Shown here: one piece after another, positions 1-62,641 of the stretch
How the letters are laid out: each line of letters begins with the position of its first letter
Position numbering within the stretch: the first letter of the stretch is position 1
Origin: Clostridia bacterium
GTDB lineage: Bacteria > Bacillota > Clostridia > Oscillospirales > CAG-272
NCBI GenBank assembly: GCA_017461765.1
Contig: JAFTXO010000024.1
Coordinates: 1 to 62,641, forward strand
Direction: 5' to 3'
Length of the DNA stretch: 62,641 nucleotides
The notes under the pieces: model-generated
What the model was told of the DNA's origin: nothing
Databases searched by the model: none
What the model saw: only the letters and a program-made list of their open reading frames with translations
Translations under genes and position numbers: made by a program

Positions 1-41
1 ATGACTCCGATGGAGTTCCATCGCGCCGCAGCGTGACGAAA

Positions 42-71
42 ATCTCCCCCTGCTGCGCAGCAGGGGGAGAT
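42..71. repeat. Perfect 30-bp palindrome, REP-like
   Basis: Two perfectly complementary 15-base arms (ATCTCCCCCTGCTGC and its reverse complement) meet without a spacer. A second short inverted repeat (CGATGG-agtt-CCATCG) lies at about 9-24. GC content is far above the surroundings. There is no T-tract, so it is not a typical intrinsic terminator; a dispersed palindromic repeat fits better. Confidence 0.6.
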
Positions 72-111
72 GAAAGAATCTTTTTTAAATTGTAAATTCT
101 TTTTGTTTTTT

Positions 112-140
112 TCACTGTCTACTTGACAGGGGGCACATCA
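112..140. mobile_element. Possible IS3-type end remnant
   Basis: The stretch around CACTGTCTACTTGACAGG resembles the end of the IS3-family element at the right edge of the window, where TAGTGTCTACCATCTATTGAC is read on the minus strand. Both share TGTCTAC followed by TTGAC. No transposase is left here, so at most this is a solitary end. Confidence 0.25.
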
Positions 141-163
141 TTGATAAGGGCAGTCACTTTTTA

Positions 164-1537
164 TTATTTTATCTTGGGAAGGTTTGCTAAGCTTGCATTT
201 ATTTCATCGTCTGTAGGGATATAATCACTCATTATTCCGTCGTGGAATTTTTCATAAGAGATCATATCAAAATATCCCGTTCCCGTAAGTCCGAAAAGTA
301 TAGTCTTTTCTTCTCCTGTTTCGATGCACCTTTTGGCCTCATCGATCGCCACCTTGATAGCGTGACTGGATTCGGGCGCAGGCAAAGTTCCTTCTACCCT
401 TGCAAAATATTCAGCCGCTTCAAAAACAGATGTTTGCTCTACGCTTCTTGCCTCCATAAGTCCGTCGGCATAAAGCTGAGAGAGCGTGGTTGTCATACCG
501 TGATAACGAAGTCCGCCCGCGTGTGATGGTGCGGGCATAAAGCCTGAGCCGAGTGTATACATCTTTGCAAGAGGACACACCTTACCGGTATCGCAATAAT
601 CGTACGCATACTTTCCTCGTGTAAGCGTGGGACAGGATGAGGGTTCAACTGCGATGAATTGGCAATTGTTCTTTCCTTCGATCTTATCTCCCATAAACGG
701 TGCTATAAGTCCGCCGAGGTTAGAGCCGCCGCCCGCGCATCCGATAATGATATCGGGTGTTATGCCATATTTATCGAGAGCCGCTTTTGTCTCTAAACCG
801 ATTATCGATTGATGCAAAAGAACTTGATTAAGCACACTGCCAAGTGCATAACGGTAGCCCTCTGTATTGGTCGCCACCTCAACCGCTTCGGATATAGCAC
901 AACCGAGAGAGCCGTTTGTACCGGGAAACTTTTCAAGTATCTCGCGTCCGACCTTGGTCGTGTTTGAGGGTGACGGGGTTACATTTGCTCCGTATACACG
1001 CATTACCTCACGTCTATGAGGCTTTTGCTCATATGAACATTTGACCATATATACATTACAATCAAGCCCGAAATACGAGCATGCCATTGAAAGCGCCGTT
1101 CCCCACTGACCTGCTCCGGTTTCGGTAGTAACGCCTTTAAGCCCTTGCTCCTTTGCGTAATACGCCTGAGCTATTGCGGAATTGAGCTTATGTGAGCCTG
1201 ATGTATTATTTCCCTCGAATTTATAGTAGATCTTTGCGGGTGTGCCGAGCGCTTTTTCAAGACAGTATGCACGAACGAGCGGTGCAGGACGGTACATTTT
1301 ATAAAAATCGCGTATCTGATCTGGGATCTTTATATATTTTGTAGTATCGTCAAGCTCTTGCTTTGCAAGCTCCTCACAAAATACATTTGAGAGCTCCTCA
1401 AGCGTTGCCGGCTCTTGTGTCTGAGGATTGAGCAAGGGGGCAGGCTTATTCTTCATAAATGCGCGAAGGTTATACCAATATTCAGGGATCTCATTTTCAT
1501 CAAGATAGATTTTATAGGGAATCTTTTTATTTTCCAT
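164..1537 (-). CDS. trpB: TrpB2-type tryptophan synthase beta chain
   Basis: PLP enzyme of 457 aa that condenses indole with serine (or O-phosphoserine) to give tryptophan. The PLP lysine is K117 in GSHKLN; the phosphate-binding glycine loop CAGGGSNLGG is at 267-276. The long N-terminal region and NTSGSHKLNSA context are typical of the TrpB2 branch, which works without TrpA. A good SD (AAAGGAG) precedes the ATG. It is last in the T-box operon, 12 bp after the ABC ATPase gene. No trpA or other trp biosynthetic gene is nearby, so indole salvage is the likely role (inference). Confidence 0.9.
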   Translation of the reverse strand: MENKKIPYKIYLDENEIPEYWYNLRAFMKNKPAPLLNPQTQEPATLEELSNVFCEELAKQELDDTTKYIKIPDQIRDFYKMYRPAPLVRAYCLEKALGTPAKIYYKFEGNNTSGSHKLNSAIAQAYYAKEQGLKGVTTETGAGQWGTALSMACSYFGLDCNVYMVKCSYEQKPHRREVMRVYGANVTPSPSNTTKVGREILEKFPGTNGSLGCAISEAVEVATNTEGYRYALGSVLNQVLLHQSIIGLETKAALDKYGITPDIIIGCAGGGSNLGGLIAPFMGDKIEGKNNCQFIAVEPSSCPTLTRGKYAYDYCDTGKVCPLAKMYTLGSGFMPAPSHAGGLRYHGMTTTLSQLYADGLMEARSVEQTSVFEAAEYFARVEGTLPAPESSHAIKVAIDEAKRCIETGEEKTILFGLTGTGYFDMISYEKFHDGIMSDYIPTDDEINASLANLPKIK

Positions 1538-1549
1538 TTTGTTTCTCCT

Positions 1550-2323
1550 TTAGTTTCCACACTCGATACTGATGCTATTAAATGTTCCGAGCAAGTCATC
1601 TACGCAAATACGTTCCTTTGCTTCACCGCGCTCATCTATTACGGTTTCGCCCTTGTGCATCATAACTATTCTGTTTCCGTATTCGACAGCATACCGAAGA
1701 TTGTGAGTTACCATTAGCGTAGTTATGCCTTTTTCTTTAACTATCTTATCTGTAAGCTGCATTATCGTCTCCGATGTTTTGGGATCAAGAGCGGCTGTAT
1801 GCTCATCAAGAAGCAAGAGATCTATAGGTGTCATCGTACTCATAAGAAGCGACAACGCCTGTCTTTGCCCGCCTGAAAGGAGCTCAACAGGGATATTCAT
1901 CTTATCCTCAAGTCCAAGTCCGAGCTGATACACAAGCTCTCTGTAATAATCGCTTTTCTTTCTGTCTATGGCAGGTGTGAAAAGGCATTTCTTTCCCTTA
2001 CTTTCCGCTATTGCAAGATTTTCAAAGATGGTCATATTTCCGACTGTTCCAACAGCCGGATTTTGATATACTCTGCCGATTTTTCGAGCTCTTTTATATT
2101 CGGGGAGCTTAGTTATATTTTCTCCGTCTAGAATTACGCTACCGCTATCGTTCGGGATACTTCCGCTTATTATATTCAGCATAGTGGTTTTTCCGCTGCC
2201 GTTTGAGCCGATTACCGATACAAATTCGCCTTTTTCTATTTTAATTGAAAAATTACAAAAAAGCTGTGATTCATTAACAGTTCCACGATTGAATATTTTA
2301 TTTATATTTACAAGCTCAAGCAT
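1550..2323 (-). CDS. ABC transporter ATPase, TrpZ-like
   Basis: Cytoplasmic ATPase subunit of 257 aa. Walker A is GSNGSGKTT (about 39-47), the signature LLSGGQRQALSL, Walker B LLLLDEHTAAL, and the H-loop sits in MVTHNLRYAV. Its start overlaps the permease stop by one base (TAATG), implying translational coupling, with a strong GGGGAGGT SD. The three-gene SBP/permease/ATPase set matches the TrpXYZ arrangement (COG2984/COG4120/COG1101). Tryptophan specificity is inferred from the T-box specifier and the linked trpB. Confidence 0.88.
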   Translation of the reverse strand: MLELVNINKIFNRGTVNESQLFCNFSIKIEKGEFVSVIGSNGSGKTTMLNIISGSIPNDSGSVILDGENITKLPEYKRARKIGRVYQNPAVGTVGNMTIFENLAIAESKGKKCLFTPAIDRKKSDYYRELVYQLGLGLEDKMNIPVELLSGGQRQALSLLMSTMTPIDLLLLDEHTAALDPKTSETIMQLTDKIVKEKGITTLMVTHNLRYAVEYGNRIVMMHKGETVIDERGEAKERICVDDLLGTFNSISIECGN

Positions 2324-3270
2324 TATCTTACCTCCCCTGTTTCATATTTTTTCGAGGATTTGTATTTTGATTTTCTCGAAAAGAATGATGAAATCTTATT
2401 ATTGAATATGAGAATAAGTGCAAAAAGAACTGCGTTCAAAAGCTTTGTATATATTCCGTTCATATCGACAAGAACTATATAATTAAGGCAAAGGCTATAT
2501 ATTACAGCTCCGAAAATTACCGCTGTTGTATCCTTTATGAATTTTATGTTCGAAAAGATTGCCATACCTATTATTACGGATGCAAGAGCAAGAACTACCT
2601 TGCCGCTACCGCAGGTATTATCGTAGCTGAGTGTATATTGTGCGTATATTGCACCCGAGGCGGCAACAAATCCGTTTGCGATAGATATGCCCGCCATTTT
2701 ATATATACCCGCATCCTTACCGAGTGATATAACGAGAGTTTCGTTATTACCTGTAGCTTTTATCATATAGCCGAGCTTTGTTTTTAAGAAAAGATCTATT
2801 ATGATCTTTGCTATCAATACTATAACTATCAATATGAGAATATGGTATATCTCTTTGTGTTCGGGATTAAATATTGTTTTAAGCTCCTGATTTTTCTGAA
2901 TATAACCGAATATTACGGTAGGCTCTTTATTAGCTGTAAGAAGTGATGTGAGGGCAAGAGTTACGGACAAAAGTCCTGTCATAACTATAATTCCCGCAAG
3001 AAGCTTTGACATTTTGCACTTTACGTGTAAAAATCCCGTTATAAATCCTGCAAGCATACCTACTATAAAGCTCATTATAATGGCTATCACGGGATTTATG
3101 CCCATACGGTACATAAAAATCGTTCCGACAACTCCGCCAAGCGGAAATGTTCCGTCAACAGACAGATCGGGAAAATCAAGTATAGAATAAGAAATATAGA
3201 GGCCTAAAGCAAGAACCGCAAAGCAAAGTCCAAGCTGAAGACCGTCTATTGTCGTATTAAAAAACAGCAT
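2323..3270 (-). CDS. ABC transporter permease, TrpY-like
   Basis: Integral membrane permease of 315 aa, BPD_transp_2 type (branched-chain/ribose permease fold), with about eight hydrophobic segments from residue 8 to 295 and a basic tail (SRKSKYKSSKKY). It forms the membrane pore of the same importer as the adjacent ATPase and lipoprotein. SD AAAGGA lies upstream. The gene follows the lipoprotein gene by 78 bp that hold a strong hairpin. Confidence 0.88.
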   Translation of the reverse strand: MLFFNTTIDGLQLGLCFAVLALGLYISYSILDFPDLSVDGTFPLGGVVGTIFMYRMGINPVIAIIMSFIVGMLAGFITGFLHVKCKMSKLLAGIIVMTGLLSVTLALTSLLTANKEPTVIFGYIQKNQELKTIFNPEHKEIYHILILIVIVLIAKIIIDLFLKTKLGYMIKATGNNETLVISLGKDAGIYKMAGISIANGFVAASGAIYAQYTLSYDNTCGSGKVVLALASVIIGMAIFSNIKFIKDTTAVIFGAVIYSLCLNYIVLVDMNGIYTKLLNAVLFALILIFNNKISSFFSRKSKYKSSKKYETGEVR

Positions 3271-3285
3271 ATAAATCCTTTCGCA

Positions 3286-3320
3286 GATTTAACCAACCGA
3301 TATTTTCGGTTGGTTAAATC
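3286..3320 (-). promoter_or_regulatory. Intercistronic hairpin between SBP and permease
   Basis: Perfect 14-bp arms (GATTTAACCAACCG and its complement) with a 7-nt loop lie between the substrate-binding-protein gene and the permease gene. There is no T-tract. Such hairpins often protect the upstream mRNA segment and raise binding-protein levels over the membrane subunits; that role is inferred. Confidence 0.7.
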
Positions 3321-3348
3321 GACCGTTATTTTTATTTTCAAAAGCTTA

Positions 3349-4311
3349 TTACTTTTCGATTACATCCTTTGCGGAAACAGATGTCGGCAAGCTGAGTCCG
3401 AGCTCCGAGCAAACCTCACTGTTGTAATAGTTATTGGGCTCTGTTATCGTTTGAACGGGAATATCGGATGCACTCTTACCGTCAAGAAGTATCTGAGCCG
3501 CCGCTAAGCCTGCGAGCTTACCTACCGTTATATATTCGATAGATGCGCTTGCTGCACATCCCACCTTAACCTGTTCGATCTCTGAGCCGAATACGGGGAT
3601 TTTCTTAGCATCGGTAATTGCGAGAATATTTGAAAGCTTTCCGACTATCGTATTATCAAGAAGGTTTACAAAGCAATCAACACCTTCGTCAACAAGAGAG
3701 TTTGTATAGGTATCTATTGCGGTAATGTCTGCAACTGCCTTTACCTTGATCTCCATACCGTTATATTTTTTTGCAGCCTCCTTAAGAAGCTCTACCTGAT
3801 AGGGAGATGATGATTCTGAGGTTGAGTATAAAACGCCGATCTTAAGATTCTCTTTGCCCATAAATGCTGTTACGAGCTCAAGCTGTTTATCGAAGTTTGG
3901 AACATCCGATGCGCCTGTTACGTTGGAGTAGCCCTCCATTGTTGCTTTATCCGTTACTGCACAGTATACAACGGGAATATCCTTACCTAAAGCTGCGGTT
4001 GCCGCCTGAATTGCTGAGGGTGTTGCTATTGCTATTATTACCTTAACGCCCTTATTTACAAGCTTTTCTGCTTGATTTTGGGCAGTAACCATATCAAAGT
4101 TGCTGTTAAGCACCTCGATCGTATAATTTTCCTCTGTAATTCCTCTTTCCTCAAGGCCTTGTATAATGCCTTCCTTACAGTTGTTGAGTGATTCGTGTGA
4201 GCCAAATTGCATAATGCCGATAATATCCTTATCGTCACTGCATGATGTAAATGCAAAAAGCATTGTTGCCATAAGAGCAAGTGTCATTAATATAGATATA
4301 ATTTTTTTCAT
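3349..4311 (-). CDS. ABC substrate-binding lipoprotein, TrpX-like
   Basis: Lipoprotein of 320 aa with a signal peptide and lipobox (AFTSC, lipidated C24). The mature part, starting IIGIMQFGSHESLNNC, matches the ABC_sub_bind family (PF04392/COG2984) with its two-lobe periplasmic-binding fold. It would capture the substrate outside the membrane and deliver it to the adjacent permease. It is the first gene behind the T-box leader. Tryptophan as ligand is inferred from the UGG specifier and linked trpB. Confidence 0.88.
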   Translation of the reverse strand: MKKIISILMTLALMATMLFAFTSCSDDKDIIGIMQFGSHESLNNCKEGIIQGLEERGITEENYTIEVLNSNFDMVTAQNQAEKLVNKGVKVIIAIATPSAIQAATAALGKDIPVVYCAVTDKATMEGYSNVTGASDVPNFDKQLELVTAFMGKENLKIGVLYSTSESSSPYQVELLKEAAKKYNGMEIKVKAVADITAIDTYTNSLVDEGVDCFVNLLDNTIVGKLSNILAITDAKKIPVFGSEIEQVKVGCAASASIEYITVGKLAGLAAAQILLDGKSASDIPVQTITEPNNYYNSEVCSELGLSLPTSVSAKDVIEK

Positions 4312-4427
4312 TGTTAAGTTCTCCTTTAATTGTTTATTATTGATTTTTGGTTCTTTTTCAATAGATTAATCAATTAAAGCACGCCATCGTCTGTATAACA
4401 TAAATCTCTCCTTCTTGGCAGAAGAAT

Positions 4428-4459
4428 AAAAAAAGCCCAAGTATCCTAAGATACTTGGG
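4428..4459 (-). terminator. T-box intrinsic terminator
   Basis: 10-bp perfect arms CCCAAGTATC / GATACTTGGG with a 4-nt loop are followed on the minus strand by C and seven T. This is the regulated terminator of the T-box, competing with the antiterminator formed by the GGGTGG element. Confidence 0.92.
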
Positions 4460-4686
4460 ACGAATATATCGCGGTACCACCCAATTTTAAAGATTTCTCT
4501 TTATCTCTGCCACATACATTACAATATGCTATGCCTGTAACGGTGCATATCCGTCAAAGCCTACTGTAATTTCAGCTTTGCCCTCGAAAGTCCATTCACC
4601 AATCCGCTCCGTAATGCAATCACACCGCCTGCATCTCTCTTTGACATCGCACGATAGGATACTACTCTTTCTCATCGGTTTACTTA
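4428..4686 (-). promoter_or_regulatory. T-box riboswitch (Trp specifier UGG)
   Basis: On the minus strand the leader carries the T-box signature TTGGGTGGTACCGCG (4485-4471), an upstream CGG/CCGTTA stem III (about 4553-4538) and a stem I with a GAA-TGG-AC specifier context. The candidate specifier is TGG at 4594-4592, i.e. Trp, followed by A. A terminator hairpin follows. Uncharged tRNA-Trp would favour the antiterminator and turn on the trpXYZ-trpB operon. The T-box call is certain; the specifier rests on its position and flanks. Confidence 0.95.
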
Positions 4687-4715
4687 ATTGTAGCACTTGA
4701 TTTTTTATTTGTCAA
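4687..4715 (-). promoter_or_regulatory. Promoter of the T-box operon
   Basis: Perfect -35 TTGACA (4715-4710), 17-nt spacer and -10 TACAAT (4692-4687) stand directly before the T-box leader, giving a start about 7 nt downstream. Confidence 0.88.
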
Positions 4716-4737
4716 TAGGTTTTTATAAATTTTCAAA

Positions 4738-5319
4738 TTATTTTTTTCCGCTCTCAAGATAATATGTAGCCTCCATATCGGCTGTTGACAGCGCAAATGC
4801 AAGCGGGAACATTTCAAACGCTTTGCCGACATTTCTTTGATCGTCTACATTTGAAAAGCCCATATGATATCTTATCGCAAAGGCTTCCTCTCTTGTAAGC
4901 TTCATAAAGGGAGTTATCATATATACGCTCTTTTCGCCGTGACCGTACGGTAGCTTATCGTCAAATTCGAACGTAGGCACTTGCTCCCACTTTCCCTGCT
5001 CGTTTTTAACGTTTCTGAAGCCAGGCTTATAGACATTCGTTTTGCAAAGATCGTGAAGCAGAGCCACTATTGCTATGGTTTCATCGGAATAATTCAGCTT
5101 GTATTTTTGACGTGCAACGTCTCTGTCGAGGTATGCAACCAAGCAATCGTAAACGTTAAGACAATGATCACAAAGTCCGCCCTCGTATGCGCTGTGATAT
5201 CTTGCGCTCGCGGGAGCTGTGAAGAAATCGGATGAGATTATATATTCAAGAAGCTTTTCAGCTCCCTCTCTCTTTATCTTCGTTTTAAATATCTCTATAA
5301 ATCTGTCTCTTGATGTCAT
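4738..5319 (-). CDS. HD-domain hydrolase
   Basis: 193-aa predicted metal-dependent phosphohydrolase. HD-superfamily ligands are visible: H in LCDHCLNVYD, the HD pair in ALLHDLCK, H in YGHGEKSV and H in IRYHMG. The family (related to the HD domain of YhaM-like proteins) hydrolyses nucleotides or nucleic-acid ends; the substrate here is unknown. It starts one base after the HAD gene stop and is last in the DUF523-HAD-HD operon. Confidence 0.75.
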   Translation of the reverse strand: MTSRDRFIEIFKTKIKREGAEKLLEYIISSDFFTAPASARYHSAYEGGLCDHCLNVYDCLVAYLDRDVARQKYKLNYSDETIAIVALLHDLCKTNVYKPGFRNVKNEQGKWEQVPTFEFDDKLPYGHGEKSVYMITPFMKLTREEAFAIRYHMGFSNVDDQRNVGKAFEMFPLAFALSTADMEATYYLESGKK

Positions 5320-5320
5320 T

Positions 5321-6055
5321 TTATGCTTCTCCCTTCATAATTGCTTCTATCATATCACAAATGCGATCACATTGATGCATTGCCGCATTTTTAACCTCGT
5401 CCTTTGCGTTAGAGACCGCAAAGCCGCAAAATTCCTTTATCATTGGTATATCGTTAAGATTATCGCCAACTGCATATATCTTATCTACGTTATCAAACAT
5501 TTTGGCATATTCGTGCACACCTGTCGGCTTTGATATACCTTTAGGGGGAATATCAACAGAGCCGCCGTTTCTGAAGCCTATTATATAGTCGCCGTGCTCT
5601 GTGTTGAGATAATTTAAAAACTTTATACAGTTTTCCTCACTCGGGAACCAAACGTTTGCCTGAGTAAATTCGGATATTCTTTCAAGCTCACACGGAATTA
5701 TGGCGCGTCTGTCGTTATAAAATCTTATAAGGCGGTCGCTTATTGAAAAATTGCCGAAATGAAATTCTCTTGCTTTATCTATAATTTGATTAAAACGGTC
5801 TATGTCGACGCTTTGTCTTTTTTCGTACAATATATTTCCTTTTCCGTCAAGTATTATAGCACCTGTACAGCAGATAAGGTAATCGATCTCTATTTTCATT
5901 TCATCAAGTATCCAAAGTGCCATTTCAAGATCTCTGCCTGTTACGATGCCGAATTTATTTCCGGCTTCTCTGAATTTTGTAATGGCTTGCTTATCAGCAT
6001 CACTTATACCGTGATAATTTACCGTTCCGTCGTAATCGCTTGCAATAATCTTCAT
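5321..6055 (-). CDS. HAD-superfamily phosphatase, Cof-type
   Basis: 244 aa. The HAD motif I nucleophile is in ASDYDGT (D7, D9), motif II T in GIVTGRD, and motif III/IV acids in YAVGDNLNDIPM. A type IIB cap lies between. Such enzymes dephosphorylate sugar phosphates or cofactors; the substrate cannot be read from sequence. Its ATG overlaps the DUF523 stop by 4 bp (ATGA). Confidence 0.85.
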   Translation of the reverse strand: MKIIASDYDGTVNYHGISDADKQAITKFREAGNKFGIVTGRDLEMALWILDEMKIEIDYLICCTGAIILDGKGNILYEKRQSVDIDRFNQIIDKAREFHFGNFSISDRLIRFYNDRRAIIPCELERISEFTQANVWFPSEENCIKFLNYLNTEHGDYIIGFRNGGSVDIPPKGISKPTGVHEYAKMFDNVDKIYAVGDNLNDIPMIKEFCGFAVSNAKDEVKNAAMHQCDRICDMIEAIMKGEA

Positions 6056-6480
6056 AATTTATATATTTCCTTTTCGTTTATAACCGTTATTCCGTTTTTT
6101 ATCAGAAGCTCCGAGCAAATACCGTTACCTTGCGTCAGAGTTTTTGTAAAAGTTCCGTCGTATATCTCGCCCCTTCCGCAAGAGGGACTCTTGGATTTTA
6201 AGATTGCCGTTTTGCACGAGCTCGATCTTGCTATTTCAAGCACCTTTTGAGCGCCTTTATTATATTCAAGTGTAACATCCGCCCCGTCTTTTCGCAAAAC
6301 CTTATCATTTACTATTTCCGCGGGAATACGCGGAGTTGGAAGTCCGCCAAGAGCTTCGGCGCATACGGGGATAAGTTCGTATTTTCGAGAAAGAGCAACA
6401 ACTTCGTCATTGGGCTTGCTTTTTCCATCGTATCTGCAAGGGATGCCAAGCAAGCACGCGCTTACTATAATCTTCTCCAT
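6052..6480 (-). CDS. DUF523 family protein
   Basis: 142 aa, matching DUF523 in full: N-terminal VSACLLGIPCRYDGKSK, the PVCAEALGGLPTPR block and C-terminal SPSCGRGEIYDGTF. The conserved cysteines (C9, C15 and the SPSCG cysteine) suggest metal or Fe-S binding, but the family's biochemical function is not established. First gene of the operon, with SD GGAGGG. Confidence 0.88.
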   Translation of the reverse strand: MEKIIVSACLLGIPCRYDGKSKPNDEVVALSRKYELIPVCAEALGGLPTPRIPAEIVNDKVLRKDGADVTLEYNKGAQKVLEIARSSSCKTAILKSKSPSCGRGEIYDGTFTKTLTQGNGICSELLIKNGITVINEKEIYKL

Positions 6481-6512
6481 ATTGCCCTCCGTTTAATATC
6501 AAATGCATTATT

Positions 6513-6541
6513 ATTTTATCATATACATGCTTATTTTTCAA
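6513..6541 (-). promoter_or_regulatory. Promoter for DUF523-HAD-HD operon
   Basis: -35 TTGAAA, 17-nt spacer, -10 TAAAAT on the minus strand, about 30 bp upstream of the SD of the DUF523 gene. Confidence 0.65.
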
Positions 6542-6572
6542 TAGTTTGATTTGATATTATAGCATTTTCTCC

Positions 6573-6610
6573 AAGCAAAAACGCAAGTCGATTGACTTGC
6601 GTTTTTGCTT
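6573..6610 (-). terminator. Terminator hairpin, 17-bp arms
   Basis: AAGCAAAAACGCAAGTC and its complement flank a GATT loop, with A/T-rich edges on both sides. It overlaps the stop of the small CDS at 6609 and ends its transcript. Confidence 0.75.
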
Positions 6611-6857
6611 AGTTGAAATATTCTCCAACATCGATATCCTTATTGTAATGCTTACGAACCTTTACGGTTATAGAGCCATCGGGGCTTTCTGGTTCTTCAA
6701 GTATTTGATATCTTGTGCCGACCTTATCCATATCTGCTTTATATTTTGCATACTCCGCTCTGTTCATTTCAAGAGCTGTGGCAGGCGGAAAATTGTATTC
6801 CGGCTTCTGCAAAAAGCATAATGTCTGATAAATACATGCTGACTTTACGCGTTTCAT
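6609..6857 (-). CDS. Small conserved hypothetical protein
   Basis: 82 aa, cytoplasmic, starting MKRVKSACIYQTLCFLQ. The N-terminus resembles a family of short clostridial proteins that begin MKRVKSACL.QT; no function is known to me. A very strong SD (AAGGAGGTGA) and its own promoter and terminator show a real monocistronic gene. The C-terminal half (SITVKVRKHYNKDIDVGEYF) looks like a small beta unit. Confidence 0.65.
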   Translation of the reverse strand: MKRVKSACIYQTLCFLQKPEYNFPPATALEMNRAEYAKYKADMDKVGTRYQILEEPESPDGSITVKVRKHYNKDIDVGEYFN

Positions 6858-6954
6858 TATCTCACCTCCTTAGCACGACGTGCATTCATTCAGAGAGATG
6901 ATAATGAGCAAAAAACAAACTATAATGCACTCCCGTGGCAGTTTCTGCATTTAT

Positions 6955-6983
6955 ATTTTATCATTTTTTTCGTAAAATTTCAA
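6955..6983 (-). promoter_or_regulatory. Promoter for the small CDS at 6609-6857
   Basis: -35 TTGAAA, 17-nt spacer, -10 TAAAAT on the minus strand. It stands back to back with the traX-like promoter. Confidence 0.55.
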
Positions 6984-7025
6984 GAAAGATTTTTGAATTT
7001 TCAAGTAATTTTATGCTCTTTTATA

Positions 7026-7054
7026 TTGTGTTTTACAGAATATTATGATATACT
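7026..7054 (+). promoter_or_regulatory. Promoter for the TraX-like gene
   Basis: -35 TTGTGT, 17-nt spacer and -10 TATACT, about 29 bp before the ATG at 7083. Confidence 0.5.
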
Positions 7055-7082
7055 TTATTTAATAAAAGCGAAGGGGGATGCT

Positions 7083-7832
7083 ATGGAAAACAAAAGATCG
7101 AATTTTTGCTTTTTGAGCGGTAATGCGCTTAAATTTATAGCCGCATTTTGTATGCTTCTTGACCATATCGGAGTTATGCTGATCGATAACGTGGCTTTGC
7201 GCTTTATCGGTCGCTTGGCGCTTCCTATCTTTGCTTATATGATAGCTGAGGGCTGCAAGTATACAAAAAACAGGCTTCGCTATTTTCTTTCGGTATTTTC
7301 ATTGGCAGCGCTCTGTCAGATAGCGTATTTTGTTTTTGCACATGATACGAGTATGTGTATTCTTGTTACATTCTCCATCTCGATAGCAACCGTCTACGCG
7401 CTCGATTTTTTGAAAAATTCTATTTTTGCGTACAAGAAAAGTGCTTTTAAGATAGGGCTTGGCGTATTTTTATTCGTTTCGGCGATTGCTATGGCTATTG
7501 TTTTAAACCACTTTTTCGTAATAGAATACAAATTCTGGGGTTGTATGCTTCCTGTTGCGGTGAGTCTCTTTCACACTCCGAAGGAAAACGCGCCCGCGAT
7601 ATTCAAAACGCTCGATACCGTTCCTTTCAAAGTTCTGATGCTCGGAATTTGTCTTGTTTTCGTAACACTTACTGCTCGTTTGGGTGCTGAGATACAATGG
7701 TTTTCATTTTTGGCGTTGCCGCTTTTACTTCTTTATTCGGGAAAGCGCGGCAAGCTTAGGACAAAATATTTTTTCTATATTTTCTATCCCGTTCACCTTT
7801 TGGTGCTTGAGGGAATTTCAATGATCATTTAA
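7083..7832 (+). CDS. TraX-like integral membrane protein
   Basis: 249 aa from the ATG behind SD GAAGGGGG; an earlier in-frame ATG at 6993 has no SD and precedes the promoter. The N-terminus SGNALKFIAAFCMLLDHIG is the hallmark of the TraX family (PF05857), which includes F-pilin acetylase TraX. There are about seven or eight membrane helices. Chromosomal clostridial members have no known substrate; an acyltransferase role is only inferred. The next gene starts 10 bp later. Confidence 0.8.
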   Translation: MENKRSNFCFLSGNALKFIAAFCMLLDHIGVMLIDNVALRFIGRLALPIFAYMIAEGCKYTKNRLRYFLSVFSLAALCQIAYFVFAHDTSMCILVTFSISIATVYALDFLKNSIFAYKKSAFKIGLGVFLFVSAIAMAIVLNHFFVIEYKFWGCMLPVAVSLFHTPKENAPAIFKTLDTVPFKVLMLGICLVFVTLTARLGAEIQWFSFLALPLLLLYSGKRGKLRTKYFFYIFYPVHLLVLEGISMII

Positions 7833-7842
7833 GGAGTAAATT

Positions 7843-8283
7843 ATGACAAGAGCTGAACAGGCAAGAGAATTTTTCAAGCAAGGCTATACCTGCTCGCAGG
7901 CTGTAGCGCTTGCGTTTGCGGATCTTTGTAAAATCGACACTGAGGAGCTTAAAAACATGATGCTTCCCTTCGGCGGCGGTATCGCAAGACTTCGTTTGAC
8001 CTGCGGTGCAGTGAGCGGTATGGTCGCAATATCGGGGCTTCTCTTTGGAAATGAAACCGAAAATAAATTGAAAATGTACGAGCTTACAAGAGCTCTTTGT
8101 GAAAAATTTCAAGAGAAAAACGGAAGCCTTATCTGCGCTGAGCTTTTAAGCGGTGCAAGCATAAAGCCCACCGTCGGCGGTGCGCCCGAGGAAAGAAATG
8201 AACAATATTATAAAAAGCGTCCTTGTCACGAGCTTGTTTACGATGCCGCAGAAATATTGGAAAATTATCTTTCAAATAAGTAA
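7843..8283 (+). CDS. C_GCAxxG_C_C family protein
   Basis: 146 aa, putative redox-active protein of PF09719. The defining cysteines are visible: C24 in GYTCSQAVALAF, then LTCGAVSG, the C in LICAELL and C in RPCHELVYDAAEIL. Members often lie near redox or transport genes; function is unproven. SD AAGGAG; operon with the TraX-like gene. Confidence 0.85.
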   Translation: MTRAEQAREFFKQGYTCSQAVALAFADLCKIDTEELKNMMLPFGGGIARLRLTCGAVSGMVAISGLLFGNETENKLKMYELTRALCEKFQEKNGSLICAELLSGASIKPTVGGAPEERNEQYYKKRPCHELVYDAAEILENYLSNK

Positions 8284-8328
8284 AACGAGCATAGGACACT
8301 TTATCAATACTTAGCTTTGCGAAAAATG

Positions 8329-8360
8329 AAGATGCTGTTGCGATACCGCAACAGCATCTT
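8329..8360 (+). terminator. Terminator, 14-bp perfect arms
   Basis: AAGATGCTGTTGCG and its complement with loop ATAC, followed by TATTTTATT. It separates the convergent C_GCAxxG_C_C and GH2 genes and may act in both directions. Confidence 0.8.
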
Positions 8361-8464
8361 ATTTTATTCGGTTATATTTAGCTTATATCCTATTTGCAAG
8401 CGCATTTATATCTTTCGTTGGTACGGTGTAGTGAATTCCTAATTTTGCTTCCACATATTATACA

Positions 8465-10798
8465 TTAACCAATAACCAGCTCTGACGTTGGCAATCCCTC
8501 TGTGTTTGCACGCAGGATTATTTTTTCGGCATCAGTATGCTTTTTAAGGATAACGAGCGCTTTTCCGTTGTTTACGGTACGCTTTGTCGTTATATATTGC
8601 TCTTCGCTTGTAAGGCAGGTGCTTCCGACAGCAATTATATCAGCGCCTTCAGCCTCGTAGGATACGCATCTGTTATCCCTTGTGCAGAGCGCTCCGTTTT
8701 TATCCTCGATTGCAACATCAACGTAAATAAGCCTTTGATCGGGCTTTTTTGTTCCTTTTGCCAGATAGTCTCTCTCTGCCATCAAGCCTATTTTTTCAGC
8801 CACATCCTCGGTCTTAAGAGTGATGCTACCAACAATTTTTCCATTGATCGCGGCTTTTGCGCATATCTCGCCCGAGTGGTATTCGGTTTCAAGCTTATAT
8901 ACACCGCAATCGCTTCGAGACTGTCTTGCGACCTCTTTTCCGTTTATTTCGAGTATGAGCTCGTCACATTCGGCAAAAACGCAGACATCAATAGGTGCGC
9001 CCTCATAATCGTGCCAATTCCAGCTTGGTATACCGTCATAAAAGCCCCAGCCGCTTATTGCATATTTTTTGCGCGCGTTTTTCGGGTGTTTTACGATTAT
9101 GTAGGGGTCTTTTCTCAAGCCCCAGGATATCTCACGGTAATATGATTGCGGTTTTCTTTTGCCGCAGATATCAAAATCACCGCAATCGGCTATATGATTC
9201 GGATAATTAAGACGGCCCCACGTAGCTTCTTTTTCGTAGCTTATATGACCCAATCCCGTTTCTCCGAAATAGTCCCACGCAGTCCACACAAAGTCGCCTA
9301 CAAGGCGGGGGGTGTTGTTTATTTGCTTTGTTGTGGTATATGCGCAAAGCGGGAACGACTCAGTTATCATAATTACTCTTTGAGGGAACTTTTCAAGGTC
9401 CTTATCGACACGCTCCTCGGCGTAATTATATCCGATAATATCGGTAGTATCGGCTACTATTTTCGTTCTGTCTGCCCAGAAATCAAAATGCTCTGCGCCG
9501 AAATCCTGACTTTCTCCTTTTTCGAGCTTAGAGTATTCTTCCTTGTCCCAAAGTCCGCAAAGAGCGTGCGTTATAGGGCGGGATGTGTCGATAGAACGGA
9601 TACCGTCAGCGATCTGTCTTGATATACGGTAGCCGTAGCCGTGTCCTGCCTTCTGCGGAATTTCATTACCCGTGCTCCACATTATTATTGATGGGTGGCA
9701 ACGGTTTTTGCGAACTATAAGATCGATCTGCTCTTCAAACATATCACCAAAGAACATATGGAAATCGTCAGCACGCTTACCCTCAGTCCAATAATCAAAA
9801 AGCTCATCTATAACGAGAATGCCGAGGCGGTCACACGCATCATAAAACACAGGAGATTGAGGATTATGAGAGCAACGCACCGAGTTAAAGCCTGCTTCCT
9901 TTAGTTTAGCGATGCGGCGATATTCAGCATCGGCATAAACGCACGAGCCGATTGGTCCGTGATCGTGATGAACACATCCACCACGGAGCTTTATGCTCTT
10001 GCCGTTTAATAAAAGTCCCTTTTCGCTATCGATATATACTGTTCTTACACCGAAAACGGCTGACTCTGTGTCTGTATTTTTATCAAGGCGAAGTGTAACC
10101 CTTACGCTGTACATTGATGGCTTTTCAAGATCCCATATCTTTGCTTGGCGAATCTGAAATTTAGTGCTTACCTTGTTTTCGCCCTTATCAGCAAATATGT
10201 ATTTTGTAAATTTAACCACGGGGTCGCGTTTTCCGTCCTCGAAAATCTCAAAATCGATTGCTCCTTCGCCGCTTTTTTCGGCAAAGAAACGAACCTCAGC
10301 GCCCATTCTTGCATCGTTCTCAAACACTTCCTCCGTGTAAACGAACGGTCCGAATGGATCGAGATACGACTCTGTGCATTCGCACAGATAAACATCTCTG
10401 TAAAGTCCCGAGCCTGTATACCAACGTGCATTTGGCTGCCATTTGTTATTAACATTTATAACAAGTGTATTTTCCTTATCGTATCTCAGATAGTCGGAAA
10501 GCTCCACATAAAAGCTATTATAGCCGTACTTATTTATTAAAAGCAGATTTTCATTTAAAAACACCTCGGTAATTCCGAATGCTCCGTCGCTCATAAAGAA
10601 ATATTTTCTGTTTTTCTTGGCTACGAAGGTCTTTTTATATACGCCATATCCGCCCGGAAAATATCCCCCGTCATCACCGCTCGGAGCATTTTCGTTTCTT
10701 TCCTGACAGATCGAAAAATCATGCGGTATATCTACTTTTCCCTGAGGGCTGCCGTTGAGAGAAAATTCCCAGCCCTTTCCGAAATTTATTTTTTTCAT
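8465..10798 (-). CDS. Glycoside hydrolase family 2
   Basis: 777 aa without signal peptide, so cytoplasmic. Order: N-terminal jelly-roll sugar-binding domain (1-190), immunoglobulin-like domain (about 190-260), TIM barrel (265-560), C-terminal beta domains (about 580-777). Acid/base E379 is in STGNEIP and nucleophile E480 in MITESFP; RCSHNPQSP and VWTAWDYFGETG fit the family. Beta-galactosidase or beta-glucuronidase activity is likely but not separable by eye. SD AAGGAG. Divergent from the GH20 gene. Confidence 0.9.
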   Translation of the reverse strand: MKKINFGKGWEFSLNGSPQGKVDIPHDFSICQERNENAPSGDDGGYFPGGYGVYKKTFVAKKNRKYFFMSDGAFGITEVFLNENLLLINKYGYNSFYVELSDYLRYDKENTLVINVNNKWQPNARWYTGSGLYRDVYLCECTESYLDPFGPFVYTEEVFENDARMGAEVRFFAEKSGEGAIDFEIFEDGKRDPVVKFTKYIFADKGENKVSTKFQIRQAKIWDLEKPSMYSVRVTLRLDKNTDTESAVFGVRTVYIDSEKGLLLNGKSIKLRGGCVHHDHGPIGSCVYADAEYRRIAKLKEAGFNSVRCSHNPQSPVFYDACDRLGILVIDELFDYWTEGKRADDFHMFFGDMFEEQIDLIVRKNRCHPSIIMWSTGNEIPQKAGHGYGYRISRQIADGIRSIDTSRPITHALCGLWDKEEYSKLEKGESQDFGAEHFDFWADRTKIVADTTDIIGYNYAEERVDKDLEKFPQRVIMITESFPLCAYTTTKQINNTPRLVGDFVWTAWDYFGETGLGHISYEKEATWGRLNYPNHIADCGDFDICGKRKPQSYYREISWGLRKDPYIIVKHPKNARKKYAISGWGFYDGIPSWNWHDYEGAPIDVCVFAECDELILEINGKEVARQSRSDCGVYKLETEYHSGEICAKAAINGKIVGSITLKTEDVAEKIGLMAERDYLAKGTKKPDQRLIYVDVAIEDKNGALCTRDNRCVSYEAEGADIIAVGSTCLTSEEQYITTKRTVNNGKALVILKKHTDAEKIILRANTEGLPTSELVIG

Positions 10799-10834
10799 AA
10801 CTACTCCTTCTCTTTAATTGATCTGATTAAGTAT

Positions 10835-10863
10835 ATTATAAAGCATTATAGTTAAAATTTCAA
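10835..10863 (-). promoter_or_regulatory. Promoter for GH2
   Basis: -35 TTGAAA, 17-nt spacer, -10 TATAAT on the minus strand; the SD AAGGAG follows about 25 bp later. Confidence 0.7.
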
Positions 10864-10883
10864 TATTGATAAAGCATTTTGGT

Positions 10884-10912
10884 TTGACTTTTTATATATA
10901 CAATGATATAAT
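10884..10912 (+). promoter_or_regulatory. Promoter for GH20
   Basis: -35 TTGACT, 17-nt spacer, -10 TATAAT. It is divergent from the GH2 promoter; the two -35 boxes are about 20 bp apart, so one regulator could serve both. Confidence 0.75.
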
Positions 10913-10970
10913 GAAATAAAGGCTTGATATCTATATAACTAAATAAAAAACATCAAGCTATGGAGGGGTC

Positions 10971-12590
10971 ATGTCTAAAATAAATTCGCTTGGTGTAATG
11001 ATAGATATGTCAAGAAATGCGGTCATGTCTGTCAATGCATTAAAAAATTTTCTTACTACAATAAGAAAATTCGGGTACAATACAGTTTTTCTTTATATGG
11101 AAGATACATACGAGGTTGAGGGTGAGCCTTATTTCGGATATATGCGCTCCAAATACTCTATAGATGAGATGCGCCAAATAAATGAATTCTGCACATCTAT
11201 AGGTATGGAGGCAATTCCGTGTATTCAAACTCTTGCTCATATGAAAACCTTTTTTAAATGGAGACAAGTCCCTGTTGACTGCGACGATATTTTACTTGTC
11301 GAGGAAGAAAGGACATATGAGCTTATAAATAATATGTTCAAAACTCTTTCATCGTGCTTCAAATCAAGGCGTATTCACATAGGAATGGATGAGGCGCATT
11401 TGCTTGGAAAGGGTAATTATTATATCAAGCACGGACACAAAACCTCGAATGAAATAATCAAGAAGCATCTTGAAAAAATATGTGATATTGCAAAGCCTTA
11501 CGGCTATAAGCTTCTTCTTTGGTCTGATATGTTTTTCCGTTCTTGGAACGACGGAGAATATTATTTTAAAGAGATCAAAAAAGCTCCCAAGGAAGCTATT
11601 GATGCTTTGCCGGAGGACGTTTGTCCTGTGTATTGGGATTATTATAGCACGAGTAAATCGAGTTACGATATTATGATAAAGATGCACAAGCAATTTTCAA
11701 AGGATGTATGGTTTGCAGGCGGTGCTTGGAGTTGGGCAGGCTTCGCTCCGCTTAATGCTTTTTCGATACGACTTATGCGCGAGGCGATGATTGCTTGTAA
11801 CGAAAACAAGGTTCGGAATATATTTATGACTATGTGGGGTGATGACGGTATGGAGTGCTCGCATTTTTCACAGCTTCCTGCGCTTCTCTGCATAGCCGAA
11901 TATGCTAAGGGAAACTTTAATGAAGAAAAGATAAAAACCAAATTCAAACGGATCGTCGGAGTTGATTTTGATGATTTTATGAAGGTGGACATTCCAAACT
12001 ATTTAACAGACGATGCTCCAAGATATTGCGAAGCGCCCTCAAAATATATGCTATACTCAGATCTTTTCAGCGGTTTTCTTGATTATACTGTTGAGAGCGG
12101 AAAAGGTGCGATTTTTGCAAGCTATGCAAAGGAGCTGACTGCTATATCACAAAAAACAAGAAAATATGCTTATATATTCAAAACACTCTCTGCTCTTTGC
12201 AGCGTTCTGGAAATAAAATACGAGCTTGGCATAAAAACGCGCTCCGCATATAAGAGCGCAGACAAGGTAGAGCTTGAAAGGCTGGCGAAACACGAGTATA
12301 CCGAGCTTGAAAAGCGAGTTCGTAATTTCCACAAGGAATTTGAAAAGCAATGGTATATCGATAATAAAGCAAGCGGCTTTGAGATTCATGACGCAAGATT
12401 GGGTGGACTCATTCAAAGAATCATATCCTGTAAAAAACGCCTTTTAGCATATGCAAACGGCAAAATAGCCTCAATCGAGGAGCTTGAGGTTGATATTCTT
12501 CCTCTCGGATTTACCGATACAGCCAAAGGCGCGCCGATCGATTATAACGGCTACGGAAAAATCATCAGTTCAAATGTTTTAACGCAATAA
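10971..12590 (+). CDS. GH20-like beta-N-acetylhexosaminidase
   Basis: 539 aa, cytoplasmic, TIM barrel starting at the N-terminus. The GH20 catalytic Asp-Glu pair is D140-E141 in HIGMDEAH; LLWSDMFFR and GAWSWAGFAP contribute the substrate pocket. A helical C-terminal domain (about 350-520) resembles the short GcnA-type subgroup. It would remove terminal GlcNAc/GalNAc from imported oligosaccharides. SD GGAGGGG. Together with GH2 it points to host- or microbe-derived glycans. Confidence 0.82.
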   Translation: MSKINSLGVMIDMSRNAVMSVNALKNFLTTIRKFGYNTVFLYMEDTYEVEGEPYFGYMRSKYSIDEMRQINEFCTSIGMEAIPCIQTLAHMKTFFKWRQVPVDCDDILLVEEERTYELINNMFKTLSSCFKSRRIHIGMDEAHLLGKGNYYIKHGHKTSNEIIKKHLEKICDIAKPYGYKLLLWSDMFFRSWNDGEYYFKEIKKAPKEAIDALPEDVCPVYWDYYSTSKSSYDIMIKMHKQFSKDVWFAGGAWSWAGFAPLNAFSIRLMREAMIACNENKVRNIFMTMWGDDGMECSHFSQLPALLCIAEYAKGNFNEEKIKTKFKRIVGVDFDDFMKVDIPNYLTDDAPRYCEAPSKYMLYSDLFSGFLDYTVESGKGAIFASYAKELTAISQKTRKYAYIFKTLSALCSVLEIKYELGIKTRSAYKSADKVELERLAKHEYTELEKRVRNFHKEFEKQWYIDNKASGFEIHDARLGGLIQRIISCKKRLLAYANGKIASIEELEVDILPLGFTDTAKGAPIDYNGYGKIISSNVLTQ

Positions 12591-12680
12591 CTAAGAAAGA
12601 GGTATCAAAAGAAGATTTTCTCATAAGTTAAATTCAAGAGAAAATTAAGTGACCCTCATTTGATGTACAAAAAATAAAAC

Positions 12681-12714
12681 CTCCTATGGACTAATTACGC
12701 CATAGGAGATTTTT
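12681..12714 (+). terminator. Terminator after GH20
   Basis: CTCCTATGG and CCATAGGAG pair across a 10-nt loop, followed by ATTTTT on the plus strand. The rest of the gap to 12837 holds no convincing gene. Confidence 0.75.
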
Positions 12715-12837
12715 CGTTATGGTTGGGACAAAATTTAAAAATGCCTTAACAGAACTACCATATTTGGCGGAAGCAAAGACTATCAAAGACACTATTCTTA
12801 CAATTAAAAAGCAAACCATTCTTATTTGATGTCTTAG

Positions 12838-13326
12838 TCAAAATTCTAATTTTTTTGAAAAAGCATCTGCAAGTATTGAATAAACTTTTTGTTGTTCTCC
12901 TGAGTGTCCGTATACAACGTATGCGTTTTGATGATCAATAACTATAAATTCAAAAGAATTCATTCCTCCCGAAGCCAGAAAGTTACTATCCAATTCACTT
13001 TTTCTCCCCGTAACATTTTCGAAATATTTTTTCGCAGTTTCCGAGCTTTCAAATTCATATGCGTATATTTCGAATTCTATCTCCGACGATTCATATTTTG
13101 CAGCATAAAACGCATCATATTTAAGTTCATTTAATTTTTTATCACTATCAGTGGAAGTGTATTCTTGAACAGTAACATCAGATGCTTTGTTGATTTCAAG
13201 ATTTGCGCACTCGCTTATATCTGAAAAAATATAAATCTCATCCGAAAACATCTTACTGCAAGAAAACAAATTAAATATTAAAATACAAGCTATAATAATG
13301 CTCACTTTTTTAAAATTGTTTTTCAT
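12838..13326 (-). CDS. Hypothetical lipoprotein
   Basis: 162 aa. The signal peptide (KKVSIIIACILIFNLFSC) ends in a lipobox with C23. The mature domain is acidic with alternating hydrophobics; EIYAYEFESSETAKKYFENVTG resembles the small alpha/beta fold of other Firmicutes surface lipoproteins that sense or bind unknown ligands. No family recognised. It lies in an AT-rich block of unknown genes on the same strand. Confidence 0.65.
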   Translation of the reverse strand: MKNNFKKVSIIIACILIFNLFSCSKMFSDEIYIFSDISECANLEINKASDVTVQEYTSTDSDKKLNELKYDAFYAAKYESSEIEFEIYAYEFESSETAKKYFENVTGRKSELDSNFLASGGMNSFEFIVIDHQNAYVVYGHSGEQQKVYSILADAFSKKLEF

Positions 13327-13346
13327 ATTTCGTTTTCTCCCTATAT

Positions 13347-13688
13347 TTATGCTACCGCTAATGCTGATAGAGCTACACCACTAGTATAATAAGCAGCAAC
13401 AAGAAGTAAAGCTGTAGGAATGGTTCTAATATACCCATGCTCATACTTACCAAACTCTCGATTTCTAAACGAAATATTCGAACTATGAGTAAATGCAAGT
13501 TTATTTACTCCATGTATTAACTCAAGAGATTGATTATTAATTACAAACATATGCGATTTCTCCAAAAATGTGTTTGTTGCGAAACTATATCCACCATTTT
13601 CCGTATTCATTTGTATCCCTACTTTGTATTCCCAAAAACACCAAGGTTCTGATGCATTTACCAAATAAAATGAAATCGGCTTACTCAC
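13347..13688 (-). CDS. Hypothetical protein, GTG start
   Basis: 113 aa. The only possible start is GTG at 13688, two bases after GGAG and 11 bp after the preceding gene's stop, so start choice is uncertain and coupling is likely. The C-terminal 20 residues are strongly hydrophobic (TALLLVAAYYTSGVALS), suggesting a membrane tail. No family recognised. It could be the remains of a longer gene. Confidence 0.45.
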   Translation of the reverse strand: MSKPISFYLVNASEPWCFWEYKVGIQMNTENGGYSFATNTFLEKSHMFVINNQSLELIHGVNKLAFTHSSNISFRNREFGKYEHGYIRTIPTALLLVAAYYTSGVALSALAVA

Positions 13689-13699
13689 ATCTCCAAAAG

Positions 13700-14314
13700 T
13701 TAATTTTCTGCATCTTTAATCATTTCTTGAATAAAATCCCGATTATCTGATTTCAACAAATTCAATAATTCATTATTTTCTTCAAGTATTTCTACTAAAC
13801 TCCAATACATTGTTCCTTCTTTTCGAAGAATATCTTTCAATTCGTATTCAGGTGTTTTGGAAAATTGATTATATAATTCATATATATTTTCTTTGTTTAT
13901 GTGTTTCAAAATATTTTCTTTATCTTTTTTAGGATTTTGCAACAATTCAAAAAAATTTTCAAGCTGCTGTCTTAGATCATTATAATGAACATCAAAATCT
14001 CGCTCAGCTGCTTTTAAAAAGTCGCTATACAACAATTTTGCAGGCGATTTTGATAAATATTTCACAACAATATCAACACCAACTTTGTTTGCATCTTCAA
14101 TCCATAAAAACAACTTTTCGAAATATCTCGCGCTTCTATCGTAATTTAATTCTGAAAAAATTTTAGCACAGTTATTTGCATAGTTTACATCATTACAAAC
14201 TTCTAAAATAAATTCCAAATTTTCTTCTTTCAACGCAAGAGATATTCCTTGTTCTTGCACTTCTTGAGGTTGTTTTTTATGCAACATTTCGATTATTGAT
14301 TCTTTATTATCCAT
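13700..14314 (-). CDS. Hypothetical helical-repeat protein
   Basis: 204 aa from the ATG behind AGGTGA; a GTG three codons upstream overlaps the SD and is less likely. All-helical and acidic. The stretch LFLWIEDANKVGVDIVVKYL resembles the WLQDLNWPGAE block of DUF5071/HEAT-like immunity proteins found in polymorphic-toxin loci. That resemblance is weak and by eye only. No toxin gene is visible in the window. Confidence 0.55.
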   Translation of the reverse strand: MDNKESIIEMLHKKQPQEVQEQGISLALKEENLEFILEVCNDVNYANNCAKIFSELNYDRSARYFEKLFLWIEDANKVGVDIVVKYLSKSPAKLLYSDFLKAAERDFDVHYNDLRQQLENFFELLQNPKKDKENILKHINKENIYELYNQFSKTPEYELKDILRKEGTMYWSLVEILEENNELLNLLKSDNRDFIQEMIKDAEN

Positions 14315-14396
14315 AAAAATCACCTGCTTTCTAAGAGTCGCTTTTCTAATGCTTTATTATACTCTGAATTTAATTTGATTTTGAAAACAATTTCTC

Positions 14397-14711
14397 TCAC
14401 TTTTCAATTATTTCATCAAATGCATCATAGTAATTATCCGTATGCTTTTTTGCGTCTGCGCGATTGGCTAATCCATGAGCTTCAAGAAAGTCTAAATCTT
14501 CCTCATTAGCATGAAGAATACACGCGAGATAAATATCTCCCGACGAATAAAACCAACATTGATTCCCTTTAAAAAAAGCCAAGTCTCGAGGTGCAAATCC
14601 CCAATCACTCAAAGCCGAAGCATTTGTTTTTAAAACTTCTTTAGCTTTTTCGTCATTTTTATAAAAAACCACCTTATATGTAGTTTGAGAATTAGATTCA
14701 TATTCAAACAT
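14397..14711 (-). CDS. Hypothetical protein, 3' part of a split gene
   Basis: 104 aa if started at ATG 14711, but no SD is present there. The frame is open upstream to about 14780 and continues in register with the ORF at 14756-14956 after a -1 shift at A-runs. The conserved-looking region SALSDWGFAPRDLAFFKGNQCW and the acidic C-terminus suggest a small globular cytoplasmic protein. It is best read as the C-terminal two thirds of a roughly 186-aa protein. Confidence 0.5.
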   Translation of the reverse strand: MFEYESNSQTTYKVVFYKNDEKAKEVLKTNASALSDWGFAPRDLAFFKGNQCWFYSSGDIYLACILHANEEDLDFLEAHGLANRADAKKHTDNYYDAFDEIIEK

Positions 14712-14755
14712 ACCAGGCCATTTGGGGGTGTTTGTACTTTTTACTTTAAAAGAAT

Positions 14756-14956
14756 CTAATGATTTTTTATATTTTTTTGTCTAGTGGAATAGCCTTTTCC
14801 ATGATAATTTGTATAGACAAGCATAAAGTAGTCAGTCCTTGAAAAAGCATAATCCAAAAAATCTAAATAATTTTGTCCTCCGCAAAGCGGTGGCTGATCA
14901 TTGGGATTGAAATAATTAATTTCATGATCATAATTAAAATAAATCATTTTATCCAT
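14756..14956 (-). CDS. Hypothetical protein, 5' part of a split gene
   Basis: 66 aa from a plausible ATG (purine-rich SD AAAGAAGA). It ends at TAG right after two A-runs at about 14763-14778. In the -1 frame the text reads on without a stop into the ORF ending at 14397. Both A-runs form A_AAA_AAT heptamers in the phase required for -1 slippage. Either a base is missing (mutation or assembly) or frameshifting is used. Confidence 0.5.
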   Translation of the reverse strand: MDKMIYFNYDHEINYFNPNDQPPLCGGQNYLDFLDYAFSRTDYFMLVYTNYHGKGYSTRQKNIKNH

Positions 14957-15383
14957 TGTTTATTCTTCTTTCTTACGGGGTTACTGTGGGTCACCTTACC
15001 GTTGAATACTTTTGCACATAAAAAGATTTAGAAATCAGTATTATTGGGAACGACAAACCACTATCTTTCATACTTCGTTCTGAAATGTTACATATAGGAG
15101 ATTGAGGGCAAAGAGACGACCCCCCGCTCTGTATCCAAATTCAAATTTGTTCTCCTAATAATTATGGTATTCTGTTAATAACTTTATTTTTTGAAAAATC
15201 AATAATGTTTATAGCGTTATGGTTATATTTTCAATTTTATTATATCATGCAGAAATTGTTTATGTCAATTATTTTCAGTGAATATTTTCAAAAATTGAGA
15301 ATATTTACACAATAATTTCTACATATTGAACTATATTTTGCCTGGGATATATTTATATAGGTTTAACTCAATATGTTCAGACA
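14957..15383 (-). other. Intergenic region with long AT-rich leader
   Basis: About 430 bp without a convincing ORF. It holds the promoter at 15239-15268 and a short palindrome (CAAATTcAAATTTG, about 15150). The roughly 280-nt interval before the first ATG has no clear terminator or known riboswitch motif; it could be a leader or decayed coding sequence. Confidence 0.5.
15239..15268 (-). promoter_or_regulatory. Promoter for the accessory block
   Basis: -35 TTGACA (15268-15263), 18-nt spacer, -10 TATAAT (15244-15239) on the minus strand, reading toward the hypothetical genes at 14956-12838. Confidence 0.75.
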
Positions 15384-15386
15384 ATG

Positions 15387-15436
15387 AAAAAATCACCGTT
15401 CGGTGAGCTGAGCTCGCTTCATACGGTGACTTTTTA
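15387..15436 (-). terminator. Terminator of the rex-pyk operon
   Basis: TCACCGT / ACGGTGA arms enclose a second GAGCTGAGCTC inner stem, with A- and T-runs on the two sides. It lies immediately after the pyk stop. Confidence 0.8.
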
Positions 15437-15440
15437 TTTA

Positions 15441-16853
15441 TTATATTTCTTCGACTTTTATAAGGTTAGTGTTACCTGTTTTACCTGTTGTATCTCCGCC
15501 TGTGATTATGATTTTATCGCCTTTCTTAAGGGAAAGTGCTTTAGCAGTGATTTTCTTTGCAGTATAAAACAAAACGTCCGTTGACGGATATTTTTCACAA
15601 AGCGCGGGAACAACTCCCCACGAAAGAGCAAGCTTTCTCCATGTTGCCTCATCGGTTGTAAGACCGATAATATCAACAGGGGAACGGAAGCGCGATACCA
15701 TTCTTACTGTCATTCCCGAAATAGAGCAAGCAACTATTGCTCTTGCATTGATATCTATTGACATACAGCAGGTAGCGTGCGAAATTGCATCTACTGCATT
15801 TTTTATTGTAAACTCGGCGTTATTGAGGCGCTTTTTATAATTTATATTGCTTTCTGTTGTTTCTGCAATCTTTGCCATAGTTTTCACAACCTCAACAGGA
15901 TATTTTCCTGCGGCGGTTTCACCCGAAAGCATTATCGCGCTTGTTCCGTCATAAACCGCATTTGCCACATCTGAGATCTCGGCTCTTGTCGGTCTTGGAC
16001 TGTATATCATAGATTCAAGCATTTCGGTAGCAGTAATAACTCTCTTGCCAAGCATTCTGCACTTGGTGATAAGCTTTTTCTGTATATTCGGAAGCTGTTC
16101 AAACGGTATTTCCACGCCCATGTCTCCGCGTGCCACCATTACGCCCTCACAGTGCTCGCAAATTTCATCAATATTATCAAAGCCTGACTGGTTTTCGATT
16201 TTTGCGATCAATTCAATGTTGTCAGCGCCTATTTCTTTTAAATAATTATGAACATCTATTAAATCCTGCTTGTTTGAAACAAACGAGCAAGCAATAAAAT
16301 CAATTCCGTGCTCAACACCGAATTTAATATCGTTTTTGTCCTGCTCGGAAAGATATTTTTGCTTCATAACCTTTCCCGGAAAGCTCATGCTCTTTCTGTC
16401 TGACAATTCTCCGCCGCAAACTACCTTACATATAATATCGCTATTTTCAATTTTTTCGACCTTAAAGATAAGCAAGCCGTTATTTAAAAGAATAGTATCT
16501 CCAACCGAGAGCTCATTTGGTAAGTTAGAATAGCTTACAGAGACCGTATGCTCATTTCCTATCACTTCATTTGTCGTAAAAACGAACTCATCGCCGTCAT
16601 GTAAGGTGATTTTTCCGTTTTCGAAGGTTTTTATTCTGTATTCCGGACCTTTTGTGTCAAGCATTATTGCTATTGGCATCTGAAGCTTTGAGCGAACCTT
16701 TTTAATAATCTCTATTCTTCTTTCGTGGTCAGCGTAAGTATTATGAGAGAAATTAAGTCTTGCAACATTCATTCCTGCCTTGCACATTCCTGAAATTATT
16801 TCTTCGCTTTCGCTTGCAGGGCCTATTGTACAAACTATTTTTGTTTTTCTCAT
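15441..16853 (-). CDS. pyk: Pyruvate kinase
   Basis: 470 aa; converts PEP and ADP to pyruvate and ATP. N-terminal KIVCTIGPAS, substrate-loop NFSHN, metal/PEP site VARGDMGVEIP, signature ITATEMLESM and the C-terminal allosteric domain (about 350-470) are all present. It lacks the extra C-terminal PEP-utilizer-like domain of many Bacilli and so has the short form. It is the last gene of the redox operon, 15 bp after hydA, which links glycolytic output to redox control. Confidence 0.96.
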   Translation of the reverse strand: MRKTKIVCTIGPASESEEIISGMCKAGMNVARLNFSHNTYADHERRIEIIKKVRSKLQMPIAIMLDTKGPEYRIKTFENGKITLHDGDEFVFTTNEVIGNEHTVSVSYSNLPNELSVGDTILLNNGLLIFKVEKIENSDIICKVVCGGELSDRKSMSFPGKVMKQKYLSEQDKNDIKFGVEHGIDFIACSFVSNKQDLIDVHNYLKEIGADNIELIAKIENQSGFDNIDEICEHCEGVMVARGDMGVEIPFEQLPNIQKKLITKCRMLGKRVITATEMLESMIYSPRPTRAEISDVANAVYDGTSAIMLSGETAAGKYPVEVVKTMAKIAETTESNINYKKRLNNAEFTIKNAVDAISHATCCMSIDINARAIVACSISGMTVRMVSRFRSPVDIIGLTTDEATWRKLALSWGVVPALCEKYPSTDVLFYTAKKITAKALSLKKGDKIIITGGDTTGKTGNTNLIKVEEI

Positions 16854-16868
16854 AATCCACCTCGAATT

Positions 16869-18290
16869 TTATTTTAATACCGATATAGCATCGGTTATAG
16901 TTTTCTCAAAAGCTTCCTTACCATACTTGTCAATTTCAGCTTTATTTTTTTCGCCGTGCGTTAAGCAGCCTGCTCCACCGATACAGCCTCCAACGCAAGC
17001 CATACCTTCAATAAAGTTAGCATCAAGTACGTTTTTGCTTTTTCTTAAAAGCGCCATACGGCAGGCTTCAATTCCGTCACAAGGAATAGCTTTTAAATTA
17101 AAATCAATGCTTTGCTCCTTAAGTGCTTGTGTTACGGCATCGGAAAGTCCGCCGGAACGGGCAAAAATTCTGCCATAATACGAAGCGTTATCGAGCACAT
17201 CCTCCTCAAGCGTAGTAATATCGATATCCTTACTGTCGAAGAGAGCCTGAAGCTCCTCAAAGGTCAAAACCACATCAACATACGGCTTTACACTATCAAG
17301 CTGAGCCTCTGCTTTTTTTGCTGTGCAAGGGCCGATAAAGACTACCTTAGCATTTTCCGTCTTATCCTTAATATATTTTGCAAGTGTTGCCATTGGAGAC
17401 AAATTATGCGATACATACGGCAAAAGCTGCGGGAATGCTGATTTTATATATGCAACGAAGGCGGGACAGCAGGAGCTTGTTAAAAAGCCCTTTTCGCTAA
17501 GCTCTTTTGATTCCTCGTGCGCTACCATATCAGCGCCCAAAGCCGCTTCAACAACTGTAAAGAAGCCAAGCTGTTTCAAGCCTGTGATCACCTGACCAAG
17601 CTTTGCATATGTAAACTGACTTGAAACGGACGGCGCTACCATTGCATAAACCTTATATTTTTTATTATTTTCACTCTTTTTTATAAGATCGATAACATTA
17701 AGTATATACGACTTATCCATTATTGCGCCGAACGGACATTGATAAACACAAGCTCCGCAGGAAATACATTTATTATTATCGATTTTTGCCGCTTTATTTC
17801 CATCCATTGTAATAGCCTTGATCTTACAAGCGCTCATACAAGGACGGGTACGGCTTATTATTGCCGTATAAGGGCAAACCTTTGCGCAAGCTCCGCACTC
17901 AACGCATTTTGATTTATCGATATGCGCTACATGGTTATGATCAAAGGAAATAGCTCCTTTTTTACAAACATCCTCGCATCTGTGAGCGAGACAACCTCGG
18001 CAGGAGTCTGTTACCTCATAGCCTGCCGCGGGACATTCATCGCAAGCGATGTCGATAACCTCGATCACGTTGGGGTTATTTTTGTTTCCGCCCATAGCGA
18101 TTTTTACACGCTCTCCAAGAATAGCTCTTTCCTTATACACACAGCAACGCATTGTAGAATGCTTACCCGGTACTATAATCTTAGGAATTTCGAGAATATT
18201 TTCAAGAAGTGTATCGTTCCACGCTTGCTTTGCCACTTCTCTCAATACTTTATATTTAAGGTGCTGAACCTTTGTATCAAATTTTCTCAT
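16869..18290 (-). CDS. [FeFe] hydrogenase, group B type
   Basis: 473-aa monomer. A cysteine-rich N-terminus (C83-C105) and two 4Fe-4S ferredoxin units (about 129-155 and 170-190) precede the H-cluster domain: L1 TSSCCPAF (271-278), L2 PCTAKK (321-326), L3 E428 with ACVGGCIGGAGC (431-442). The L1 TSSCC with F instead of TSCCPxW and the unusual N-terminus fit group B enzymes, which are found in gut Clostridia and poorly characterised. Expected reaction: 2H+ + 2e- to H2 using ferredoxin. 18 bp after the phosphatase gene. Confidence 0.85.
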   Translation of the reverse strand: MRKFDTKVQHLKYKVLREVAKQAWNDTLLENILEIPKIIVPGKHSTMRCCVYKERAILGERVKIAMGGNKNNPNVIEVIDIACDECPAAGYEVTDSCRGCLAHRCEDVCKKGAISFDHNHVAHIDKSKCVECGACAKVCPYTAIISRTRPCMSACKIKAITMDGNKAAKIDNNKCISCGACVYQCPFGAIMDKSYILNVIDLIKKSENNKKYKVYAMVAPSVSSQFTYAKLGQVITGLKQLGFFTVVEAALGADMVAHEESKELSEKGFLTSSCCPAFVAYIKSAFPQLLPYVSHNLSPMATLAKYIKDKTENAKVVFIGPCTAKKAEAQLDSVKPYVDVVLTFEELQALFDSKDIDITTLEEDVLDNASYYGRIFARSGGLSDAVTQALKEQSIDFNLKAIPCDGIEACRMALLRKSKNVLDANFIEGMACVGGCIGGAGCLTHGEKNKAEIDKYGKEAFEKTITDAISVLK

Positions 18291-18308
18291 TTTTACCTCC
18301 TAAAATTA

Positions 18309-19481
18309 TTAAAAATAGCTTACCTTTATTCGCTTACCCATCTTTTTAAGGCATTTTGAAAGCTCCTCTACCAAGTTCATTTTTATACTGAAATTGATAG
18401 GCAAATCAGGGTTTTGATGTGCGGGATTTATTGCTCTTCCCACATAAAAATTAATATCTGTTGCTTCCTCAAAGAGTAAACGGCAAATTCTTGATGCTCC
18501 GTCCTTTTTGAAGTTCCAATGCTCGTAATGCTCGTTCTTTCCAAGGTAATCCTTTGCGTATTCAAGAACCTTATTTACTGTAATTACTCCCTCGGTAACC
18601 AAATCAACACCCTCAATCTCTGCAATCGGGGGAACATCACTCATCTCGAACTTAAGCGAGGTTTTAACCGTCTTACCTAAATATTTTGCGGCTATTGATG
18701 AGGTCGTACCTCCGCAGATAATATGCTTTCCCTCCTTTGAGAAGAAAAGTGACATCATTCTGTCGCAATCATCACGGTTAGATGGCGGACCGAAAAGAAT
18801 GTTCATAGGCTCTCTTTTGCGAACCTTTACAACACAAGCGGTGGTATCGTCTCCGGGCTTATTGCAGTAAAGCTTATTACATTCGTCAACAAGCATTGTG
18901 GAAAGATTTTTTGCAGTATAACCGCCTGCTACTATCGTTTCCATGAATTCGATTATATCGGATCTTTTCCAGCCGAAATTAAAGGCTGTACCTATTCCTG
19001 CATGTGGACATCCGTCGCTCATCGTCACAAAGACATCGTCCTCGCAAAGATTTACCGTTGACTTCAAGATCTTCTTGCCGTCAATGTTCATTTCGGTTCT
19101 CGGATATTCATAGTTTGAGCCGTTACGAATTATGATAACCTGCGGATTATCGTACTGTATGATCTCGGCTACTTCATTATTCAATATATGAATGATCGTA
19201 AATGTAGAGTAAGCAACTCCTCTTTGCGAGCATACAGGAAGTGTTGCCGCTATTGTAGAAACACATTCCTCAATTGAAAGCCCCTCTGCCATCATTGTTG
19301 AAATGATTTTCGAGGTGAGCGTTGACAAAATACTTGCCTTTACTCCGCTTCCGAGTCCGTCAGCCAAAACTATAACCGACGAGCCATCGCTTTGCTCAAC
19401 AATATCAACATGATCTCCACAAAGCTGTTCTCCATAGTGATTTATACTCTTATATCCGATATCTGCACATAAATCATTCAT
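18309..19481 (-). CDS. SpoIIE-family PP2C phosphatase
   Basis: 390 aa. The phosphatase domain (1-230) shows VLADGLGSG and TMSDGCPHAG metal-binding aspartates and PGDDTTACVVKV, as in SpoIIE/RsbU serine phosphatases. A second domain (about 235-390, from MNILFGPPSNRDDC) is specific to members linked with [FeFe] hydrogenases. It overlaps hydS by 8 bp, so the two are co-translated; HydS may signal to it. The target phosphoprotein is unknown. Confidence 0.85.
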   Translation of the reverse strand: MNDLCADIGYKSINHYGEQLCGDHVDIVEQSDGSSVIVLADGLGSGVKASILSTLTSKIISTMMAEGLSIEECVSTIAATLPVCSQRGVAYSTFTIIHILNNEVAEIIQYDNPQVIIIRNGSNYEYPRTEMNIDGKKILKSTVNLCEDDVFVTMSDGCPHAGIGTAFNFGWKRSDIIEFMETIVAGGYTAKNLSTMLVDECNKLYCNKPGDDTTACVVKVRKREPMNILFGPPSNRDDCDRMMSLFFSKEGKHIICGGTTSSIAAKYLGKTVKTSLKFEMSDVPPIAEIEGVDLVTEGVITVNKVLEYAKDYLGKNEHYEHWNFKKDGASRICRLLFEEATDINFYVGRAINPAHQNPDLPINFSIKMNLVEELSKCLKKMGKRIKVSYF

Positions 19482-21156
19482 CTGCTATGGACTCCTTTAG
19501 CTTTGCAAGAGCTATCTTTGTTTCTGCCGCAGTTTCTCCAAGCAAGGACGCTATTTCCTGAACTATTCTCATTTGCTTGTCAACGACCTTATCAGCAACC
19601 TCTATTGTCTGACGGCTGATGCTTTCCTTCTTTTCTCTCTCAGTTTCTTCATCCGTGACATCACGCATAATTCCAATAAGAAGATGAGATTCTCTATCGT
19701 AAACGACCGTCTGTTCAATATAGCGCTTATACTCCGCAAGATAGATCCTTTGATTACGAACATCTCTTTTTGTATTTAACACCTTGATAAACACAGATGG
19801 ATCAAGTATTCTTACGACCTGCTCGCCCAAAACGTCAGAGGCGTATCTTATATTCATGATTTTTCTCGCGGCGGCGTTTATCTGCTGAACCTCGAAATTT
19901 TCATTAAGTACAATAAGTCCGTTAGGCGTATTTTTAACGATTGTATCGGAAAAGCTCTCCGCCTTATCCTTCAAGAAGGGTAAGCACATCGAAATCTCCG
20001 CCTTGCCCTGACATATAGCGATTGCTTTTTCACGGCAGGTATTATAGCCGCACGATCCGCAATTAAGCTCCTTTGAGGGTTCTGTTTTACCCATTTGCTT
20101 AAGAACCTCTTGAATTTCGCTTTCAAACGGCTCTCTGAGCTGATGCTCAATGAAGTTAAATTGCTTTTTAATCGACACAGGGTTGGGCTGTTCTACATCA
20201 AAATCCTTTTTTCCCGCGTAATTTGCAACTGTGATATAATCCTTGATCGGCAAGCGGTGATGATGATATTTTTCCATTACAGGTCCGCCGATACAGCTAC
20301 CTATGCAAGCAGACATTTCTATAAAGCATTTATGTATTTTTCCGCTTTCTATATCCTTTAATGCCGCGATACAGTTTTCAACACCGTCTATTGCAACATA
20401 TGTATAATCAGTATTATCCTGTACCATTGTTTTAAGCACTCCTCCTGTTGTCGGAAAGAAGCGAGCGCGGGACTGATCGTTTGAATCTGTTTCTTTATTT
20501 ATTTTTATTCCTTCAGCGTCAAGCCATTCTGTGAGCTCCTCGAAGGTCAAAACGGCGTCAACTATTCCCTCATAGTAATCCGCCTCATCCTTTTTTGCGA
20601 CACAGGGTCCTACGAAAACGGTTTTTGCATTGGGATGTTTTTCCTTTATATCCCTACAATGAGCTTGCATAGGCGACATAACATCAGCAAGATATTCAAG
20701 CTGATTAGGGAAATATTTTTGTATAAGCAAATTTACAGAATGACAACAGGATGTAATGATAATATCTCTATTATCCTCATTTATCATTCTTTCGTATTCT
20801 CTTTTTACAATGGTAGCGCCTATTGCCGTCTCCTGAACATCGTAAAATCCGAGCTTTTTAAGCGCTTCACGCATAGAGTTTATTCCAATGCCCTCATAAT
20901 TAGCGACAAAGGAAGGGGCTAAGCTAACGAAAACAGGATCTCCGCTTTGAATGAGCACCTTTACCTTTTCCGTTTCATTAACAATTTCCTTTGCATTTTG
21001 AGGACAAACAACAAAGCATTGTCCGCACAAAATGCATTCATTATCTATAATGTGTGCCTGATTGCCCGAAAAGCGAATTGCCTTTACAGGGCAGTGGCGA
21101 ATACATTTATAGCAATTTTTACAATTAGACTTTTTTAAAGTCAAGCATCTTGACAT
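19474..21156 (-). CDS. Sensory [FeFe] hydrogenase with PAS domain (HydS-like)
   Basis: 560 aa. Two 4Fe-4S motifs (C12-C22, C41-C51), H-cluster domain with L1 TSCCHS (135-140), L2 GPCVAKKDE (183-191) and L3 EMSACIGSCIGGP (280-292), a four-cysteine Fe-S domain (C366, C369, C374, C391), PAS domain (about 405-500) and a C-terminal coiled helix. This order matches group C putative sensory hydrogenases. L1 has H-S where catalytic enzymes have P-x-W. It likely senses H2 or redox state and signals through the overlapping phosphatase (inference). Confidence 0.87.
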   Translation of the reverse strand: MSRCLTLKKSNCKNCYKCIRHCPVKAIRFSGNQAHIIDNECILCGQCFVVCPQNAKEIVNETEKVKVLIQSGDPVFVSLAPSFVANYEGIGINSMREALKKLGFYDVQETAIGATIVKREYERMINEDNRDIIITSCCHSVNLLIQKYFPNQLEYLADVMSPMQAHCRDIKEKHPNAKTVFVGPCVAKKDEADYYEGIVDAVLTFEELTEWLDAEGIKINKETDSNDQSRARFFPTTGGVLKTMVQDNTDYTYVAIDGVENCIAALKDIESGKIHKCFIEMSACIGSCIGGPVMEKYHHHRLPIKDYITVANYAGKKDFDVEQPNPVSIKKQFNFIEHQLREPFESEIQEVLKQMGKTEPSKELNCGSCGYNTCREKAIAICQGKAEISMCLPFLKDKAESFSDTIVKNTPNGLIVLNENFEVQQINAAARKIMNIRYASDVLGEQVVRILDPSVFIKVLNTKRDVRNQRIYLAEYKRYIEQTVVYDRESHLLIGIMRDVTDEETEREKKESISRQTIEVADKVVDKQMRIVQEIASLLGETAAETKIALAKLKESIADE

Positions 21157-21162
21157 AAGGCC

Positions 21163-21426
21163 TTAACCCCTTTCGCTATTTATCACCTTGAGAATTTTTT
21201 CGTTAAAAAATTCCTTAAAGTTTTCTCGTGTTATACCGACATGGATATCGTCATCCACTTGAACTGTAACACCGATGCGATTGCACTTGCCTATGCAAAA
21301 GCTACCGACAAGCACAACCTCATCATCCAAATTGTTATCCTTAATTGCTTGCTCTAAAAGCTCTACGATTTCGGCTGACCCCTTCAAGTGACAGGAGCTG
21401 CCTACGCAAACCTGAACAATAAGCAT
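21163..21426 (-). CDS. Thioredoxin-fold [2Fe-2S] ferredoxin
   Basis: 87 aa, NuoE/HydC-like. Four cysteines bind a 2Fe-2S cluster: CVGSSCHLKG and FCIGKCNRIG. It carries electrons between redox partners, probably for the hydrogenases downstream. Its start overlaps the preceding paralogue's stop by one base, and hydS begins 6 bp after it. Confidence 0.85.
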   Translation of the reverse strand: MLIVQVCVGSSCHLKGSAEIVELLEQAIKDNNLDDEVVLVGSFCIGKCNRIGVTVQVDDDIHVGITRENFKEFFNEKILKVINSERG

Positions 21427-21668
21427 TATTTTACCTTTCCGAGAACTTCGTCATTAAAGAACTCTTCCGCAGTTTCGGGTGTTACCGAATAGAAGGTGTC
21501 GTCTACCGTTACGCAAACTCCCTTTTGACATTTTCCCATACAGAACGTTCCGCCGAGCTCTATTTTATCTCCGAGCTTATTTTCGGAAATCAAATATTGA
21601 AGCTGCTCTACGACCTGACGCGATCCTTTAATATGACATGAGCTACCGATACATACTGTAATTTTCAT
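21426..21668 (-). CDS. Thioredoxin-fold [2Fe-2S] ferredoxin
   Basis: 80-aa paralogue of the next gene, with CIGSSCHIKG and FCMGKCQKGVC as cluster ligands (a fifth cysteine is added). A tandem duplication with moderate divergence, so the two copies may serve different partners such as the sensory and the catalytic hydrogenase (inference). Confidence 0.85.
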   Translation of the reverse strand: MKITVCIGSSCHIKGSRQVVEQLQYLISENKLGDKIELGGTFCMGKCQKGVCVTVDDTFYSVTPETAEEFFNDEVLGKVK

Positions 21669-21685
21669 CTTTCAAAATCTCCTTA

Positions 21686-22435
21686 TTACTCGTAATCTAC
21701 AACACTTACCCAAGAGAGCAAGAATTCACGTTCCTTTTCGTTGCCCTTAACAGACTGTGAAGCGGCTACGATAGGCATCCATTTTTGTACATAATGCTTT
21801 TCTGTTTTGCTCTTTTCACAGAACAAATCAAGATACTTTTTAGCACCGTCAATGTCGCCGTTCAACCAGAACAGTAAATATGTTCTTGCAGCATCGGCTG
21901 ATGCGTTTCCTTGTGTTGCGTGTGCCCAGTCAATAATATATGGCTTACCGCTTTCCGTAATAATTATATTTGACGGATTGAAATCGCCGTGGCAAACCTT
22001 TGTGTGCTTAGGCATACTTTCAAGACGTGTATGAAGATCGTAGCGTGTTGTAGCATCAAGATCGGTCTGGCTTATCTTTCTGTTCATCTTATCCTTAAGC
22101 TTATTGAGCAAGGGAGATGTTTTTGAATGAACCTCCAATTGAAGATTAACCATAAGCTCAAGGTATTCATCCTTCTTTTCGGGATTTTCATTCATTAACT
22201 GAGCCAACGTTTTGCCCTTAATATATTCTGTAACTATTGCCCATTTTCCGTTGATCGTTGTAACCTCGAGGACCTTTGGAATATTGAGTCCTGTTTCCTC
22301 AATTCTTGACTGATTAAGCGCTTCATTGAGAACGTCTGCCTTTGAAAAGTCCTCGTTAAACACCTTAACGCACTTATCTCCGTCGCGATATATTGTTTTA
22401 TTGTTTCTTACTGCAATTACTCTATCAAGTTTCAT
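21686..22435 (-). CDS. APH-type phosphotransferase
   Basis: 249 aa, protein-kinase-like fold of the aminoglycoside/choline kinase family. The catalytic loop is CHGDFNPSNIII and the metal-binding aspartate is in YIIDWAHATQG; TEYIKGKTLAQLM is the hinge. Embedded between adhE and the ferredoxins with 17-18 bp gaps, a drug-resistance role is unlikely. A metabolite or protein kinase acting with the SpoIIE-like phosphatase is a possibility without direct support. Confidence 0.8.
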   Translation of the reverse strand: MKLDRVIAVRNNKTIYRDGDKCVKVFNEDFSKADVLNEALNQSRIEETGLNIPKVLEVTTINGKWAIVTEYIKGKTLAQLMNENPEKKDEYLELMVNLQLEVHSKTSPLLNKLKDKMNRKISQTDLDATTRYDLHTRLESMPKHTKVCHGDFNPSNIIITESGKPYIIDWAHATQGNASADAARTYLLFWLNGDIDGAKKYLDLFCEKSKTEKHYVQKWMPIVAASQSVKGNEKEREFLLSWVSVVDYE

Positions 22436-22453
22436 TTATGTATCCTCCTCAAA

Positions 22454-25120
22454 TTACGATCTTTTTGTTTTTGATTTGGTTGCTTTTGCAAGTGTAGGCA
22501 TTTCCTCTTCGGTAAAGTGCTTGCCATAGTATGCGTTTAAGTACATTTGCTTGATTTCGCTCATAAGAGGATATCTCGGATTAGCGCCTGTGCATTGGTC
22601 GTCAAACGCCTGCTCAACCATTTCGTCAAGGTTATCAAGGAAGTATTTCTCATCAATACCGTAATCCTTGATTGTTTCCTTAATGCCAACTCTCTTCTTA
22701 AGATCGTTTATAGCTTTGATAAGTCCCTCAAGCTTTTCGGTGTCGTTTTCACCCTTAATTCCAAGGTAATCGGCAATTTCAGCATAACGTGCAAGTGTAT
22801 GAGGATGATCGTACTGCGAGAATGTACCCATTTTCTTCGGAGCTTCCGATGCGTTGAAGCGGAGAACCTCTTCGATCATGAGTGCGTTAGCGACGCCGTG
22901 AGGTAAGTGATGGAATGCGCCAAGCTTATGAGCCATCGAGTGACAAACTCCAAGGAATGCGTTTGCAAACGCCATACCTGCCATTGTAGCGGCATTAGCC
23001 ATTTTTTCACGAGCCTCTACGTCAGTCTGACCGTTATCGTATGCTCTTGGCAAGTATTCGAAGATCGTTTTCAAAGCCTTGAGAGCCAAGCCGTCTGTAT
23101 AGTCTGTTGCGAGCATTGCCGCATAAGCCTCAACTGCGTGAGTTACTGCGTCGATACCCGATGCTGCTGTAAGTCCGCGAGGTGCGCTCATATGGAAGTC
23201 TGTATCGATAATTGCCATATTCGGAAGGAGCTCGTAGTCTGCAAGCGGATATTTTACGCCCGTCTTTTCATCTGTGATAACTGCAAAGGGTGTAACCTCC
23301 GAGCCTGTACCTGCTGATGTAGGAACAGCGATGAAGTATGCCTTTTCGCCCATTTTCGGGAATGTATATACTCTCTTACGGATATCGATAAAGCGCATAG
23401 CCATATCCATAAAGTCAGCTTCGGGATGCTCATAAAGTACCCACATAATCTTAGCGGCATCCATTGCGGATCCCCCGCCGAGAGCGATTATTGTATCGGG
23501 CTTAAACGATGCCATCTGTGCCGCACCCTCTTTTGCAGATGCAAGTGTAGGATCGGGAGCTACATTAAAGAATGTTGTGTGAACGATGCCCATTTCATCA
23601 AGCTTATCTGTTATCGGCTTTGTATATCCGTTTTCATATAAGAATGTATCTGTTACAATGAACGCTCTCTTTTTGCCCATTACGTTCTTTAATTCGTCAA
23701 GAGCAACAGGGAGGCAGCCCTTCTTTATATATACCTTTTGAGGTACTCTGAACCAAAGCATATTTTCCCTTCTTTCTGCTACTGTTTTAATGTTGATAAG
23801 GTGCTTAACTCCTACGTTTTCGGAAACTGAGTTACCACCCCATGAGCCACATCCGAGTGTGAGCGACGGAGCGAGCTTAAAGTTATAAAGATCGCCAATA
23901 CCGCCGTGTGAGGAGGGAGTATTTACAAGGATACGGCAGGTTTTCATTCTTGCTTCGAACTCTGCCATCTTTTCCTTTTGTGTAACGGGATTTATGTAAA
24001 TAGATGCTGTATGTCCGTAACCTCCGTCTGCTACGAGATGCTCTGCCTTGGAAAGTGCATCCTCGAATGATTTTGCCTTATACATAGCAAGAACGGGAGA
24101 AAGCTTTTCGTGTGCAAATTCCTCAGAAATATCTACGCTTTCAACCTCACCGATAAGGATCTTTGTTCCGCTTGGAACATCAACTCCCGCAAGTGATGCT
24201 ATTTTAGCCGCGCTCTGACCAACGATCTTTGCGTTCAACGCACCGTTTATGATGATCGTTTTTCTTACCTTTTCTGTTTCAATGCCGTTCAAGAAATAGC
24301 AGCCTCTGCTTGCAAATTCTTCTTTTACCTTGTCGTAAATGCTGTCAAGGACGATTACTGATTGCTCGGAAGCGCAGATCATACCGTTATCAAAGGTCTT
24401 TGAATGGATGATCGAGCTTACTGCCAAAAGAATATCTGCACTTTCATCAATGATTGCAGGAGTATTACCTGCGCCAACGCCGAGAGCCGGCTTACCGCTT
24501 GAATATGCCGCCTTAACCATACCCGGTCCGCCTGTTGCAAGGATAATATCCGCTTCCTTCATTACTGTGTTTGTCATTTCAAGGCTCGGAACGTCTATCC
24601 AGTCAATGATTCCTTCGGGCGCTCCTGCCGCTACTGCTGCCTCAAGTACAAGCTTAGCTGCCGCAATAGTGCAGTTCTTTGCTCTTGGGTGAGGAGAGAT
24701 GATTATTGCATTACGTGTCTTAAGCGCGATAAGGCACTTAAAGATTGCTGTTGATGTGGGGTTGGTTGTAGGTATTACTGCCGCGATAACACCGATAGGA
24801 TCTGCGATCTTTCTCATACCGAATGCCTTGTCCTCTTCGATGACTCCGCAGGTCTTTGTATCCTTATATGCGTTATAAATATACTCGGATGCGTAGTTGT
24901 TTTTGATAACCTTATCCTCAACAATACCCATTCCAGTTTCCTCTACTGCCATTTTAGCAAGAGGAATTCTCGCCTTATTTGCCGCAGATGCAGCTGCGAA
25001 AAAGATTTTATCAACCTGCTCTTGAGTATAGGTTGCGAAAATCTTTTGTGCCTTTCTTACTCTTGAAATTGCTTCCTCGAGTTTTTCAACACTGTCCACG
25101 ATTTCGTAATTTTGTTTCAT
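22454..25120 (-). CDS. adhE: Bifunctional acetaldehyde/alcohol dehydrogenase AdhE
   Basis: 888 aa, full length. The N-terminal CoA-acylating aldehyde dehydrogenase (1-445) has catalytic C249 in GMICASEQS; the C-terminal iron alcohol dehydrogenase (about 460-870) has GGGSAMDAAK and metal histidines in GVCHSMAHKLGAFHHLPHG. It reduces acetyl-CoA to ethanol with two NADH in spirosomes. It begins 10 bp after rex, its expected repressor. It is a main NADH sink of this organism. Confidence 0.97.
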   Translation of the reverse strand: MKQNYEIVDSVEKLEEAISRVRKAQKIFATYTQEQVDKIFFAAASAANKARIPLAKMAVEETGMGIVEDKVIKNNYASEYIYNAYKDTKTCGVIEEDKAFGMRKIADPIGVIAAVIPTTNPTSTAIFKCLIALKTRNAIIISPHPRAKNCTIAAAKLVLEAAVAAGAPEGIIDWIDVPSLEMTNTVMKEADIILATGGPGMVKAAYSSGKPALGVGAGNTPAIIDESADILLAVSSIIHSKTFDNGMICASEQSVIVLDSIYDKVKEEFASRGCYFLNGIETEKVRKTIIINGALNAKIVGQSAAKIASLAGVDVPSGTKILIGEVESVDISEEFAHEKLSPVLAMYKAKSFEDALSKAEHLVADGGYGHTASIYINPVTQKEKMAEFEARMKTCRILVNTPSSHGGIGDLYNFKLAPSLTLGCGSWGGNSVSENVGVKHLINIKTVAERRENMLWFRVPQKVYIKKGCLPVALDELKNVMGKKRAFIVTDTFLYENGYTKPITDKLDEMGIVHTTFFNVAPDPTLASAKEGAAQMASFKPDTIIALGGGSAMDAAKIMWVLYEHPEADFMDMAMRFIDIRKRVYTFPKMGEKAYFIAVPTSAGTGSEVTPFAVITDEKTGVKYPLADYELLPNMAIIDTDFHMSAPRGLTAASGIDAVTHAVEAYAAMLATDYTDGLALKALKTIFEYLPRAYDNGQTDVEAREKMANAATMAGMAFANAFLGVCHSMAHKLGAFHHLPHGVANALMIEEVLRFNASEAPKKMGTFSQYDHPHTLARYAEIADYLGIKGENDTEKLEGLIKAINDLKKRVGIKETIKDYGIDEKYFLDNLDEMVEQAFDDQCTGANPRYPLMSEIKQMYLNAYYGKHFTEEEMPTLAKATKSKTKRS

Positions 25121-25130
25121 TTTTATCCTC

Positions 25131-25742
25131 CTAAAAATTATTACTTAATTGATTATTGAGATATGCGAGTGATAGTGCCAAATTTTCCTGAACGAATATA
25201 ATATCGTCGGGAATTTTCAGCTTACACGGGGCGAAATTCCAAATCGCCTTGATTTTATTTTTAAGCATCAGATCGCACACCCCCTGTGCCGAGCCTTCGC
25301 CTACTGCTATTATGCCGATATGAACATTTTCTTTCTTGCAGAAATCTTCAAACTCGCTCATCGGCAAAATATTTTCTTTTTCGTTGACTATTGCTTCATT
25401 ACTGTCAAAGCCTGCTATGATCTTAACTCCGTATTCCTCGAAGCCACGATAATCAAGCAACGCCTTACCGAGCTTACCTGCACCTACAAGCACTGCATTT
25501 GTAAGCGTATTGTTGCCAAGACACTTCTCTATACTGCTTATAAGATCGCTTTTTAAATATCCTATTTTCGGCTTGCCTCTGCCGCTTACCGAGCTAAGAT
25601 CCTTTCTTACCTGTACCTCGCCAAGTGACAGATCTCTTGCGATTGCGGCAGACGAAATATATTTATCCGAGATCCCTTTTAAAAAACCAAGATACTTAGG
25701 TAATCTGCCCAAGGTTGCTTTCGAAACAGAACTTCTTTTCAT
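25131..25742 (-). CDS. rex: Redox-sensing repressor Rex
   Basis: 203 aa from ATG 25742, chosen because GGAGGTG lies 5 bp upstream; an earlier in-frame ATG would include this SD. N-terminal winged helix (about 1-75, with LSLGEVQVRKDLSSVSGRG) and Rossmann domain with VGAGKLGKAL; C-terminal domain-swap helix (ENLALSLAYLNNQ). Rex senses the NADH/NAD+ ratio and represses fermentation genes when NAD+ is high. First gene of the nine-gene operon, so it is probably autoregulated. Confidence 0.95.
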   Translation of the reverse strand: MKRSSVSKATLGRLPKYLGFLKGISDKYISSAAIARDLSLGEVQVRKDLSSVSGRGKPKIGYLKSDLISSIEKCLGNNTLTNAVLVGAGKLGKALLDYRGFEEYGVKIIAGFDSNEAIVNEKENILPMSEFEDFCKKENVHIGIIAVGEGSAQGVCDLMLKNKIKAIWNFAPCKLKIPDDIIFVQENLALSLAYLNNQLSNNF

Positions 25743-25771
25743 TCTGCCACCTCCATTCATTCAACGCTATC

Positions 25772-25800
25772 ATTTTAACAGATATTTTTCAAGCTGTGAA
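25772..25800 (-). promoter_or_regulatory. Likely promoter of the rex-pyk operon
   Basis: -35 TTCACA (25800-25795), 17-nt spacer, -10 TAAAAT (25777-25772) on the minus strand, about 30 bp before the rex ATG. A TATAAT at 25827-25822 has no good -35. Confidence 0.5.
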
Positions 25801-25810
25801 ATCTTAAATT

Positions 25811-25841
25811 GTTATATCGGTATTATATTTATCGATATAAC
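25811..25841. promoter_or_regulatory. Operator-like palindrome upstream of rex
   Basis: GTTATATCG and CGATATAAC form perfect 9-bp arms with 13 bp between; the half-sites are 22 bp apart, two helical turns. It lies about 60 bp before the predicted start, where LysR-type activators usually bind. It differs from the compact Rex box (TTGTTAA-N4-TTAACAA). Confidence 0.5.
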
Positions 25842-25856
25842 CTTTACCGATTGCAT

Positions 25857-25889
25857 TAAAAAATTCCAACCTTTTCAAAGATTGGAATT
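25857..25889 (-). terminator. Terminator after the LysR gene
   Basis: AATTCCAA and TTGGAATT pair across a 12-nt loop, followed on the minus strand by TTTTTT. It separates the LysR genes from the rex operon. Confidence 0.75.
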
Positions 25890-25900
25890 AATTTATATTA

Positions 25901-26824
25901 TTATAATATATATTTACGTTTTGCTTCGCAGAGCTGGGTAATAAATTGCTTATCGATTTTCGACAGCTTATATTCCTCTCTGTATATAAGCACGTCCTTA
26001 TATATTTTTTTGTTATCACTGCATTTCTTTTGTACAAGATTATAGCGCTGCAATATTTTTTCGGGTAAGGGAGATACCCACATAAATGTATCTGGATTTT
26101 CAGATAGCAAATCAAACTGACTCGCTCTTTCGAAAATAAATATTCTGCGTGATATATTATCGGGAAGCTCTTCTTTTACGACCTTCGAAAGAGAAAGAGA
26201 CGGTACGTACGGATCTGCATGAGCAATTTCGATACGGTCCTTCAAATCGTCAAAGGTAATATTATCATTATTTGCAAGAGATGAATCCGCACTCATGACC
26301 AAGCAATATGAAAATTCTGTCACCATCTCATAGGCAAGTCCTTTTTCCTCAAGCAATATTTTAAAATATTTATCGTAATTCTCCGCGTAACGAATAATGC
26401 CGAGCTTATAATCGTGATTTAAAATATTATGAATTGTCCTTTGAGAGTTCGTTTCCTTATAAAATATCTCGGCAGAGTCACCTGATAGGGTTTTTGAAAA
26501 CTGTGCAAAAGCTTCGGATATATAGCTGGCTCTTGGTACGGATATGGAAAAGCGTTGCTTTTTTGCTGCTCCCTCCTTATATATCTTATCTACCTGATCG
26601 ATTTGCTTTAATATTTCATTTGCATAGCCAATAAATTCTTCTCCCTCAGGGGTTAAAACCATTCCCTTAGCAGAGCGATTGAAAATAGTAATTCCCAATT
26701 CCGCTTCAAGCTCCTTTACCGAACGGCTAAGGTTAGGCTGAGCTATAAGAAGTGTTTCAGCAGCCTTATTAAGTGAGCCGAGTCTTGCAACCTCAACAGC
26801 ATATTTCATATGCAATATATTCAT
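25901..26824 (-). CDS. LysR-family regulator
   Basis: 307 aa. The N-terminal winged helix (1-60) has the classical LGSLNKAAETLLIAQPNLSRS helix-turn-helix and LTPEGEEF; the effector domain (about 90-300) is atypical and divergent. Located directly upstream of rex on the same strand and ended by its own terminator. Ligand unknown. Confidence 0.88.
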   Translation of the reverse strand: MNILHMKYAVEVARLGSLNKAAETLLIAQPNLSRSVKELEAELGITIFNRSAKGMVLTPEGEEFIGYANEILKQIDQVDKIYKEGAAKKQRFSISVPRASYISEAFAQFSKTLSGDSAEIFYKETNSQRTIHNILNHDYKLGIIRYAENYDKYFKILLEEKGLAYEMVTEFSYCLVMSADSSLANNDNITFDDLKDRIEIAHADPYVPSLSLSKVVKEELPDNISRRIFIFERASQFDLLSENPDTFMWVSPLPEKILQRYNLVQKKCSDNKKIYKDVLIYREEYKLSKIDKQFITQLCEAKRKYIL

Positions 26825-26915
26825 ATTTTTACCCCCTTATGTGAATAATGTTAAAAATATTTATAGATACATATTTATTTTAACATATTTTAATTTTAAA
26901 ATCAATACACGGTAT

Positions 26916-27815
26916 TTATTTTATCAAATCTGTCTGTGCAAGCAGCATTCGTTCCAATTCCTTGGCAGGAAGGCTAAGCGAATTGAATTTTCTCTTAACA
27001 AGGCAAATTTCTCTCTGCGGTATTTTAATGCTAAGATCAAGCTTATGAATACCGTTTAGCGTTTGATTTGATACAAATTCCTTTGGTACAAAGCCAATTC
27101 CGAGATCGTGCTGAACCAATGGCAAAATCTGATCAGAGGTTGCTACCTCTATCTCGGGTATAAATTCACAGCCCTCTGACATAAAGAGCTTAGAATAAAA
27201 ATCGTACGTTGAGCTTTTCCTTTCCAAAGAAATTATCGGACATTCATTTAAGCGTGAAAGATCAAGCTTTTCATTTATTTTCTTATAAAGCTCATCTCCG
27301 CAGACTGCCACCTCTTCAAATTCTTTAAGCTTTTTTTGTGTAAATTCACTGTCTTTATCAATAGGTGTTGTGACAACTGCAAAATCTATGACACCATTTT
27401 TTAATGATATCAAGGACTTGGGGGTTGAAAGATTTGTTATTTTAATTCTTATCTGAGGATATTTTTTATGAAACGAATTCAACACGGGCAAAAGAAAGCA
27501 TCTTAATGCAATTTCCGTAGCGCCAATTGAAACAACGCCATTTTTCAAGCTCTTCTTCATGGAAATTTCCTCTTCCCCCGCTTGAATATGCTCAAATGCA
27601 AGCTCTATATGAGAATATAGCTTTTCACCCTCGGGGGTCAGGCTTACACCCTTATTCGAACGAAGAAGCAAGGTGCATCCCAGCTCTGCCTCCAAGGTCT
27701 TTATTGCTCTTGTAAGATTTGGCTGATTTGCCAAAAGCACATTTGCGGCTTTTGTGAAGCTTCCGTATTTGGCTACATAATAAAAAATCCGATAATAATC
27801 ATAGCTTATATACAT
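26916..27815 (-). CDS. LysR-family regulator
   Basis: 299 aa from ATG 27815, chosen because GGAG lies 6 bp upstream; two earlier in-frame ATGs precede or overlap this SD. HTH region YGSFTKAANVLLANQPNLTRA, then LTPEGEKLYSH and a standard effector domain (GVVSIGATEIALRCFLLP onwards). Divergent from the MATE gene at 28028, which it may regulate in the usual LysR manner (inference). Confidence 0.9.
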   Translation of the reverse strand: MYISYDYYRIFYYVAKYGSFTKAANVLLANQPNLTRAIKTLEAELGCTLLLRSNKGVSLTPEGEKLYSHIELAFEHIQAGEEEISMKKSLKNGVVSIGATEIALRCFLLPVLNSFHKKYPQIRIKITNLSTPKSLISLKNGVIDFAVVTTPIDKDSEFTQKKLKEFEEVAVCGDELYKKINEKLDLSRLNECPIISLERKSSTYDFYSKLFMSEGCEFIPEIEVATSDQILPLVQHDLGIGFVPKEFVSNQTLNGIHKLDLSIKIPQREICLVKRKFNSLSLPAKELERMLLAQTDLIK

Positions 27816-27883
27816 ATTTTTCTCCATATCAAATAGATATAATAAAAATATCAATTATACATTTTACATATAGTTTTAATTGT

Positions 27884-27912
27884 ATTATACTTTATGCAGG
27901 CAAATTTGTCAA
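27884..27912 (-). promoter_or_regulatory. Promoter of the second LysR gene
   Basis: -35 TTGACA, 17-nt spacer, -10 TATAAT on the minus strand, a consensus promoter about 70 bp before the start. Confidence 0.82.
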
Positions 27913-28027
27913 TCAATATTTGAGCATTTTAATAAGCATCTTATTTAAAAATAACATTTAATTTATATATTTTAGGTGTGCTGCTCTTTAAAAACTATAC
28001 TTTTATCTTTCTTTAGGAGAAATGCAA

Positions 28028-29359
28028 ATGAATAAGGATCTGACCGTAGGAAAGCCTTCAACGGTATTATGGAAATTCTGTCTTCCCTTGTTTGGCAGTG
28101 TTATTTTTCAACAGCTTTATAATTTAGCAGACAGCTTCGTGGCGGGAAAATTCATAAATGAGAATGCTCTTGCCGCTGTCGGAAACAGCTATGAGATAAC
28201 TCTTATTTTTATCGCCTTTGCATTCGGATGCAACATAGGCTGCTCTGTTATTGTTTCGCAATTATTCGGTGCGAAAAAATACAAGGATCTGAAAACGGCG
28301 GTTTATACAACTTTGATAGCAAGCGGTATTTTATGTGCGCTTTTGATGGTTTTGGGGCTGAGTCTTGGCTCTTCGCTTTTACACTTGATAAATACGCCTG
28401 ACAATATTTTTGACGACTCATTATTATATTTGCAAATATACGTTTTAGGCTTACCGTTCGTTTTTTATTATAATGTCGCAACAGGTATTTTTTCAGCCTT
28501 GGGAGATTCAAAAACACCGTTTATCTTCCTTGCCTGCTCTTCTGTTTCCAATATTGCAATGGATATTTTATTTGTAACCGCATTCGGTATGGGTGTTGCG
28601 GGTGTTGCATGGGCGACCTTCATTTGTCAAGGGGTAAGCTGTATCTTATCTGTTTTATTCGTCTTTTTGCGATTTTCAAAGATAAAGACAGATGAAAAAG
28701 CTCCTATATTCTCATTTGATTTATTAAAGAAGATCTCAATTGTAGCAATTCCGAGTATCCTGCAACAAAGCTTTATTTCAGTTGGAAACATTATAATTCA
28801 AGGAATAATCAACACCTTCGGCTCGGCTGTAATAGCGGGATATTCTGCTTCGATCAAGCTGAACAATCTGGTTATTACCTCGCTTACCACATTAGGAAAC
28901 GGCATCTCCAATTTTACCGCTCAAAATCTCGGTGCAGATAAGCCCGAAAGAATAAAAGAGGGCTTCAGGGCGGGGATCAAATTAGTATGGATAATTTGTA
29001 TTCCGCTTGTGCTGTTATATTTGATCGCAAGTAATCAGTTGGTATACTTCTTCCTTGACAATCCAAGCACTACAGCCATAGAAACAGGTGTTATGATTTT
29101 AAGAATTGTTTCGCCGTTCTATTTTATCATTTCGTTGAAGCTCGTATCCGACGGAGTTTTGCGAGGTGCAGGAATGATGAACAAATTTATGATTGCCACA
29201 TTTACGGACCTTATATTGCGTGTTACACTTGCAAAGATCTTATCCATTCCCTTCGGCGCTACGGGAATATGGATGGCTTGGCCTATAGGCTGGACGGTGG
29301 CAACGGTTTTATCGTTCGTTTTTTACCGTAAGATAAAATGGAACAAAGTAAAAAAATAA
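28028..29359 (+). CDS. MATE-family efflux transporter
   Basis: 443 aa, about twelve membrane helices in two six-helix halves; PLFGSVIFQQLYNLADSFVAG is the family's N-terminal signature. Na+- or H+-driven multidrug/metabolite export is the family role. Start 28028 is preferred: AGGAG is 8 nt upstream, while ATG 28022 is only 2 nt from it. Divergent from a LysR gene. Confidence 0.92.
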   Translation: MNKDLTVGKPSTVLWKFCLPLFGSVIFQQLYNLADSFVAGKFINENALAAVGNSYEITLIFIAFAFGCNIGCSVIVSQLFGAKKYKDLKTAVYTTLIASGILCALLMVLGLSLGSSLLHLINTPDNIFDDSLLYLQIYVLGLPFVFYYNVATGIFSALGDSKTPFIFLACSSVSNIAMDILFVTAFGMGVAGVAWATFICQGVSCILSVLFVFLRFSKIKTDEKAPIFSFDLLKKISIVAIPSILQQSFISVGNIIIQGIINTFGSAVIAGYSASIKLNNLVITSLTTLGNGISNFTAQNLGADKPERIKEGFRAGIKLVWIICIPLVLLYLIASNQLVYFFLDNPSTTAIETGVMILRIVSPFYFIISLKLVSDGVLRGAGMMNKFMIATFTDLILRVTLAKILSIPFGATGIWMAWPIGWTVATVLSFVFYRKIKWNKVKK

Positions 29360-29367
29360 TATATAAA

Positions 29368-29410
29368 CAAACGGCAGATGCTAAAAGGGCGTCTGCCGTT
29401 TGTTATTTTT
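29368..29410 (+). terminator. Terminator between MATE and clpB
   Basis: CAAACGGCAGA / TCTGCCGTTTG arms (11 bp) with a 13-nt loop, then TTATTTTT. Placed between convergent genes, it can serve both. Confidence 0.8.
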
Positions 29411-29424
29411 GGTTTATTTGGAAA

Positions 29425-32004
29425 TCATACGGTTGCCGTAAGCTGTTTTCCATCATAATCGATAGTTATCATGCTCTCAGGCTCAATATCCTCGGAAATA
29501 ATTTTTCTCGCTATTAAGGTTTCTACTTTTGACTGTATGAACTTTTTCAGCGGTCTTGCACCGTAAATCGGATCATAGGCTGTATCTATAACATAATCCT
29601 TTGCTCTGTCGGTTACGGTTATAAAGAGTCTTTTTTGAATAAGACGCTTTGAAAGCTCCTTAAGAACCAAATCAATGATAGATCGAATATTTTCCTTTGT
29701 AAGCGGCTTATAAAATACTATTTCGTCAAGACGATTAAGAAATTCGGGACGGAAGCTGCGTTTAAGAAGCATATTTACGCTATTTTTTGCGTCCTCGCTT
29801 ATTTCGCCGTTATCCTTTATTCCCTCAAGAATAATATCCGAGCCAAGGTTAGAGGTCATAATTATTATAGTATTTTTAAAGTCTACCGTTCTTCCTTGGG
29901 AATCTGTAATTCTGCCGTCGTCAAGAACCTGCAACAAAAGATTGAATACATCTGGATGCGCTTTTTCTATTTCATCAAAGAGTACAACCGAATACGGTCT
30001 TCTGCGCACTGCCTCTGTAAGCTGTCCTCCCTCCTCATATCCGACATATCCGGGAGGCGCTCCTATTAGACGCGATACGGAGTATTTCTCCATATACTCA
30101 CTCATATCGATTCTGACCATATTATGCTCATCGTCAAAGAGCGACTGCGCGATCGATTTTGCAAGCTCCGTTTTACCTACGCCGGTAGGTCCTAAGAAGA
30201 GGAATGAGCCTATTGGACGCTTGGGGTCTTGAATGCCCGCACGGGAACGCAAAATAGCATCGCAGACCTTATTCACTGCCTCGTCCTGACCCACAACTCT
30301 TTCATGAAGTATTTTATCAAGATTTAAAAGCTTCTCTCTTTCTCCTTCAACAAGCTTTGATACGGGAATACCAGTCCAACGCGAAACCGTTTTTGCAATT
30401 TCCTCGTCCGTTACCTGATCACGAAGGAGTGTGCTCTTTGCTTCCTTTGCTTTCTTTTCCTCTTCCTCAAGCTCCTTTTGAAGCTTTGGAAGCGTACCGT
30501 ATTTAAGCTCGGCAGCCTTATTCAAGTCATACTCATTTTGGGCTTTTTCAATTTGTGCATTCGTATGCTCTATTTGCTCACGAATTTTTTGTACCTTGTT
30601 TATGGAATTCTTTTCGTTTTCCCATTTTGCCTTCATTTCATTGAAGGTATCGCGCATTTCGGCAAGCTCTTTTCTTATTTCATTAAGATGCTCAACGGAT
30701 AACTTATCGGTTTCTTTTTTAAGTGCCGCTTCCTCAATCTCAAGCTGCATGATCTTGTGAGAGATTTCGTCCATTTCAGTAGGCATAGAGTTCATTTCTG
30801 TTTTTATGAGCGAGCAAGCCTCATCGATCAAGTCGATAGCCTTATCGGGCAAAAATCTGTCAGAAATATATCTGTCGGAAAGTGTTGCGGCGGCAATTAT
30901 TGCATTATCATGAATTTTAACGCCGTGATAAACCTCATATCTTTCCTTCAAGCCTCTCAGTATCGATATCGTATCCTCAACATTTGGTTCGTTTACCAAA
31001 ACAGGCTGATATCTTCTTTCAAGAGCGGGATCCTTTTCAATATATTTTCTGTATTCATTAAGTGTGGTAGCACCTATACAGTGTAGCTCTCCTCTTGCAA
31101 GCATTGGCTTTAAAATGTTACCGGCATCCATAGCGCCGTCGGTTTTTCCTGCGCCTACAATAAGGTGAAGCTCATCGATAAAAAGTATGATCCTTCCCTC
31201 GCTTGCCTTAACCTCATTAAGAACAGCCTTTAATCTTTCCTCAAACTCACCTCTGTATTTTGCACCTGCCACAAGTGCGCCCATATCAAGAGAGAAAATC
31301 GTTCTGTCCTTCAAATTATCGGGCACATCTCCCTTTACGATACGCATAGCCAAGCCTTCCGCGATTGCGGTTTTACCGACTCCGGGCTCACCTATAAGAC
31401 AAGGGTTATTTTTTGTCTTACGCGAAAGTATTCTTATAACATTTCGTATTTCCTCGTCTCTGCCGATAACGGGGTCGAGCTTTTGATTTTTTGCAAGCTC
31501 CACAAGATCCGAGCCATATTTTTTCAGCACATCGTATGTTGCTTCGGGATTTTCATTTTTCACGGTCTGATTACCTCTTATTGATTTCAGGGCTGATAAG
31601 AAGGAGTCCTTTGTTATTTTGTACTTATCGATGATTTTTTTAACTGTTGCATCTGCCTTTAATATGAGAGCAAGCATAATATGCTCGACGGAAACGAATG
31701 AATCCTTCATTTTTTCCGCTTCATTTTCTGCACATTCGATAGCTACGGAAAGGCCGTTTGACATATACATAGAGCCACCGTTCACCTTTGGAAGCTTTTC
31801 AATGGCGCTTAAGCTCTCCCTTGCAATATCGTCATGCTTTATCTGCATACGCTTTAAGATTTCGGGAATCAATCCCTCGTTTTGTGTTAAGAGGGCATAA
31901 AGTATATGAACCTGTTCAATGGATTGATTTCCGTTTTCACGAGCCACACCTTGTGCCGAATTTAACGCATCAACGCTTTTTTGTGTGAAATTCTGTAAAT
32001 TCAT
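29425..32004 (-). CDS. clpB: ATP-dependent disaggregase ClpB
   Basis: 859 aa. N domain (1-145), AAA1 with Walker A GEPGVGKT (about 200), middle coiled-coil (about 400-525), AAA2 with GPTGVGKTE (about 605) and C-terminal sensor [10 protein letters not shown]. It resolves stress aggregates with DnaK. No CIRCE or CtsR-type operator is visible; instead the ribbon-helix-helix-like gene lies 23 bp upstream in the same transcript. Confidence 0.96.
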
Positions 32005-32027
32005 AAAAATATACCTCCTTAAATTTT

Positions 32028-32675
32028 TTAAATTATTATTTCACATTTTTTTAAATAATCAACATAAATTCTTTCAATTTCATCGTTCGGTGAAATATTT
32101 GTGTCAATACAAGCAAAATATATTTTCAGTGACTTATCAAATATCTTTATATAATCTGCAATCAGCTCACCTAATTTATCGGTTGTAATTCCGCTTTGCG
32201 TATGCAATATCAACGAACGGCAAAATTTTGCGTTATCCAATGTATATCTTATATCTTTCGTATACTTTGATTCTATCAATGTCCATAGCTTAAAGAACTC
32301 AACCATATAGTAAATAAGTGTAGAATTCTGCGTTCTCATGTAGACCTTAAGCTGTCCTACTTCATTTGAGGACGTTCTGTACAGCTCGACGCTATATCTT
32401 ACAGACGGATTATATTTAAAATCAAGAGACGAACGAAGATTTAATACAGATACTGAGTTGCCAAGCAGTGTTTGAAATGTTTCGCTTGGAGAAAAAATAT
32501 CCTCAAGCTGTTTAAAAATCTGGCTCATTCTCTTCTCGGGTGTCACATATGAAACATACTCCGCAAGAATTTGATTTATCATATTGGAGCGGTTGGTGTT
32601 TGATTTATATGCAAGGCGATCTATTTCCGCCACCACACCGTCGGATAAAATCAAGGAATACATACTTTTTTTCAT
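32028..32675 (-). CDS. Ribbon-helix-helix-like protein upstream of clpB
   Basis: 215 aa from ATG 32675 (AGGAG 8 nt upstream; an earlier in-frame start at 32708 is before the SD). Residues 1-45 (MYSLILSDGVVAEIDRLAYK, then NTNRSNMINQILAEYV) look like a CopG/RHH DNA-binding unit. The rest is an alpha-rich domain without a known family. It could be an autoregulator of the clpB operon (inference from position). Confidence 0.6.
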   Translation of the reverse strand: MKKSMYSLILSDGVVAEIDRLAYKSNTNRSNMINQILAEYVSYVTPEKRMSQIFKQLEDIFSPSETFQTLLGNSVSVLNLRSSLDFKYNPSVRYSVELYRTSSNEVGQLKVYMRTQNSTLIYYMVEFFKLWTLIESKYTKDIRYTLDNAKFCRSLILHTQSGITTDKLGELIADYIKIFDKSLKIYFACIDTNISPNDEIERIYVDYLKKCEIII

Positions 32676-32699
32676 TTCATCAACTCCTTTACAAAATAA

Positions 32700-32728
32700 A
32701 TTATACATCTGATTATAGAACTTGTCAA
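32700..32728 (-). promoter_or_regulatory. Promoter for the RHH-clpB operon
   Basis: Consensus -35 TTGACA, 17-nt spacer, -10 TATAAT on the minus strand; the -10 is about 25 bp before the RHH start. Confidence 0.85.
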
Positions 32729-32772
32729 TAGATTTATATAAATTTTATTGCAATTTTTAAAGTTTTTTATTG

Positions 32773-32811
32773 CAAAAAACAAAAAGGAAGGCCGCTTCCA
32801 ATCGACCTTCC
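32773..32811 (-). terminator. Orphan hairpin with T-rich tail
   Basis: GGAAGGTCG / CGGCCTTCC arms (one mismatch) with an 8-nt loop, followed on the minus strand by CTTTTTGTTTTTTG. No minus-strand gene precedes it; the region 32812-33027 holds no ORF. It may end a short unannotated transcript or be a relic. Confidence 0.45.
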
Positions 32812-33027
32812 CTTCTCCAGATATATTATCCATAGCTTTTTGTCAATAACAGGTTTATTTTTATGGGGGATACCAATGAACTTAGGTTATGGACAAAGAT
32901 ACCTGTATGGTTGATACTATAATATTAGCACGATTTTTTCGTTTTGAGAATAATTAAAAAAGCATATCTGTATTATTACCTATGATATAAGTCGGAAAAT
33001 ATAATTTAAGATAAAGATCTATATTTA

Positions 33028-33057
33028 TTGAATTGTTATTATAAATTATGATATAAT
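33028..33057 (+). promoter_or_regulatory. Promoter for the PHP gene
   Basis: -35 TTGAAT, 18-nt spacer, -10 TATAAT, about 50 bp before the ATG. Confidence 0.6.
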
Positions 33058-33108
33058 AATAAAACAAACATTATTGCAATATTTTCAATCCTATTAAAGA
33101 GGTATTCT

Positions 33109-33909
33109 ATGCAAAGCTTCAATTATCACACTCATACATACAGATGCGGTCACGCCGACAACCGCATGCAGGATGAGGACTATGTTAAAGAATTTATAAA
33201 AAAGGGCTTCAAAAAAATAGCCTTTACCGATCATGCTCCGCAAAAAGAGCAAATCGATAAAAGGCTTTATATGCGAATGGAATATTCGCAATTAAACGAA
33301 TATATAGAAAGTATAAACGCACTGAAGGATAAATACAAGGGCTCGATCGATATAGAAACAGGCTTTGAAATAGAATTTCTCCCGGGGCAGGAGAAAAATT
33401 TGTTTGAGCTGAAGCAGCTTTCGGATAAGCTTATTTTGGGACAGCATTTTATCTACAACGAGGATAATACAGGATTAAAAACTATCAGAATAGATATATT
33501 CAATGATGAGGATTTAATAAAGTATGCAAGCTATATAAAGACAGCTATGGAAATTAAGCTCCCCGATATTGTTGCTCACCCAGATCTTTTTATGTTGAGC
33601 AGTACCTTCTTTGGGAAGGCGGAAGACGAGGCAACGAAAATAATTTGCAAGGCAGCAGAAGAAAGCAGAATTCCCTTGGAAATAAACTTAGCCGAGGCGG
33701 CGTCACATATATCAAATCCGAATAATAAGATACACTACCCTTGCAAGGAGTTTTGGAGAATAGCCTCGGAGTATGATATAAATGTCGTTTACGGAATAGA
33801 TGCCCACAACAAAGGACAAATAGAGCTATACGAAAAATCTATGGAGCTTGTAAATAAAATCATCGGCAGTGACGTTATAGAAAAGCTTCACTTCTTAGAC
33901 AATTTTTAA
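33109..33909 (+). CDS. PHP-domain phosphatase (histidinol-phosphatase-like)
   Basis: 266 aa, PHP metal-dependent phosphoesterase. Metal ligands: HTHTYRCGHAD at 7-17, FTDHAP, E in ETGFEIEF, GQHF, VAHPDLF and GIDAHN. The length and motif order match HisK/HisJ-type histidinol-phosphatases, but no his genes are nearby, so the substrate is open. SD AAAGAGG. Monocistronic. Confidence 0.82.
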   Translation: MQSFNYHTHTYRCGHADNRMQDEDYVKEFIKKGFKKIAFTDHAPQKEQIDKRLYMRMEYSQLNEYIESINALKDKYKGSIDIETGFEIEFLPGQEKNLFELKQLSDKLILGQHFIYNEDNTGLKTIRIDIFNDEDLIKYASYIKTAMEIKLPDIVAHPDLFMLSSTFFGKAEDEATKIICKAAEESRIPLEINLAEAASHISNPNNKIHYPCKEFWRIASEYDINVVYGIDAHNKGQIELYEKSMELVNKIIGSDVIEKLHFLDNF

Positions 33910-33930
33910 ATGGCACAATACAAATAAAAA

Positions 33931-34002
33931 AGGACACTTGTGGGTGTCCTGAATAAATGGGTTTCATAATAAACCCCAAAAGGACGAGAAATTCGTCCTT
34001 TT
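33931..34002 (+). terminator. Three consecutive hairpins, last a terminator
   Basis: AGGACAC/GTGTCCT (33931-33950), GGGTTT/AAACCC (33959-33976) and AAAAGGACGA/TCGTCCTTTT (33978-34002) follow each other after the PHP gene. The last ends in a T-run and works for the convergent GH106-like gene as well. Confidence 0.75.
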
Positions 34003-34083
34003 TGTGTACTTAATTTTCTGTAAGTTGTAGTATTCCGTCTTATTCTTTGGGTGATAAGATGAAGTTGTGCTATTACAAAACAG

Positions 34084-36369
34084 TTAAAAAATCCAATTTA
34101 TTTCTTTAAAGCCGAAGAGTGTTCGCTTGGGTGACGGAGTGCCTCTCCATTGAGAAAGCTCTGATTTTTCATCCCAGTAATCAACATTTCCGAAAATCGG
34201 AGCAATACTTGAACACTGTACGATTTTGAGCTTTATTTTTTCGTTCTGCCATGTTTTATCTATATTATAAACATATGGCGCGGCAATTTTTTCTCCTAAC
34301 AGAACATCATCAGCATATAGACAGGTATATAATTTTGTTCCCGTTATTTCAATGGCTTTCGCTCCCTTTGGAATTGTAATGTCCGATGAAAATTCGATTT
34401 TACCGTAATCGCAAAGCATTTCGCCGAGGGTGAAATGCTTTTTACGCGTGCTTAGTGTTACACTGCAAATATCGCTATTTATTGCTTCGGCAGAAAAATC
34501 TCCGATAGCAAGCACGCTCGGCATATATTTAAAATCCCTCTCCGATTTTATTTCATATACACCTTTTTTAAGCTCAACATTATCAGATAAGCCGTATAGC
34601 TCTCTCATTCCGGCGGATAACGCAGTTGCTTCTTTATAAGAGTTAATTTTTTGACCGTTTAAATATGATTCTGTATCCTTTCTGATAGCAAAAGTCACAT
34701 TCATATCACACTCGCAATTTATTTTCGCGGCAGTCTGTGAATTCAAATACATCATTCGTATCATATTCGGATTACGGTAGCTTAGATCAAACACAGCCGA
34801 TATTTTTTCCTTCTTAAATGAGCTTTGCTCGCAGGAAAGCAAGACATCATGCTCGTTTATAAAAATCCTTTTCCCGTTTATAAGGTACTCGCTAGCGGGT
34901 GCAAACAAATTCAAAACTATTATACTGCCATCACTGAATTTTCTTACAAATATGCCATAAGGAGCTTCTCCGTTTATATCGGTCACAGTAATATTGCCGC
35001 CAAGCGTTTTAATTATTTCATTTGAGCTTACGCTCGCTCCGTTGAGTGTAAATTCAAGCTTTTCGTTAAGCTCTATTACGGGAGTATTGTCGCATACCCT
35101 CTCATCATCTATAAATTTCCATTGAATTTGGTTGTATGTAAGCTCGTTTATCAAATTAAAGAATTGTGAAAGATCCAAGGCGGCGGTTATATTTTTGGCA
35201 CAAACCGAAAAAGGATAACGAATATACACATCCGCCTCATAATCCTTTTCAGCGTATTGAGATGATTTTTTTGCTTCCTCTGATAAGAGCTTCATGCCCA
35301 CAAAATCGGGTTGATCGGAGCTAAAATTATTAAAAAAATCTGTTACAAGCATATTTCCTCGCATATCTATATGAGAAATTGCAAGAAAATAATTATTGAT
35401 TTTATGACACGCGGCAAGATATAGCATACACCGTTTTTTAGCATAGCTCATATCGCACGGGCCTAAGGCAAAGAGCTCAGCCATAGCACCGTTATTGCCA
35501 CTTGCATATTCGGCAACGCCCAGAAGCGCCATCTCGCTTCTATCGGTAAAATCCGTATCTATTTCATCAATTCCCGGAAGCATAAAGGACGAAATATTTT
35601 TCAAAAGCCGTCCGTTGTGCCTTGTAGTCCAAAATGGCTCATTATCGCACATCAAATGCCCCGTCATTATAATTCCGTGGATTTTGCACCAATCGGAAAT
35701 TTTACTGATATAGCACTTATTAAAGCGATCGGAAATTACTTTTGTAGCATAAAGATAAAAGCTTTCATAATGCGAACGCATATCCTTATTAAAGTCACGG
35801 TCAAAAATTCTGTTATAATCTTCCTCAAGACCGTCATAATAGGGGATCGATACGTCATCACAGCAATATCCGATTGACGGCTCGTCGGTAAATATGCCCT
35901 TTATAATATTACCGAAATACTGCTTAAAGCGCTTATAGTATTCCTCGTGAGTACATTTTATAAAGTACTCAACCGCTTCATTTGATAATAAATCAGGAAA
36001 ATACTTTTCACCAAAAAGGCCTGAATTATGCAAGGACTTAAAGCTGATATTACCGATGCTTTCGCCTTTGGTCGCAATTGATCTTAAGCGAAAGCTTTCG
36101 TGACTTGTAACCCTGCCCTTTGCATCTCCCGACGGCCAATTAAAATCGTCATAAAGCCACAGCTGCATATCTAATGTCTGTGCTGCCTCAATAAAATCAG
36201 AAATTGTCTTAAACCACTCCTCCGATAAATATTCAAGCTCGCATCCGGATCTTGGATAAATCAGGGCTTGATCAATTCCGTTCTCCTTAAGCCCCTTTAA
36301 ATATTCGAATATTTTTTCTTTGGTCGGCTTTCCCGTAATTGCCGACATAGTAATAAGCGGACCTTTCAT
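34084..36369 (-). CDS. GH106-like glycoside hydrolase
   Basis: 761 aa, no signal peptide. N-terminal TIM barrel (about 10-400) with YDDFNWPSG, GIFTDEPSIGY and HMDMRG-like ISHIDMRGN; these match the alpha-L-rhamnosidase GH106-type barrel in which LYDE.WPSG and GIFTDE are conserved. C-terminal beta domains (about 480-761) follow. Shorter than typical secreted GH106 enzymes. Rhamnose-containing oligosaccharides are likely substrates, inferred only. Confidence 0.65.
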   Translation of the reverse strand: MKGPLITMSAITGKPTKEKIFEYLKGLKENGIDQALIYPRSGCELEYLSEEWFKTISDFIEAAQTLDMQLWLYDDFNWPSGDAKGRVTSHESFRLRSIATKGESIGNISFKSLHNSGLFGEKYFPDLLSNEAVEYFIKCTHEEYYKRFKQYFGNIIKGIFTDEPSIGYCCDDVSIPYYDGLEEDYNRIFDRDFNKDMRSHYESFYLYATKVISDRFNKCYISKISDWCKIHGIIMTGHLMCDNEPFWTTRHNGRLLKNISSFMLPGIDEIDTDFTDRSEMALLGVAEYASGNNGAMAELFALGPCDMSYAKKRCMLYLAACHKINNYFLAISHIDMRGNMLVTDFFNNFSSDQPDFVGMKLLSEEAKKSSQYAEKDYEADVYIRYPFSVCAKNITAALDLSQFFNLINELTYNQIQWKFIDDERVCDNTPVIELNEKLEFTLNGASVSSNEIIKTLGGNITVTDINGEAPYGIFVRKFSDGSIIVLNLFAPASEYLINGKRIFINEHDVLLSCEQSSFKKEKISAVFDLSYRNPNMIRMMYLNSQTAAKINCECDMNVTFAIRKDTESYLNGQKINSYKEATALSAGMRELYGLSDNVELKKGVYEIKSERDFKYMPSVLAIGDFSAEAINSDICSVTLSTRKKHFTLGEMLCDYGKIEFSSDITIPKGAKAIEITGTKLYTCLYADDVLLGEKIAAPYVYNIDKTWQNEKIKLKIVQCSSIAPIFGNVDYWDEKSELSQWRGTPSPKRTLFGFKEINWIF

Positions 36370-36459
36370 TTTTTCTGCTCCTTTTTGGTGGTATATCTAT
36401 GCTAATTATACTTTATTTTTCAAATGAAATCAAGTTAATCTTTAATACGGGCAAAAGAT

Positions 36460-36501
36460 AAAGCCACCTTAAATGATGTGCATTAGCACTAAGGTGGCTT
36501 T
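36460..36501 (-). terminator. Hairpin after the secreted-protein gene
   Basis: AAAGCCACCTTA / TAAGGTGGCTTT, 12-bp arms and an 18-nt loop. The longer T-run is on the plus strand, but only minus-strand genes flank it; TTTATCTTTT on that side may suffice. Confidence 0.6.
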
Positions 36502-36565
36502 TTTTATTCAGATAGATTTTTTACAGCCCGACAAGTAATATCTCTTGACAGGGCTTTTAATATTT

Positions 36566-36985
36566 TTAATAAGTAGCCTCTACTGTACCGCTGATCTCAT
36601 CAGCAGCTCCCGAGCCTCTGATTTCAAATTCATAAACCAAGCGGTATGTACCTGTACCCGTACCTGTAAGATCAACTGTATGATTTATCGTTGCGTAAAT
36701 TGTGCTGGTTTCATCTGTCCAAGCTGCGCCGGTAACATCCTGCCAGCCGCTTGTTGTGGACTTTTGAACCTTACTTGTTATCGTTGCACCTGTGGTAGTT
36801 GCATATCCTATGTAATTTAAAGTAACTGTACCTACGCCGTCCTCGGAAATTTGGAACTCACGATTTACGGTCAAAACATTGTTATAGCAAGGCATAACCT
36901 GGTCATCGTAATTTGCCGCAGAAACAGGAATAATAATTGTACAAAGCATAAGTACTACTAAGCTTAATGTTAAAAATCTTTTCAT
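36566..36985 (-). CDS. Small secreted protein of unknown function
   Basis: 139 aa with a clean Sec signal peptide (hydrophobic 4-22, cleavage after VSAAN region). The mature protein is Thr/Gly-rich with predicted beta strands (TVTLNYIGYATTTG, YRLVYEFEIRG) and looks like a single beta-sandwich. SD AGAGGAG. It is divergent from the ECF sigma gene and a candidate member of its regulon (inference). Confidence 0.7.
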   Translation of the reverse strand: MKRFLTLSLVVLMLCTIIIPVSAANYDDQVMPCYNNVLTVNREFQISEDGVGTVTLNYIGYATTTGATITSKVQKSTTSGWQDVTGAAWTDETSTIYATINHTVDLTGTGTGTYRLVYEFEIRGSGAADEISGTVEATY

Positions 36986-37223
36986 TGTGTTCTCCTCTTT
37001 TAGTTTTTTACTTACTTTCGCATGATTTTCAAGGGATAAATGATATATCTCGCCCCTCCTTTCTCCGATTATAAAGCGCTAAAACAACGCTCAAGTTTAC
37101 TTGATATTTGTTTTTTAAATTCTACCCCTTTATTAACAAAAACGCAATTTTTCACCAAAAAGTTTGAATTTTTAAAAATTTCTTCAAAAAAATTTATTTT
37201 TTTACAAAATTCCATATTTTATA

Positions 37224-37252
37224 TTGAGATTTTTTATATATTGTGGTAAAAT
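37224..37252 (+). promoter_or_regulatory. Promoter for the sigma/anti-sigma/GH31 operon
   Basis: -35 TTGAGA, 17-nt spacer, -10 TAAAAT, 30 bp before the sigma-factor ATG. A housekeeping-type promoter rather than an ECF one. Confidence 0.65.
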
Positions 37253-37282
37253 AAACAACAATAGTAGGAAAGGTGCATTAAA

Positions 37283-37849
37283 ATGTTAGGGTTCTATTTA
37301 TTACTTATCGAAGATCACGATAATGATGATGATTTTTTACGAATTTATAATCAATATAATAAGATGATGTATAAGGTTGCTAAATATCACATAAAAAATC
37401 ATCATTTAGCGGAAGAGGCAGTACAAAACGCTTTTATCGGTGTAGCGAGAAATATTGACAGAATTAAAAATTTTGACAAAGAATATTTAGAAATTTATTT
37501 GTGCAAATCGGCAAAGCATGCTGCTTTTTCAGTTATAAAGAAGGAAAACATTGTATCAAGCAATACCGTCAGCTTAGATGATCAGTTCACGGATGTGCAA
37601 TCTGGCGAAGTGCTGAGCGAAGCATTTTTACAAAACGAGCTTTTAGATTCGGTAATAAAATACATACGCTCCATGAAATCGGAATACAGTGACGTTCTTA
37701 CATATCATTTTTTATATGAGCTCACGCTGAAGGAATGCTCTATCGTTTTGCAAATTCCAATATCGACTGTAAAAACACGACTATACAAGGGACAAAAAAT
37801 GATTCAAGAAAAATTCAAGGAGTATATAAATGACCGCAGCAGAAATTGA
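37283..37849 (+). CDS. ECF-type RNA polymerase sigma factor
   Basis: 188 aa. Region 2 (about 20-90: YNQYNKMMYKVAKYHIKN, then AEEAVQNAFIGVARN) and region 4 (125-180: YELTLKECSIVLQIPISTVK, TRLYKGQKMI). It directs RNA polymerase to a small regulon. SD AAAGGTG. Its 3' end overlaps the anti-sigma gene by 20 bp, the usual coupled arrangement. Confidence 0.88.
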   Translation: MLGFYLLLIEDHDNDDDFLRIYNQYNKMMYKVAKYHIKNHHLAEEAVQNAFIGVARNIDRIKNFDKEYLEIYLCKSAKHAAFSVIKKENIVSSNTVSLDDQFTDVQSGEVLSEAFLQNELLDSVIKYIRSMKSEYSDVLTYHFLYELTLKECSIVLQIPISTVKTRLYKGQKMIQEKFKEYINDRSRN

Positions 37850-38531
37850 TATATTGAAAAAAGCCCTGTTTATATTAGGGCGTGAGGAAGTCAGTGCATA
37901 TAACGCGCTGCCCGACGAAGAGGTGATTTTTTCTAAAGAATTCGAGGATAAAATACAAAAAATAGCCAAAAAGAGAAAATCCTTTACTTACAGAATAACA
38001 AAGACTGTTCCAAGAAGGATAGCGGTATCCTTTATTGCCGCCATTATTACGTTTATAATGATGATGAGTATATCCGCTATACGAAAGCCTATAACAAAAT
38101 TCTTCATGAATATTTATGAAGATCATATAGATATAAGTATTGAAGATGACGGAAATGAAGATATTCCGGAAAATATAGAGGAGCTTTATTTGCCATCGTA
38201 TATGATAGACGGATATACCAAGATCGATTATGCAAATAGCGGCACATTCGCTACCACTGCATGGATGAATGATAACTCTATGATAATGTTACAGCAGACT
38301 CTGCTCAAGATCGGACTTAAAATTCATCTTGATAACGAAGGAATTGAATATAAAAAAATCATCATTAAAGATGCCGTGATCTATTACTTTTATAAGGAAA
38401 AAACTCTTGCTACTATGTGGACAAACGGAATTTATATGTTTACTATGACTTTTCCCAAGGATACACCGCTTGATGAGGCTTTAAATGTTATAAGAAGCTT
38501 AAAAGCGGCTGAGGATGTTACGGTCAAATAA
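37830..38531 (+). CDS. Membrane anti-sigma factor, DUF4367-like
   Basis: 233 aa. Cytoplasmic N-terminal part (1-60), one membrane helix (about 65-85: IAVSFIAAIITFIMMMSI) and an extracellular domain (100-233) of DUF4367 type (LPSYMIDGYTKIDY, MFTMTFPKDTPLDEALNVIRSL). It likely binds the sigma factor until an outside signal arrives. SD AAGGAG. Confidence 0.82.
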   Translation: MTAAEIDILKKALFILGREEVSAYNALPDEEVIFSKEFEDKIQKIAKKRKSFTYRITKTVPRRIAVSFIAAIITFIMMMSISAIRKPITKFFMNIYEDHIDISIEDDGNEDIPENIEELYLPSYMIDGYTKIDYANSGTFATTAWMNDNSMIMLQQTLLKIGLKIHLDNEGIEYKKIIIKDAVIYYFYKEKTLATMWTNGIYMFTMTFPKDTPLDEALNVIRSLKAAEDVTVK

Positions 38532-38549
38532 TCACCAAGGAGAGCGAAT

Positions 38550-40112
38550 ATGAATTTAAAAATTAAAATGCTCGATGATGAGCTTTGGTATGGCGGATCT
38601 GTTGCTGAGGCTATGAAAAATCCCTTTGACAGTGCTTGTGTCTTTGATTATGATATGGAAAAAGGGTTGAATCAAACTATGCCGCTTTTTGTATCTACAA
38701 AGGGCAGATATATTTGGTGTGAAGATCCTATGAAGGTACATATTGAAGGGGGAGTGTTTGATTTATCCGCTAATAGCGATATTATACTTTGCCAATGCGG
38801 AGACTGTCTTAAGGATGCGTACCTTAATGCGTGCAACAAGCATTTCAAATTCAGCGGAAAGATACCGCCTCTTAAATTTTTTGAAAGCGCGCAATACAAC
38901 ACTTGGATGGAGCTTGACTATCATCAAAATCAGGAATCGATACTCAAATACGCACACGGCATCGTTGATAACGGCTATGAGGCGGGAGTTTTAATGATAG
39001 ACGAGGGCTGGCACACAAGATACGGGCTTTGGGAGTGGGATTTTGTTAAATTTCCCGATCCAAAAGGAATGATAGAGGAGCTACACAGTCTTGGCTTTAA
39101 GGTTATGCTTTGGGTAGTGCCTATGGTTACCTCCGACGGGCAAGCTTTTAGTATGAGCTATTTTCCATACAATAATTTTTTAAACGGTGCGTGCGGCGAT
39201 AAAAAATATTTTTTACGCACAGATGACGGAAAGGTGGCTCTTGTCGAGTGGTGGAACGGCTTTAGCGCTATGCTTAATATGTGCAACCCCGATGACAGAG
39301 ATTTTCTTGACAGCAAGCTACGCGGGCTCGTTGACGAATACGGAGTAGACGGATTTAAGTTTGACGGCGGAACGATAAATATGTACCATCAGGATTATAT
39401 AGTGAACGGAAATCAGACAAAATATACTCCTGCGGAAATGAATATCGCTTGGAATGAGTTTGGTACAAGATACAAGTATCACGAATACAAAGACACGTTC
39501 AAGGGCGGCGGAAAGCCTGTTATCCAACGTTTAAGAGACAGAAACCATAGCTGGAACGAAGACGGTATTGATACAATTCTACCTTCTGTTCTTCTCCAAG
39601 GGCTTATCGGTCATCCCTTCGTATGCCCCGATATGATAGGCGGCGGATGGTGGTCACTTAATTATGACCCGAATTTTAAGCTTGATCAAGAGCTTTTTGT
39701 AAGAATGGCACAGGTCAGTGCTCTTTTGCCTATGATGCAATTTTCTTGGGCACCTTGGCGTATGCTTGATAAAAATCACGCTCAGCTTTGCTTAGAGGCT
39801 GCTCAGCTTCACAAAAAATTCGCTCCGTATATAATAGAGTTAGTTAAAGAGTCTGCAACAAGCGGCGAACCTATTGTGCGCCATATGGAATATGAATACC
39901 CGCATAGCGGATATGAAAGAACCCTTGATCAATTCATGTTGGGAAAGGACATTTTGGTCGCCCCTGTGGTTGAAAAAGGTCACTTTACGCGCCAAGTATC
40001 ATTGCCGAGTGGCAAGTGGAAATATCTTGGCAAAACAGAATACGAGGGCGGCAAAACCGTAATTGTTGACGCTCCGATTGATGTTTTACCTTATTTCTTA
40101 AAAGAAAACTAA
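38550..40112 (+). CDS. Glycoside hydrolase family 31
   Basis: 520 aa, cytoplasmic. Short N-terminal beta domain (1-105), TIM barrel with nucleophile D272 in GFKFDGG and FVCPDMIGGG, then a C-terminal beta domain. Shorter than canonical alpha-glucosidases; alpha-glucosidase, alpha-xylosidase or alpha-galactosidase-like activity cannot be separated by eye. It follows the anti-sigma gene by 18 bp with SD AAGGAG, so it seems co-transcribed with the ECF pair. Confidence 0.87.
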   Translation: MNLKIKMLDDELWYGGSVAEAMKNPFDSACVFDYDMEKGLNQTMPLFVSTKGRYIWCEDPMKVHIEGGVFDLSANSDIILCQCGDCLKDAYLNACNKHFKFSGKIPPLKFFESAQYNTWMELDYHQNQESILKYAHGIVDNGYEAGVLMIDEGWHTRYGLWEWDFVKFPDPKGMIEELHSLGFKVMLWVVPMVTSDGQAFSMSYFPYNNFLNGACGDKKYFLRTDDGKVALVEWWNGFSAMLNMCNPDDRDFLDSKLRGLVDEYGVDGFKFDGGTINMYHQDYIVNGNQTKYTPAEMNIAWNEFGTRYKYHEYKDTFKGGGKPVIQRLRDRNHSWNEDGIDTILPSVLLQGLIGHPFVCPDMIGGGWWSLNYDPNFKLDQELFVRMAQVSALLPMMQFSWAPWRMLDKNHAQLCLEAAQLHKKFAPYIIELVKESATSGEPIVRHMEYEYPHSGYERTLDQFMLGKDILVAPVVEKGHFTRQVSLPSGKWKYLGKTEYEGGKTVIVDAPIDVLPYFLKEN

Positions 40113-40117
40113 ATACA

Positions 40118-40147
40118 AAATCGGCACGCATTTCTGCGTGCCGATTT
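40118..40147 (+). terminator. Terminator after GH31
   Basis: AAATCGGCACGCA / TGCGTGCCGATTT, 13-bp perfect arms with a TTTC loop, between convergent GH31 and GH51 genes. Confidence 0.85.
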
Positions 40148-40227
40148 GTTATGTTGTGAATAAAGCAATTGTACATTAATTCGAGATATTTTTCTTGTAA
40201 CTGTCAGGAGCTTTCCAACTCTCAATT

Positions 40228-41724
40228 TTATTTCTCCTTTTTGTCACAAAATATCAGCATATTCCATGAGTGCTTTTGTAAAATAATAGGCTCTGCTTGG
40301 TTAACGTAACGGTTATTGGGATGAATTTTCTCACTATCCTTACTGTTTACAGTATTCAAGTCATCGCAATACAATTCTATATGCTCTTTGAAAGTATAAC
40401 CGTCAAAGCCGTCAAGATCGAGCTGAAGCTCCATATTTTCTTCAAGAGAGCGATTTACGGCGAATACGACTACCTCGCCTCGATCCTTATTATCGATAAC
40501 CGATGTACATAGATACGGAATATCCCAGCCTTCCCCTGATTTGTAAGCATCACTCTCGATATTTACTTTAAGTGTAGCTCCGTTACCGTATAAGGAAGCA
40601 TACATATAGGGGTAAAAAATAGTTTGCTTCCAAGCCTTACCGCCGTTTTCGGTCATGATAGGAGCAATTACGTTTACAAGCTGTGCAAGGCAAGCGATTT
40701 TAACACGGTCGCAGTTATTTTGCAGTGTCATAAGCATACAGCCGACAAGCAAAGCATCCTCAAAATTATATTTTTCCTCAAGCAGGTGGGGGGCAATTTG
40801 CCACCTTTCCATAGATTTTTCTTCGTCCTTTGTTCTGTACCAGACATTCCATTCGTCAAAGGACAAATTAACCGTTTTTTCACTATTCTTTTTAGCCTTA
40901 ATTTCGTCGCAGATGTTGGCGGTATTTTTTATGAACCTGTCCATATCCTCGGCTCTTGCGAGAAAATCAAGAGTATTATTGGCTTTGTTTCCGTAGTAAC
41001 AATGCAGTGACAAATAATCAATATAGTCGTAGGTATGGTCAAGAACTGTTCTTTCCCACTCCCCGTAGGTCGGCATATTTGGATCAGAGCTGCCGCAAGC
41101 CACAAGCTCAATGTCGGGGTCAATCCATTTTAAGACCTTGGCTGTTTCTGTTGCTGCTCTGCCGTATTCCTCTGCGGTTTTGTGACAAATTTGCCAATCT
41201 CCGTCCATTTCGTTTCCCAAGCACCAAAGCTTAATTCCGAAGGGCTCATCAAAGCCGTTTTTACGGCGGAGATTTGCGTAATATGTATTTGTTCTACCGT
41301 TACAGTATTCAATTAGGCTTCTTGCCTCGTCAGGGCCTCTTGTGCCCAAGTTTACAGCCATCATGACATCGGTGTTTGCTCGCTTCGCCCATTCTTGAAA
41401 TTCGTCTATTCCAACCTCGTTCGTTTCTATGGAGAGCCAAGCCAAGTCTAATTTGTGAGGTCGCTTGCTCTTATCGCCAATGCCGTCCTCCCAATTATAA
41501 CCCGAAACAAAGTTTCCGCCGGGATAGCGAACTATCGGAATGTTTAACTGATTTATAAGCTCTAAAACATCGCCTCTGAAGCCCATGTCATCGGCTGTTA
41601 TGTGAGTAGGCTCATATATTCCGTTATACACTGCTCTGCCAAGATGCTCAATAAAAGAACCGTATATACGCCTATCTATTTGACCTACTTTATTATTTTT
41701 ATTTACAGTAATTTTAGCTTTCAT
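40228..41724 (-). CDS. Alpha-L-arabinofuranosidase, GH51
   Basis: 498 aa, cytoplasmic. TIM barrel with acid/base E172 in CLGNEMDG and nucleophile E291 in SFDEWNVWY, then a C-terminal jelly roll (about 390-498). The N-terminus (IYGSFIEHLGRAVYNGIYEP) and length are typical of intracellular bacterial GH51. It releases L-arabinose from imported arabino-oligosaccharides. 7 bp after the GH63-like gene in one operon. Confidence 0.93.
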   Translation of the reverse strand: MKAKITVNKNNKVGQIDRRIYGSFIEHLGRAVYNGIYEPTHITADDMGFRGDVLELINQLNIPIVRYPGGNFVSGYNWEDGIGDKSKRPHKLDLAWLSIETNEVGIDEFQEWAKRANTDVMMAVNLGTRGPDEARSLIEYCNGRTNTYYANLRRKNGFDEPFGIKLWCLGNEMDGDWQICHKTAEEYGRAATETAKVLKWIDPDIELVACGSSDPNMPTYGEWERTVLDHTYDYIDYLSLHCYYGNKANNTLDFLARAEDMDRFIKNTANICDEIKAKKNSEKTVNLSFDEWNVWYRTKDEEKSMERWQIAPHLLEEKYNFEDALLVGCMLMTLQNNCDRVKIACLAQLVNVIAPIMTENGGKAWKQTIFYPYMYASLYGNGATLKVNIESDAYKSGEGWDIPYLCTSVIDNKDRGEVVVFAVNRSLEENMELQLDLDGFDGYTFKEHIELYCDDLNTVNSKDSEKIHPNNRYVNQAEPIILQKHSWNMLIFCDKKEK

Positions 41725-41731
41725 TTAATAC

Positions 41732-43363
41732 TTAAAGCACCTGATATGCGTTAGCCGCCCAGGAATAGCCCTTACAACGAAGCTGCTTTCCTGTGATAGC
41801 GCTTGTATTTTCGCTGAAGCCGTATTTCGTAACAGATGCCTTATAGTTTTCCGCAATCTTGTCTGCAAGCTCGGTGTAACCAAGGTTACGAAGAGCGTAA
41901 ACGAACATTATAACATCGGGAGCCCAAACTGCTCCGCGCCAATATCCGTCCTCAACGAACATAGAACTGTCAACAGCCTCGCTTGCAATACCGCCCTTGC
42001 AGAGATGATGCTCTGTAATCTGCTTAACTATATATTCCTGAATTTCCTTCGGAAGCAGATCCTCAAGAATAATTACGCGAAGCGGCATAAGAGCGTTACA
42101 GTAGTATGGCTCGCCTGTTTCTGCGAGGCGTACAAATATTCTTTCGCCGTCCCAATAATCCTTAACTGCCTTATCTGCAAGCTCCTTTGCGAGCTGAGCA
42201 TAAATTCTTTTGTCGGTAGGATAATTGAGAATCTCTGCTGCCTCGGCAAGGAATGAGCATTGAACGGAGAGGAATGCAATAAGCTCCGAGGTTTCAATAT
42301 GCTCGCTCTTGTCAAAGCAGGTCGAGTTATCCTGTCCCGAATCGTTGCCGTGATAGTACGAGGGAACATCGCCTCTGAGATTAAGCCACCAATCCGTATT
42401 ACGCTTCATATCGAAGTACACCTCATCAAGAGCGTGAGGTGTTGCAAACTCCGGGTTTCTCTTTATCATTTGCTTGTACATCCAGCCCTGTACGGGAGGC
42501 TTAACAAAATTCCATACTTTATAGTTTTCCGAAATAGCATCGGGAACTCTGCCAATGCGGTTAATATGCTTGTACATTATCATAAACTGATCCATCGCAA
42601 GACGGTAGTCAACATCTGCAAGACCGAGGGCGTTAAAGGCATTATCCCAGCTCCATACGTTGCTCATGCCCGCCTTACCCATTACAATAGCCTCGGTAGA
42701 AAAGTTACCCGCAGGAGAAATGGTGTTAGACCACATTATGTAGGCACATTCCTTTTCGTATTTGTTCTTGCAGTTAAATTTCTTTTCCCAAGCGAGATAG
42801 TCCTTTTCAGCTAAATCGGCATAGTGGTCGTAGCTCATGCCCTTCGCTTCAACGGCTCCCTTGTTAAGGAAATTCGCTTCTATTGCGAATTCGTATTCGC
42901 CATTTTCGTCGGGATAGGCGCGAACGTTGGCATAATCCGCCACTACCTTGCCGGGAATACGCGATTTTTCAATTTTAAGGCTACCCTTAATCGGAACGAA
43001 CATTAAGCTACAATTGTTTTTAAAATCACAAAGCTCGATAACTCCGTTTTGAATTACCTGATAGTCAAATTTCGTGCTTGTCCTTGCAATTTCAACAAGA
43101 ATGTCCTTTCCCTTGCCTTTAATATATGTACCGTCAGTGCCGAACATAGTGATTTTTTGCTCGCCGCCATCAAATTTAGCACTGATCTCACGGGGAACAA
43201 ATGATAGCTTTGAGCCCTTGCCGTAATTGATAGCCAGCACTCCGTTGAAGATATCCTGACCGTGACCGTGAATCATATCTAATTTAAGGGTATCAGCACC
43301 CTTTTTATCCCATACGAGATAAGAGCCCCTAATGCTGTAATGAAGTCTGTCAAATGTATACAT
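41732..43363 (-). CDS. GH63-like (alpha/alpha)6 glycosidase
   Basis: 543 aa, cytoplasmic. N-terminal beta domain (1-190), then an (alpha/alpha)6 barrel with SNVWSWDNAFNALGL, YYHGNDSGQDNS and DGYWRGAVWAPD, the conserved blocks of the GH63/MGH1-type clan GH-G (mannosylglycerate-hydrolase-like). The substrate is unclear: alpha-glucoside, alpha-mannoside or glucosylglycerate types all occur. SD GAGGAG; first gene of the operon with GH51. Confidence 0.75.
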   Translation of the reverse strand: MYTFDRLHYSIRGSYLVWDKKGADTLKLDMIHGHGQDIFNGVLAINYGKGSKLSFVPREISAKFDGGEQKITMFGTDGTYIKGKGKDILVEIARTSTKFDYQVIQNGVIELCDFKNNCSLMFVPIKGSLKIEKSRIPGKVVADYANVRAYPDENGEYEFAIEANFLNKGAVEAKGMSYDHYADLAEKDYLAWEKKFNCKNKYEKECAYIMWSNTISPAGNFSTEAIVMGKAGMSNVWSWDNAFNALGLADVDYRLAMDQFMIMYKHINRIGRVPDAISENYKVWNFVKPPVQGWMYKQMIKRNPEFATPHALDEVYFDMKRNTDWWLNLRGDVPSYYHGNDSGQDNSTCFDKSEHIETSELIAFLSVQCSFLAEAAEILNYPTDKRIYAQLAKELADKAVKDYWDGERIFVRLAETGEPYYCNALMPLRVIILEDLLPKEIQEYIVKQITEHHLCKGGIASEAVDSSMFVEDGYWRGAVWAPDVIMFVYALRNLGYTELADKIAENYKASVTKYGFSENTSAITGKQLRCKGYSWAANAYQVL

Positions 43364-43399
43364 AAAAATCTCCTCACATTTTTTACAATTTTAAATTTT

Positions 43400-43420
43400 G
43401 TTGTATATTTATTATACAAC
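43400..43420. promoter_or_regulatory. Operator overlapping the -10 box
   Basis: GTTGTATA-N5-TATACAAC, perfect 8-bp arms, covering the -10 of the GH63-like/GH51 promoter. Binding of a dimeric repressor here would block transcription. The TTGTA...TACAA halves recall AraR-type sites, but the spacing differs and no regulator gene is adjacent. Confidence 0.65.
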
Positions 43421-43439
43421 ACATTTAACAGAATATCAA
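43411..43439 (-). promoter_or_regulatory. Promoter of the GH63-like/GH51 operon
   Basis: -35 TTGATA, 17-nt spacer, -10 TATAAT on the minus strand, overlapping the palindrome at 43400-43420. Confidence 0.75.
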
Positions 43440-43501
43440 TAATTAAATAAAAATAAATACGGATCAAAAGGATGTGAAGGTATTTTAAATATCAATAAAT
43501 A

Positions 43502-43530
43502 TTGCATTCAATTATTTTATATGATAAAAT
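43502..43530 (+). promoter_or_regulatory. Promoter for the GHL6-like gene
   Basis: -35 TTGCAT, 17-nt spacer, -10 TAAAAT, about 38 bp before the ATG. Confidence 0.6.
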
Positions 43531-43568
43531 CTAAGTAGATAAAAAGCGAAATCAATAGGAGATAAATT

Positions 43569-45575
43569 ATGAAAAAAAGAAAAGATAGCTTTTGGGGATT
43601 GCATTTTGATTTTCATGCACGGCCCGAGAATGGCGTGCAAGGACTGAGCTTGAATGAAGATAATATCAGAGAGATATGCCGTTCATTGAAGCCGGATTTT
43701 ATTCAAATTGATTGCAAGGGACATCCGGGCTGGACATCCTATCCCTCAAGGTTGGGAAATGCAATGCCTGAATTTTCGCAAAACACACTAAAGCTTTGGA
43801 GACAAGTAACCAAAGATGAGGGTGTCGCTCTTTATATGCACTATTCGGGTGTATTTGATAAAAAATATTGTAGCGAGCATCCCGAGCAAGGTGTTTTGAT
43901 GGCTAACGGAGTATATAGCAAGGATGCAACAAAACTTAATGGCTCATATTCTGACGATTTGCTTATTCCACAGCTTTTGGAGTTAGCAGGGGAATATGAA
44001 GTGGATGGAGCGTGGATAGACGGAGATTGCTGGATGGCATTTGCAGATTTCTCCTCCGAAACGCTTTCATCCTTTGAAAAGGAAACAGGTATTGATCTTG
44101 AAGGAAAATTGCCAGCAACTGCCGAGGATGCTTATTATTACGAATATAGAGAATATAACCGTGAGCTTTTTAAACGATATATGCGTCATTATGTTGATAC
44201 GGTTCACGAAAAATATCCTGATTTTGAAATCTGCTCCAACTGGGCGTTTAGCGACCATATGCCGGAGAAGGTATCTGTAAATGTGGACTTTTTATCAGGA
44301 GATCTAAATCCTATGAATTCCTTTAACTCTGCACGCTATGCCGCCCGTGCATTAGCGCAACAGGAGGGATATGCGTGGGATTTGATGTCTTGGAACTTCA
44401 GAAATATAGTCGGGGGCAGATCTGCCTACGTGGCTAAGCATCCAAATCAACTTAAGCAAGAGGCTGCGGCAGTTATTGCAGTTGGTGGAGCATACCAGAA
44501 TTATGTTCCTCAAAATAAGGATGGCTCACCAAAGATGTGGGAGGTTAAAAACCTGATAGGACTTTCAGAATTTGTTCTTGCACGCAAGCAATTTTGCCAT
44601 CGGGCTACTCAAGTACATCAGGCTGCTCTTTTATTATCAACCTACGACCGTAAGCATGAAGCTAAACAGCTTTATTCTCGCACAGGCTATGAAAGAGTTA
44701 TGGGTCTCTCATCTCTTCTCTGCGATGTGGGGCAATCTCTTGAAATCGTATGCGAGCATACCTTAGAGAAAAACATCAATGAATATAAGATGATTGTTGT
44801 GCCCGAGCTATATAGCGGTCTTGAAAACGAAACCATAGAAAGCCTTTTAACATATGCCAAAGGCGGTGGAAATTTGGTTTTAGTAGGCAAAAATACCTGT
44901 TCAATCTTTGCTAAAGCAGGTGCTCCATTTGTATGCAAGGATCATCTGGAATATATAGGTATCCCTTCCGATAATCAGCAAAACGGACATAACAATGTTT
45001 CTACTAATACATATAAGCCTTATTGCTTTACTATGGATGGCAACACATTTGGTGCTGTGTTCTCGCCATGCGAAATAATCGCAAGTGATATAAAAACAAA
45101 CGCGTTTTTTGCCGAGAAGCCTACCGACGATCTTTCTTCTTTATCTGTAACTGTTCCATACGAAAATGGCAAAATCACAGCCATAGGCTTTGATATTGGT
45201 TCTCAATATTTAAGCGGAACGCAGTATATGCACAGAGAATTAATGAAGCAGGTCGCTAATAGTCTGTACGAGCCGATTGTACAAATCGAATCCGCTCTCG
45301 GTCGACTTGAAATCGTAGTCTTGAATAAAGATGGCAAAACAATGATTCAGCTTGTTAATGCAGGAGGCGCACACGCCGATTCATCCTCTGCAACAGACGA
45401 CTATATTCCTCCCGTTCTCGATATTAAGCTTTCAATTTCGTTACCGAAAGCCCCTGAAAAGCTCATTCTTCACCCCGAAGGAACAGAGCTTCCCTTTGCA
45501 TATGGTAACAATGGCAAAGCCATTGTCTGCATAAACCGCGTAGATATTCATAGCATCATTGAAATATGTGAGTAA
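43569..45575 (+). CDS. Putative glycoside hydrolase, GHL6/GH29-like
   Basis: 668 aa, cytoplasmic. N-terminal TIM barrel (about 5-340: FWGLHFDFHARPENG, DFIQIDCKGHPGW, DGAWIDGDCW as candidate catalytic acids), then a flavodoxin-like trimerisation domain (about 355-520: QAALLLSTYDR, YKMIVVPELYSG) as in GH42, and a C-terminal beta domain. Best match by eye is hypothetical glycosyl hydrolase 6 (PF14871) or distant alpha-L-fucosidases. Substrate unknown. SD TAGGAG. Confidence 0.65.
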   Translation: MKKRKDSFWGLHFDFHARPENGVQGLSLNEDNIREICRSLKPDFIQIDCKGHPGWTSYPSRLGNAMPEFSQNTLKLWRQVTKDEGVALYMHYSGVFDKKYCSEHPEQGVLMANGVYSKDATKLNGSYSDDLLIPQLLELAGEYEVDGAWIDGDCWMAFADFSSETLSSFEKETGIDLEGKLPATAEDAYYYEYREYNRELFKRYMRHYVDTVHEKYPDFEICSNWAFSDHMPEKVSVNVDFLSGDLNPMNSFNSARYAARALAQQEGYAWDLMSWNFRNIVGGRSAYVAKHPNQLKQEAAAVIAVGGAYQNYVPQNKDGSPKMWEVKNLIGLSEFVLARKQFCHRATQVHQAALLLSTYDRKHEAKQLYSRTGYERVMGLSSLLCDVGQSLEIVCEHTLEKNINEYKMIVVPELYSGLENETIESLLTYAKGGGNLVLVGKNTCSIFAKAGAPFVCKDHLEYIGIPSDNQQNGHNNVSTNTYKPYCFTMDGNTFGAVFSPCEIIASDIKTNAFFAEKPTDDLSSLSVTVPYENGKITAIGFDIGSQYLSGTQYMHRELMKQVANSLYEPIVQIESALGRLEIVVLNKDGKTMIQLVNAGGAHADSSSATDDYIPPVLDIKLSISLPKAPEKLILHPEGTELPFAYGNNGKAIVCINRVDIHSIIEICE

Positions 45576-45728
45576 TGCTTCTCTCATGGCTTTATAATGT
45601 GCTCAATTCAATCCATATTAATCTCTGCAAAACAAACGAAAGCAGATACAAATCTTAATTGAAAAATGTTCTCTATTGATATTTGTAAAATTCAAGTGAT
45701 ATTTGAGAAAAACTAAAGCGCAAAGTTA

Positions 45729-45757
45729 TTGACTATCCATAAAAACAATGCTATCAT
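45729..45757 (+). promoter_or_regulatory. Promoter for the XRE gene
   Basis: -35 TTGACT, 17-nt spacer, -10 TATCAT, about 50 bp before the ATG. The gap 45576-45728 shows nothing else. Confidence 0.65.
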
Positions 45758-45806
45758 AATGACAGAAGGTGTGCACTCCATCTAATAATTATTGGAGGAT
45801 TTTATT

Positions 45807-46967
45807 ATGGTAGAACTTAAAATATCAGAGGTTATTTCAAGAGAAAGAAAAAGACTTGATTTAACGCAAGAAGAATTAGCAAAGGCTCTGTATATTTCAC
45901 CGCAGGCTGTATCAAATTGGGAAAGAGGCGGTTATCCTGATATAACTCTGCTCCCCTCTATTGCTAACTTTTTTGGGATTACTGTTGACGAGCTTATCGG
46001 AAATGATGAGGTTAGCGTTAAAAGCGATATAGAAAGCTTTTTTGAAAAATACGGAAAAGCAAATTGCAAAGAGCGCTTAGCATTGGCTAAGGCTTATCAC
46101 AAAAAATATCCACAGAATTTTGAAATTATGGAGGTTTTGGGTGGCTCAATAGTAGAAATCAAGGACTATTGGGAAAAGGAATATCCACTTTTAAAGCATA
46201 TTTGCGAAAAAATAATGGAACAATGCACAAACGAATGGATAAGACAAAGTGCAATTCATTTTATGCATATTGTGTGCCCGGACGATGAATTTGAAAATTG
46301 GGAAAACAGAAGCCCGCGAATATTTGCCGATTGCGAAAATGAAAAATTAGAGGAACGATATTATCAAAGGTGCGATAGCAAAAAATTTCAAGCTCAATCA
46401 AACGCGAATAATCTGTTGAGCTTAATGCATTTCTTGGGCAGAGATAATATGCGTTATCACGATATAAGGGAAAAAGACAGATTTAAAATGGTTTTTGATA
46501 ATCCAATGAGAATTGCTGAGCTTTCAAAATTTAAAATGCGAGTGCTTGAAAGCATTTCAACCAATGGAACAATACCTGAAGCTTGGCTTGGTGCTTATGC
46601 AGAGCTTTGCTTGAAAACAGGTGGTGCGTTGATTGGAGCTAACGAACTCAACGAAGGCTTTGAATATCTTGAAAAAGCCTTTGAATTATATGAAAAATGG
46701 ATTGAAATTCCCGAAGGAAAGCTTATGGATGTTGGAAAGCCTGAGCTTTTTGACAATGCAAAGGTAAATAAAAACGACAATTCAAATGTTGTGTACATTC
46801 ATTTGCAGGACGGAACAAAGGTTTGGAATCCGTATTTATGGCTATTTTTTGGACTTAAAAATGACATAAGAAGAGCTATGAAAAATTGGCATTGGTTTGA
46901 TAATGTTCATACGGATGAAAGATTTGTAGTTCTTTATGAAAAAGCCTTAAAGCTTATGGAAAAATAA
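45807..46967 (+). CDS. XRE-family regulator with long C-terminal domain
   Basis: 386 aa from ATG 45807 behind GGAGG; the in-frame TTG at 45792 contains this SD. HTH_3 domain (1-65: LTQEELAKALYISPQAVSNWERG), then a helical, TPR-like domain of about 310 aa (KAYHKKYPQNFEIMEVLGG, LNEGFEYLEKAFELYEKW). Such proteins regulate nearby or stress genes; ligand unknown. Confidence 0.85.
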   Translation: MVELKISEVISRERKRLDLTQEELAKALYISPQAVSNWERGGYPDITLLPSIANFFGITVDELIGNDEVSVKSDIESFFEKYGKANCKERLALAKAYHKKYPQNFEIMEVLGGSIVEIKDYWEKEYPLLKHICEKIMEQCTNEWIRQSAIHFMHIVCPDDEFENWENRSPRIFADCENEKLEERYYQRCDSKKFQAQSNANNLLSLMHFLGRDNMRYHDIREKDRFKMVFDNPMRIAELSKFKMRVLESISTNGTIPEAWLGAYAELCLKTGGALIGANELNEGFEYLEKAFELYEKWIEIPEGKLMDVGKPELFDNAKVNKNDNSNVVYIHLQDGTKVWNPYLWLFFGLKNDIRRAMKNWHWFDNVHTDERFVVLYEKALKLMEK

Positions 46968-46972
46968 AAATG

Positions 46973-46996
46973 GCGAGTGCTGATTTCGGCACTCGC
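46973..46996 (+). terminator. Terminator after XRE gene
   Basis: GCGAGTGC / GCACTCGC arms with an 8-nt loop and TTTATTATTT following. Confidence 0.8.
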
Positions 46997-47060
46997 TTTA
47001 TTATTTATTCACTTGACAAGTTTTACATTTTTCATTTGACAAGTAGCATTTTATACATTT

Positions 47061-47528
47061 TCATTCTCCGTCGTAATAGTCCACATTACTTGTTTTTTTA
47101 TAGAGTTTGTTAATTCCCATACCCCACACACCGATCTTGTCAGAGTCGGGATAGATGGTTATATCCACATCGTGAACAACATCAAAGTCGATATAAACAA
47201 GGTTTTCTGTTTCGGATGAATTTGTTAGCTTATGTGCACCGTCCGAACCTGTCGGAAAGAATAGCAGTTCTCCTGCACGAACTATGCGTTCACCTTCCGG
47301 AGTTTTCAAAATTCCTTCGCCACTGATAATATAAAATGTCTCTTCATTGTTGTGGTGGAAATGATATGGATATGCCGATTTTTTCGGCGGTATCTCATAT
47401 ATGCTCACCAAAGAGTTTTTGGCAGCTCCAAAAGGTATAAACTTGCGACGATAATATTCGTATTCATTATGTTCGCATTTATGACTTTTAGGTATATTTT
47501 CGATTAACTCGTGCTTAATTTCGCTCAT
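47061..47528 (-). CDS. Cupin-domain protein
   Basis: 155 aa. A single cupin barrel with motif 1 YHFHHNNEETFYIISGEG (three His and one Glu) and motif 2 AGELLFFPTGSDGAHKL. Probably a small metalloenzyme or sugar/ligand-binding protein; no substrate can be assigned. SD AAGGAG. Monocistronic, with an operator-like palindrome upstream. Confidence 0.87.
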   Translation of the reverse strand: MSEIKHELIENIPKSHKCEHNEYEYYRRKFIPFGAAKNSLVSIYEIPPKKSAYPYHFHHNNEETFYIISGEGILKTPEGERIVRAGELLFFPTGSDGAHKLTNSSETENLVYIDFDVVHDVDITIYPDSDKIGVWGMGINKLYKKTSNVDYYDGE

Positions 47529-47617
47529 AGATACACTCCTTGAATGATTTTTATATTAAAAGTTTCGTTTTCGATTTTAAATATGTAATATAAAACCATA
47601 AAAATATTATGTACATT

Positions 47618-47640
47618 ATATTACATTTTTGATGTAATAT
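47618..47640. promoter_or_regulatory. Operator-like palindrome upstream of cupin gene
   Basis: ATATTACAT-N5-ATGTAATAT, perfect 9-bp arms. A third ATGTAATAT half-site lies at 47583-47591. The repeats suggest a dimeric regulator acting on the cupin gene, whose start is about 90 bp downstream on the minus strand. Confidence 0.5.
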
Positions 47641-47682
47641 CAATATTTTTAAAGCATTTAATTAAGTATTTTTTTAATTTTT

Positions 47683-47820
47683 GCACTGTGGCGTGTGCTT
47701 GTATATATAATATACAAGTGGCTCATCTTCGCTCGGGCGAAAAGTTAGAGGTGCCCCTACTCTTGCAAGCAAGAGCAACCGCCACCGTTTATGGTGCTCT
47801 ACGGGTACATCAAGTACCAC
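47683..47820. repeat. GCACTGTGGCG repeat, copy A, with hairpins
   Basis: Starts with GCACTGTGGCGTGTGCTTGT and continues into CTTGTATATA-TAA-TATACAAG, then small hairpins TTCGC-tcgg-GCGAA, CTCTTGC-aa-GCAAGAG and GGTAC-atcaa-GTACC. Copies B (50109) and C (52641) share the first 26 bp. Non-coding. Confidence 0.7.
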
Positions 47821-47889
47821 GGAAATTATAACATATGCGACAAATTATGTCAATATTAAAACTCAATCGAATAAAAATTTCTTGTTGCA

Positions 47890-47918
47890 TTGACGATAAT
47901 TAAGTGTTAAAATACAGA
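47890..47918 (+). promoter_or_regulatory. Promoter of cassette 1
   Basis: -35 TTGACG, 17-nt spacer, -10 TACAGA. GATAAATAAGAATTTG begins 3 bp after it (47921-47936), near the expected start of transcription. Confidence 0.6.
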
Positions 47919-47920
47919 TA

Positions 47921-47936
47921 GATAAATAAGAATTTG
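47921..47936 (+). repeat. Cassette 1 left motif
   Basis: GATAAATAAGAATTTG. Its reverse complement matches the motif after the GNAT stop (48477-48492) at 12 of 16 positions. Confidence 0.7.
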
Positions 47937-47947
47937 GTGGTGATATT

Positions 47948-48472
47948 ATGTTGCAACTTATTGAAAGATGTCAGAAATATGTATCTGGATACAAAGACTA
48001 TTGTCAAGAACTATATGATAATCATATTATTTATTTTCGTCCCACCAATCCGAATAGCATTGATGATAATTGGTTTTTCCGTACCAAACCATGGTATGAC
48101 AAAAAAGAAAAGGGGCTGATTGAAGGTCAAACTATTAGCTTTCACTATTGGGCAATTGATGACGGGAAATTTATCGGTGAATTCCAACTTCGCCCCCAGC
48201 TTACTGAGAAAGTGCTAACGGATATTGGAAGCATTGGCTATGCAGTAAGAGTGTCGGAATGGGGGAAGGGTTATGGAACAGAAATACTTCGACAAGGCTT
48301 ACTTATTGCCAAAAAACATGGGATGGAAAAGGTTCTGCTAACCATAAATGAAGAAAATGCCGTATCTATTCGTGTGTGTGAGAAATTAGGTGGAGAATTG
48401 CAGGACACAATAGAAGTATATAACAAAGAAGAAGGAAATCATTTGTTGAGACGATATTGGATAAACTTGTGA
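47948..48472 (+). CDS. GNAT-family N-acetyltransferase
   Basis: 174 aa. Acetyl-CoA binding motif A is seen in VRVSEWGKGYGTEILRQGL (R/Q-x-x-G-x-G/A form) and motif B in NEENAVSIRVCEKLGG. It probably acetylates a small amine or drug; substrate unknown (COG3981-like). SD GGTGGTGA. It is the first cassette of the array, with its own promoter. Confidence 0.88.
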   Translation: MLQLIERCQKYVSGYKDYCQELYDNHIIYFRPTNPNSIDDNWFFRTKPWYDKKEKGLIEGQTISFHYWAIDDGKFIGEFQLRPQLTEKVLTDIGSIGYAVRVSEWGKGYGTEILRQGLLIAKKHGMEKVLLTINEENAVSIRVCEKLGGELQDTIEVYNKEEGNHLLRRYWINL

Positions 48473-48476
48473 TTTT

Positions 48477-48626
48477 CAAATTCCAATTTTTAGAGGGAAT
48501 ATATTATGAAACGAGTTGTGAGAAATTAGCCCATAAAAACAAAGGAACGTAAACACCACGGTTTGCGTTTTTTGTTGCGTATTTTAAAATAATGTGATAC
48601 AATATTTATAGATAAATAAGAATTTG
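48477..48626. repeat. Inter-cassette direct repeat, copy 1
   Basis: 150 bp nearly identical (about 10 differences) to 49285-49435. It contains, in order: cassette right motif CAAATTCCAATTTTTAG, an 8-codon ORF MKRVVRN with SD GAGGG (48506-48529), a terminator-like hairpin (CGTAAAC/GTTTGCG plus TTTTTT, about 48548-48573), promoter TTGCGT-17-TACAAT (48575-48603) and the next left motif (48611-48626). Confidence 0.88.
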
Positions 48627-48639
48627 ACTGAGGTATAAA

Positions 48640-49278
48640 ATGAGCACATATATATTGACAAGTATGTTTCATAATGGATTTAATGCACAAACCGCAGAAG
48701 TATTACGACAGAAGATAGGTAAAAGAAACAGGTTTGCATTTGTAGCATCTGAGTTTCAAAAAGGATATGAAAAGACAGATATGTATTTTCGTTTCTTTTT
48801 GAATATGTTTGAAGAAGCTGATATTCATTTTGAAGAAGCATCCGTCATCGATGGAAGAATTAAAATGGATGAGGCTCAAAAAAAGGTTGCAGAAGCGGAC
48901 GTAATATGGCTGTCGGGCGGCGATACTCCCACTCAGTTCCGCTATTTTCAAGAATATGGTTTAGATACAGTTATTAAGCAACATAATGGAGTTATCATAG
49001 GGATGAGTGCTGGGTCTATTAATATGGCGAAAACGTCAATATGCACATCGTCCTGTGGGCACTATAATCAGAAAATTTATAATGGTCTTGCTTGTGTTGA
49101 TATTTCTGTTGAGCCTCATTTTGTTAGAGACCATGTATCCAATGAATTATTAGATTTATCTATGAAATATATTATTTATGGATTGTGTGATGATAGCTTT
49201 ATTATATGTTCAGAAAAAGCAATTGAGTTTTATGGAGAAATATATAAGCTGAGCAATGGAATTATAGAAAGGTTATGA
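48640..49278 (+). CDS. Peptidase family S51-like (peptidase E)
   Basis: 212 aa, class I glutamine-amidotransferase-like fold. The nucleophile serine is in IIGMSAGSINM; WLSGGDTPTQF supplies the oxyanion loop and VEPHFVRDH the histidine. S51 enzymes cleave Asp-X dipeptides or cyanophycin derivatives. SD GAGG. It is cassette 2, enclosed by the two 150-bp repeats. Confidence 0.88.
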   Translation: MSTYILTSMFHNGFNAQTAEVLRQKIGKRNRFAFVASEFQKGYEKTDMYFRFFLNMFEEADIHFEEASVIDGRIKMDEAQKKVAEADVIWLSGGDTPTQFRYFQEYGLDTVIKQHNGVIIGMSAGSINMAKTSICTSSCGHYNQKIYNGLACVDISVEPHFVRDHVSNELLDLSMKYIIYGLCDDSFIICSEKAIEFYGEIYKLSNGIIERL

Positions 49279-49284
49279 TTACAA

Positions 49285-49435
49285 CAAATTCCAATTTTTA
49301 GAGGGAATATATTATGAAACGAGTTGTGAGAAATTAGCCCATAAAAACAACGAAGCGTAAACATCACGGTTTGCGTTTTTTTGTTGTGTATATTAAAATA
49401 ATGTGATACAATATTGTTAGATAAATAAGAATATG
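49285..49435. repeat. Inter-cassette direct repeat, copy 2
   Basis: Second copy of the 150-bp segment with the same order: right motif (49285-49301), MKRVVRN ORF (49314-49337), hairpin GCGTAAAC/GTTTGCG with T-run, promoter TTGTGT-17-TACAAT (49384-49412) and left motif GATAAATAAGAATATG (49420-49435). Confidence 0.88.
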
Positions 49436-49447
49436 TGGAGGTCAAAA

Positions 49448-50035
49448 ATGAAAGATTTTATATTTGTTACGGGAGCAAGTGGTATAGGCAAAACAACATT
49501 GTGTAACGGATTGCTTGAGCATTATAAAACAACATGTGTAGAGCAACATATGATACCTGAGTTCATCTCACGAGATGGCACCGAGCCGATGACAGGAGAA
49601 CTTGAAGAGCTTACTTGTTGGGAAAATCAAGTAGCAATGCTTATGTGTTTTCATAGGTTAGGTTATAAAAATATAATCGCTTCTGATGTTGACGATTTAA
49701 GAACGGCAGATATTCCTGTTGTTTTTAAAGGAACTAATTTCATCACAATAAAACTTATATGTAGCGATTTACATCAAATTCAGGAACAGATGAAAAATAG
49801 ACCTAATAACGGACTTATAGATTATGAATTGCAAAAAAAGATGAATGAGAAAAATATTAAGCGAAATCCTCTTGTCAACGAAGTAGAAATTGATGTCGCA
49901 GGTAAATCAATTGAAGAGGTACTTGAACAAGCCATAAATATTATAGATACTGCATCATCTCTTCTTGAATATGAATACACAAAACCGCCAAAAGAGATGT
50001 TTTATTCATGGGTTTTTGCAAATGGATTAAGATAA
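49448..50035 (+). CDS. P-loop kinase-like ATPase
   Basis: 195 aa from ATG 49448 (GGAGGT 5 nt upstream; the earlier ATG 49433 is before the SD). Walker A GASGIGKTTL is at 9-18, a possible Walker B/acceptor region in IIASDVDDLR, and an R-rich lid (MKNRPNNGLIDYELQKK). It resembles small nucleoside- or shikimate-kinase-type P-loop proteins; substrate unknown. Cassette 3. Confidence 0.75.
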   Translation: MKDFIFVTGASGIGKTTLCNGLLEHYKTTCVEQHMIPEFISRDGTEPMTGELEELTCWENQVAMLMCFHRLGYKNIIASDVDDLRTADIPVVFKGTNFITIKLICSDLHQIQEQMKNRPNNGLIDYELQKKMNEKNIKRNPLVNEVEIDVAGKSIEEVLEQAINIIDTASSLLEYEYTKPPKEMFYSWVFANGLR

Positions 50036-50048
50036 ATCCTAATTTATA
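50033..50048 (+). repeat. Cassette 3 right motif (degenerate)
   Basis: TAAATCCTAATTTATA begins at the base before the kinase stop ends and matches the reverse complement of the left motif at 11 of 16 positions. Confidence 0.45.
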
Positions 50049-50108
50049 GAGCTGTGTAATTGAATTTAAAACCCAACATAAATATAAATATGAATTTTCT
50101 ATGAAATG

Positions 50109-50225
50109 GCACTGTGGCGTGTGCTTGTATATATAAATGGCTCAGGTTGACTTTCCCTTGGTAAGAAAAGTTAGAGTTACCCAACTCTCGCAAGCGAGAG
50201 GATGTGGGAAGGCTCGCAGAGCGAA
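50109..50225. repeat. GCACTGTGGCG repeat, copy B, with hairpins
   Basis: Shares GCACTGTGGCGTGTGCTTGT plus ATATATA with copies A and C, then AAAAGTTAGAG as in copy A. A CTCTCGC-aa-GCGAGAG hairpin and a GCTCGC-aga-GCGA hairpin follow. No ORF. Confidence 0.7.
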
Positions 50226-50240
50226 CTATTTAATAGATAT

Positions 50241-50271
50241 AGGGCTTGATGAACATCAGGCTCTATTTTTT
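50241..50271 (+). terminator. Terminator-like repeat 1
   Basis: AGGGCTTGATG-aa-CATCAGGCTCT followed by ATTTTTT. A near copy lies after the hydrolase gene at 51413-51446. Confidence 0.75.
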
Positions 50272-50297
50272 GCTCTTTTACTCTTACTGCTTTAGGG

Positions 50298-50326
50298 TTG
50301 AAAAGGAATAAGCTTTATGGTATAAT
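50298..50326 (+). promoter_or_regulatory. Promoter for the hydrolase gene
   Basis: -35 TTGAAA, 17-nt spacer, -10 TATAAT. The GATAAATAAGAAT motif is absent here, unlike at the cassettes. Confidence 0.7.
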
Positions 50327-50376
50327 TGTATACAATAAGGAAAAGTGGTAAATTTATCATAGAAAGGATGTTAAGC

Positions 50377-51387
50377 ATGAAATCAGCTTATGAATACAAC
50401 AAGGAATTGATACAAAGGGTTGTCCCGTCGATGTCATATGACGGCGGTGACTTTCAAGAATGGAGAAGTACAGCCAGAAATAAGCTTTCACAGCTTCTGG
50501 GCATGGATAAGTTTGAAAAAGTAAGCCCTGAGTTAAATGTGGAATACCAAAAGAAAATAGAGGGGGCGACAGAGATTCGGTTTACCTATCAGAGTGAGGC
50601 AGGCTACCGTGTGCCCTGTCATTTGTTGCTTCCCGATGGGGTCGAAAAACCGCCTTTGATGATTTGTCTTCAAGGGCACTCCAAAGGAATGCATATTTCC
50701 TTAGGTAGACCTAAATTTGAAGGGGATGAAAAATCCATAAGCGAAGGCGACCGAGATTTTTGTATAAGAGCGCTCAAAGAGGGATTTGCATCAATTTCGT
50801 TAGAGCAGAGAAACTTTGGCGAGTGTGGCGGAAACGAAAACGGACCGAGATGCTACGAGTCAACTATGACAGCTCTTCTTATGGGAAGAACAACTGTAGG
50901 TGAACGTGTATGGGATGCTTTAAGACTGATTGATGTAATTGAATCCGAGTTTAGCGATCGAATTGATACACAAAATATTTGTTGTATGGGAAACTCCGGT
51001 GGTGGCACAGCCACGGTGTACATTGCAGCTTTGGAGGATAGAATTACTCTGGCGATGCCTTCGTGTGCAATGTGCACGTTTAAGGATTCCATCGGTGCAA
51101 TGACTCATTGTTCCTGCAATTACGTGCCGAAAATATCGGAATACTTCGATATGAGCGATCTTATGGCAATGGCATATCCAAAGTATTTTATTCAGGTGTC
51201 GGGAACCAACGACCCAATTTTTCCGTTGCTTGGCGCCGAGCAGGTATTCGAAAAAGGAAAGCAGGCTTATGAATCATGTGGACAAGGTCACCGTTGCACA
51301 CTTGTTAAAGGAAACGGTGGACATAGATTTTATGCCGATGATGCGTGGCCAATTGTACACAAATATCTGAAAAGCACACACGAATAA
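50377..51387 (+). CDS. Alpha/beta hydrolase (esterase-like)
   Basis: 336 aa from ATG 50377, with AAAGGA 9 nt upstream; earlier in-frame ATGs lack an SD. Nucleophile S in CMGNSGGGTA, oxyanion region in CLQGHSKGM, catalytic D in SGTNDPIFPL and H in GNGGHRFYADD. Similar in layout to Abhydrolase_7 / acetyl-esterase-like proteins of 330-400 aa. Cytoplasmic. Could deacylate sugars for the glycosidases in this window (inference). Confidence 0.82.
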   Translation: MKSAYEYNKELIQRVVPSMSYDGGDFQEWRSTARNKLSQLLGMDKFEKVSPELNVEYQKKIEGATEIRFTYQSEAGYRVPCHLLLPDGVEKPPLMICLQGHSKGMHISLGRPKFEGDEKSISEGDRDFCIRALKEGFASISLEQRNFGECGGNENGPRCYESTMTALLMGRTTVGERVWDALRLIDVIESEFSDRIDTQNICCMGNSGGGTATVYIAALEDRITLAMPSCAMCTFKDSIGAMTHCSCNYVPKISEYFDMSDLMAMAYPKYFIQVSGTNDPIFPLLGAEQVFEKGKQAYESCGQGHRCTLVKGNGGHRFYADDAWPIVHKYLKSTHE

Positions 51388-51412
51388 AAAATAGTCAAAT
51401 TTAATATCAGTA

Positions 51413-51446
51413 TAGAGCTTGATGTAAAAGTCAGGCTCTGTTTTTT
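51413..51446 (+). terminator. Terminator-like repeat 2
   Basis: AGAGCTTGATG...GTCAGGCTCT followed by GTTTTTT; near copy of 50241-50271, here ending the hydrolase transcript. Confidence 0.75.
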
Positions 51447-51473
51447 ACCCTACGGAGACAGGGGGACGGTGGT

Positions 51474-51680
51474 GTGTCATAGAGAATGACACAATACTTT
51501 TGCAAGCAAAAGCAAGCGGGAAGGTTCACTTTGTGAACTATTTTGCTAGCAAGCTGACAACGGCTTTAGCCGAAAATGCGAACCCAATTCGTGCAGGCAC
51601 GAAGATGGGTTTGATTCGGTCCATGCGGACCGTCAGCAAAGCAAAAAGGACACTCAATCGAGTGTCCTTTTTGCTTTGCT
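51474..51680. repeat. Row of eight short hairpins
   Basis: Consecutive inverted repeats: GTGTCAT/ATGACAC (51474-51492), CTTTTGC/GCAAAAG (51497-51512), GTTCAC/GTGAAC (51524-51538), TTGCTAGCAA (51543-51552), CGGCT/AGCCG (51561-51572), TTCGTGC/GCACGAA (51588-51603), GGTCC/GGACC (51618-51631), and a perfect 21-bp arm pair (51635-51655 with 51660-51680, loop AATC). Loops are 0-5 nt. No supported gene overlaps it. Confidence 0.85.
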
Positions 51681-51723
51681 GGTGAGCCTTAACCAACCTA
51701 AATCGAACCTTTTTCTACTGCCC

Positions 51724-51739
51724 GATAAATTGGAATTTA
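51724..51739 (-). repeat. Cassette 4 right motif
   Basis: On the minus strand TAAATTCCAATTTATC, sharing its first three bases with the methyltransferase stop codon. It matches the reverse complement of the left motif at 13 of 16 positions. Confidence 0.65.
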
Positions 51740-52534
51740 GAGTTTTCTTGCTAATTGCAAATCAATCGTGTCATAGATTGTTATTGTGCCACCATATTTG
51801 TTAATTGCTTCTTCAATTTTCGAGAAGAATTTAGTTCTGATTGTTTCTTCGATAGCAATATGGTCTGAATAAGTTCCTAACAGTTCAATATACTCTTTTG
51901 CAGAAAAAACACGCTCACGATGGAATAAAGCATATTGAATATCTGTAAAACCGTATTTTTCTGCAATCAATGCACGGTCTTTTGCTTGGGCTTCTGTATA
52001 TTCAGTTAAAACCTCACGTTTCTTTTTGTGAAACTTATTGTAGTATTTATCATAGATTTCATCTATCTCTGCCGATAATTTGGGATTGCCCTTATCTCTA
52101 TATGGATGATTTGCAAATCGTGCAAAAGCTCCACCACTTTTCAGTATGTTCCGCACTTTGTTGTATCCAATTTCCTCTGGAACCCAATGAAAGGCAGAGG
52201 CAGAAAACACTAAGTCAAAAACATTATCTTCAAATTGTGTATTTTCAAATTTACCAGTGATTACGGAAAACCTTGGAAATTCCCTGAATTTTTCTTTTAA
52301 GAGTTCTGAAAAATGTTCACCATATTCCACAGCTGTCAAGTGACATCCCGTTGTTAACATCGGGGCGGTTGCTTGTCCTCCACCACTTCCAATTTCAAGC
52401 ACATTACTATTATCATCAATTGAAATGTAATTGAATATTATTTGATACAACTCAGCAACATAGCCAGGACGCAATTTCTCGTATGTGGACGCTACTGTAT
52501 CAAATGTCCACTCTAATCCTTTAAGTATTGACAT
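51737..52534 (-). CDS. Class I SAM-dependent methyltransferase
   Basis: 265 aa. Motif I is VLEIGSGGGQATAPM (SAM-binding glycine loop), motif II acid in TAVEYGE, motif IV FDLVFSASAFHWVP. The N-terminus (FDTVASTYEKLRPGYVAELY) is typical of small-molecule methyltransferases near COG2226. Substrate unknown. SD GAAGGTG. Cassette 4, inverted relative to the other three. Confidence 0.9.
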   Translation of the reverse strand: MSILKGLEWTFDTVASTYEKLRPGYVAELYQIIFNYISIDDNSNVLEIGSGGGQATAPMLTTGCHLTAVEYGEHFSELLKEKFREFPRFSVITGKFENTQFEDNVFDLVFSASAFHWVPEEIGYNKVRNILKSGGAFARFANHPYRDKGNPKLSAEIDEIYDKYYNKFHKKKREVLTEYTEAQAKDRALIAEKYGFTDIQYALFHRERVFSAKEYIELLGTYSDHIAIEETIRTKFFSKIEEAINKYGGTITIYDTIDLQLARKL

Positions 52535-52547
52535 AACAACACACCTT

Positions 52548-52563
52548 CAAATTCTTATTTATC
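52548..52563 (-). repeat. Cassette 4 left motif
   Basis: GATAAATAAGAATTTG on the minus strand, identical to the left motifs of cassettes 1 and 2 although this gene lies 3 kb away in the opposite orientation. Confidence 0.75.
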
Positions 52564-52572
52564 GGTGAGCTT

Positions 52573-52601
52573 ATTATACCATACTTTTGAAAATAATTCA
52601 A
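52573..52601 (-). promoter_or_regulatory. Promoter of cassette 4
   Basis: -35 TTGAAT, 17-nt spacer, -10 TATAAT on the minus strand; the left motif starts 9 bp after the -10. Confidence 0.75.
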
Positions 52602-52640
52602 TCTTTTGGACATAGAGAAAAACAAAAATTTTATTTAATG

Positions 52641-52677
52641 GCACTGTGGCGTGTGCTTGTATATATACAAGTGGCTA
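52641..52677. repeat. GCACTGTGGCG repeat, copy C (short)
   Basis: GCACTGTGGCGTGTGCTTGT, then ATATATACAAGTGGCT, ending where copies A and B continue with hairpins. It lies between the methyltransferase promoter and the four-helix-bundle gene. Confidence 0.7.
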
Positions 52678-52713
52678 GGCTTCGCAAGATATTAAAAAAG
52701 CAAGGTTGATTTT

Positions 52714-53070
52714 TCAGCCTTGCTTTAATTTGTTTTCAATTGTAATGCAGGAGCTTGTGAGCATTCTTTTAATTCTGCCACAAAGGTTTCTTGATTTTTT
52801 GAATGTGATTTCATCAATAGCCTCAGTGGAAAAGAGAAGCTTTAGCCAACTTTCAGTTTCTGCACATTCCTTTCGTGCAATTTCAAATTTAGAGTGCATA
52901 TCAGCAAGGCTTTGAGGGTATTGAGCTTCGGTTATATTAGCAAACACACTTGAAGATGATTTTTTGATTTGAAAAACAACATTGGAATCAAATTTATTTT
53001 CTTGACATAGCTTTGCAATACTAACAGCTAACTGCTCACTGTATTCTAAAAGCAAGTTTCTTTTAGCCAT
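52714..53070 (-). CDS. Four-helix-bundle protein (23S rRNA IVP / Avd-like)
   Basis: 118 aa, all helical, matching the bacterial IVP/S23 family (TIGR02436): LLEYSEQLAVSIAKLCQ, QIKKSSSSVFANITEAQ, KFEIARKECAETESWLKLL and CGRIKRMLTSSCITIE. The fold is basic and forms pentamers that bind nucleic acid; Avd of diversity-generating retroelements is a relative. No reverse transcriptase or variable repeat is in the window. SD AAGGAG. Immediately downstream of a highly structured element. Confidence 0.88.
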   Translation of the reverse strand: MAKRNLLLEYSEQLAVSIAKLCQENKFDSNVVFQIKKSSSSVFANITEAQYPQSLADMHSKFEIARKECAETESWLKLLFSTEAIDEITFKKSRNLCGRIKRMLTSSCITIENKLKQG

Positions 53071-53077
53071 AACTACT

Positions 53078-53273
53078 CCTTAATCAATGCATAGCATTGT
53101 ATGCAATCACGCATAGCGTGTATGGAATTTGCAACTTGTTGCAGTATGGAATTGTCACGAAGTGGCGTATGGAATCAAGTCGCAGAAAAGCACCTTGCGG
53201 TGATGCCATACACATAAATGTGATTCCATACAGTCTAACGGCTGATGCCATACAAAGTCTGCGACTTTGATAA
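53078..53273 (-). repeat. Multi-branched GTATGGMAT / ATTCCATAC element
   Basis: Read on the minus strand: three units of GTATGGMATCA plus a hairpin, a hub with CACCGCAAGGTG, then four units of ATTSCATAC plus a hairpin (GCCAC-ttc-GTGAC, TGCAAC-aa-GTTGCA, CACGC-tat-GCGTG, CAATGC-tat-GCATTG). The repeated GTATGGAAT and ATTCCATAC are reverse complements, so the halves can pair as a ladder. AAGTCGCAGA and its complement form a further stem. The last unit runs into the SD of the four-helix-bundle gene. Confidence 0.8.
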
Positions 53274-53277
53274 ATAA

Positions 53278-53310
53278 ACGAAAATCGAACACCGAAGTGT
53301 TCGATTTAGG
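53278..53310 (-). terminator. Terminator after the tRNA genes
   Basis: AAATCGAACAC-TTCG-GTGTTCGATTT on the minus strand: 11-bp arms closed by a stable C(UUCG)G tetraloop and followed by TCGTTTATTT. Confidence 0.85.
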
Positions 53311-53317
53311 TTTATTT

Positions 53318-53392
53318 TGGTGACCCGTACGGGAATCGAACCCATGTTACAGCCGTGAAAGGGCCGTGTCTTAGCCTCTTGACCAACGGGCC
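53318..53392 (-). tRNA. tRNA-Glu (UUC)
   Basis: 75 nt including encoded CCA. Acceptor GGCCCGT pairs with ACGGGTC; anticodon loop CCTTTCACG gives UUC; T-arm GGGTTCGATTCCC. It lies 5 bp downstream of tRNA-Met in one transcript and borders the accessory island. Confidence 0.95.
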
Positions 53393-53397
53393 ATTTT

Positions 53398-53473
53398 TGG
53401 TGGCGGAAATGGGATTTGAACCTATGACCTGCCGGGTATGAACCGGATGCTCTAGCCACTGAGCTATTCCGCC
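53398..53473 (-). tRNA. tRNA-Met (CAU)
   Basis: 76 nt including encoded CCA. Acceptor GGCGGAA pairs with the TTCCGCC before the discriminator A; the anticodon loop TTCATAC gives CAU; T-arm AGGTTCAAATCCC. The acceptor 1:72 pair is G-C, as in elongator rather than initiator tRNA; an Ile2 (lysidine) identity cannot be excluded by eye. Confidence 0.9.
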
Positions 53474-53496
53474 ATTTGTCCGCTCAATGCTTGACT

Positions 53497-53525
53497 ATTA
53501 TATCATAATAAAATTATATTGTCAA
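53497..53525 (-). promoter_or_regulatory. Promoter of the tRNA-Met/tRNA-Glu unit
   Basis: Perfect consensus on the minus strand: TTGACA (53525-53520), 17-nt spacer, TATAAT (53502-53497). Confidence 0.92.
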
Positions 53526-53619
53526 CACCTTTTTTGAAAATTTTTGAATTTTTTTAAAAGCGCCCTTTTTAGCCGTATTTTTTGCTTTACAGAGCTTTTT
53601 CGGGAGCTTTTTTATCTTT

Positions 53620-54006
53620 TCAGTTCTTTTTTGCGTAGGTCTTACTTAAGAATTTTTCCTTATTTATTATAAATCTCTCGTGCTCGCCCTCTCCGATAAG
53701 TCCGCTTTCGTCGCAGGCGCTTACCTTAAAGCTTACTTTTCTTCCGTCGATCGCTATTACCTCCGATTGCGCTTTGACTGTCATTCCAATCGGTGTTGCG
53801 CTCAAATGCTTCACATTCAAATACATTCCGACGGACGAGGAGTCATTATCAAGCTCGGACGATATACATTTTGCACTTGCCTCCTCCATCAAGGATATCA
53901 TTCTGGGAGTTGCCATGACCTCAAGCTCTCCGCTGCCGAATGCTTTTGCCGTATCCTTCTCTGTCACATTTATTTCTACTGTATATTTCATACCTATATT
54001 TATCAT
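53620..54006 (-). CDS. Hotdog-fold thioesterase, FlK-like
   Basis: 128 aa. VTEKDTAKAFGSGELEVMAT, TPRMISLMEEASAKC and VGMYLNVKHLSATPIGMTV match the fluoroacetyl-CoA thioesterase-like (YbgC/FlK) hotdog family; the Thr/Glu/His catalytic set can be placed at T16, E42 and H69 approximately. It would hydrolyse a short acyl-CoA. SD GAGAGG 8 nt before the ATG. Monocistronic. Confidence 0.82.
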   Translation of the reverse strand: MINIGMKYTVEINVTEKDTAKAFGSGELEVMATPRMISLMEEASAKCISSELDNDSSSVGMYLNVKHLSATPIGMTVKAQSEVIAIDGRKVSFKVSACDESGLIGEGEHERFIINKEKFLSKTYAKKN

Positions 54007-54089
54007 TATTATATCCTCTCTTCCTTTGTTTTATATATTTTACATTTTTTTGAAGGCTTTGTCAACATATAAGAATTGAAATCGGAATT

Positions 54090-54144
54090 TTAACGCACAA
54101 TTAACTTGGATTATCTTACGGATTTTACAAAAAAATTTTAAAAT
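54090..54144 (+). promoter_or_regulatory. Pho-box-like array and promoter of pst operon
   Basis: Four hexamers in strict 11-bp phase: TTAACG (54090), TTAACT (54101), TATCTT (54112), TTTTAC (54123), each separated by 5 bp. This is the layout of Firmicutes PhoP boxes (TTAACA repeats). A -10 TAAAAT follows at 54139-54144, so the array covers the -35 region as expected for activation by the phoB product. Confidence 0.75.
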
Positions 54145-54183
54145 AAGATCAGACACAAGCGTGTCGGAAAGGAATTGAAAACT

Positions 54184-55035
54184 ATGAAAAAAATAATCTC
54201 ATTGTTACTTTTATCACTGATCAGTATCGTTTGCCTCGCAAGCTGCGGAAGCAACGATGATACTACAATCAACCTTTATTCGAGAGAAGATGGCTCGGGA
54301 ACAAGAGGAGCGTTTATTGAGCTTTTCGGAATCGAGCAAAAAAATGAACAGGGCGAAAAGATCGACAAAACTTCTCTTTCTGCCACTATCACAAACTCGA
54401 CATCTGTTATGCTCACCAACATTCAAAATGACAAAAACGGAATAGGATACGTTTCACTCGGTTCTCTTTCGGATGATGTAAAGGCGGTTAAGATAGACGG
54501 TGCTGCTGCTTCCGTTGAAAACATTAAAAACGGCACTTACAAGATAGCAAGACCGTTCAACATCGTAACAAAGGACACACTTTCTGAAGCTGCACAGGAT
54601 TTTTACAATTTCATTTTATCAAATGAGGGTCAGGCTGTAATTAGCGGCGAGGGCTATATTCCTGTTACTGCAAGCGGAGCATTCGCATCAAACGGTGCTA
54701 CCGGAACAGTAAAGATATCAGGCTCTTCATCTGTATATCCCGTAATGGAAAAGCTCGTTGAAAAATTCAAGACTTACAACTCAAGCATCACAATAGAGCT
54801 TCAGCTTTCGGATTCCGGAACAGGAGTTAAGGATGCTATTAACGGAACATCGGATATCGGCATGGCTTCACGTAATCTTAAGGATAGCGAAACAGGTGTT
54901 AAAGCAACCTGCATAGCAACCGACGGAATTGCTGTTATCGTAAACAAAGACTCTTCTATTGATTCTCTTACATCCGAGCAGGTTATGAAAATATTCACCG
55001 CTGAAATCACTGATTGGAGCGAAATAAACGAATAA
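54184..55035 (+). CDS. pstS: Phosphate-binding lipoprotein PstS, circularly permuted
   Basis: 283 aa from ATG 54184 (AAAGGA upstream; a TTG at 54175 is too close). Lipobox LASC with C21. The usual second half comes first: SREDGSGTRGAF at 33-44, GIGYVSLG, KAVKIDGA, ARPFNIVTK and GEGYIPV to about 161. The usual first half follows: ISGSSSVYPVMEKLVEKF (178-195), SDSGTGVKDAINGTSDIGMA (209-228), ending EITDWSEINE. All phosphate-contact motifs are kept, so binding is likely intact. Confidence 0.88.
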   Translation: MKKIISLLLLSLISIVCLASCGSNDDTTINLYSREDGSGTRGAFIELFGIEQKNEQGEKIDKTSLSATITNSTSVMLTNIQNDKNGIGYVSLGSLSDDVKAVKIDGAAASVENIKNGTYKIARPFNIVTKDTLSEAAQDFYNFILSNEGQAVISGEGYIPVTASGAFASNGATGTVKISGSSSVYPVMEKLVEKFKTYNSSITIELQLSDSGTGVKDAINGTSDIGMASRNLKDSETGVKATCIATDGIAVIVNKDSSIDSLTSEQVMKIFTAEITDWSEINE

Positions 55036-55042
55036 TAAATAT

Positions 55043-55906
55043 ATGAATAAAGTTAAATTAAATAAATTTAAAGAAGCTTTTATGAAATGTATTTTTATTC
55101 TCGCTGCTTGTGTATCGATCTTAGCAATAGTAATTATATGTGTATTCCTCTTTGCAAGCGGAATACCTACTATTGGAGAGATAGGAATATTTAAATTCCT
55201 ATTCGGTACAGAATGGCGTCCCGGAAACGGTCTTTACGGAATACTGCCTATGATCATAGGCAGTATTTACGTGACCGCAGGAGCTATTTTGGTAGGTGTG
55301 CCGATCGGTATACTTTGCGCGGTATATATGTCACATTTCTGTAATAAAAAATTATATAAGATATTAAAGCCGGTTATCGATTTATTAGCAGGAATTCCCT
55401 CTATAATCTACGGCTTTGTTGCGCTTTCGATCATAGTTCCGATAATGCAGAATTTCAAGGGAAACGGTCAAAACATCATTACCGCATCCTTGCTTCTCGG
55501 TATAATGATCCTTCCTACAATAATAAGCGTTACGGAATCATCCTTAAGAGCAGTTGACAAGAGCTATTATGACGGCGCTCTTGCTCTTGGAGCGACTCAC
55601 GAAAGAAGCGTATTCTTCACTGTGCTTCCTGCCGCAAAATCGGGCGTTTTGGCAGGAATAATTCTTGGAATCGGCAGAGCGATTGGCGAAACTATGGCTA
55701 TAAGCATGATCGCAGGAAATCAACCTATTATTCCGTCGTCTCTCTTTTCGGGTGTAAGAACCCTTACAACTCATATTGTTATTGAGCTTGGTTATTCCGA
55801 GGGATTACACAGAGATGCGCTTATTGCTACGGCAGTTGTGCTTTTTGTATTCGTGCTCATAATAAATCTTTGCTTCAGTGCTTTGAAGAGAAAGGAGAAA
55901 AAATGA
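55043..55906 (+). CDS. pstC: Phosphate ABC transporter permease PstC
   Basis: 287 aa, six membrane helices. EWRPGNGLYGILPMIIGSIYVT is typical for PstC; the EAA loop is DGALALGATHERSVFFTVLPAAKSG. It forms the channel with PstA. It starts 7 bp after pstS, without a clear SD, so coupling is likely. The stop overlaps pstA by ATGA. Confidence 0.93.
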   Translation: MNKVKLNKFKEAFMKCIFILAACVSILAIVIICVFLFASGIPTIGEIGIFKFLFGTEWRPGNGLYGILPMIIGSIYVTAGAILVGVPIGILCAVYMSHFCNKKLYKILKPVIDLLAGIPSIIYGFVALSIIVPIMQNFKGNGQNIITASLLLGIMILPTIISVTESSLRAVDKSYYDGALALGATHERSVFFTVLPAAKSGVLAGIILGIGRAIGETMAISMIAGNQPIIPSSLFSGVRTLTTHIVIELGYSEGLHRDALIATAVVLFVFVLIINLCFSALKRKEKK

Positions 55907-56787
55907 GTGCGGTAAAAAAGAATTTTCTGAAATTTTTTTCAAATTTCAGAAAAAAATTAAAATATTATAAAAGGCATCCACTTTCAATGCTTCTATTTTT
56001 AGCGGTTCATTTTGCGGCACTTGCTACGGTCGCGGTGCTTATAACGATCGTTGTATACGTACTTGCAAGAGGAATTCCGCATATTTCGCCCGAGCTTTTT
56101 GCTTGGGAGTACACATCTGACAATCTATCTATGATGCCTGCTATCATAAATACGGTAACGATGGTCATTCTCTCTCTTTTAATGGCTGTACCGATCGGTA
56201 TATGCTCTGCTATATACCTTACCGAATACGCAAAAAGGGGAAGCCGTCTTGTAAAGATAGTCAGCGTAACAACAGAGACTCTTTCGGGAATACCGTCAAT
56301 AGTATACGGTATTTTCGGATACTTATTATTCAATCAGGCTCTTGGCTGGGGTTATTCCTTCCTCGGCGGCGCGATCACTCTCGCTATTATGATATTGCCT
56401 CTTATAATGCGCACGACGCAAGAAGCCTTGAAATCAGTTCCTTTAAGCTTCAGAGAAGCAAGCTTTGGTCTTGGAGCTGGCAGACTTCGTACCACCTTTA
56501 AAATAATTCTTCCGTCTGCCATGTCGGGAATTCTATCGGGTATTATTTTATCGATAGGAAGAATAGTCGGAGAAACCGCGGCGCTGATATACACTGCGGG
56601 AACTGTTACGGGTATACCCAAAAACGTTATGGGCTCAGGACGCACGCTTGCCATTCATATGTATGCTCTGTTCAGTGAGGGCTTGCATATAGACGAAGCC
56701 TACGCGACCGGTGTGGTTCTTCTTATATTGGTTTTGGGAATAAATGCGTTAAGCTCATTTATAGCTAAAAAATTGGAGAAAAAATAA
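55903..56787 (+). CDS. pstA: Phosphate ABC transporter permease PstA
   Basis: 294 aa from ATG 55903 (AGGAG 5 nt upstream); an earlier in-frame start lies inside pstC. Six membrane helices, EAA loop [23 protein letters not shown] and the PstA-typical [23 protein letters not shown]. Overlaps pstC by 4 bp and pstB by 1 bp. Confidence 0.93.
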
Positions 56788-57536
56788 TGACTAAATTTGA
56801 TATATCTGATCTTAATCTGTTTTACGGCGATTTCAAGGCGCTGAAAAACGTTTCTATAAAGATCCCGCAAAACGAGATCACCGCGTTTATCGGTCCTTCG
56901 GGATGCGGAAAATCAACTCTTTTAAAAACTCTTAACCGTATGAACGATCTTGTTGAAGGATGCGTGATCGACGGTAAAATACTTCTTGACGGAATCGATA
57001 TTTACGGTGATATAGATGTTACCGAGCTTAGAAAAAAGGTTGGAATGGTTTTTCAAAAGCCCAACCCCTTCCCTATGAGCGTTTATGACAATATTGCCTT
57101 TGGACCGCGTACTCACGGAATAAAATCAAGATCAAAGCTTGACGAAATCGTTGAAAAGTCCTTGCGTGATGCAGCGATATGGGACGAGGTAAAGGACAGA
57201 CTAAAAAAAAGCGCTCTGGGTCTTTCGGGAGGACAGCAGCAGCGTTTATGTATTGCGCGCGCGTTGGCGGTAGAGCCTGAGGTGCTTTTAATGGACGAGC
57301 CGACAAGTGCACTTGATCCTATTTCAACATCAAAGATCGAAGATCTTACGCTCGAGCTTAAAGAAAAATACACTATTATAATGGTAACGCACAATATGCA
57401 GCAGGCGCTTAGAATATCTGATAAAACCGCATTTTTCCTGCTTGGAGAGGTAATAGAATTTTCAGACACCGAAAAAATGTTTTCAACTCCTGAGGATAAG
57501 CGCACAGAAGACTATATTACAGGTAGGTTTGGTTGA
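56787..57536 (+). CDS. pstB: Phosphate ABC transporter ATPase PstB
   Basis: 249 aa. Walker [10 protein letters not shown] (about 32-40), PstB-specific TLNRMNDL and [20 protein letters not shown], signature [15 protein letters not shown], Walker [12 protein letters not shown]. It powers high-affinity phosphate uptake. Start TAATG overlaps pstA. Confidence 0.96.
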
Positions 57537-57537
57537 T

Positions 57538-58191
57538 ATGATGAGAAATAATTTTGATAAGCAGCTCGAAATGCTTAATAACGAGCTAATAGAGATGGGC
57601 TCGCTCTGTGAGGAAGCCATCTCCTTTGTTTCAAGCGCTCTTGAAACGGGTGACAGAGGATATCTTACAAAGATACATGATGCCGATACTAAGATCGATG
57701 AAAAGGAGCGCGACATTGAAAATCTTTGCTTTCGTCTCTTATTACAGCAGCAGCCTGTAGCAAAGGATCTTCGTGAAATATCCTCTGCTCTTAAAATGAT
57801 ATCCGACATGGAACGAATCGGCGATCAGGCGGGAGATATCGGTGAAATACTCTCATTTACCGATGCTAAAAACTTTGAAAGCAAGATACATCTCATCGAC
57901 ATGGCAAAGGCAACTATAAAGATGGTAACCGACAGTGTAAACTCCTTTGTAAAAAAGGATCTTTCTATGGCGTACGATGTAATAAATTATGATGACACGG
58001 TCGATAAGCTTTTTATAAAGGTCAAGAGCGAAATATCCTCTCTTATGCAAAAGGACAGCTCGGTTTTTCAGTATGCACTTGATTTTCTTATGATAGCAAA
58101 ATACTTCGAGCGTATCGGAGATCACGCCGTAAATATTGCGGAATGGGTCATTTTTTCGCTAACAGGTATTCATAAATCAAACGAATTGTGA
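57538..58191 (+). CDS. phoU: Phosphate regulator PhoU
   Basis: 217 aa, two repeats of a three-helix bundle; metal-binding signatures ISDMERIGDQAGDIGE and AKYFERIGDHAVNIAEW. It couples PstSCAB to the PhoR kinase and limits phosphate uptake. ATG 57538 follows the pstB stop by 1 bp; an upstream TTG (57529) overlaps pstB. Confidence 0.94.
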   Translation: MMRNNFDKQLEMLNNELIEMGSLCEEAISFVSSALETGDRGYLTKIHDADTKIDEKERDIENLCFRLLLQQQPVAKDLREISSALKMISDMERIGDQAGDIGEILSFTDAKNFESKIHLIDMAKATIKMVTDSVNSFVKKDLSMAYDVINYDDTVDKLFIKVKSEISSLMQKDSSVFQYALDFLMIAKYFERIGDHAVNIAEWVIFSLTGIHKSNEL

Positions 58192-58245
58192 CAAAATATT
58201 GCAAATTGCAAATTTATATGATAAAATATTTTGTGAGGTGAGAAT

Positions 58246-58917
58246 ATGATATATTTACTTGAAGACGATGACAACATAAGAAAGCTTATTGAATATGCGC
58301 TTTCCTCACAGAATATGAAAACTGTGGGCTTTGCGCGTCCTTCTGAATTTTGGGAGACTCTGGAGAATGAGATTCCCTCTCTTCTGCTTCTTGACATAAT
58401 GCTTCCTGAGGAGGACGGGCTTTCCATTCTGAAAAAGCTTCGTTCCTTGGAAAGAACGAAAAATCTTCCTATTATAATGCTTACCGCCAAGGGAACGGAA
58501 TACGATAAGGTCATAGGGCTCGATACGGGTGCTGACGATTACCTTGCAAAGCCGTTTGGTATGACAGAGCTGATTGCAAGAATAAAGGCGTTATTAAGAC
58601 GAAGCTCTTATTCCAATTCCGGCACGGAGCTTACGGTCGGAGATCTTAAAATAGTTCCCGAAAAGCATACCGTTACCTTAAGGGGCGAGGAGATATCATT
58701 ATCATACAAGGAATACGAGCTTCTTTTGGCGCTTGTTAAGGCTGACGGCAAGGTATTGACAAGAGATGTGCTTTTAAATCTTATTTGGGGATATGATTTC
58801 GACGGAGAAACGCGTACGGTCGACGTTCACATAAGGCATTTGAGAGCAAAGCTCGGTGATGAAAGCATTATCGAGACTGTAAAGGGCGTCGGATATAAGA
58901 TAGGCGGCGTAAAATGA
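58246..58917 (+). CDS. phoB: Phosphate response regulator PhoB/PhoP-type
   Basis: 223 aa. Receiver domain (1-115): acidic pocket LEDDDN, phosphoacceptor D in LLLDIMLP, T in MLTAKG, K in LAKPFG. C-terminal OmpR winged helix (130-223: DGETRTVDVHIRHLRAKLGD). Activates the pst promoter. SD GAGGTGAG, 54 bp after phoU and 4 bp overlapping phoR. Confidence 0.92.
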   Translation: MIYLLEDDDNIRKLIEYALSSQNMKTVGFARPSEFWETLENEIPSLLLLDIMLPEEDGLSILKKLRSLERTKNLPIIMLTAKGTEYDKVIGLDTGADDYLAKPFGMTELIARIKALLRRSSYSNSGTELTVGDLKIVPEKHTVTLRGEEISLSYKEYELLLALVKADGKVLTRDVLLNLIWGYDFDGETRTVDVHIRHLRAKLGDESIIETVKGVGYKIGGVK

Positions 58918-60605
58918 GAAAAAAGATATTCGCTTCAATCGCTATATCTTCAGCTCTTATTTTGTTGCTTTCCGTTGTATTTATCGTAAATTCATTGAAA
59001 TCCTCTTTTTCAAAGACCTTGGAGGAGGAGATAAGAAACGAAACAATTTATATCGCAAATGGCTGTGAAAAGTCGGCAAGCTACCCTCTTGACAGCGGCA
59101 TAACTTACTTACACTCAATATCCGATAATTCGCGCAGAATTACGCTTATATCGCCTGATGGAACGGTCGTTTTCGACAATTCTGTCGAGGATCTTTCGAC
59201 TATGGAAAATCATTCCGAGCGTGAGGAATTTATTGAGGCTCAAACTCAGGATTTCGGCATAAGCACGCGTAAATCCTCTACTCTTTCTCAAAACACCATA
59301 TATTATGCAAAAAGGCTCTCGAACGGATATGTTATCCGCATTTCCGCTGAGGAATACAGCGTTTTATCAACGGCAGGTATGCTTGCGGGAGTTATCGTAC
59401 TTATCGTTGTTATCGGAGCTTTTGTGGCTATCGTTTTCGCCAAGTTTTCGGCTTACAATATAGTAAAGCCAATAAACGAAATAAATCTTGAAAGCTTTGA
59501 TGAAAAAAATATCGTTTACGATGAATTACGACCATTCTATGCAAAAATATCGTCTCAAAAAAGGACGATAAAAAAGCATCTTGAAAGTGCAAATGAAAAG
59601 CAACGCGAATTTTCTCTTATCACGGGAAATATGGCTGAGGGACTTATTTTGCTCGATAAGAGCGCTTATGTTCTCTCTTGCAATCGCTCCGCTCTTTCTA
59701 TGCTCGGAGCCATTGATGATATATCGGGAAAAAACATTCTTAATCTAAAAAATGCAAGCAGGTTTTATGATGCAATAATAAGTGCGCTAAAGGGTCTGCA
59801 CACGGAGAAAAGCTGCTCTGTGCTTTCGAAAACGCTCAATATAATATCAAGCCCTGTTATGACAAATCACAGAGTGGCAGGCGCGGTTATTATTATTCTT
59901 GATATTACGGAAAAGGCTGAGCGTGAGGCTCTCAGGCGTGAATTCAGCGCTAACGTATCACACGAGCTTAAAACTCCGCTCACATCAATATCGGGCTTTG
60001 CCGAGCTTATGAAAAACGGGCTCGTGCTTCCTTCCGATATTCCCGATTTTGCATCAAGAATATACGATGAATCCTCTCGTCTTATCAGTTTGGTAAACGA
60101 TATACTTCACATAAGTGCGCTTGATGAAAACAATAAAATATATGAATTCAAAAGCTGTGATCTTTCCGCGATTGCCGCCGAGGTTCAAAGAGCGCTTGAG
60201 CATACTGCCTCGAAGAACGATGTTTCGTTTTTATTAAAAAGTGATGGGAAGTGTGAGATTTCAGGTGTACATGATATGCTTTTTGAAATAATATACAATC
60301 TTTGCGACAACGCCATAAAATATAACAAAAAAGGCGGATATGTCGAGGTAAGTGTCGATAAAACCGCTTCCGAAGTCGTTTTAAAGGTAAAGGATAACGG
60401 CATTGGAATTCCAAAAGAGGATACTGACCGTGTTTTTGAGCGTTTTTACCGAGTTGATAAAAGCCACTCAAAGCATATCGGGGGAACGGGTCTCGGTCTT
60501 TCTATCGTAAAGCACGCGGTTTCCTTCAATAAGGGTAAGCTTTCTATCGATAGTGAGCTTGATGTAGGTACTACCGTTACTGTACTGTTTCCTTTGCAAA
60601 AATGA
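58914..60605 (+). CDS. phoR: Phosphate sensor histidine kinase PhoR
   Basis: 563 aa. Membrane helix 1 (about 7-25), extracellular domain (26-155), helix 2 (about 160-183), linker, PAS domain (about 230-340), HisKA with H in NVSHELKTPLTS, and HATPase with N box NLCDNAIKYN and G boxes VKDNGIGIP, GGTGLGLSIV. It phosphorylates PhoB under phosphate limitation. Confidence 0.92.
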   Translation: MRKKIFASIAISSALILLLSVVFIVNSLKSSFSKTLEEEIRNETIYIANGCEKSASYPLDSGITYLHSISDNSRRITLISPDGTVVFDNSVEDLSTMENHSEREEFIEAQTQDFGISTRKSSTLSQNTIYYAKRLSNGYVIRISAEEYSVLSTAGMLAGVIVLIVVIGAFVAIVFAKFSAYNIVKPINEINLESFDEKNIVYDELRPFYAKISSQKRTIKKHLESANEKQREFSLITGNMAEGLILLDKSAYVLSCNRSALSMLGAIDDISGKNILNLKNASRFYDAIISALKGLHTEKSCSVLSKTLNIISSPVMTNHRVAGAVIIILDITEKAEREALRREFSANVSHELKTPLTSISGFAELMKNGLVLPSDIPDFASRIYDESSRLISLVNDILHISALDENNKIYEFKSCDLSAIAAEVQRALEHTASKNDVSFLLKSDGKCEISGVHDMLFEIIYNLCDNAIKYNKKGGYVEVSVDKTASEVVLKVKDNGIGIPKEDTDRVFERFYRVDKSHSKHIGGTGLGLSIVKHAVSFNKGKLSIDSELDVGTTVTVLFPLQK

Positions 60606-60617
60606 AATTAACATTAT

Positions 60618-60647
60618 AAAAAGAGACTGTTGTAACAGTCTCTTTTT
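60618..60647 (+). terminator. Terminator of the pst-pho operon
   Basis: AAAAAGAGACTGTT / AACAGTCTCTTTTT, 14-bp arms with a GT loop, placed between convergent genes and working both ways. Confidence 0.9.
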
Positions 60648-60675
60648 GATTTTTCTGTTTTCTTAAATACATGTT

Positions 60676-61260
60676 TTATTTAAGCTTTTTAAGCACGAAC
60701 CAGATCGATGCAACGCATTGGAGGGGTATTCCTATCAGGAATATATACCACGAATTATTCGGCAAAAGCTGAATGAATATTGCGGTAAGCGTTCCCCATA
60801 TAAAGATGCTGTTTATAACAAGCTTAAATACACTGTTCGTTACGCTTCTTCCGGAAACCATAAGGAAAAGCGTAGTTGCGGGTACTGCCCAAACGAATAT
60901 CTGCCAATAATATGTCCCCTCTGTAGAGATCAAATATACGAACACAACGACTGCGGCTAAAAATACTGCAATTCCAGACATTATCATGATCATTATTTTG
61001 CTTATTATTGCCTGCTTATTTTTTTGTCTTACTATTTCCTTTTTATCCATTTCATCGTCCAAAAGGATATCCATTGTAATTCCATAAAATTCACAAAGGC
61101 TATATAAGATATTTATATCCGGCAGAGTATCTCCGTGCTCCCAACGGGAGACTGCTTTATCAGAATAATTAAGCTTTTCGGCAAGCTCTGCTTGGGTAAG
61201 TCCCTTTTCCTTTCTGAAAAAGGCAAGATTTTGGGCGATTATCGGTCTTACGTCTTTCAT
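60676..61260 (-). CDS. XRE-family regulator with membrane domain
   Basis: 194 aa from ATG 61260 (AAGGA 8 nt upstream; an ATG 9 bp earlier directly abuts the SD). HTH (1-62: LTQAELAEKLNYSDKAVSRWEHGDTLP), linker, then four membrane helices (about 90-190). Membrane-tethered XRE proteins of this type are common in Clostridia; the sensed signal is unknown. Confidence 0.85.
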   Translation of the reverse strand: MKDVRPIIAQNLAFFRKEKGLTQAELAEKLNYSDKAVSRWEHGDTLPDINILYSLCEFYGITMDILLDDEMDKKEIVRQKNKQAIISKIMIMIMSGIAVFLAAVVVFVYLISTEGTYYWQIFVWAVPATTLFLMVSGRSVTNSVFKLVINSIFIWGTLTAIFIQLLPNNSWYIFLIGIPLQCVASIWFVLKKLK

Positions 61261-61483
61261 TTCATCCATCCTTTTTGATCGCTCAATAAATATTTTCGAG
61301 CTTTGCTTCTAAAATATTATACATCTATTTTCAAAAAAAATCAACCTCTTATCCGAATTTGCTTGTACGCATGAATGGATTTTTACAGATAATTTAAATC
61401 TTTTTATAAAAAGACTTTTATTTTTCGTGTTTTTTTGATAATATATTAGTAATCAGTTTTTAACGATCCATTTTGGAGGAGCT

Positions 61484-62308
61484 ATGATCTCACTTTTATA
61501 TTCCGGAAACGCTTTTGCCTTTGACGGAATTCTTATTTCGCTTTTATCTATAATGAAGCACAATTCCGATGCTTTAAAGGTTTATTTATTGACTATGGAG
61601 CTTTCGGATATAGACGAAAATTTTGTGCCTATTGATGAGAATATGCGCAAAGCATTGGAGAATGCGTGCAAAAAAACGAATTTTGAAAGCACCGTTACTC
61701 TCATAGATATCGGAGAGCTTTACAGAAAAGAGCTTTTATCTTCACCCAATTCGAATACTTTTTATACTCCATACTGCTTTTTAAGGCTTTTTGCAGACAG
61801 AATTGATATTTTGCCCGAAAGGATACTTTATCTTGATGCGGACACTATGGCAAGAAGAGATATATCCACGCTTACCGATACGGATATTGAGGATTACGAG
61901 CTTGCGGGTGTGCTTGACTATTACGGAGATAAATTTCTTAAGAAGGGATATATAAATTCGGGAGTTTTGTATTTAAATCTCAAAAAAATCAAAGAAAGCT
62001 CTCTTTTTGAGCGGTGTGTTGAGCTCATAAAGCGAAAAAGGCTTTATTTGCCCGATCAGAATGCTATCAATAAATTTGTTGAAAAAAAGCTCCTGCTGCC
62101 CGAGAAATATAATGAGCAGATGGCTGCAAAGCAAGATACGGTAATTCAGCATTTTGTAAGCACGACCGTTTGGTTTCCTATCGTTCACAAGCGAAAAATA
62201 AAGCCGTGGCATACCGAAAAAATGAAACGAAAATACCCCGAATTTAATGATGTTTTAGATAACTACGCATCAATAAAAAAGGGTATGGAAATAAAAAGCA
62301 GGTTTTGA
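61484..62308 (+). CDS. Glycosyltransferase family 8
   Basis: 274 aa, GT-A fold. The DXD motif is LYLDADTM; YINSGVLYLNLKKI and the C-terminal HFVSTTVWFP...KPWH (H-x..KPW) are diagnostic of GT8 galactosyl/glucosyltransferases. It likely adds sugar to cell-envelope glycans; acceptor unknown. SD GGAGG. Monocistronic. Confidence 0.9.
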   Translation: MISLLYSGNAFAFDGILISLLSIMKHNSDALKVYLLTMELSDIDENFVPIDENMRKALENACKKTNFESTVTLIDIGELYRKELLSSPNSNTFYTPYCFLRLFADRIDILPERILYLDADTMARRDISTLTDTDIEDYELAGVLDYYGDKFLKKGYINSGVLYLNLKKIKESSLFERCVELIKRKRLYLPDQNAINKFVEKKLLLPEKYNEQMAAKQDTVIQHFVSTTVWFPIVHKRKIKPWHTEKMKRKYPEFNDVLDNYASIKKGMEIKSRF

Positions 62309-62319
62309 AATGAAAAAGT

Positions 62320-62641
62320 CAATAGATGGTAGACACTAAAAAAGCGAAATAATTAAGCTGCCTGTTCAATGCGGAATTGGACAGGTGGCTTTCCATTTAG
62401 TTTACGCATAGGTTTTATGTAATTGTAGTAATAAATAGTTTGGTCAATGACAGATTTAAGGTTATCAGCCTTACAAAACTTCCTTGATTTGAGTATATCC
62501 TTGAATTTTCCGAAAAAAGATTCGATAACAGCATTATCTTTTGGTGTCCCAGCTCTTGACATACTTTGAATAACATGGTATTCTTTAAGTAGGTTAGTAT
62601 AACCGGCTGATGAGTACTGTACTCCCTGGTCGCTGTGCAAA
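62320..62641 (-). mobile_element. IS3-family insertion sequence, right part
   Basis: The element's 3' end lies between the OrfB stop (62353) and GT8; the probable terminus is the GTGTCTACCA stretch at about 62328-62338 (minus strand). It runs off the window, so the other end and target duplication are not visible. Confidence 0.7.
62353..62641 (-). CDS. IS3-family transposase OrfB, partial
   Basis: C-terminal 95 aa of an rve-type DDE integrase core. HSDQGVQYSS holds the second catalytic aspartate and NAVIESFFGKFK the glutamate; YYNYIKPMRKLNGKPP is the typical C-terminal YN..RPH-like block. The N-terminal part lies beyond the window edge, so intactness cannot be judged. Confidence 0.92.
   Translation of the reverse strand, partial: LHSDQGVQYSSAGYTNLLKEYHVIQSMSRAGTPKDNAVIESFFGKFKDILKSRKFCKADNLKSVIDQTIYYYNYIKPMRKLNGKPPVQFRIEQAA

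Follow-up and report, generated by a model that had tools for sequence, protein, structure and literature searches.

Paired boundary motifs suggest mobile single-gene cassettes in Clostridia

Comparative sequence evidence indicates that a 5′ and a 3′ motif bracketing single genes in Clostridia mark the ends of mobile gene cassettes. Single promoterless genes probably move between genomic platforms by recombination at the 5-bp sequence AATTT. The earlier note on this DNA, a stretch of 62,641 nt (the window), had considered the motif pair as possible ends of a mobile cassette. This is now well supported, as the pair is missing from most genes and the content of one site differs between species. 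The related claim that the motifs travel with the genes did not hold: only AATTTG...CAAATTCC moves, and GATAAATAAG together with RTCGA forms the receiving platform.

The motif pair around four genes of the window proved to be real. A motif search located exact copies of the 5′ motif GATAAATAAGAATWTG at four places (47921+, 48611+, 49420+ and 52548−) and the 3′ motif at each stop (48477, 49285, 50033 and, on the minus strand, 51724). It follows the stop codon after 4 nt in cassette 1 and 6 nt in cassette 2 and overlaps it in cassettes 3 and 4. The features are as follows, with the arrow in a sequence marking the breakpoint.

47885..47930, plus strand: left platform of cassette 1, with the promoter TTGCAT N17 TAAAAT (seen by eye) ahead of the left half-site GATAAATAAG
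47921..47936, plus strand: 5′ junction of cassette 1, GATAAATAAG↓AATTTG (motif search)
47948..48472, plus strand: cassette 1 ORF, GNAT acetyltransferase, 174 aa (ORF list, Pfam)
48477..48492, plus strand: 3′ junction of cassette 1, CAAATTCC↓AATTTTTA (motif search)
48485..48620, plus strand: intercassette platform 1/2, terminator hairpin at about 48542-48573 (−12.9 kcal/mol), promoter, left half-site
48611..48626, plus strand: 5′ junction of cassette 2 (motif search)
48640..49278, plus strand: cassette 2 ORF, peptidase S51 family, 212 aa (ORF list, Pfam)
49285..49300, plus strand: 3′ junction of cassette 2, CAAATTCC↓AATTTTTA (motif search)
49293..49429, plus strand: intercassette platform 2/3, terminator (hairpin −14.3 kcal/mol), promoter, left half-site; repeat of platform 1/2
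49420..49435, plus strand: 5′ junction of cassette 3, GATAAATAAG↓AATATG (motif search)
49448..50035, plus strand: cassette 3 ORF, P-loop/AAA kinase-like, 195 aa (weak Pfam match, below gathering cut-offs)
50033..50048, plus strand: 3′ junction of cassette 3, TAAATCCT↓AATTTATA, overlapping the stop (motif search)
51724..51739, minus strand: 3′ junction of cassette 4, TAAATTCC↓AATTTATC, overlapping the stop (motif search)
51737..52534, minus strand: cassette 4 ORF, class I methyltransferase, 265 aa (ORF list, Pfam)
52548..52563, minus strand: 5′ junction of cassette 4, GATAAATAAG↓AATTTG (motif search)
52554..52601, minus strand: left platform of cassette 4, promoter TTGAAT N17 TATAAT, 9 nt before the left half-site (promoter scorer)

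Pfam bore out the proposed GNAT, S51 peptidase and methyltransferase identities. The P-loop kinase has a P-loop/AAA match, but a weak one. The 17-nt-spaced promoters described in the earlier note are visible by eye in front of all four cassettes (TTGCAT/TAAAAT, TTGCGT/TACAAT, TTGTGT/TACAAT and TTGAAT/TATAAT), 7, 7, 7 and 9 nt from the 5′ motif instead of the 3–9 nt given before. However, a simple promoter scorer returned the same pair for cassette 4 only and ranked other weak pairs top for cassettes 1 to 3. Platforms 1/2 and 2/3 are direct repeats of each other (96% in a stretch of 97 nt, 92% in one of 59 nt), and a left flank nearly identical to that of cassette 1 precedes another cassette in the relative G011 (L016). 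In the window alone, the loose motif shows a modest excess over chance, with 10 matches (at most three mismatches) compared to 5.1 expected. The 1.65-Mb genome from which the window originates contains a fifth exact GATAAATAAGAATWTG inside an ORF on contig C11, and three further places (C24, C36 and C49) where an ORF is followed by the 3′ motif and the 5′ motif is decayed or uncertain. Comparison of positions 47890-50060 with plasmids and phages gave no DNA match. Rfam searches returned one tRNA plus matches below the gathering cut-off in the window, and tRNAs plus one Gut-1 RNA in 16 cassette loci.

Selection by the motifs G↓AATTTG and CAAATTC yielded a catalogue of 89 cassettes from 68 protein families in Clostridia, each a single ORF pared down to its ribosome site, reading frame and stop. 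The exact 16-mer occurs in 52 of 394 genomes of the order, far beyond chance, and a reversed-letter control had zero matches. ORFs preceded by an exact 5′ motif ended at a 3′ motif in 38/43 and 9/12 cases, compared to 15/386 and 2/64 control ORFs. The left flanks contained a promoter in 37 of 87 cases, against a mean of 2.5 after shuffling, and the right flanks a terminator in 27 of 81, against a mean of 0.5. Some cassettes are joined directly, head to tail, through CAAATTCC↓AATTTG, others through spacers. Seven 5′-motif matches (L001, L009, L018, L028, L029, L033 and L036) are no cassettes. Those of L013 and L015 and the second one of L035 are followed by an amidohydrolase-like gene that lacks the 3′ motif. 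Viral contigs gave 0 and 1 matches to the motif patterns. Since nearly all genomes are MAGs, mis-binning is possible. The accessible portions of the open literature that we searched contained neither a comparable system in Clostridia nor any of three motif strings.

The evidence for cassette movement is comparative throughout. Comparison of flanks delimits the moving unit as AATTTG-ORF-CAAATTCC with the boundaries GATAAATAAG↓AATTTG and CAAATTCC↓AATTT. The platform left behind consists of GATAAATAAG and RTCGA; a promoter often goes with the former and a terminator with the latter. Five families of gene bodies have differing flanks and identical breakpoints, unrelated cassettes were found within common flanks, and one gene family was found with different promoters. 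A CoA-disulfide-reductase-like gene has GATAAATAAG at its stop in all nine same-genus genomes with a readable end. By eye, the content behind it is a VOC-like gene (two genomes), a methyltransferase (two), a TfoX-like gene, an SGNH-like gene, a small membrane protein, one gene that was not identified and, in G026, no extra cassette. In G008, G001 and G016, the inserted DNA ends with CAAATTCC↓AATTTAACGAGG, followed by the gene that comes directly in G026. As this gene starts like a cassette with one T missing, G026 may represent a mutated first cassette and not a clean empty site. Copies of a kinase cassette in different families are 88.5% identical in DNA over 496 nt, starting at the first base of the cassette; the Xer proteins of these families share 44% identity. 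Two platforms look vacant (L188/L023 and L213), the right flank of L188 resembling filled ones weakly. Such platforms are rare, with one candidate (G004) in 116 genomes and G256 found otherwise.

We propose that the mobile cassette comprises AATTTG, ribosome site, ORF, stop and CAAATTCC. The platform would begin with a promoter, with a structured leader or where a chromosomal gene ends; (TC)GATAAATAAG↓AATTTRTCGA would come next, in many cases with a terminator behind it. A tyrosine recombinase would join both by site-specific recombination at the shared 5-bp crossover AATTT, located between short imperfect inverted arms (YAAAT....ATTTR), and the captured gene would be expressed from the platform promoter. 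The chances are about even that this is a separate capture system, in which many dispersed platforms of gut Clostridia trap promoterless genes at a 13–22-bp site. This site would serve a family of mobilizable elements for attachment, and their tyrosine integrase would move both itself and the cassettes.

The best candidate enzyme, with an about even chance of being the right one, is a family of 431-aa tyrosine integrases from MobA/MobL mobilizable elements. The earlier note saw no recombinase nearby, which holds by eye for the ORFs of 44–56 kb, but elsewhere this family adjoins such sites. Each of the five loci found has the same ↓AATTT site shortly after the end of the integrase gene. The site starts 121–132 nt after the stop in L169, L295, L296 and L322, whose proteins are 90–92% identical in their comparable parts. 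In L358, an Agathobacter rectalis record, a 66% identical integrase is followed by a unit of site, ribosome site and ORF. A conserved TTAGAG-like block precedes ↓AATTT by 19 nt (L169, L322, L358) or 29 nt (L295, L296). Two of the five loci, L169 and L358, contain a Mob gene and are visibly mobilizable elements. For 96 integrase ORFs whose stop was readable (some loci overlap), the 1.5 kb downstream contained, apart from the sites of four family loci, only chance-like sites with one mismatch; viral contigs had no match to the 431-aa integrase. Two other integrases are divergent from a 5′ motif at a distance of about 0.45 kb (L293, G357) and 0.75 kb (L294, G308); their mutual identity is about 26%, and their position may be coincidence. 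A serine recombinase was rejected as universal enzyme, PF00239 not being found in five of 27 genomes (G003, G267, G135, G187 and G198).

Only five integrase loci are available, two of them cut inside the integrase by the contig end, and thus the element may merely insert at cassette sites. It is conceivable, though doubtful, that the cassettes are mobile and the integrase element is a parasite of their sites, with another enzyme as the actual mover. Most cassettes have no integrase beside them, no recombinase recurs among the cassette-neighbourhood loci compared, and IS elements reported to target pdif sites are a precedent (PMC10132070). On the other hand, the element end is fixed at 19 or 29 nt from ↓AATTT in 5/5 loci, and in L358 a cassette-like unit begins at this site. 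Movement by host Xer recombinases, as proposed for Acinetobacter dif modules, is unlikely, and the integrase family beside the sites lowers its odds in favor of the element integrase. Of the 26 other cassette-bearing genomes, 22 encode a Xer-type protein (at least about 45% identity to Xer of the genus and relatives), as does the window's own genome; in G398 (98% complete) Xer is the only PF00589 protein. However, Xer was not found in G187, G198 and G199 (best loci only) or in G203 (zero PF00589 matches). Complete dif-like sites do not stand at both module ends, the inner halves retaining only TTTG, and a dif search with a Firmicutes pattern was positive in 13 of 57 genomes, no better than the control, and identified no dif of this clade.

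In a whole single-stranded cassette, pairing of the two ends could produce an L box and an R box separated by a 2x2 spacer, resembling a folded integron attC turned inside out with the gene as loop. Structurally, the suggestion that the mRNA ends are complementary was sustained, as pairing of at least 6 bp is predicted in 68/79 folds compared to 17/79 with the 3′ end shuffled. Changes in the stem, however, are almost all one-sided, and pairing may therefore be a by-product of an imperfectly palindromic site. The predicted paired ends may still have a function. These folds, and the promoters and terminators often flanking the motif pair, would fit an ordinary conserved expression or mRNA end signal that is inherited with the genes and closes the transcript. 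This is very improbable given the one-sided stem changes, the few genes concerned per genome, one gene family under different promoters, the varying content of one site and similar cassettes in different families. As sole explanation it was rejected on the motif-pair association counts and the cross-family cassette identity. The pair is absent from most genes, and the content of one site varies between species; the earlier note would have dropped the cassette idea had the pair stood at most genes or never varied between strains.

Equally slight is the probability of a TIR-bounded non-autonomous transposon (MITE or mobile insertion cassette) with a transposase in trans. The motifs are near-inverted copies, and a 5-bp target duplication would be one reading of the repeated AATTT. 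However, the flank comparison indicates that the inverted repeats do not move with the element: the outer motif halves, GATAAATAAG and RTCGA, stay with the flanks, on which ground this candidate was rejected. Only 6 bp are common to the ends that remain, insertion is into one short site, and no transposase family was recognised among recurrent neighbours. RecA-type homologous exchange between repeated platforms is no more credible: platform sequences are common to several loci, but the compared pairs differ in both flanks up to the motif, leaving 10–16 bp of homology. Least probable of all is a degenerate integron array (CALIN) of ordinary cassettes after integrase loss, which would account for single promoterless ORFs in head-to-tail arrays and for the R''-L''-spacer-L'-R' order around intercassette DNA. 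It was rejected because none of 27 genomes has an integron integrase above the cut-off; moreover, the core reads G↓AATTTG and not G↓TTRRRY, and gene bodies move without the intercassette part.

Gut Clostridia appear to have scattered slots, many of them equipped with a promoter or terminator, in which single promoterless genes are precisely swapped, as integrons collect genes elsewhere. Such sharing, if true, would explain how small accessory genes pass between families. The genes concerned encode acetyltransferases, methyltransferases, kinases, VOC-like and regulator proteins, and the system would yield a list of exchanged genes. Joining of ↓AATTT sites by the integrase of a mobilizable element has become a testable question.

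Among known systems, MobA/MobL integrative mobilizable elements are linked to the cassettes by the integrase gene ending beside ↓AATTT in five loci, but the cassettes hold one ORF each, without integrase or relaxase. Mobile insertion cassettes and MITEs likewise carry a passenger gene between near-inverted ends; here, in contrast, the larger part of the ends is not within the moving unit and the target is site-specific. Acinetobacter dif (pdif) modules share accessory genes between short inversely related sites and the lack of a dedicated recombinase in the module. These modules are reported to lie, mostly on plasmids, between complete dif sites (PMC6449649, PMC13141974), whereas here half-sites alone bound the gene and most loci are on contigs that look chromosomal.

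A functional parallel is offered by integrons, which are known mainly from Gram-negative bacteria. Common to both are promoterless single-ORF cassettes, a platform promoter, head-to-tail arrays and imperfect palindromic sites. Crossover in integrons occurs at the spacer-side edge of the R box, G↓TTRRRY, and the corresponding edge is G↓AATTTG here. In contrast to integrons, the host is a member of the Clostridia, platforms are many and scattered, bodies move without an intercassette segment, and spacers can carry a terminator plus promoter. The attC core consensus GTTRRRY/RYYYAAC is absent, the catalogue core being G↓AATTTG and CAAATTC. A search for IntI with TIGR02249 found none above cut-off in 27 cassette-bearing genomes (five Xer proteins scored 86–100 bits against a cut-off of 265), and the tyrosine integrase abutting the site in five loci is not IntI. 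The Clostridial system works like an integron without qualifying as one.

Each of four window ORFs, encoding a GNAT protein, an S51 peptidase, a P-loop kinase-like protein and a methyltransferase (cassettes 1 to 4), is preceded by GATAAATAAGAATWTG (5′ motif) and carries a CAAATTCCAATTTWTA-like, near-inverted 3′ motif at its stop, so that the framing by a motif pair claimed in the earlier note holds in 4/4 cases. The platforms, or receiving sites, between cassettes 1/2 and 2/3, ~136 nt each, are direct repeats (97 nt at 96% and 59 nt at 92% identity). The same genome contains one further exact 5′ motif, within an ORF, and three further 3′ motifs after ORFs on contigs C24, C36 and C49, where the 5′ motifs are decayed or uncertain. 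Because further copies are so few, the motif pair is no general expression signal, and the alternative of an ordinary signal at most genes can be set aside. The surroundings of the cassettes contain the following elements:

47656-47732, 50082-50151 and 52614-52685: dispersed repeat GGCACTGTGGCGTGTGCTTGTATATATA, adjoining the cassette block as well as cassettes 3 and 4; similar repeats lie right of cassettes in loci L030, L091 and L093, the last also having an inverted copy (MITE-like)
51634-51681: perfect 22-bp inverted repeat with a 4-nt loop, between a hydrolase gene and cassette 4
52714-53070: PF05635 gene (23S rRNA intervening-sequence protein family), between cassette 4 and tRNA genes

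Entry into a catalogue of 89 cassettes from 68 protein families required both motifs and an ORF. Some contigs from different collections match by length (e.g. L150 and G066:C21), and identical bodies were counted once. The entry criteria predetermine part of the geometry: between the 5′ motif and the start codon there are 11-20 nt in 74/89 cassettes, and the stop ranges from a 3-nt overlap with the 3′ motif to 6 nt ahead of it in 70/89. In a less biased test, every exact 5′ motif was taken and complete ORFs were scored for a 3′ motif at the stop. It was present in 38 of 43 such ORFs from GGAGG-pattern loci (of 52 motifs, 7 were truncated by a contig end and 2 had no ORF) versus 15 of 386 other ORFs, only the 3′ result being unbiased here since the search pattern demanded GGAGG. 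Exact-motif loci of the order gave 9/12 versus 2/64 (26 motifs; 11 cut by contig ends, 3 without ORF). Pfam matches among the 68 family representatives comprised PF00583 (GNAT; 9), methyltransferase models (3) and HTH models (3); the names VOC, TfoX, SGNH, amidohydrolase and CoA-disulfide reductase were assigned by eye, without family search.

A conserved leader of ~75 nt, containing a pair of small hairpins and lacking an obvious promoter, precedes many cassettes (L011, L047, L112, L118, L121, L129, L143, L148, L154); seven of these nine loci were scanned with Rfam, and the leader gave no match at the gathering threshold. A Gut-1 RNA (RF01706; L138, 959-1034) lies immediately downstream of a cassette platform. 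In L013, L015 and L035, an amidohydrolase-like gene after GATAAATATGAATTTG is without a 3′ motif and is perhaps a fixed former cassette.

Among the genomes compared, nearly all MAGs, the 5′ motif occurred at ≤1 mismatch in 39/57 relatives (reversed-letter control: 5 hits in total) and exactly in 52/394 genomes of the order from eleven families (control: 0). A stricter pattern with GGAGG built in retrieved 49 stretches from a genome collection, all from MAGs labelled Clostridia, Oscillospiraceae or other Bacillota (one Bacilli) and many originating from the gut of sheep, deer, cattle, goats or buffalo.

Same-family bodies recur in different flanks (L125/L129/L141; L140/L142/L146; L100/L133; L109/L119; seven VOC-like bodies). 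Their common sequence runs from GATAAATAAG^AATTTG to CAAATTCC^AATTT (caret, breakpoint), and in the 35-40 nt compared beyond each breakpoint nothing recognisable is shared. Conversely, left and right flanks are common to unrelated bodies, for instance in one group, with leader and terminator, that comprises up to twelve loci. Where a CoA-disulfide-reductase-like gene ends, GATAAATAAG lies at the stop codon in all nine readable same-genus genomes, and this site holds at least five different contents; ten readable matches of greater divergence are without GATAAATAAG there. The insert terminates with CAAATTCC^AATTTAACGAGG in genomes G008, G001 and G016; G026 has AATTAACGAGG after GATAAATAAG and then the same downstream gene as those three. 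This downstream gene begins like a cassette, so it seems to be an older one ahead of which newer cassettes were inserted. The G016 insert (L176, 1258-3860) includes, besides a VOC-like cassette, a pair of Ktr-like potassium transporters that ends in CAAATTCC; this suggests multi-gene cassettes. Clear direct gene-gene junctions are present in L027, L111, L116, L140, L146 and L199. On the minus strand of L127 (7438-7860), two short near-identical cassettes in tandem, each starting with its own GATAAATAAG^AATTTG, are a possible fresh duplication. Two platforms look vacant (L188/L023 and L213), the left flank of L188/L023 being 89% identical to a filled platform.

The junctions are consistent with head-to-tail joining of modules at ^AATTT: the left half of a junction ends in YAAATTCC (gene) or YAAATAAG (platform), and the right half starts with AATTTG (gene) or AATTTRTCGA (platform). 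The site forms an imperfect palindrome, YAAAT....ATTTR, which is longer in many platforms (TCGAYAAAT....ATTTRTCGA). This architecture makes site-specific recombination a more probable mechanism than homologous exchange or transposition. The complementary mRNA ends envisaged in the earlier note fared unevenly: cassette ends pair in 68/79 predicted folds versus 17/79 with the 3′ end shuffled (10 of the 89 cassettes, too long, were omitted), whereas covariation gives no support, because pair changes in the stem are almost all one-sided.

Between different families, the kinase cassettes of G053 and G049 are 88.5% identical over 496 nt from the first cassette base; the Xer proteins of these genomes are 44% identical. 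Two further cross-family pairs, L038/L216 (86/87 nt of cassette identical) and L043/L219 (all 112 nt), lie at short contig ends where mis-binning is possible.

An integron integrase over the cut-off was found in 0/27 cassette-bearing genomes. Serine recombinase domains occurred in 22/27, and tyrosine recombinase domains in this genome and 25/26 others. No recombinase had been noticed near the window cassettes. By eye, none is among the families recurring in at least three of the 89 loci either, but a comparison of tyrosine recombinase and cassette positions revealed integrase pieces adjoining some cassettes in other genomes:

Integrase loci at cassette sites
L169 (G011): 431 aa, with a MobA/MobL gene
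L295 (G175): integrase cut by contig end
L296 (G345): integrase cut by contig end
L322 (G135): 431 aa, neighbour an epimerase gene, with a mirrored-centre site
L358 (Agathobacter rectalis record annotated as plasmid): 66% identical integrase within a MobA/MobL element

The first four, from genomes of two families, are 90-92% identical over the parts present and end 121-132 nt before a cassette 3′ site, the intervening DNA being conserved as far as a TTAGAG-like block. Downstream of the L358 integrase come ATAAATCAG^AATTTATAGGAGG and then a small zinc-ribbon gene that resembles the L084 cassette. Because ^AATTT, counted by hand, lies 19 nt (L169, L322, L358) or 29 nt (L295, L296) after the TTAGAG-like block, the end of the integrase-bearing element coincides with the cassette site. 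Judged from this arrangement, the 431-aa integrase family is the leading candidate for the enzyme that moves cassettes, and otherwise at least a user of their site.

Xer-type proteins at about 45% identity or more were present in 22/26 other cassette-bearing genomes. The best PF00589 (tyrosine recombinase) locus, alone examined, was not Xer-type in G187, G198 and G199, and the search gave no match in G203. As no Xer-type protein was among these results, Xer is a weaker candidate. Two other tyrosine recombinases (L293, 7099-8745; L294, 257-2068) are encoded at a distance of 0.45 and 0.75 kb, respectively, from the 5′ motif of a cassette, in divergent orientation to it, as is intI in integrons.
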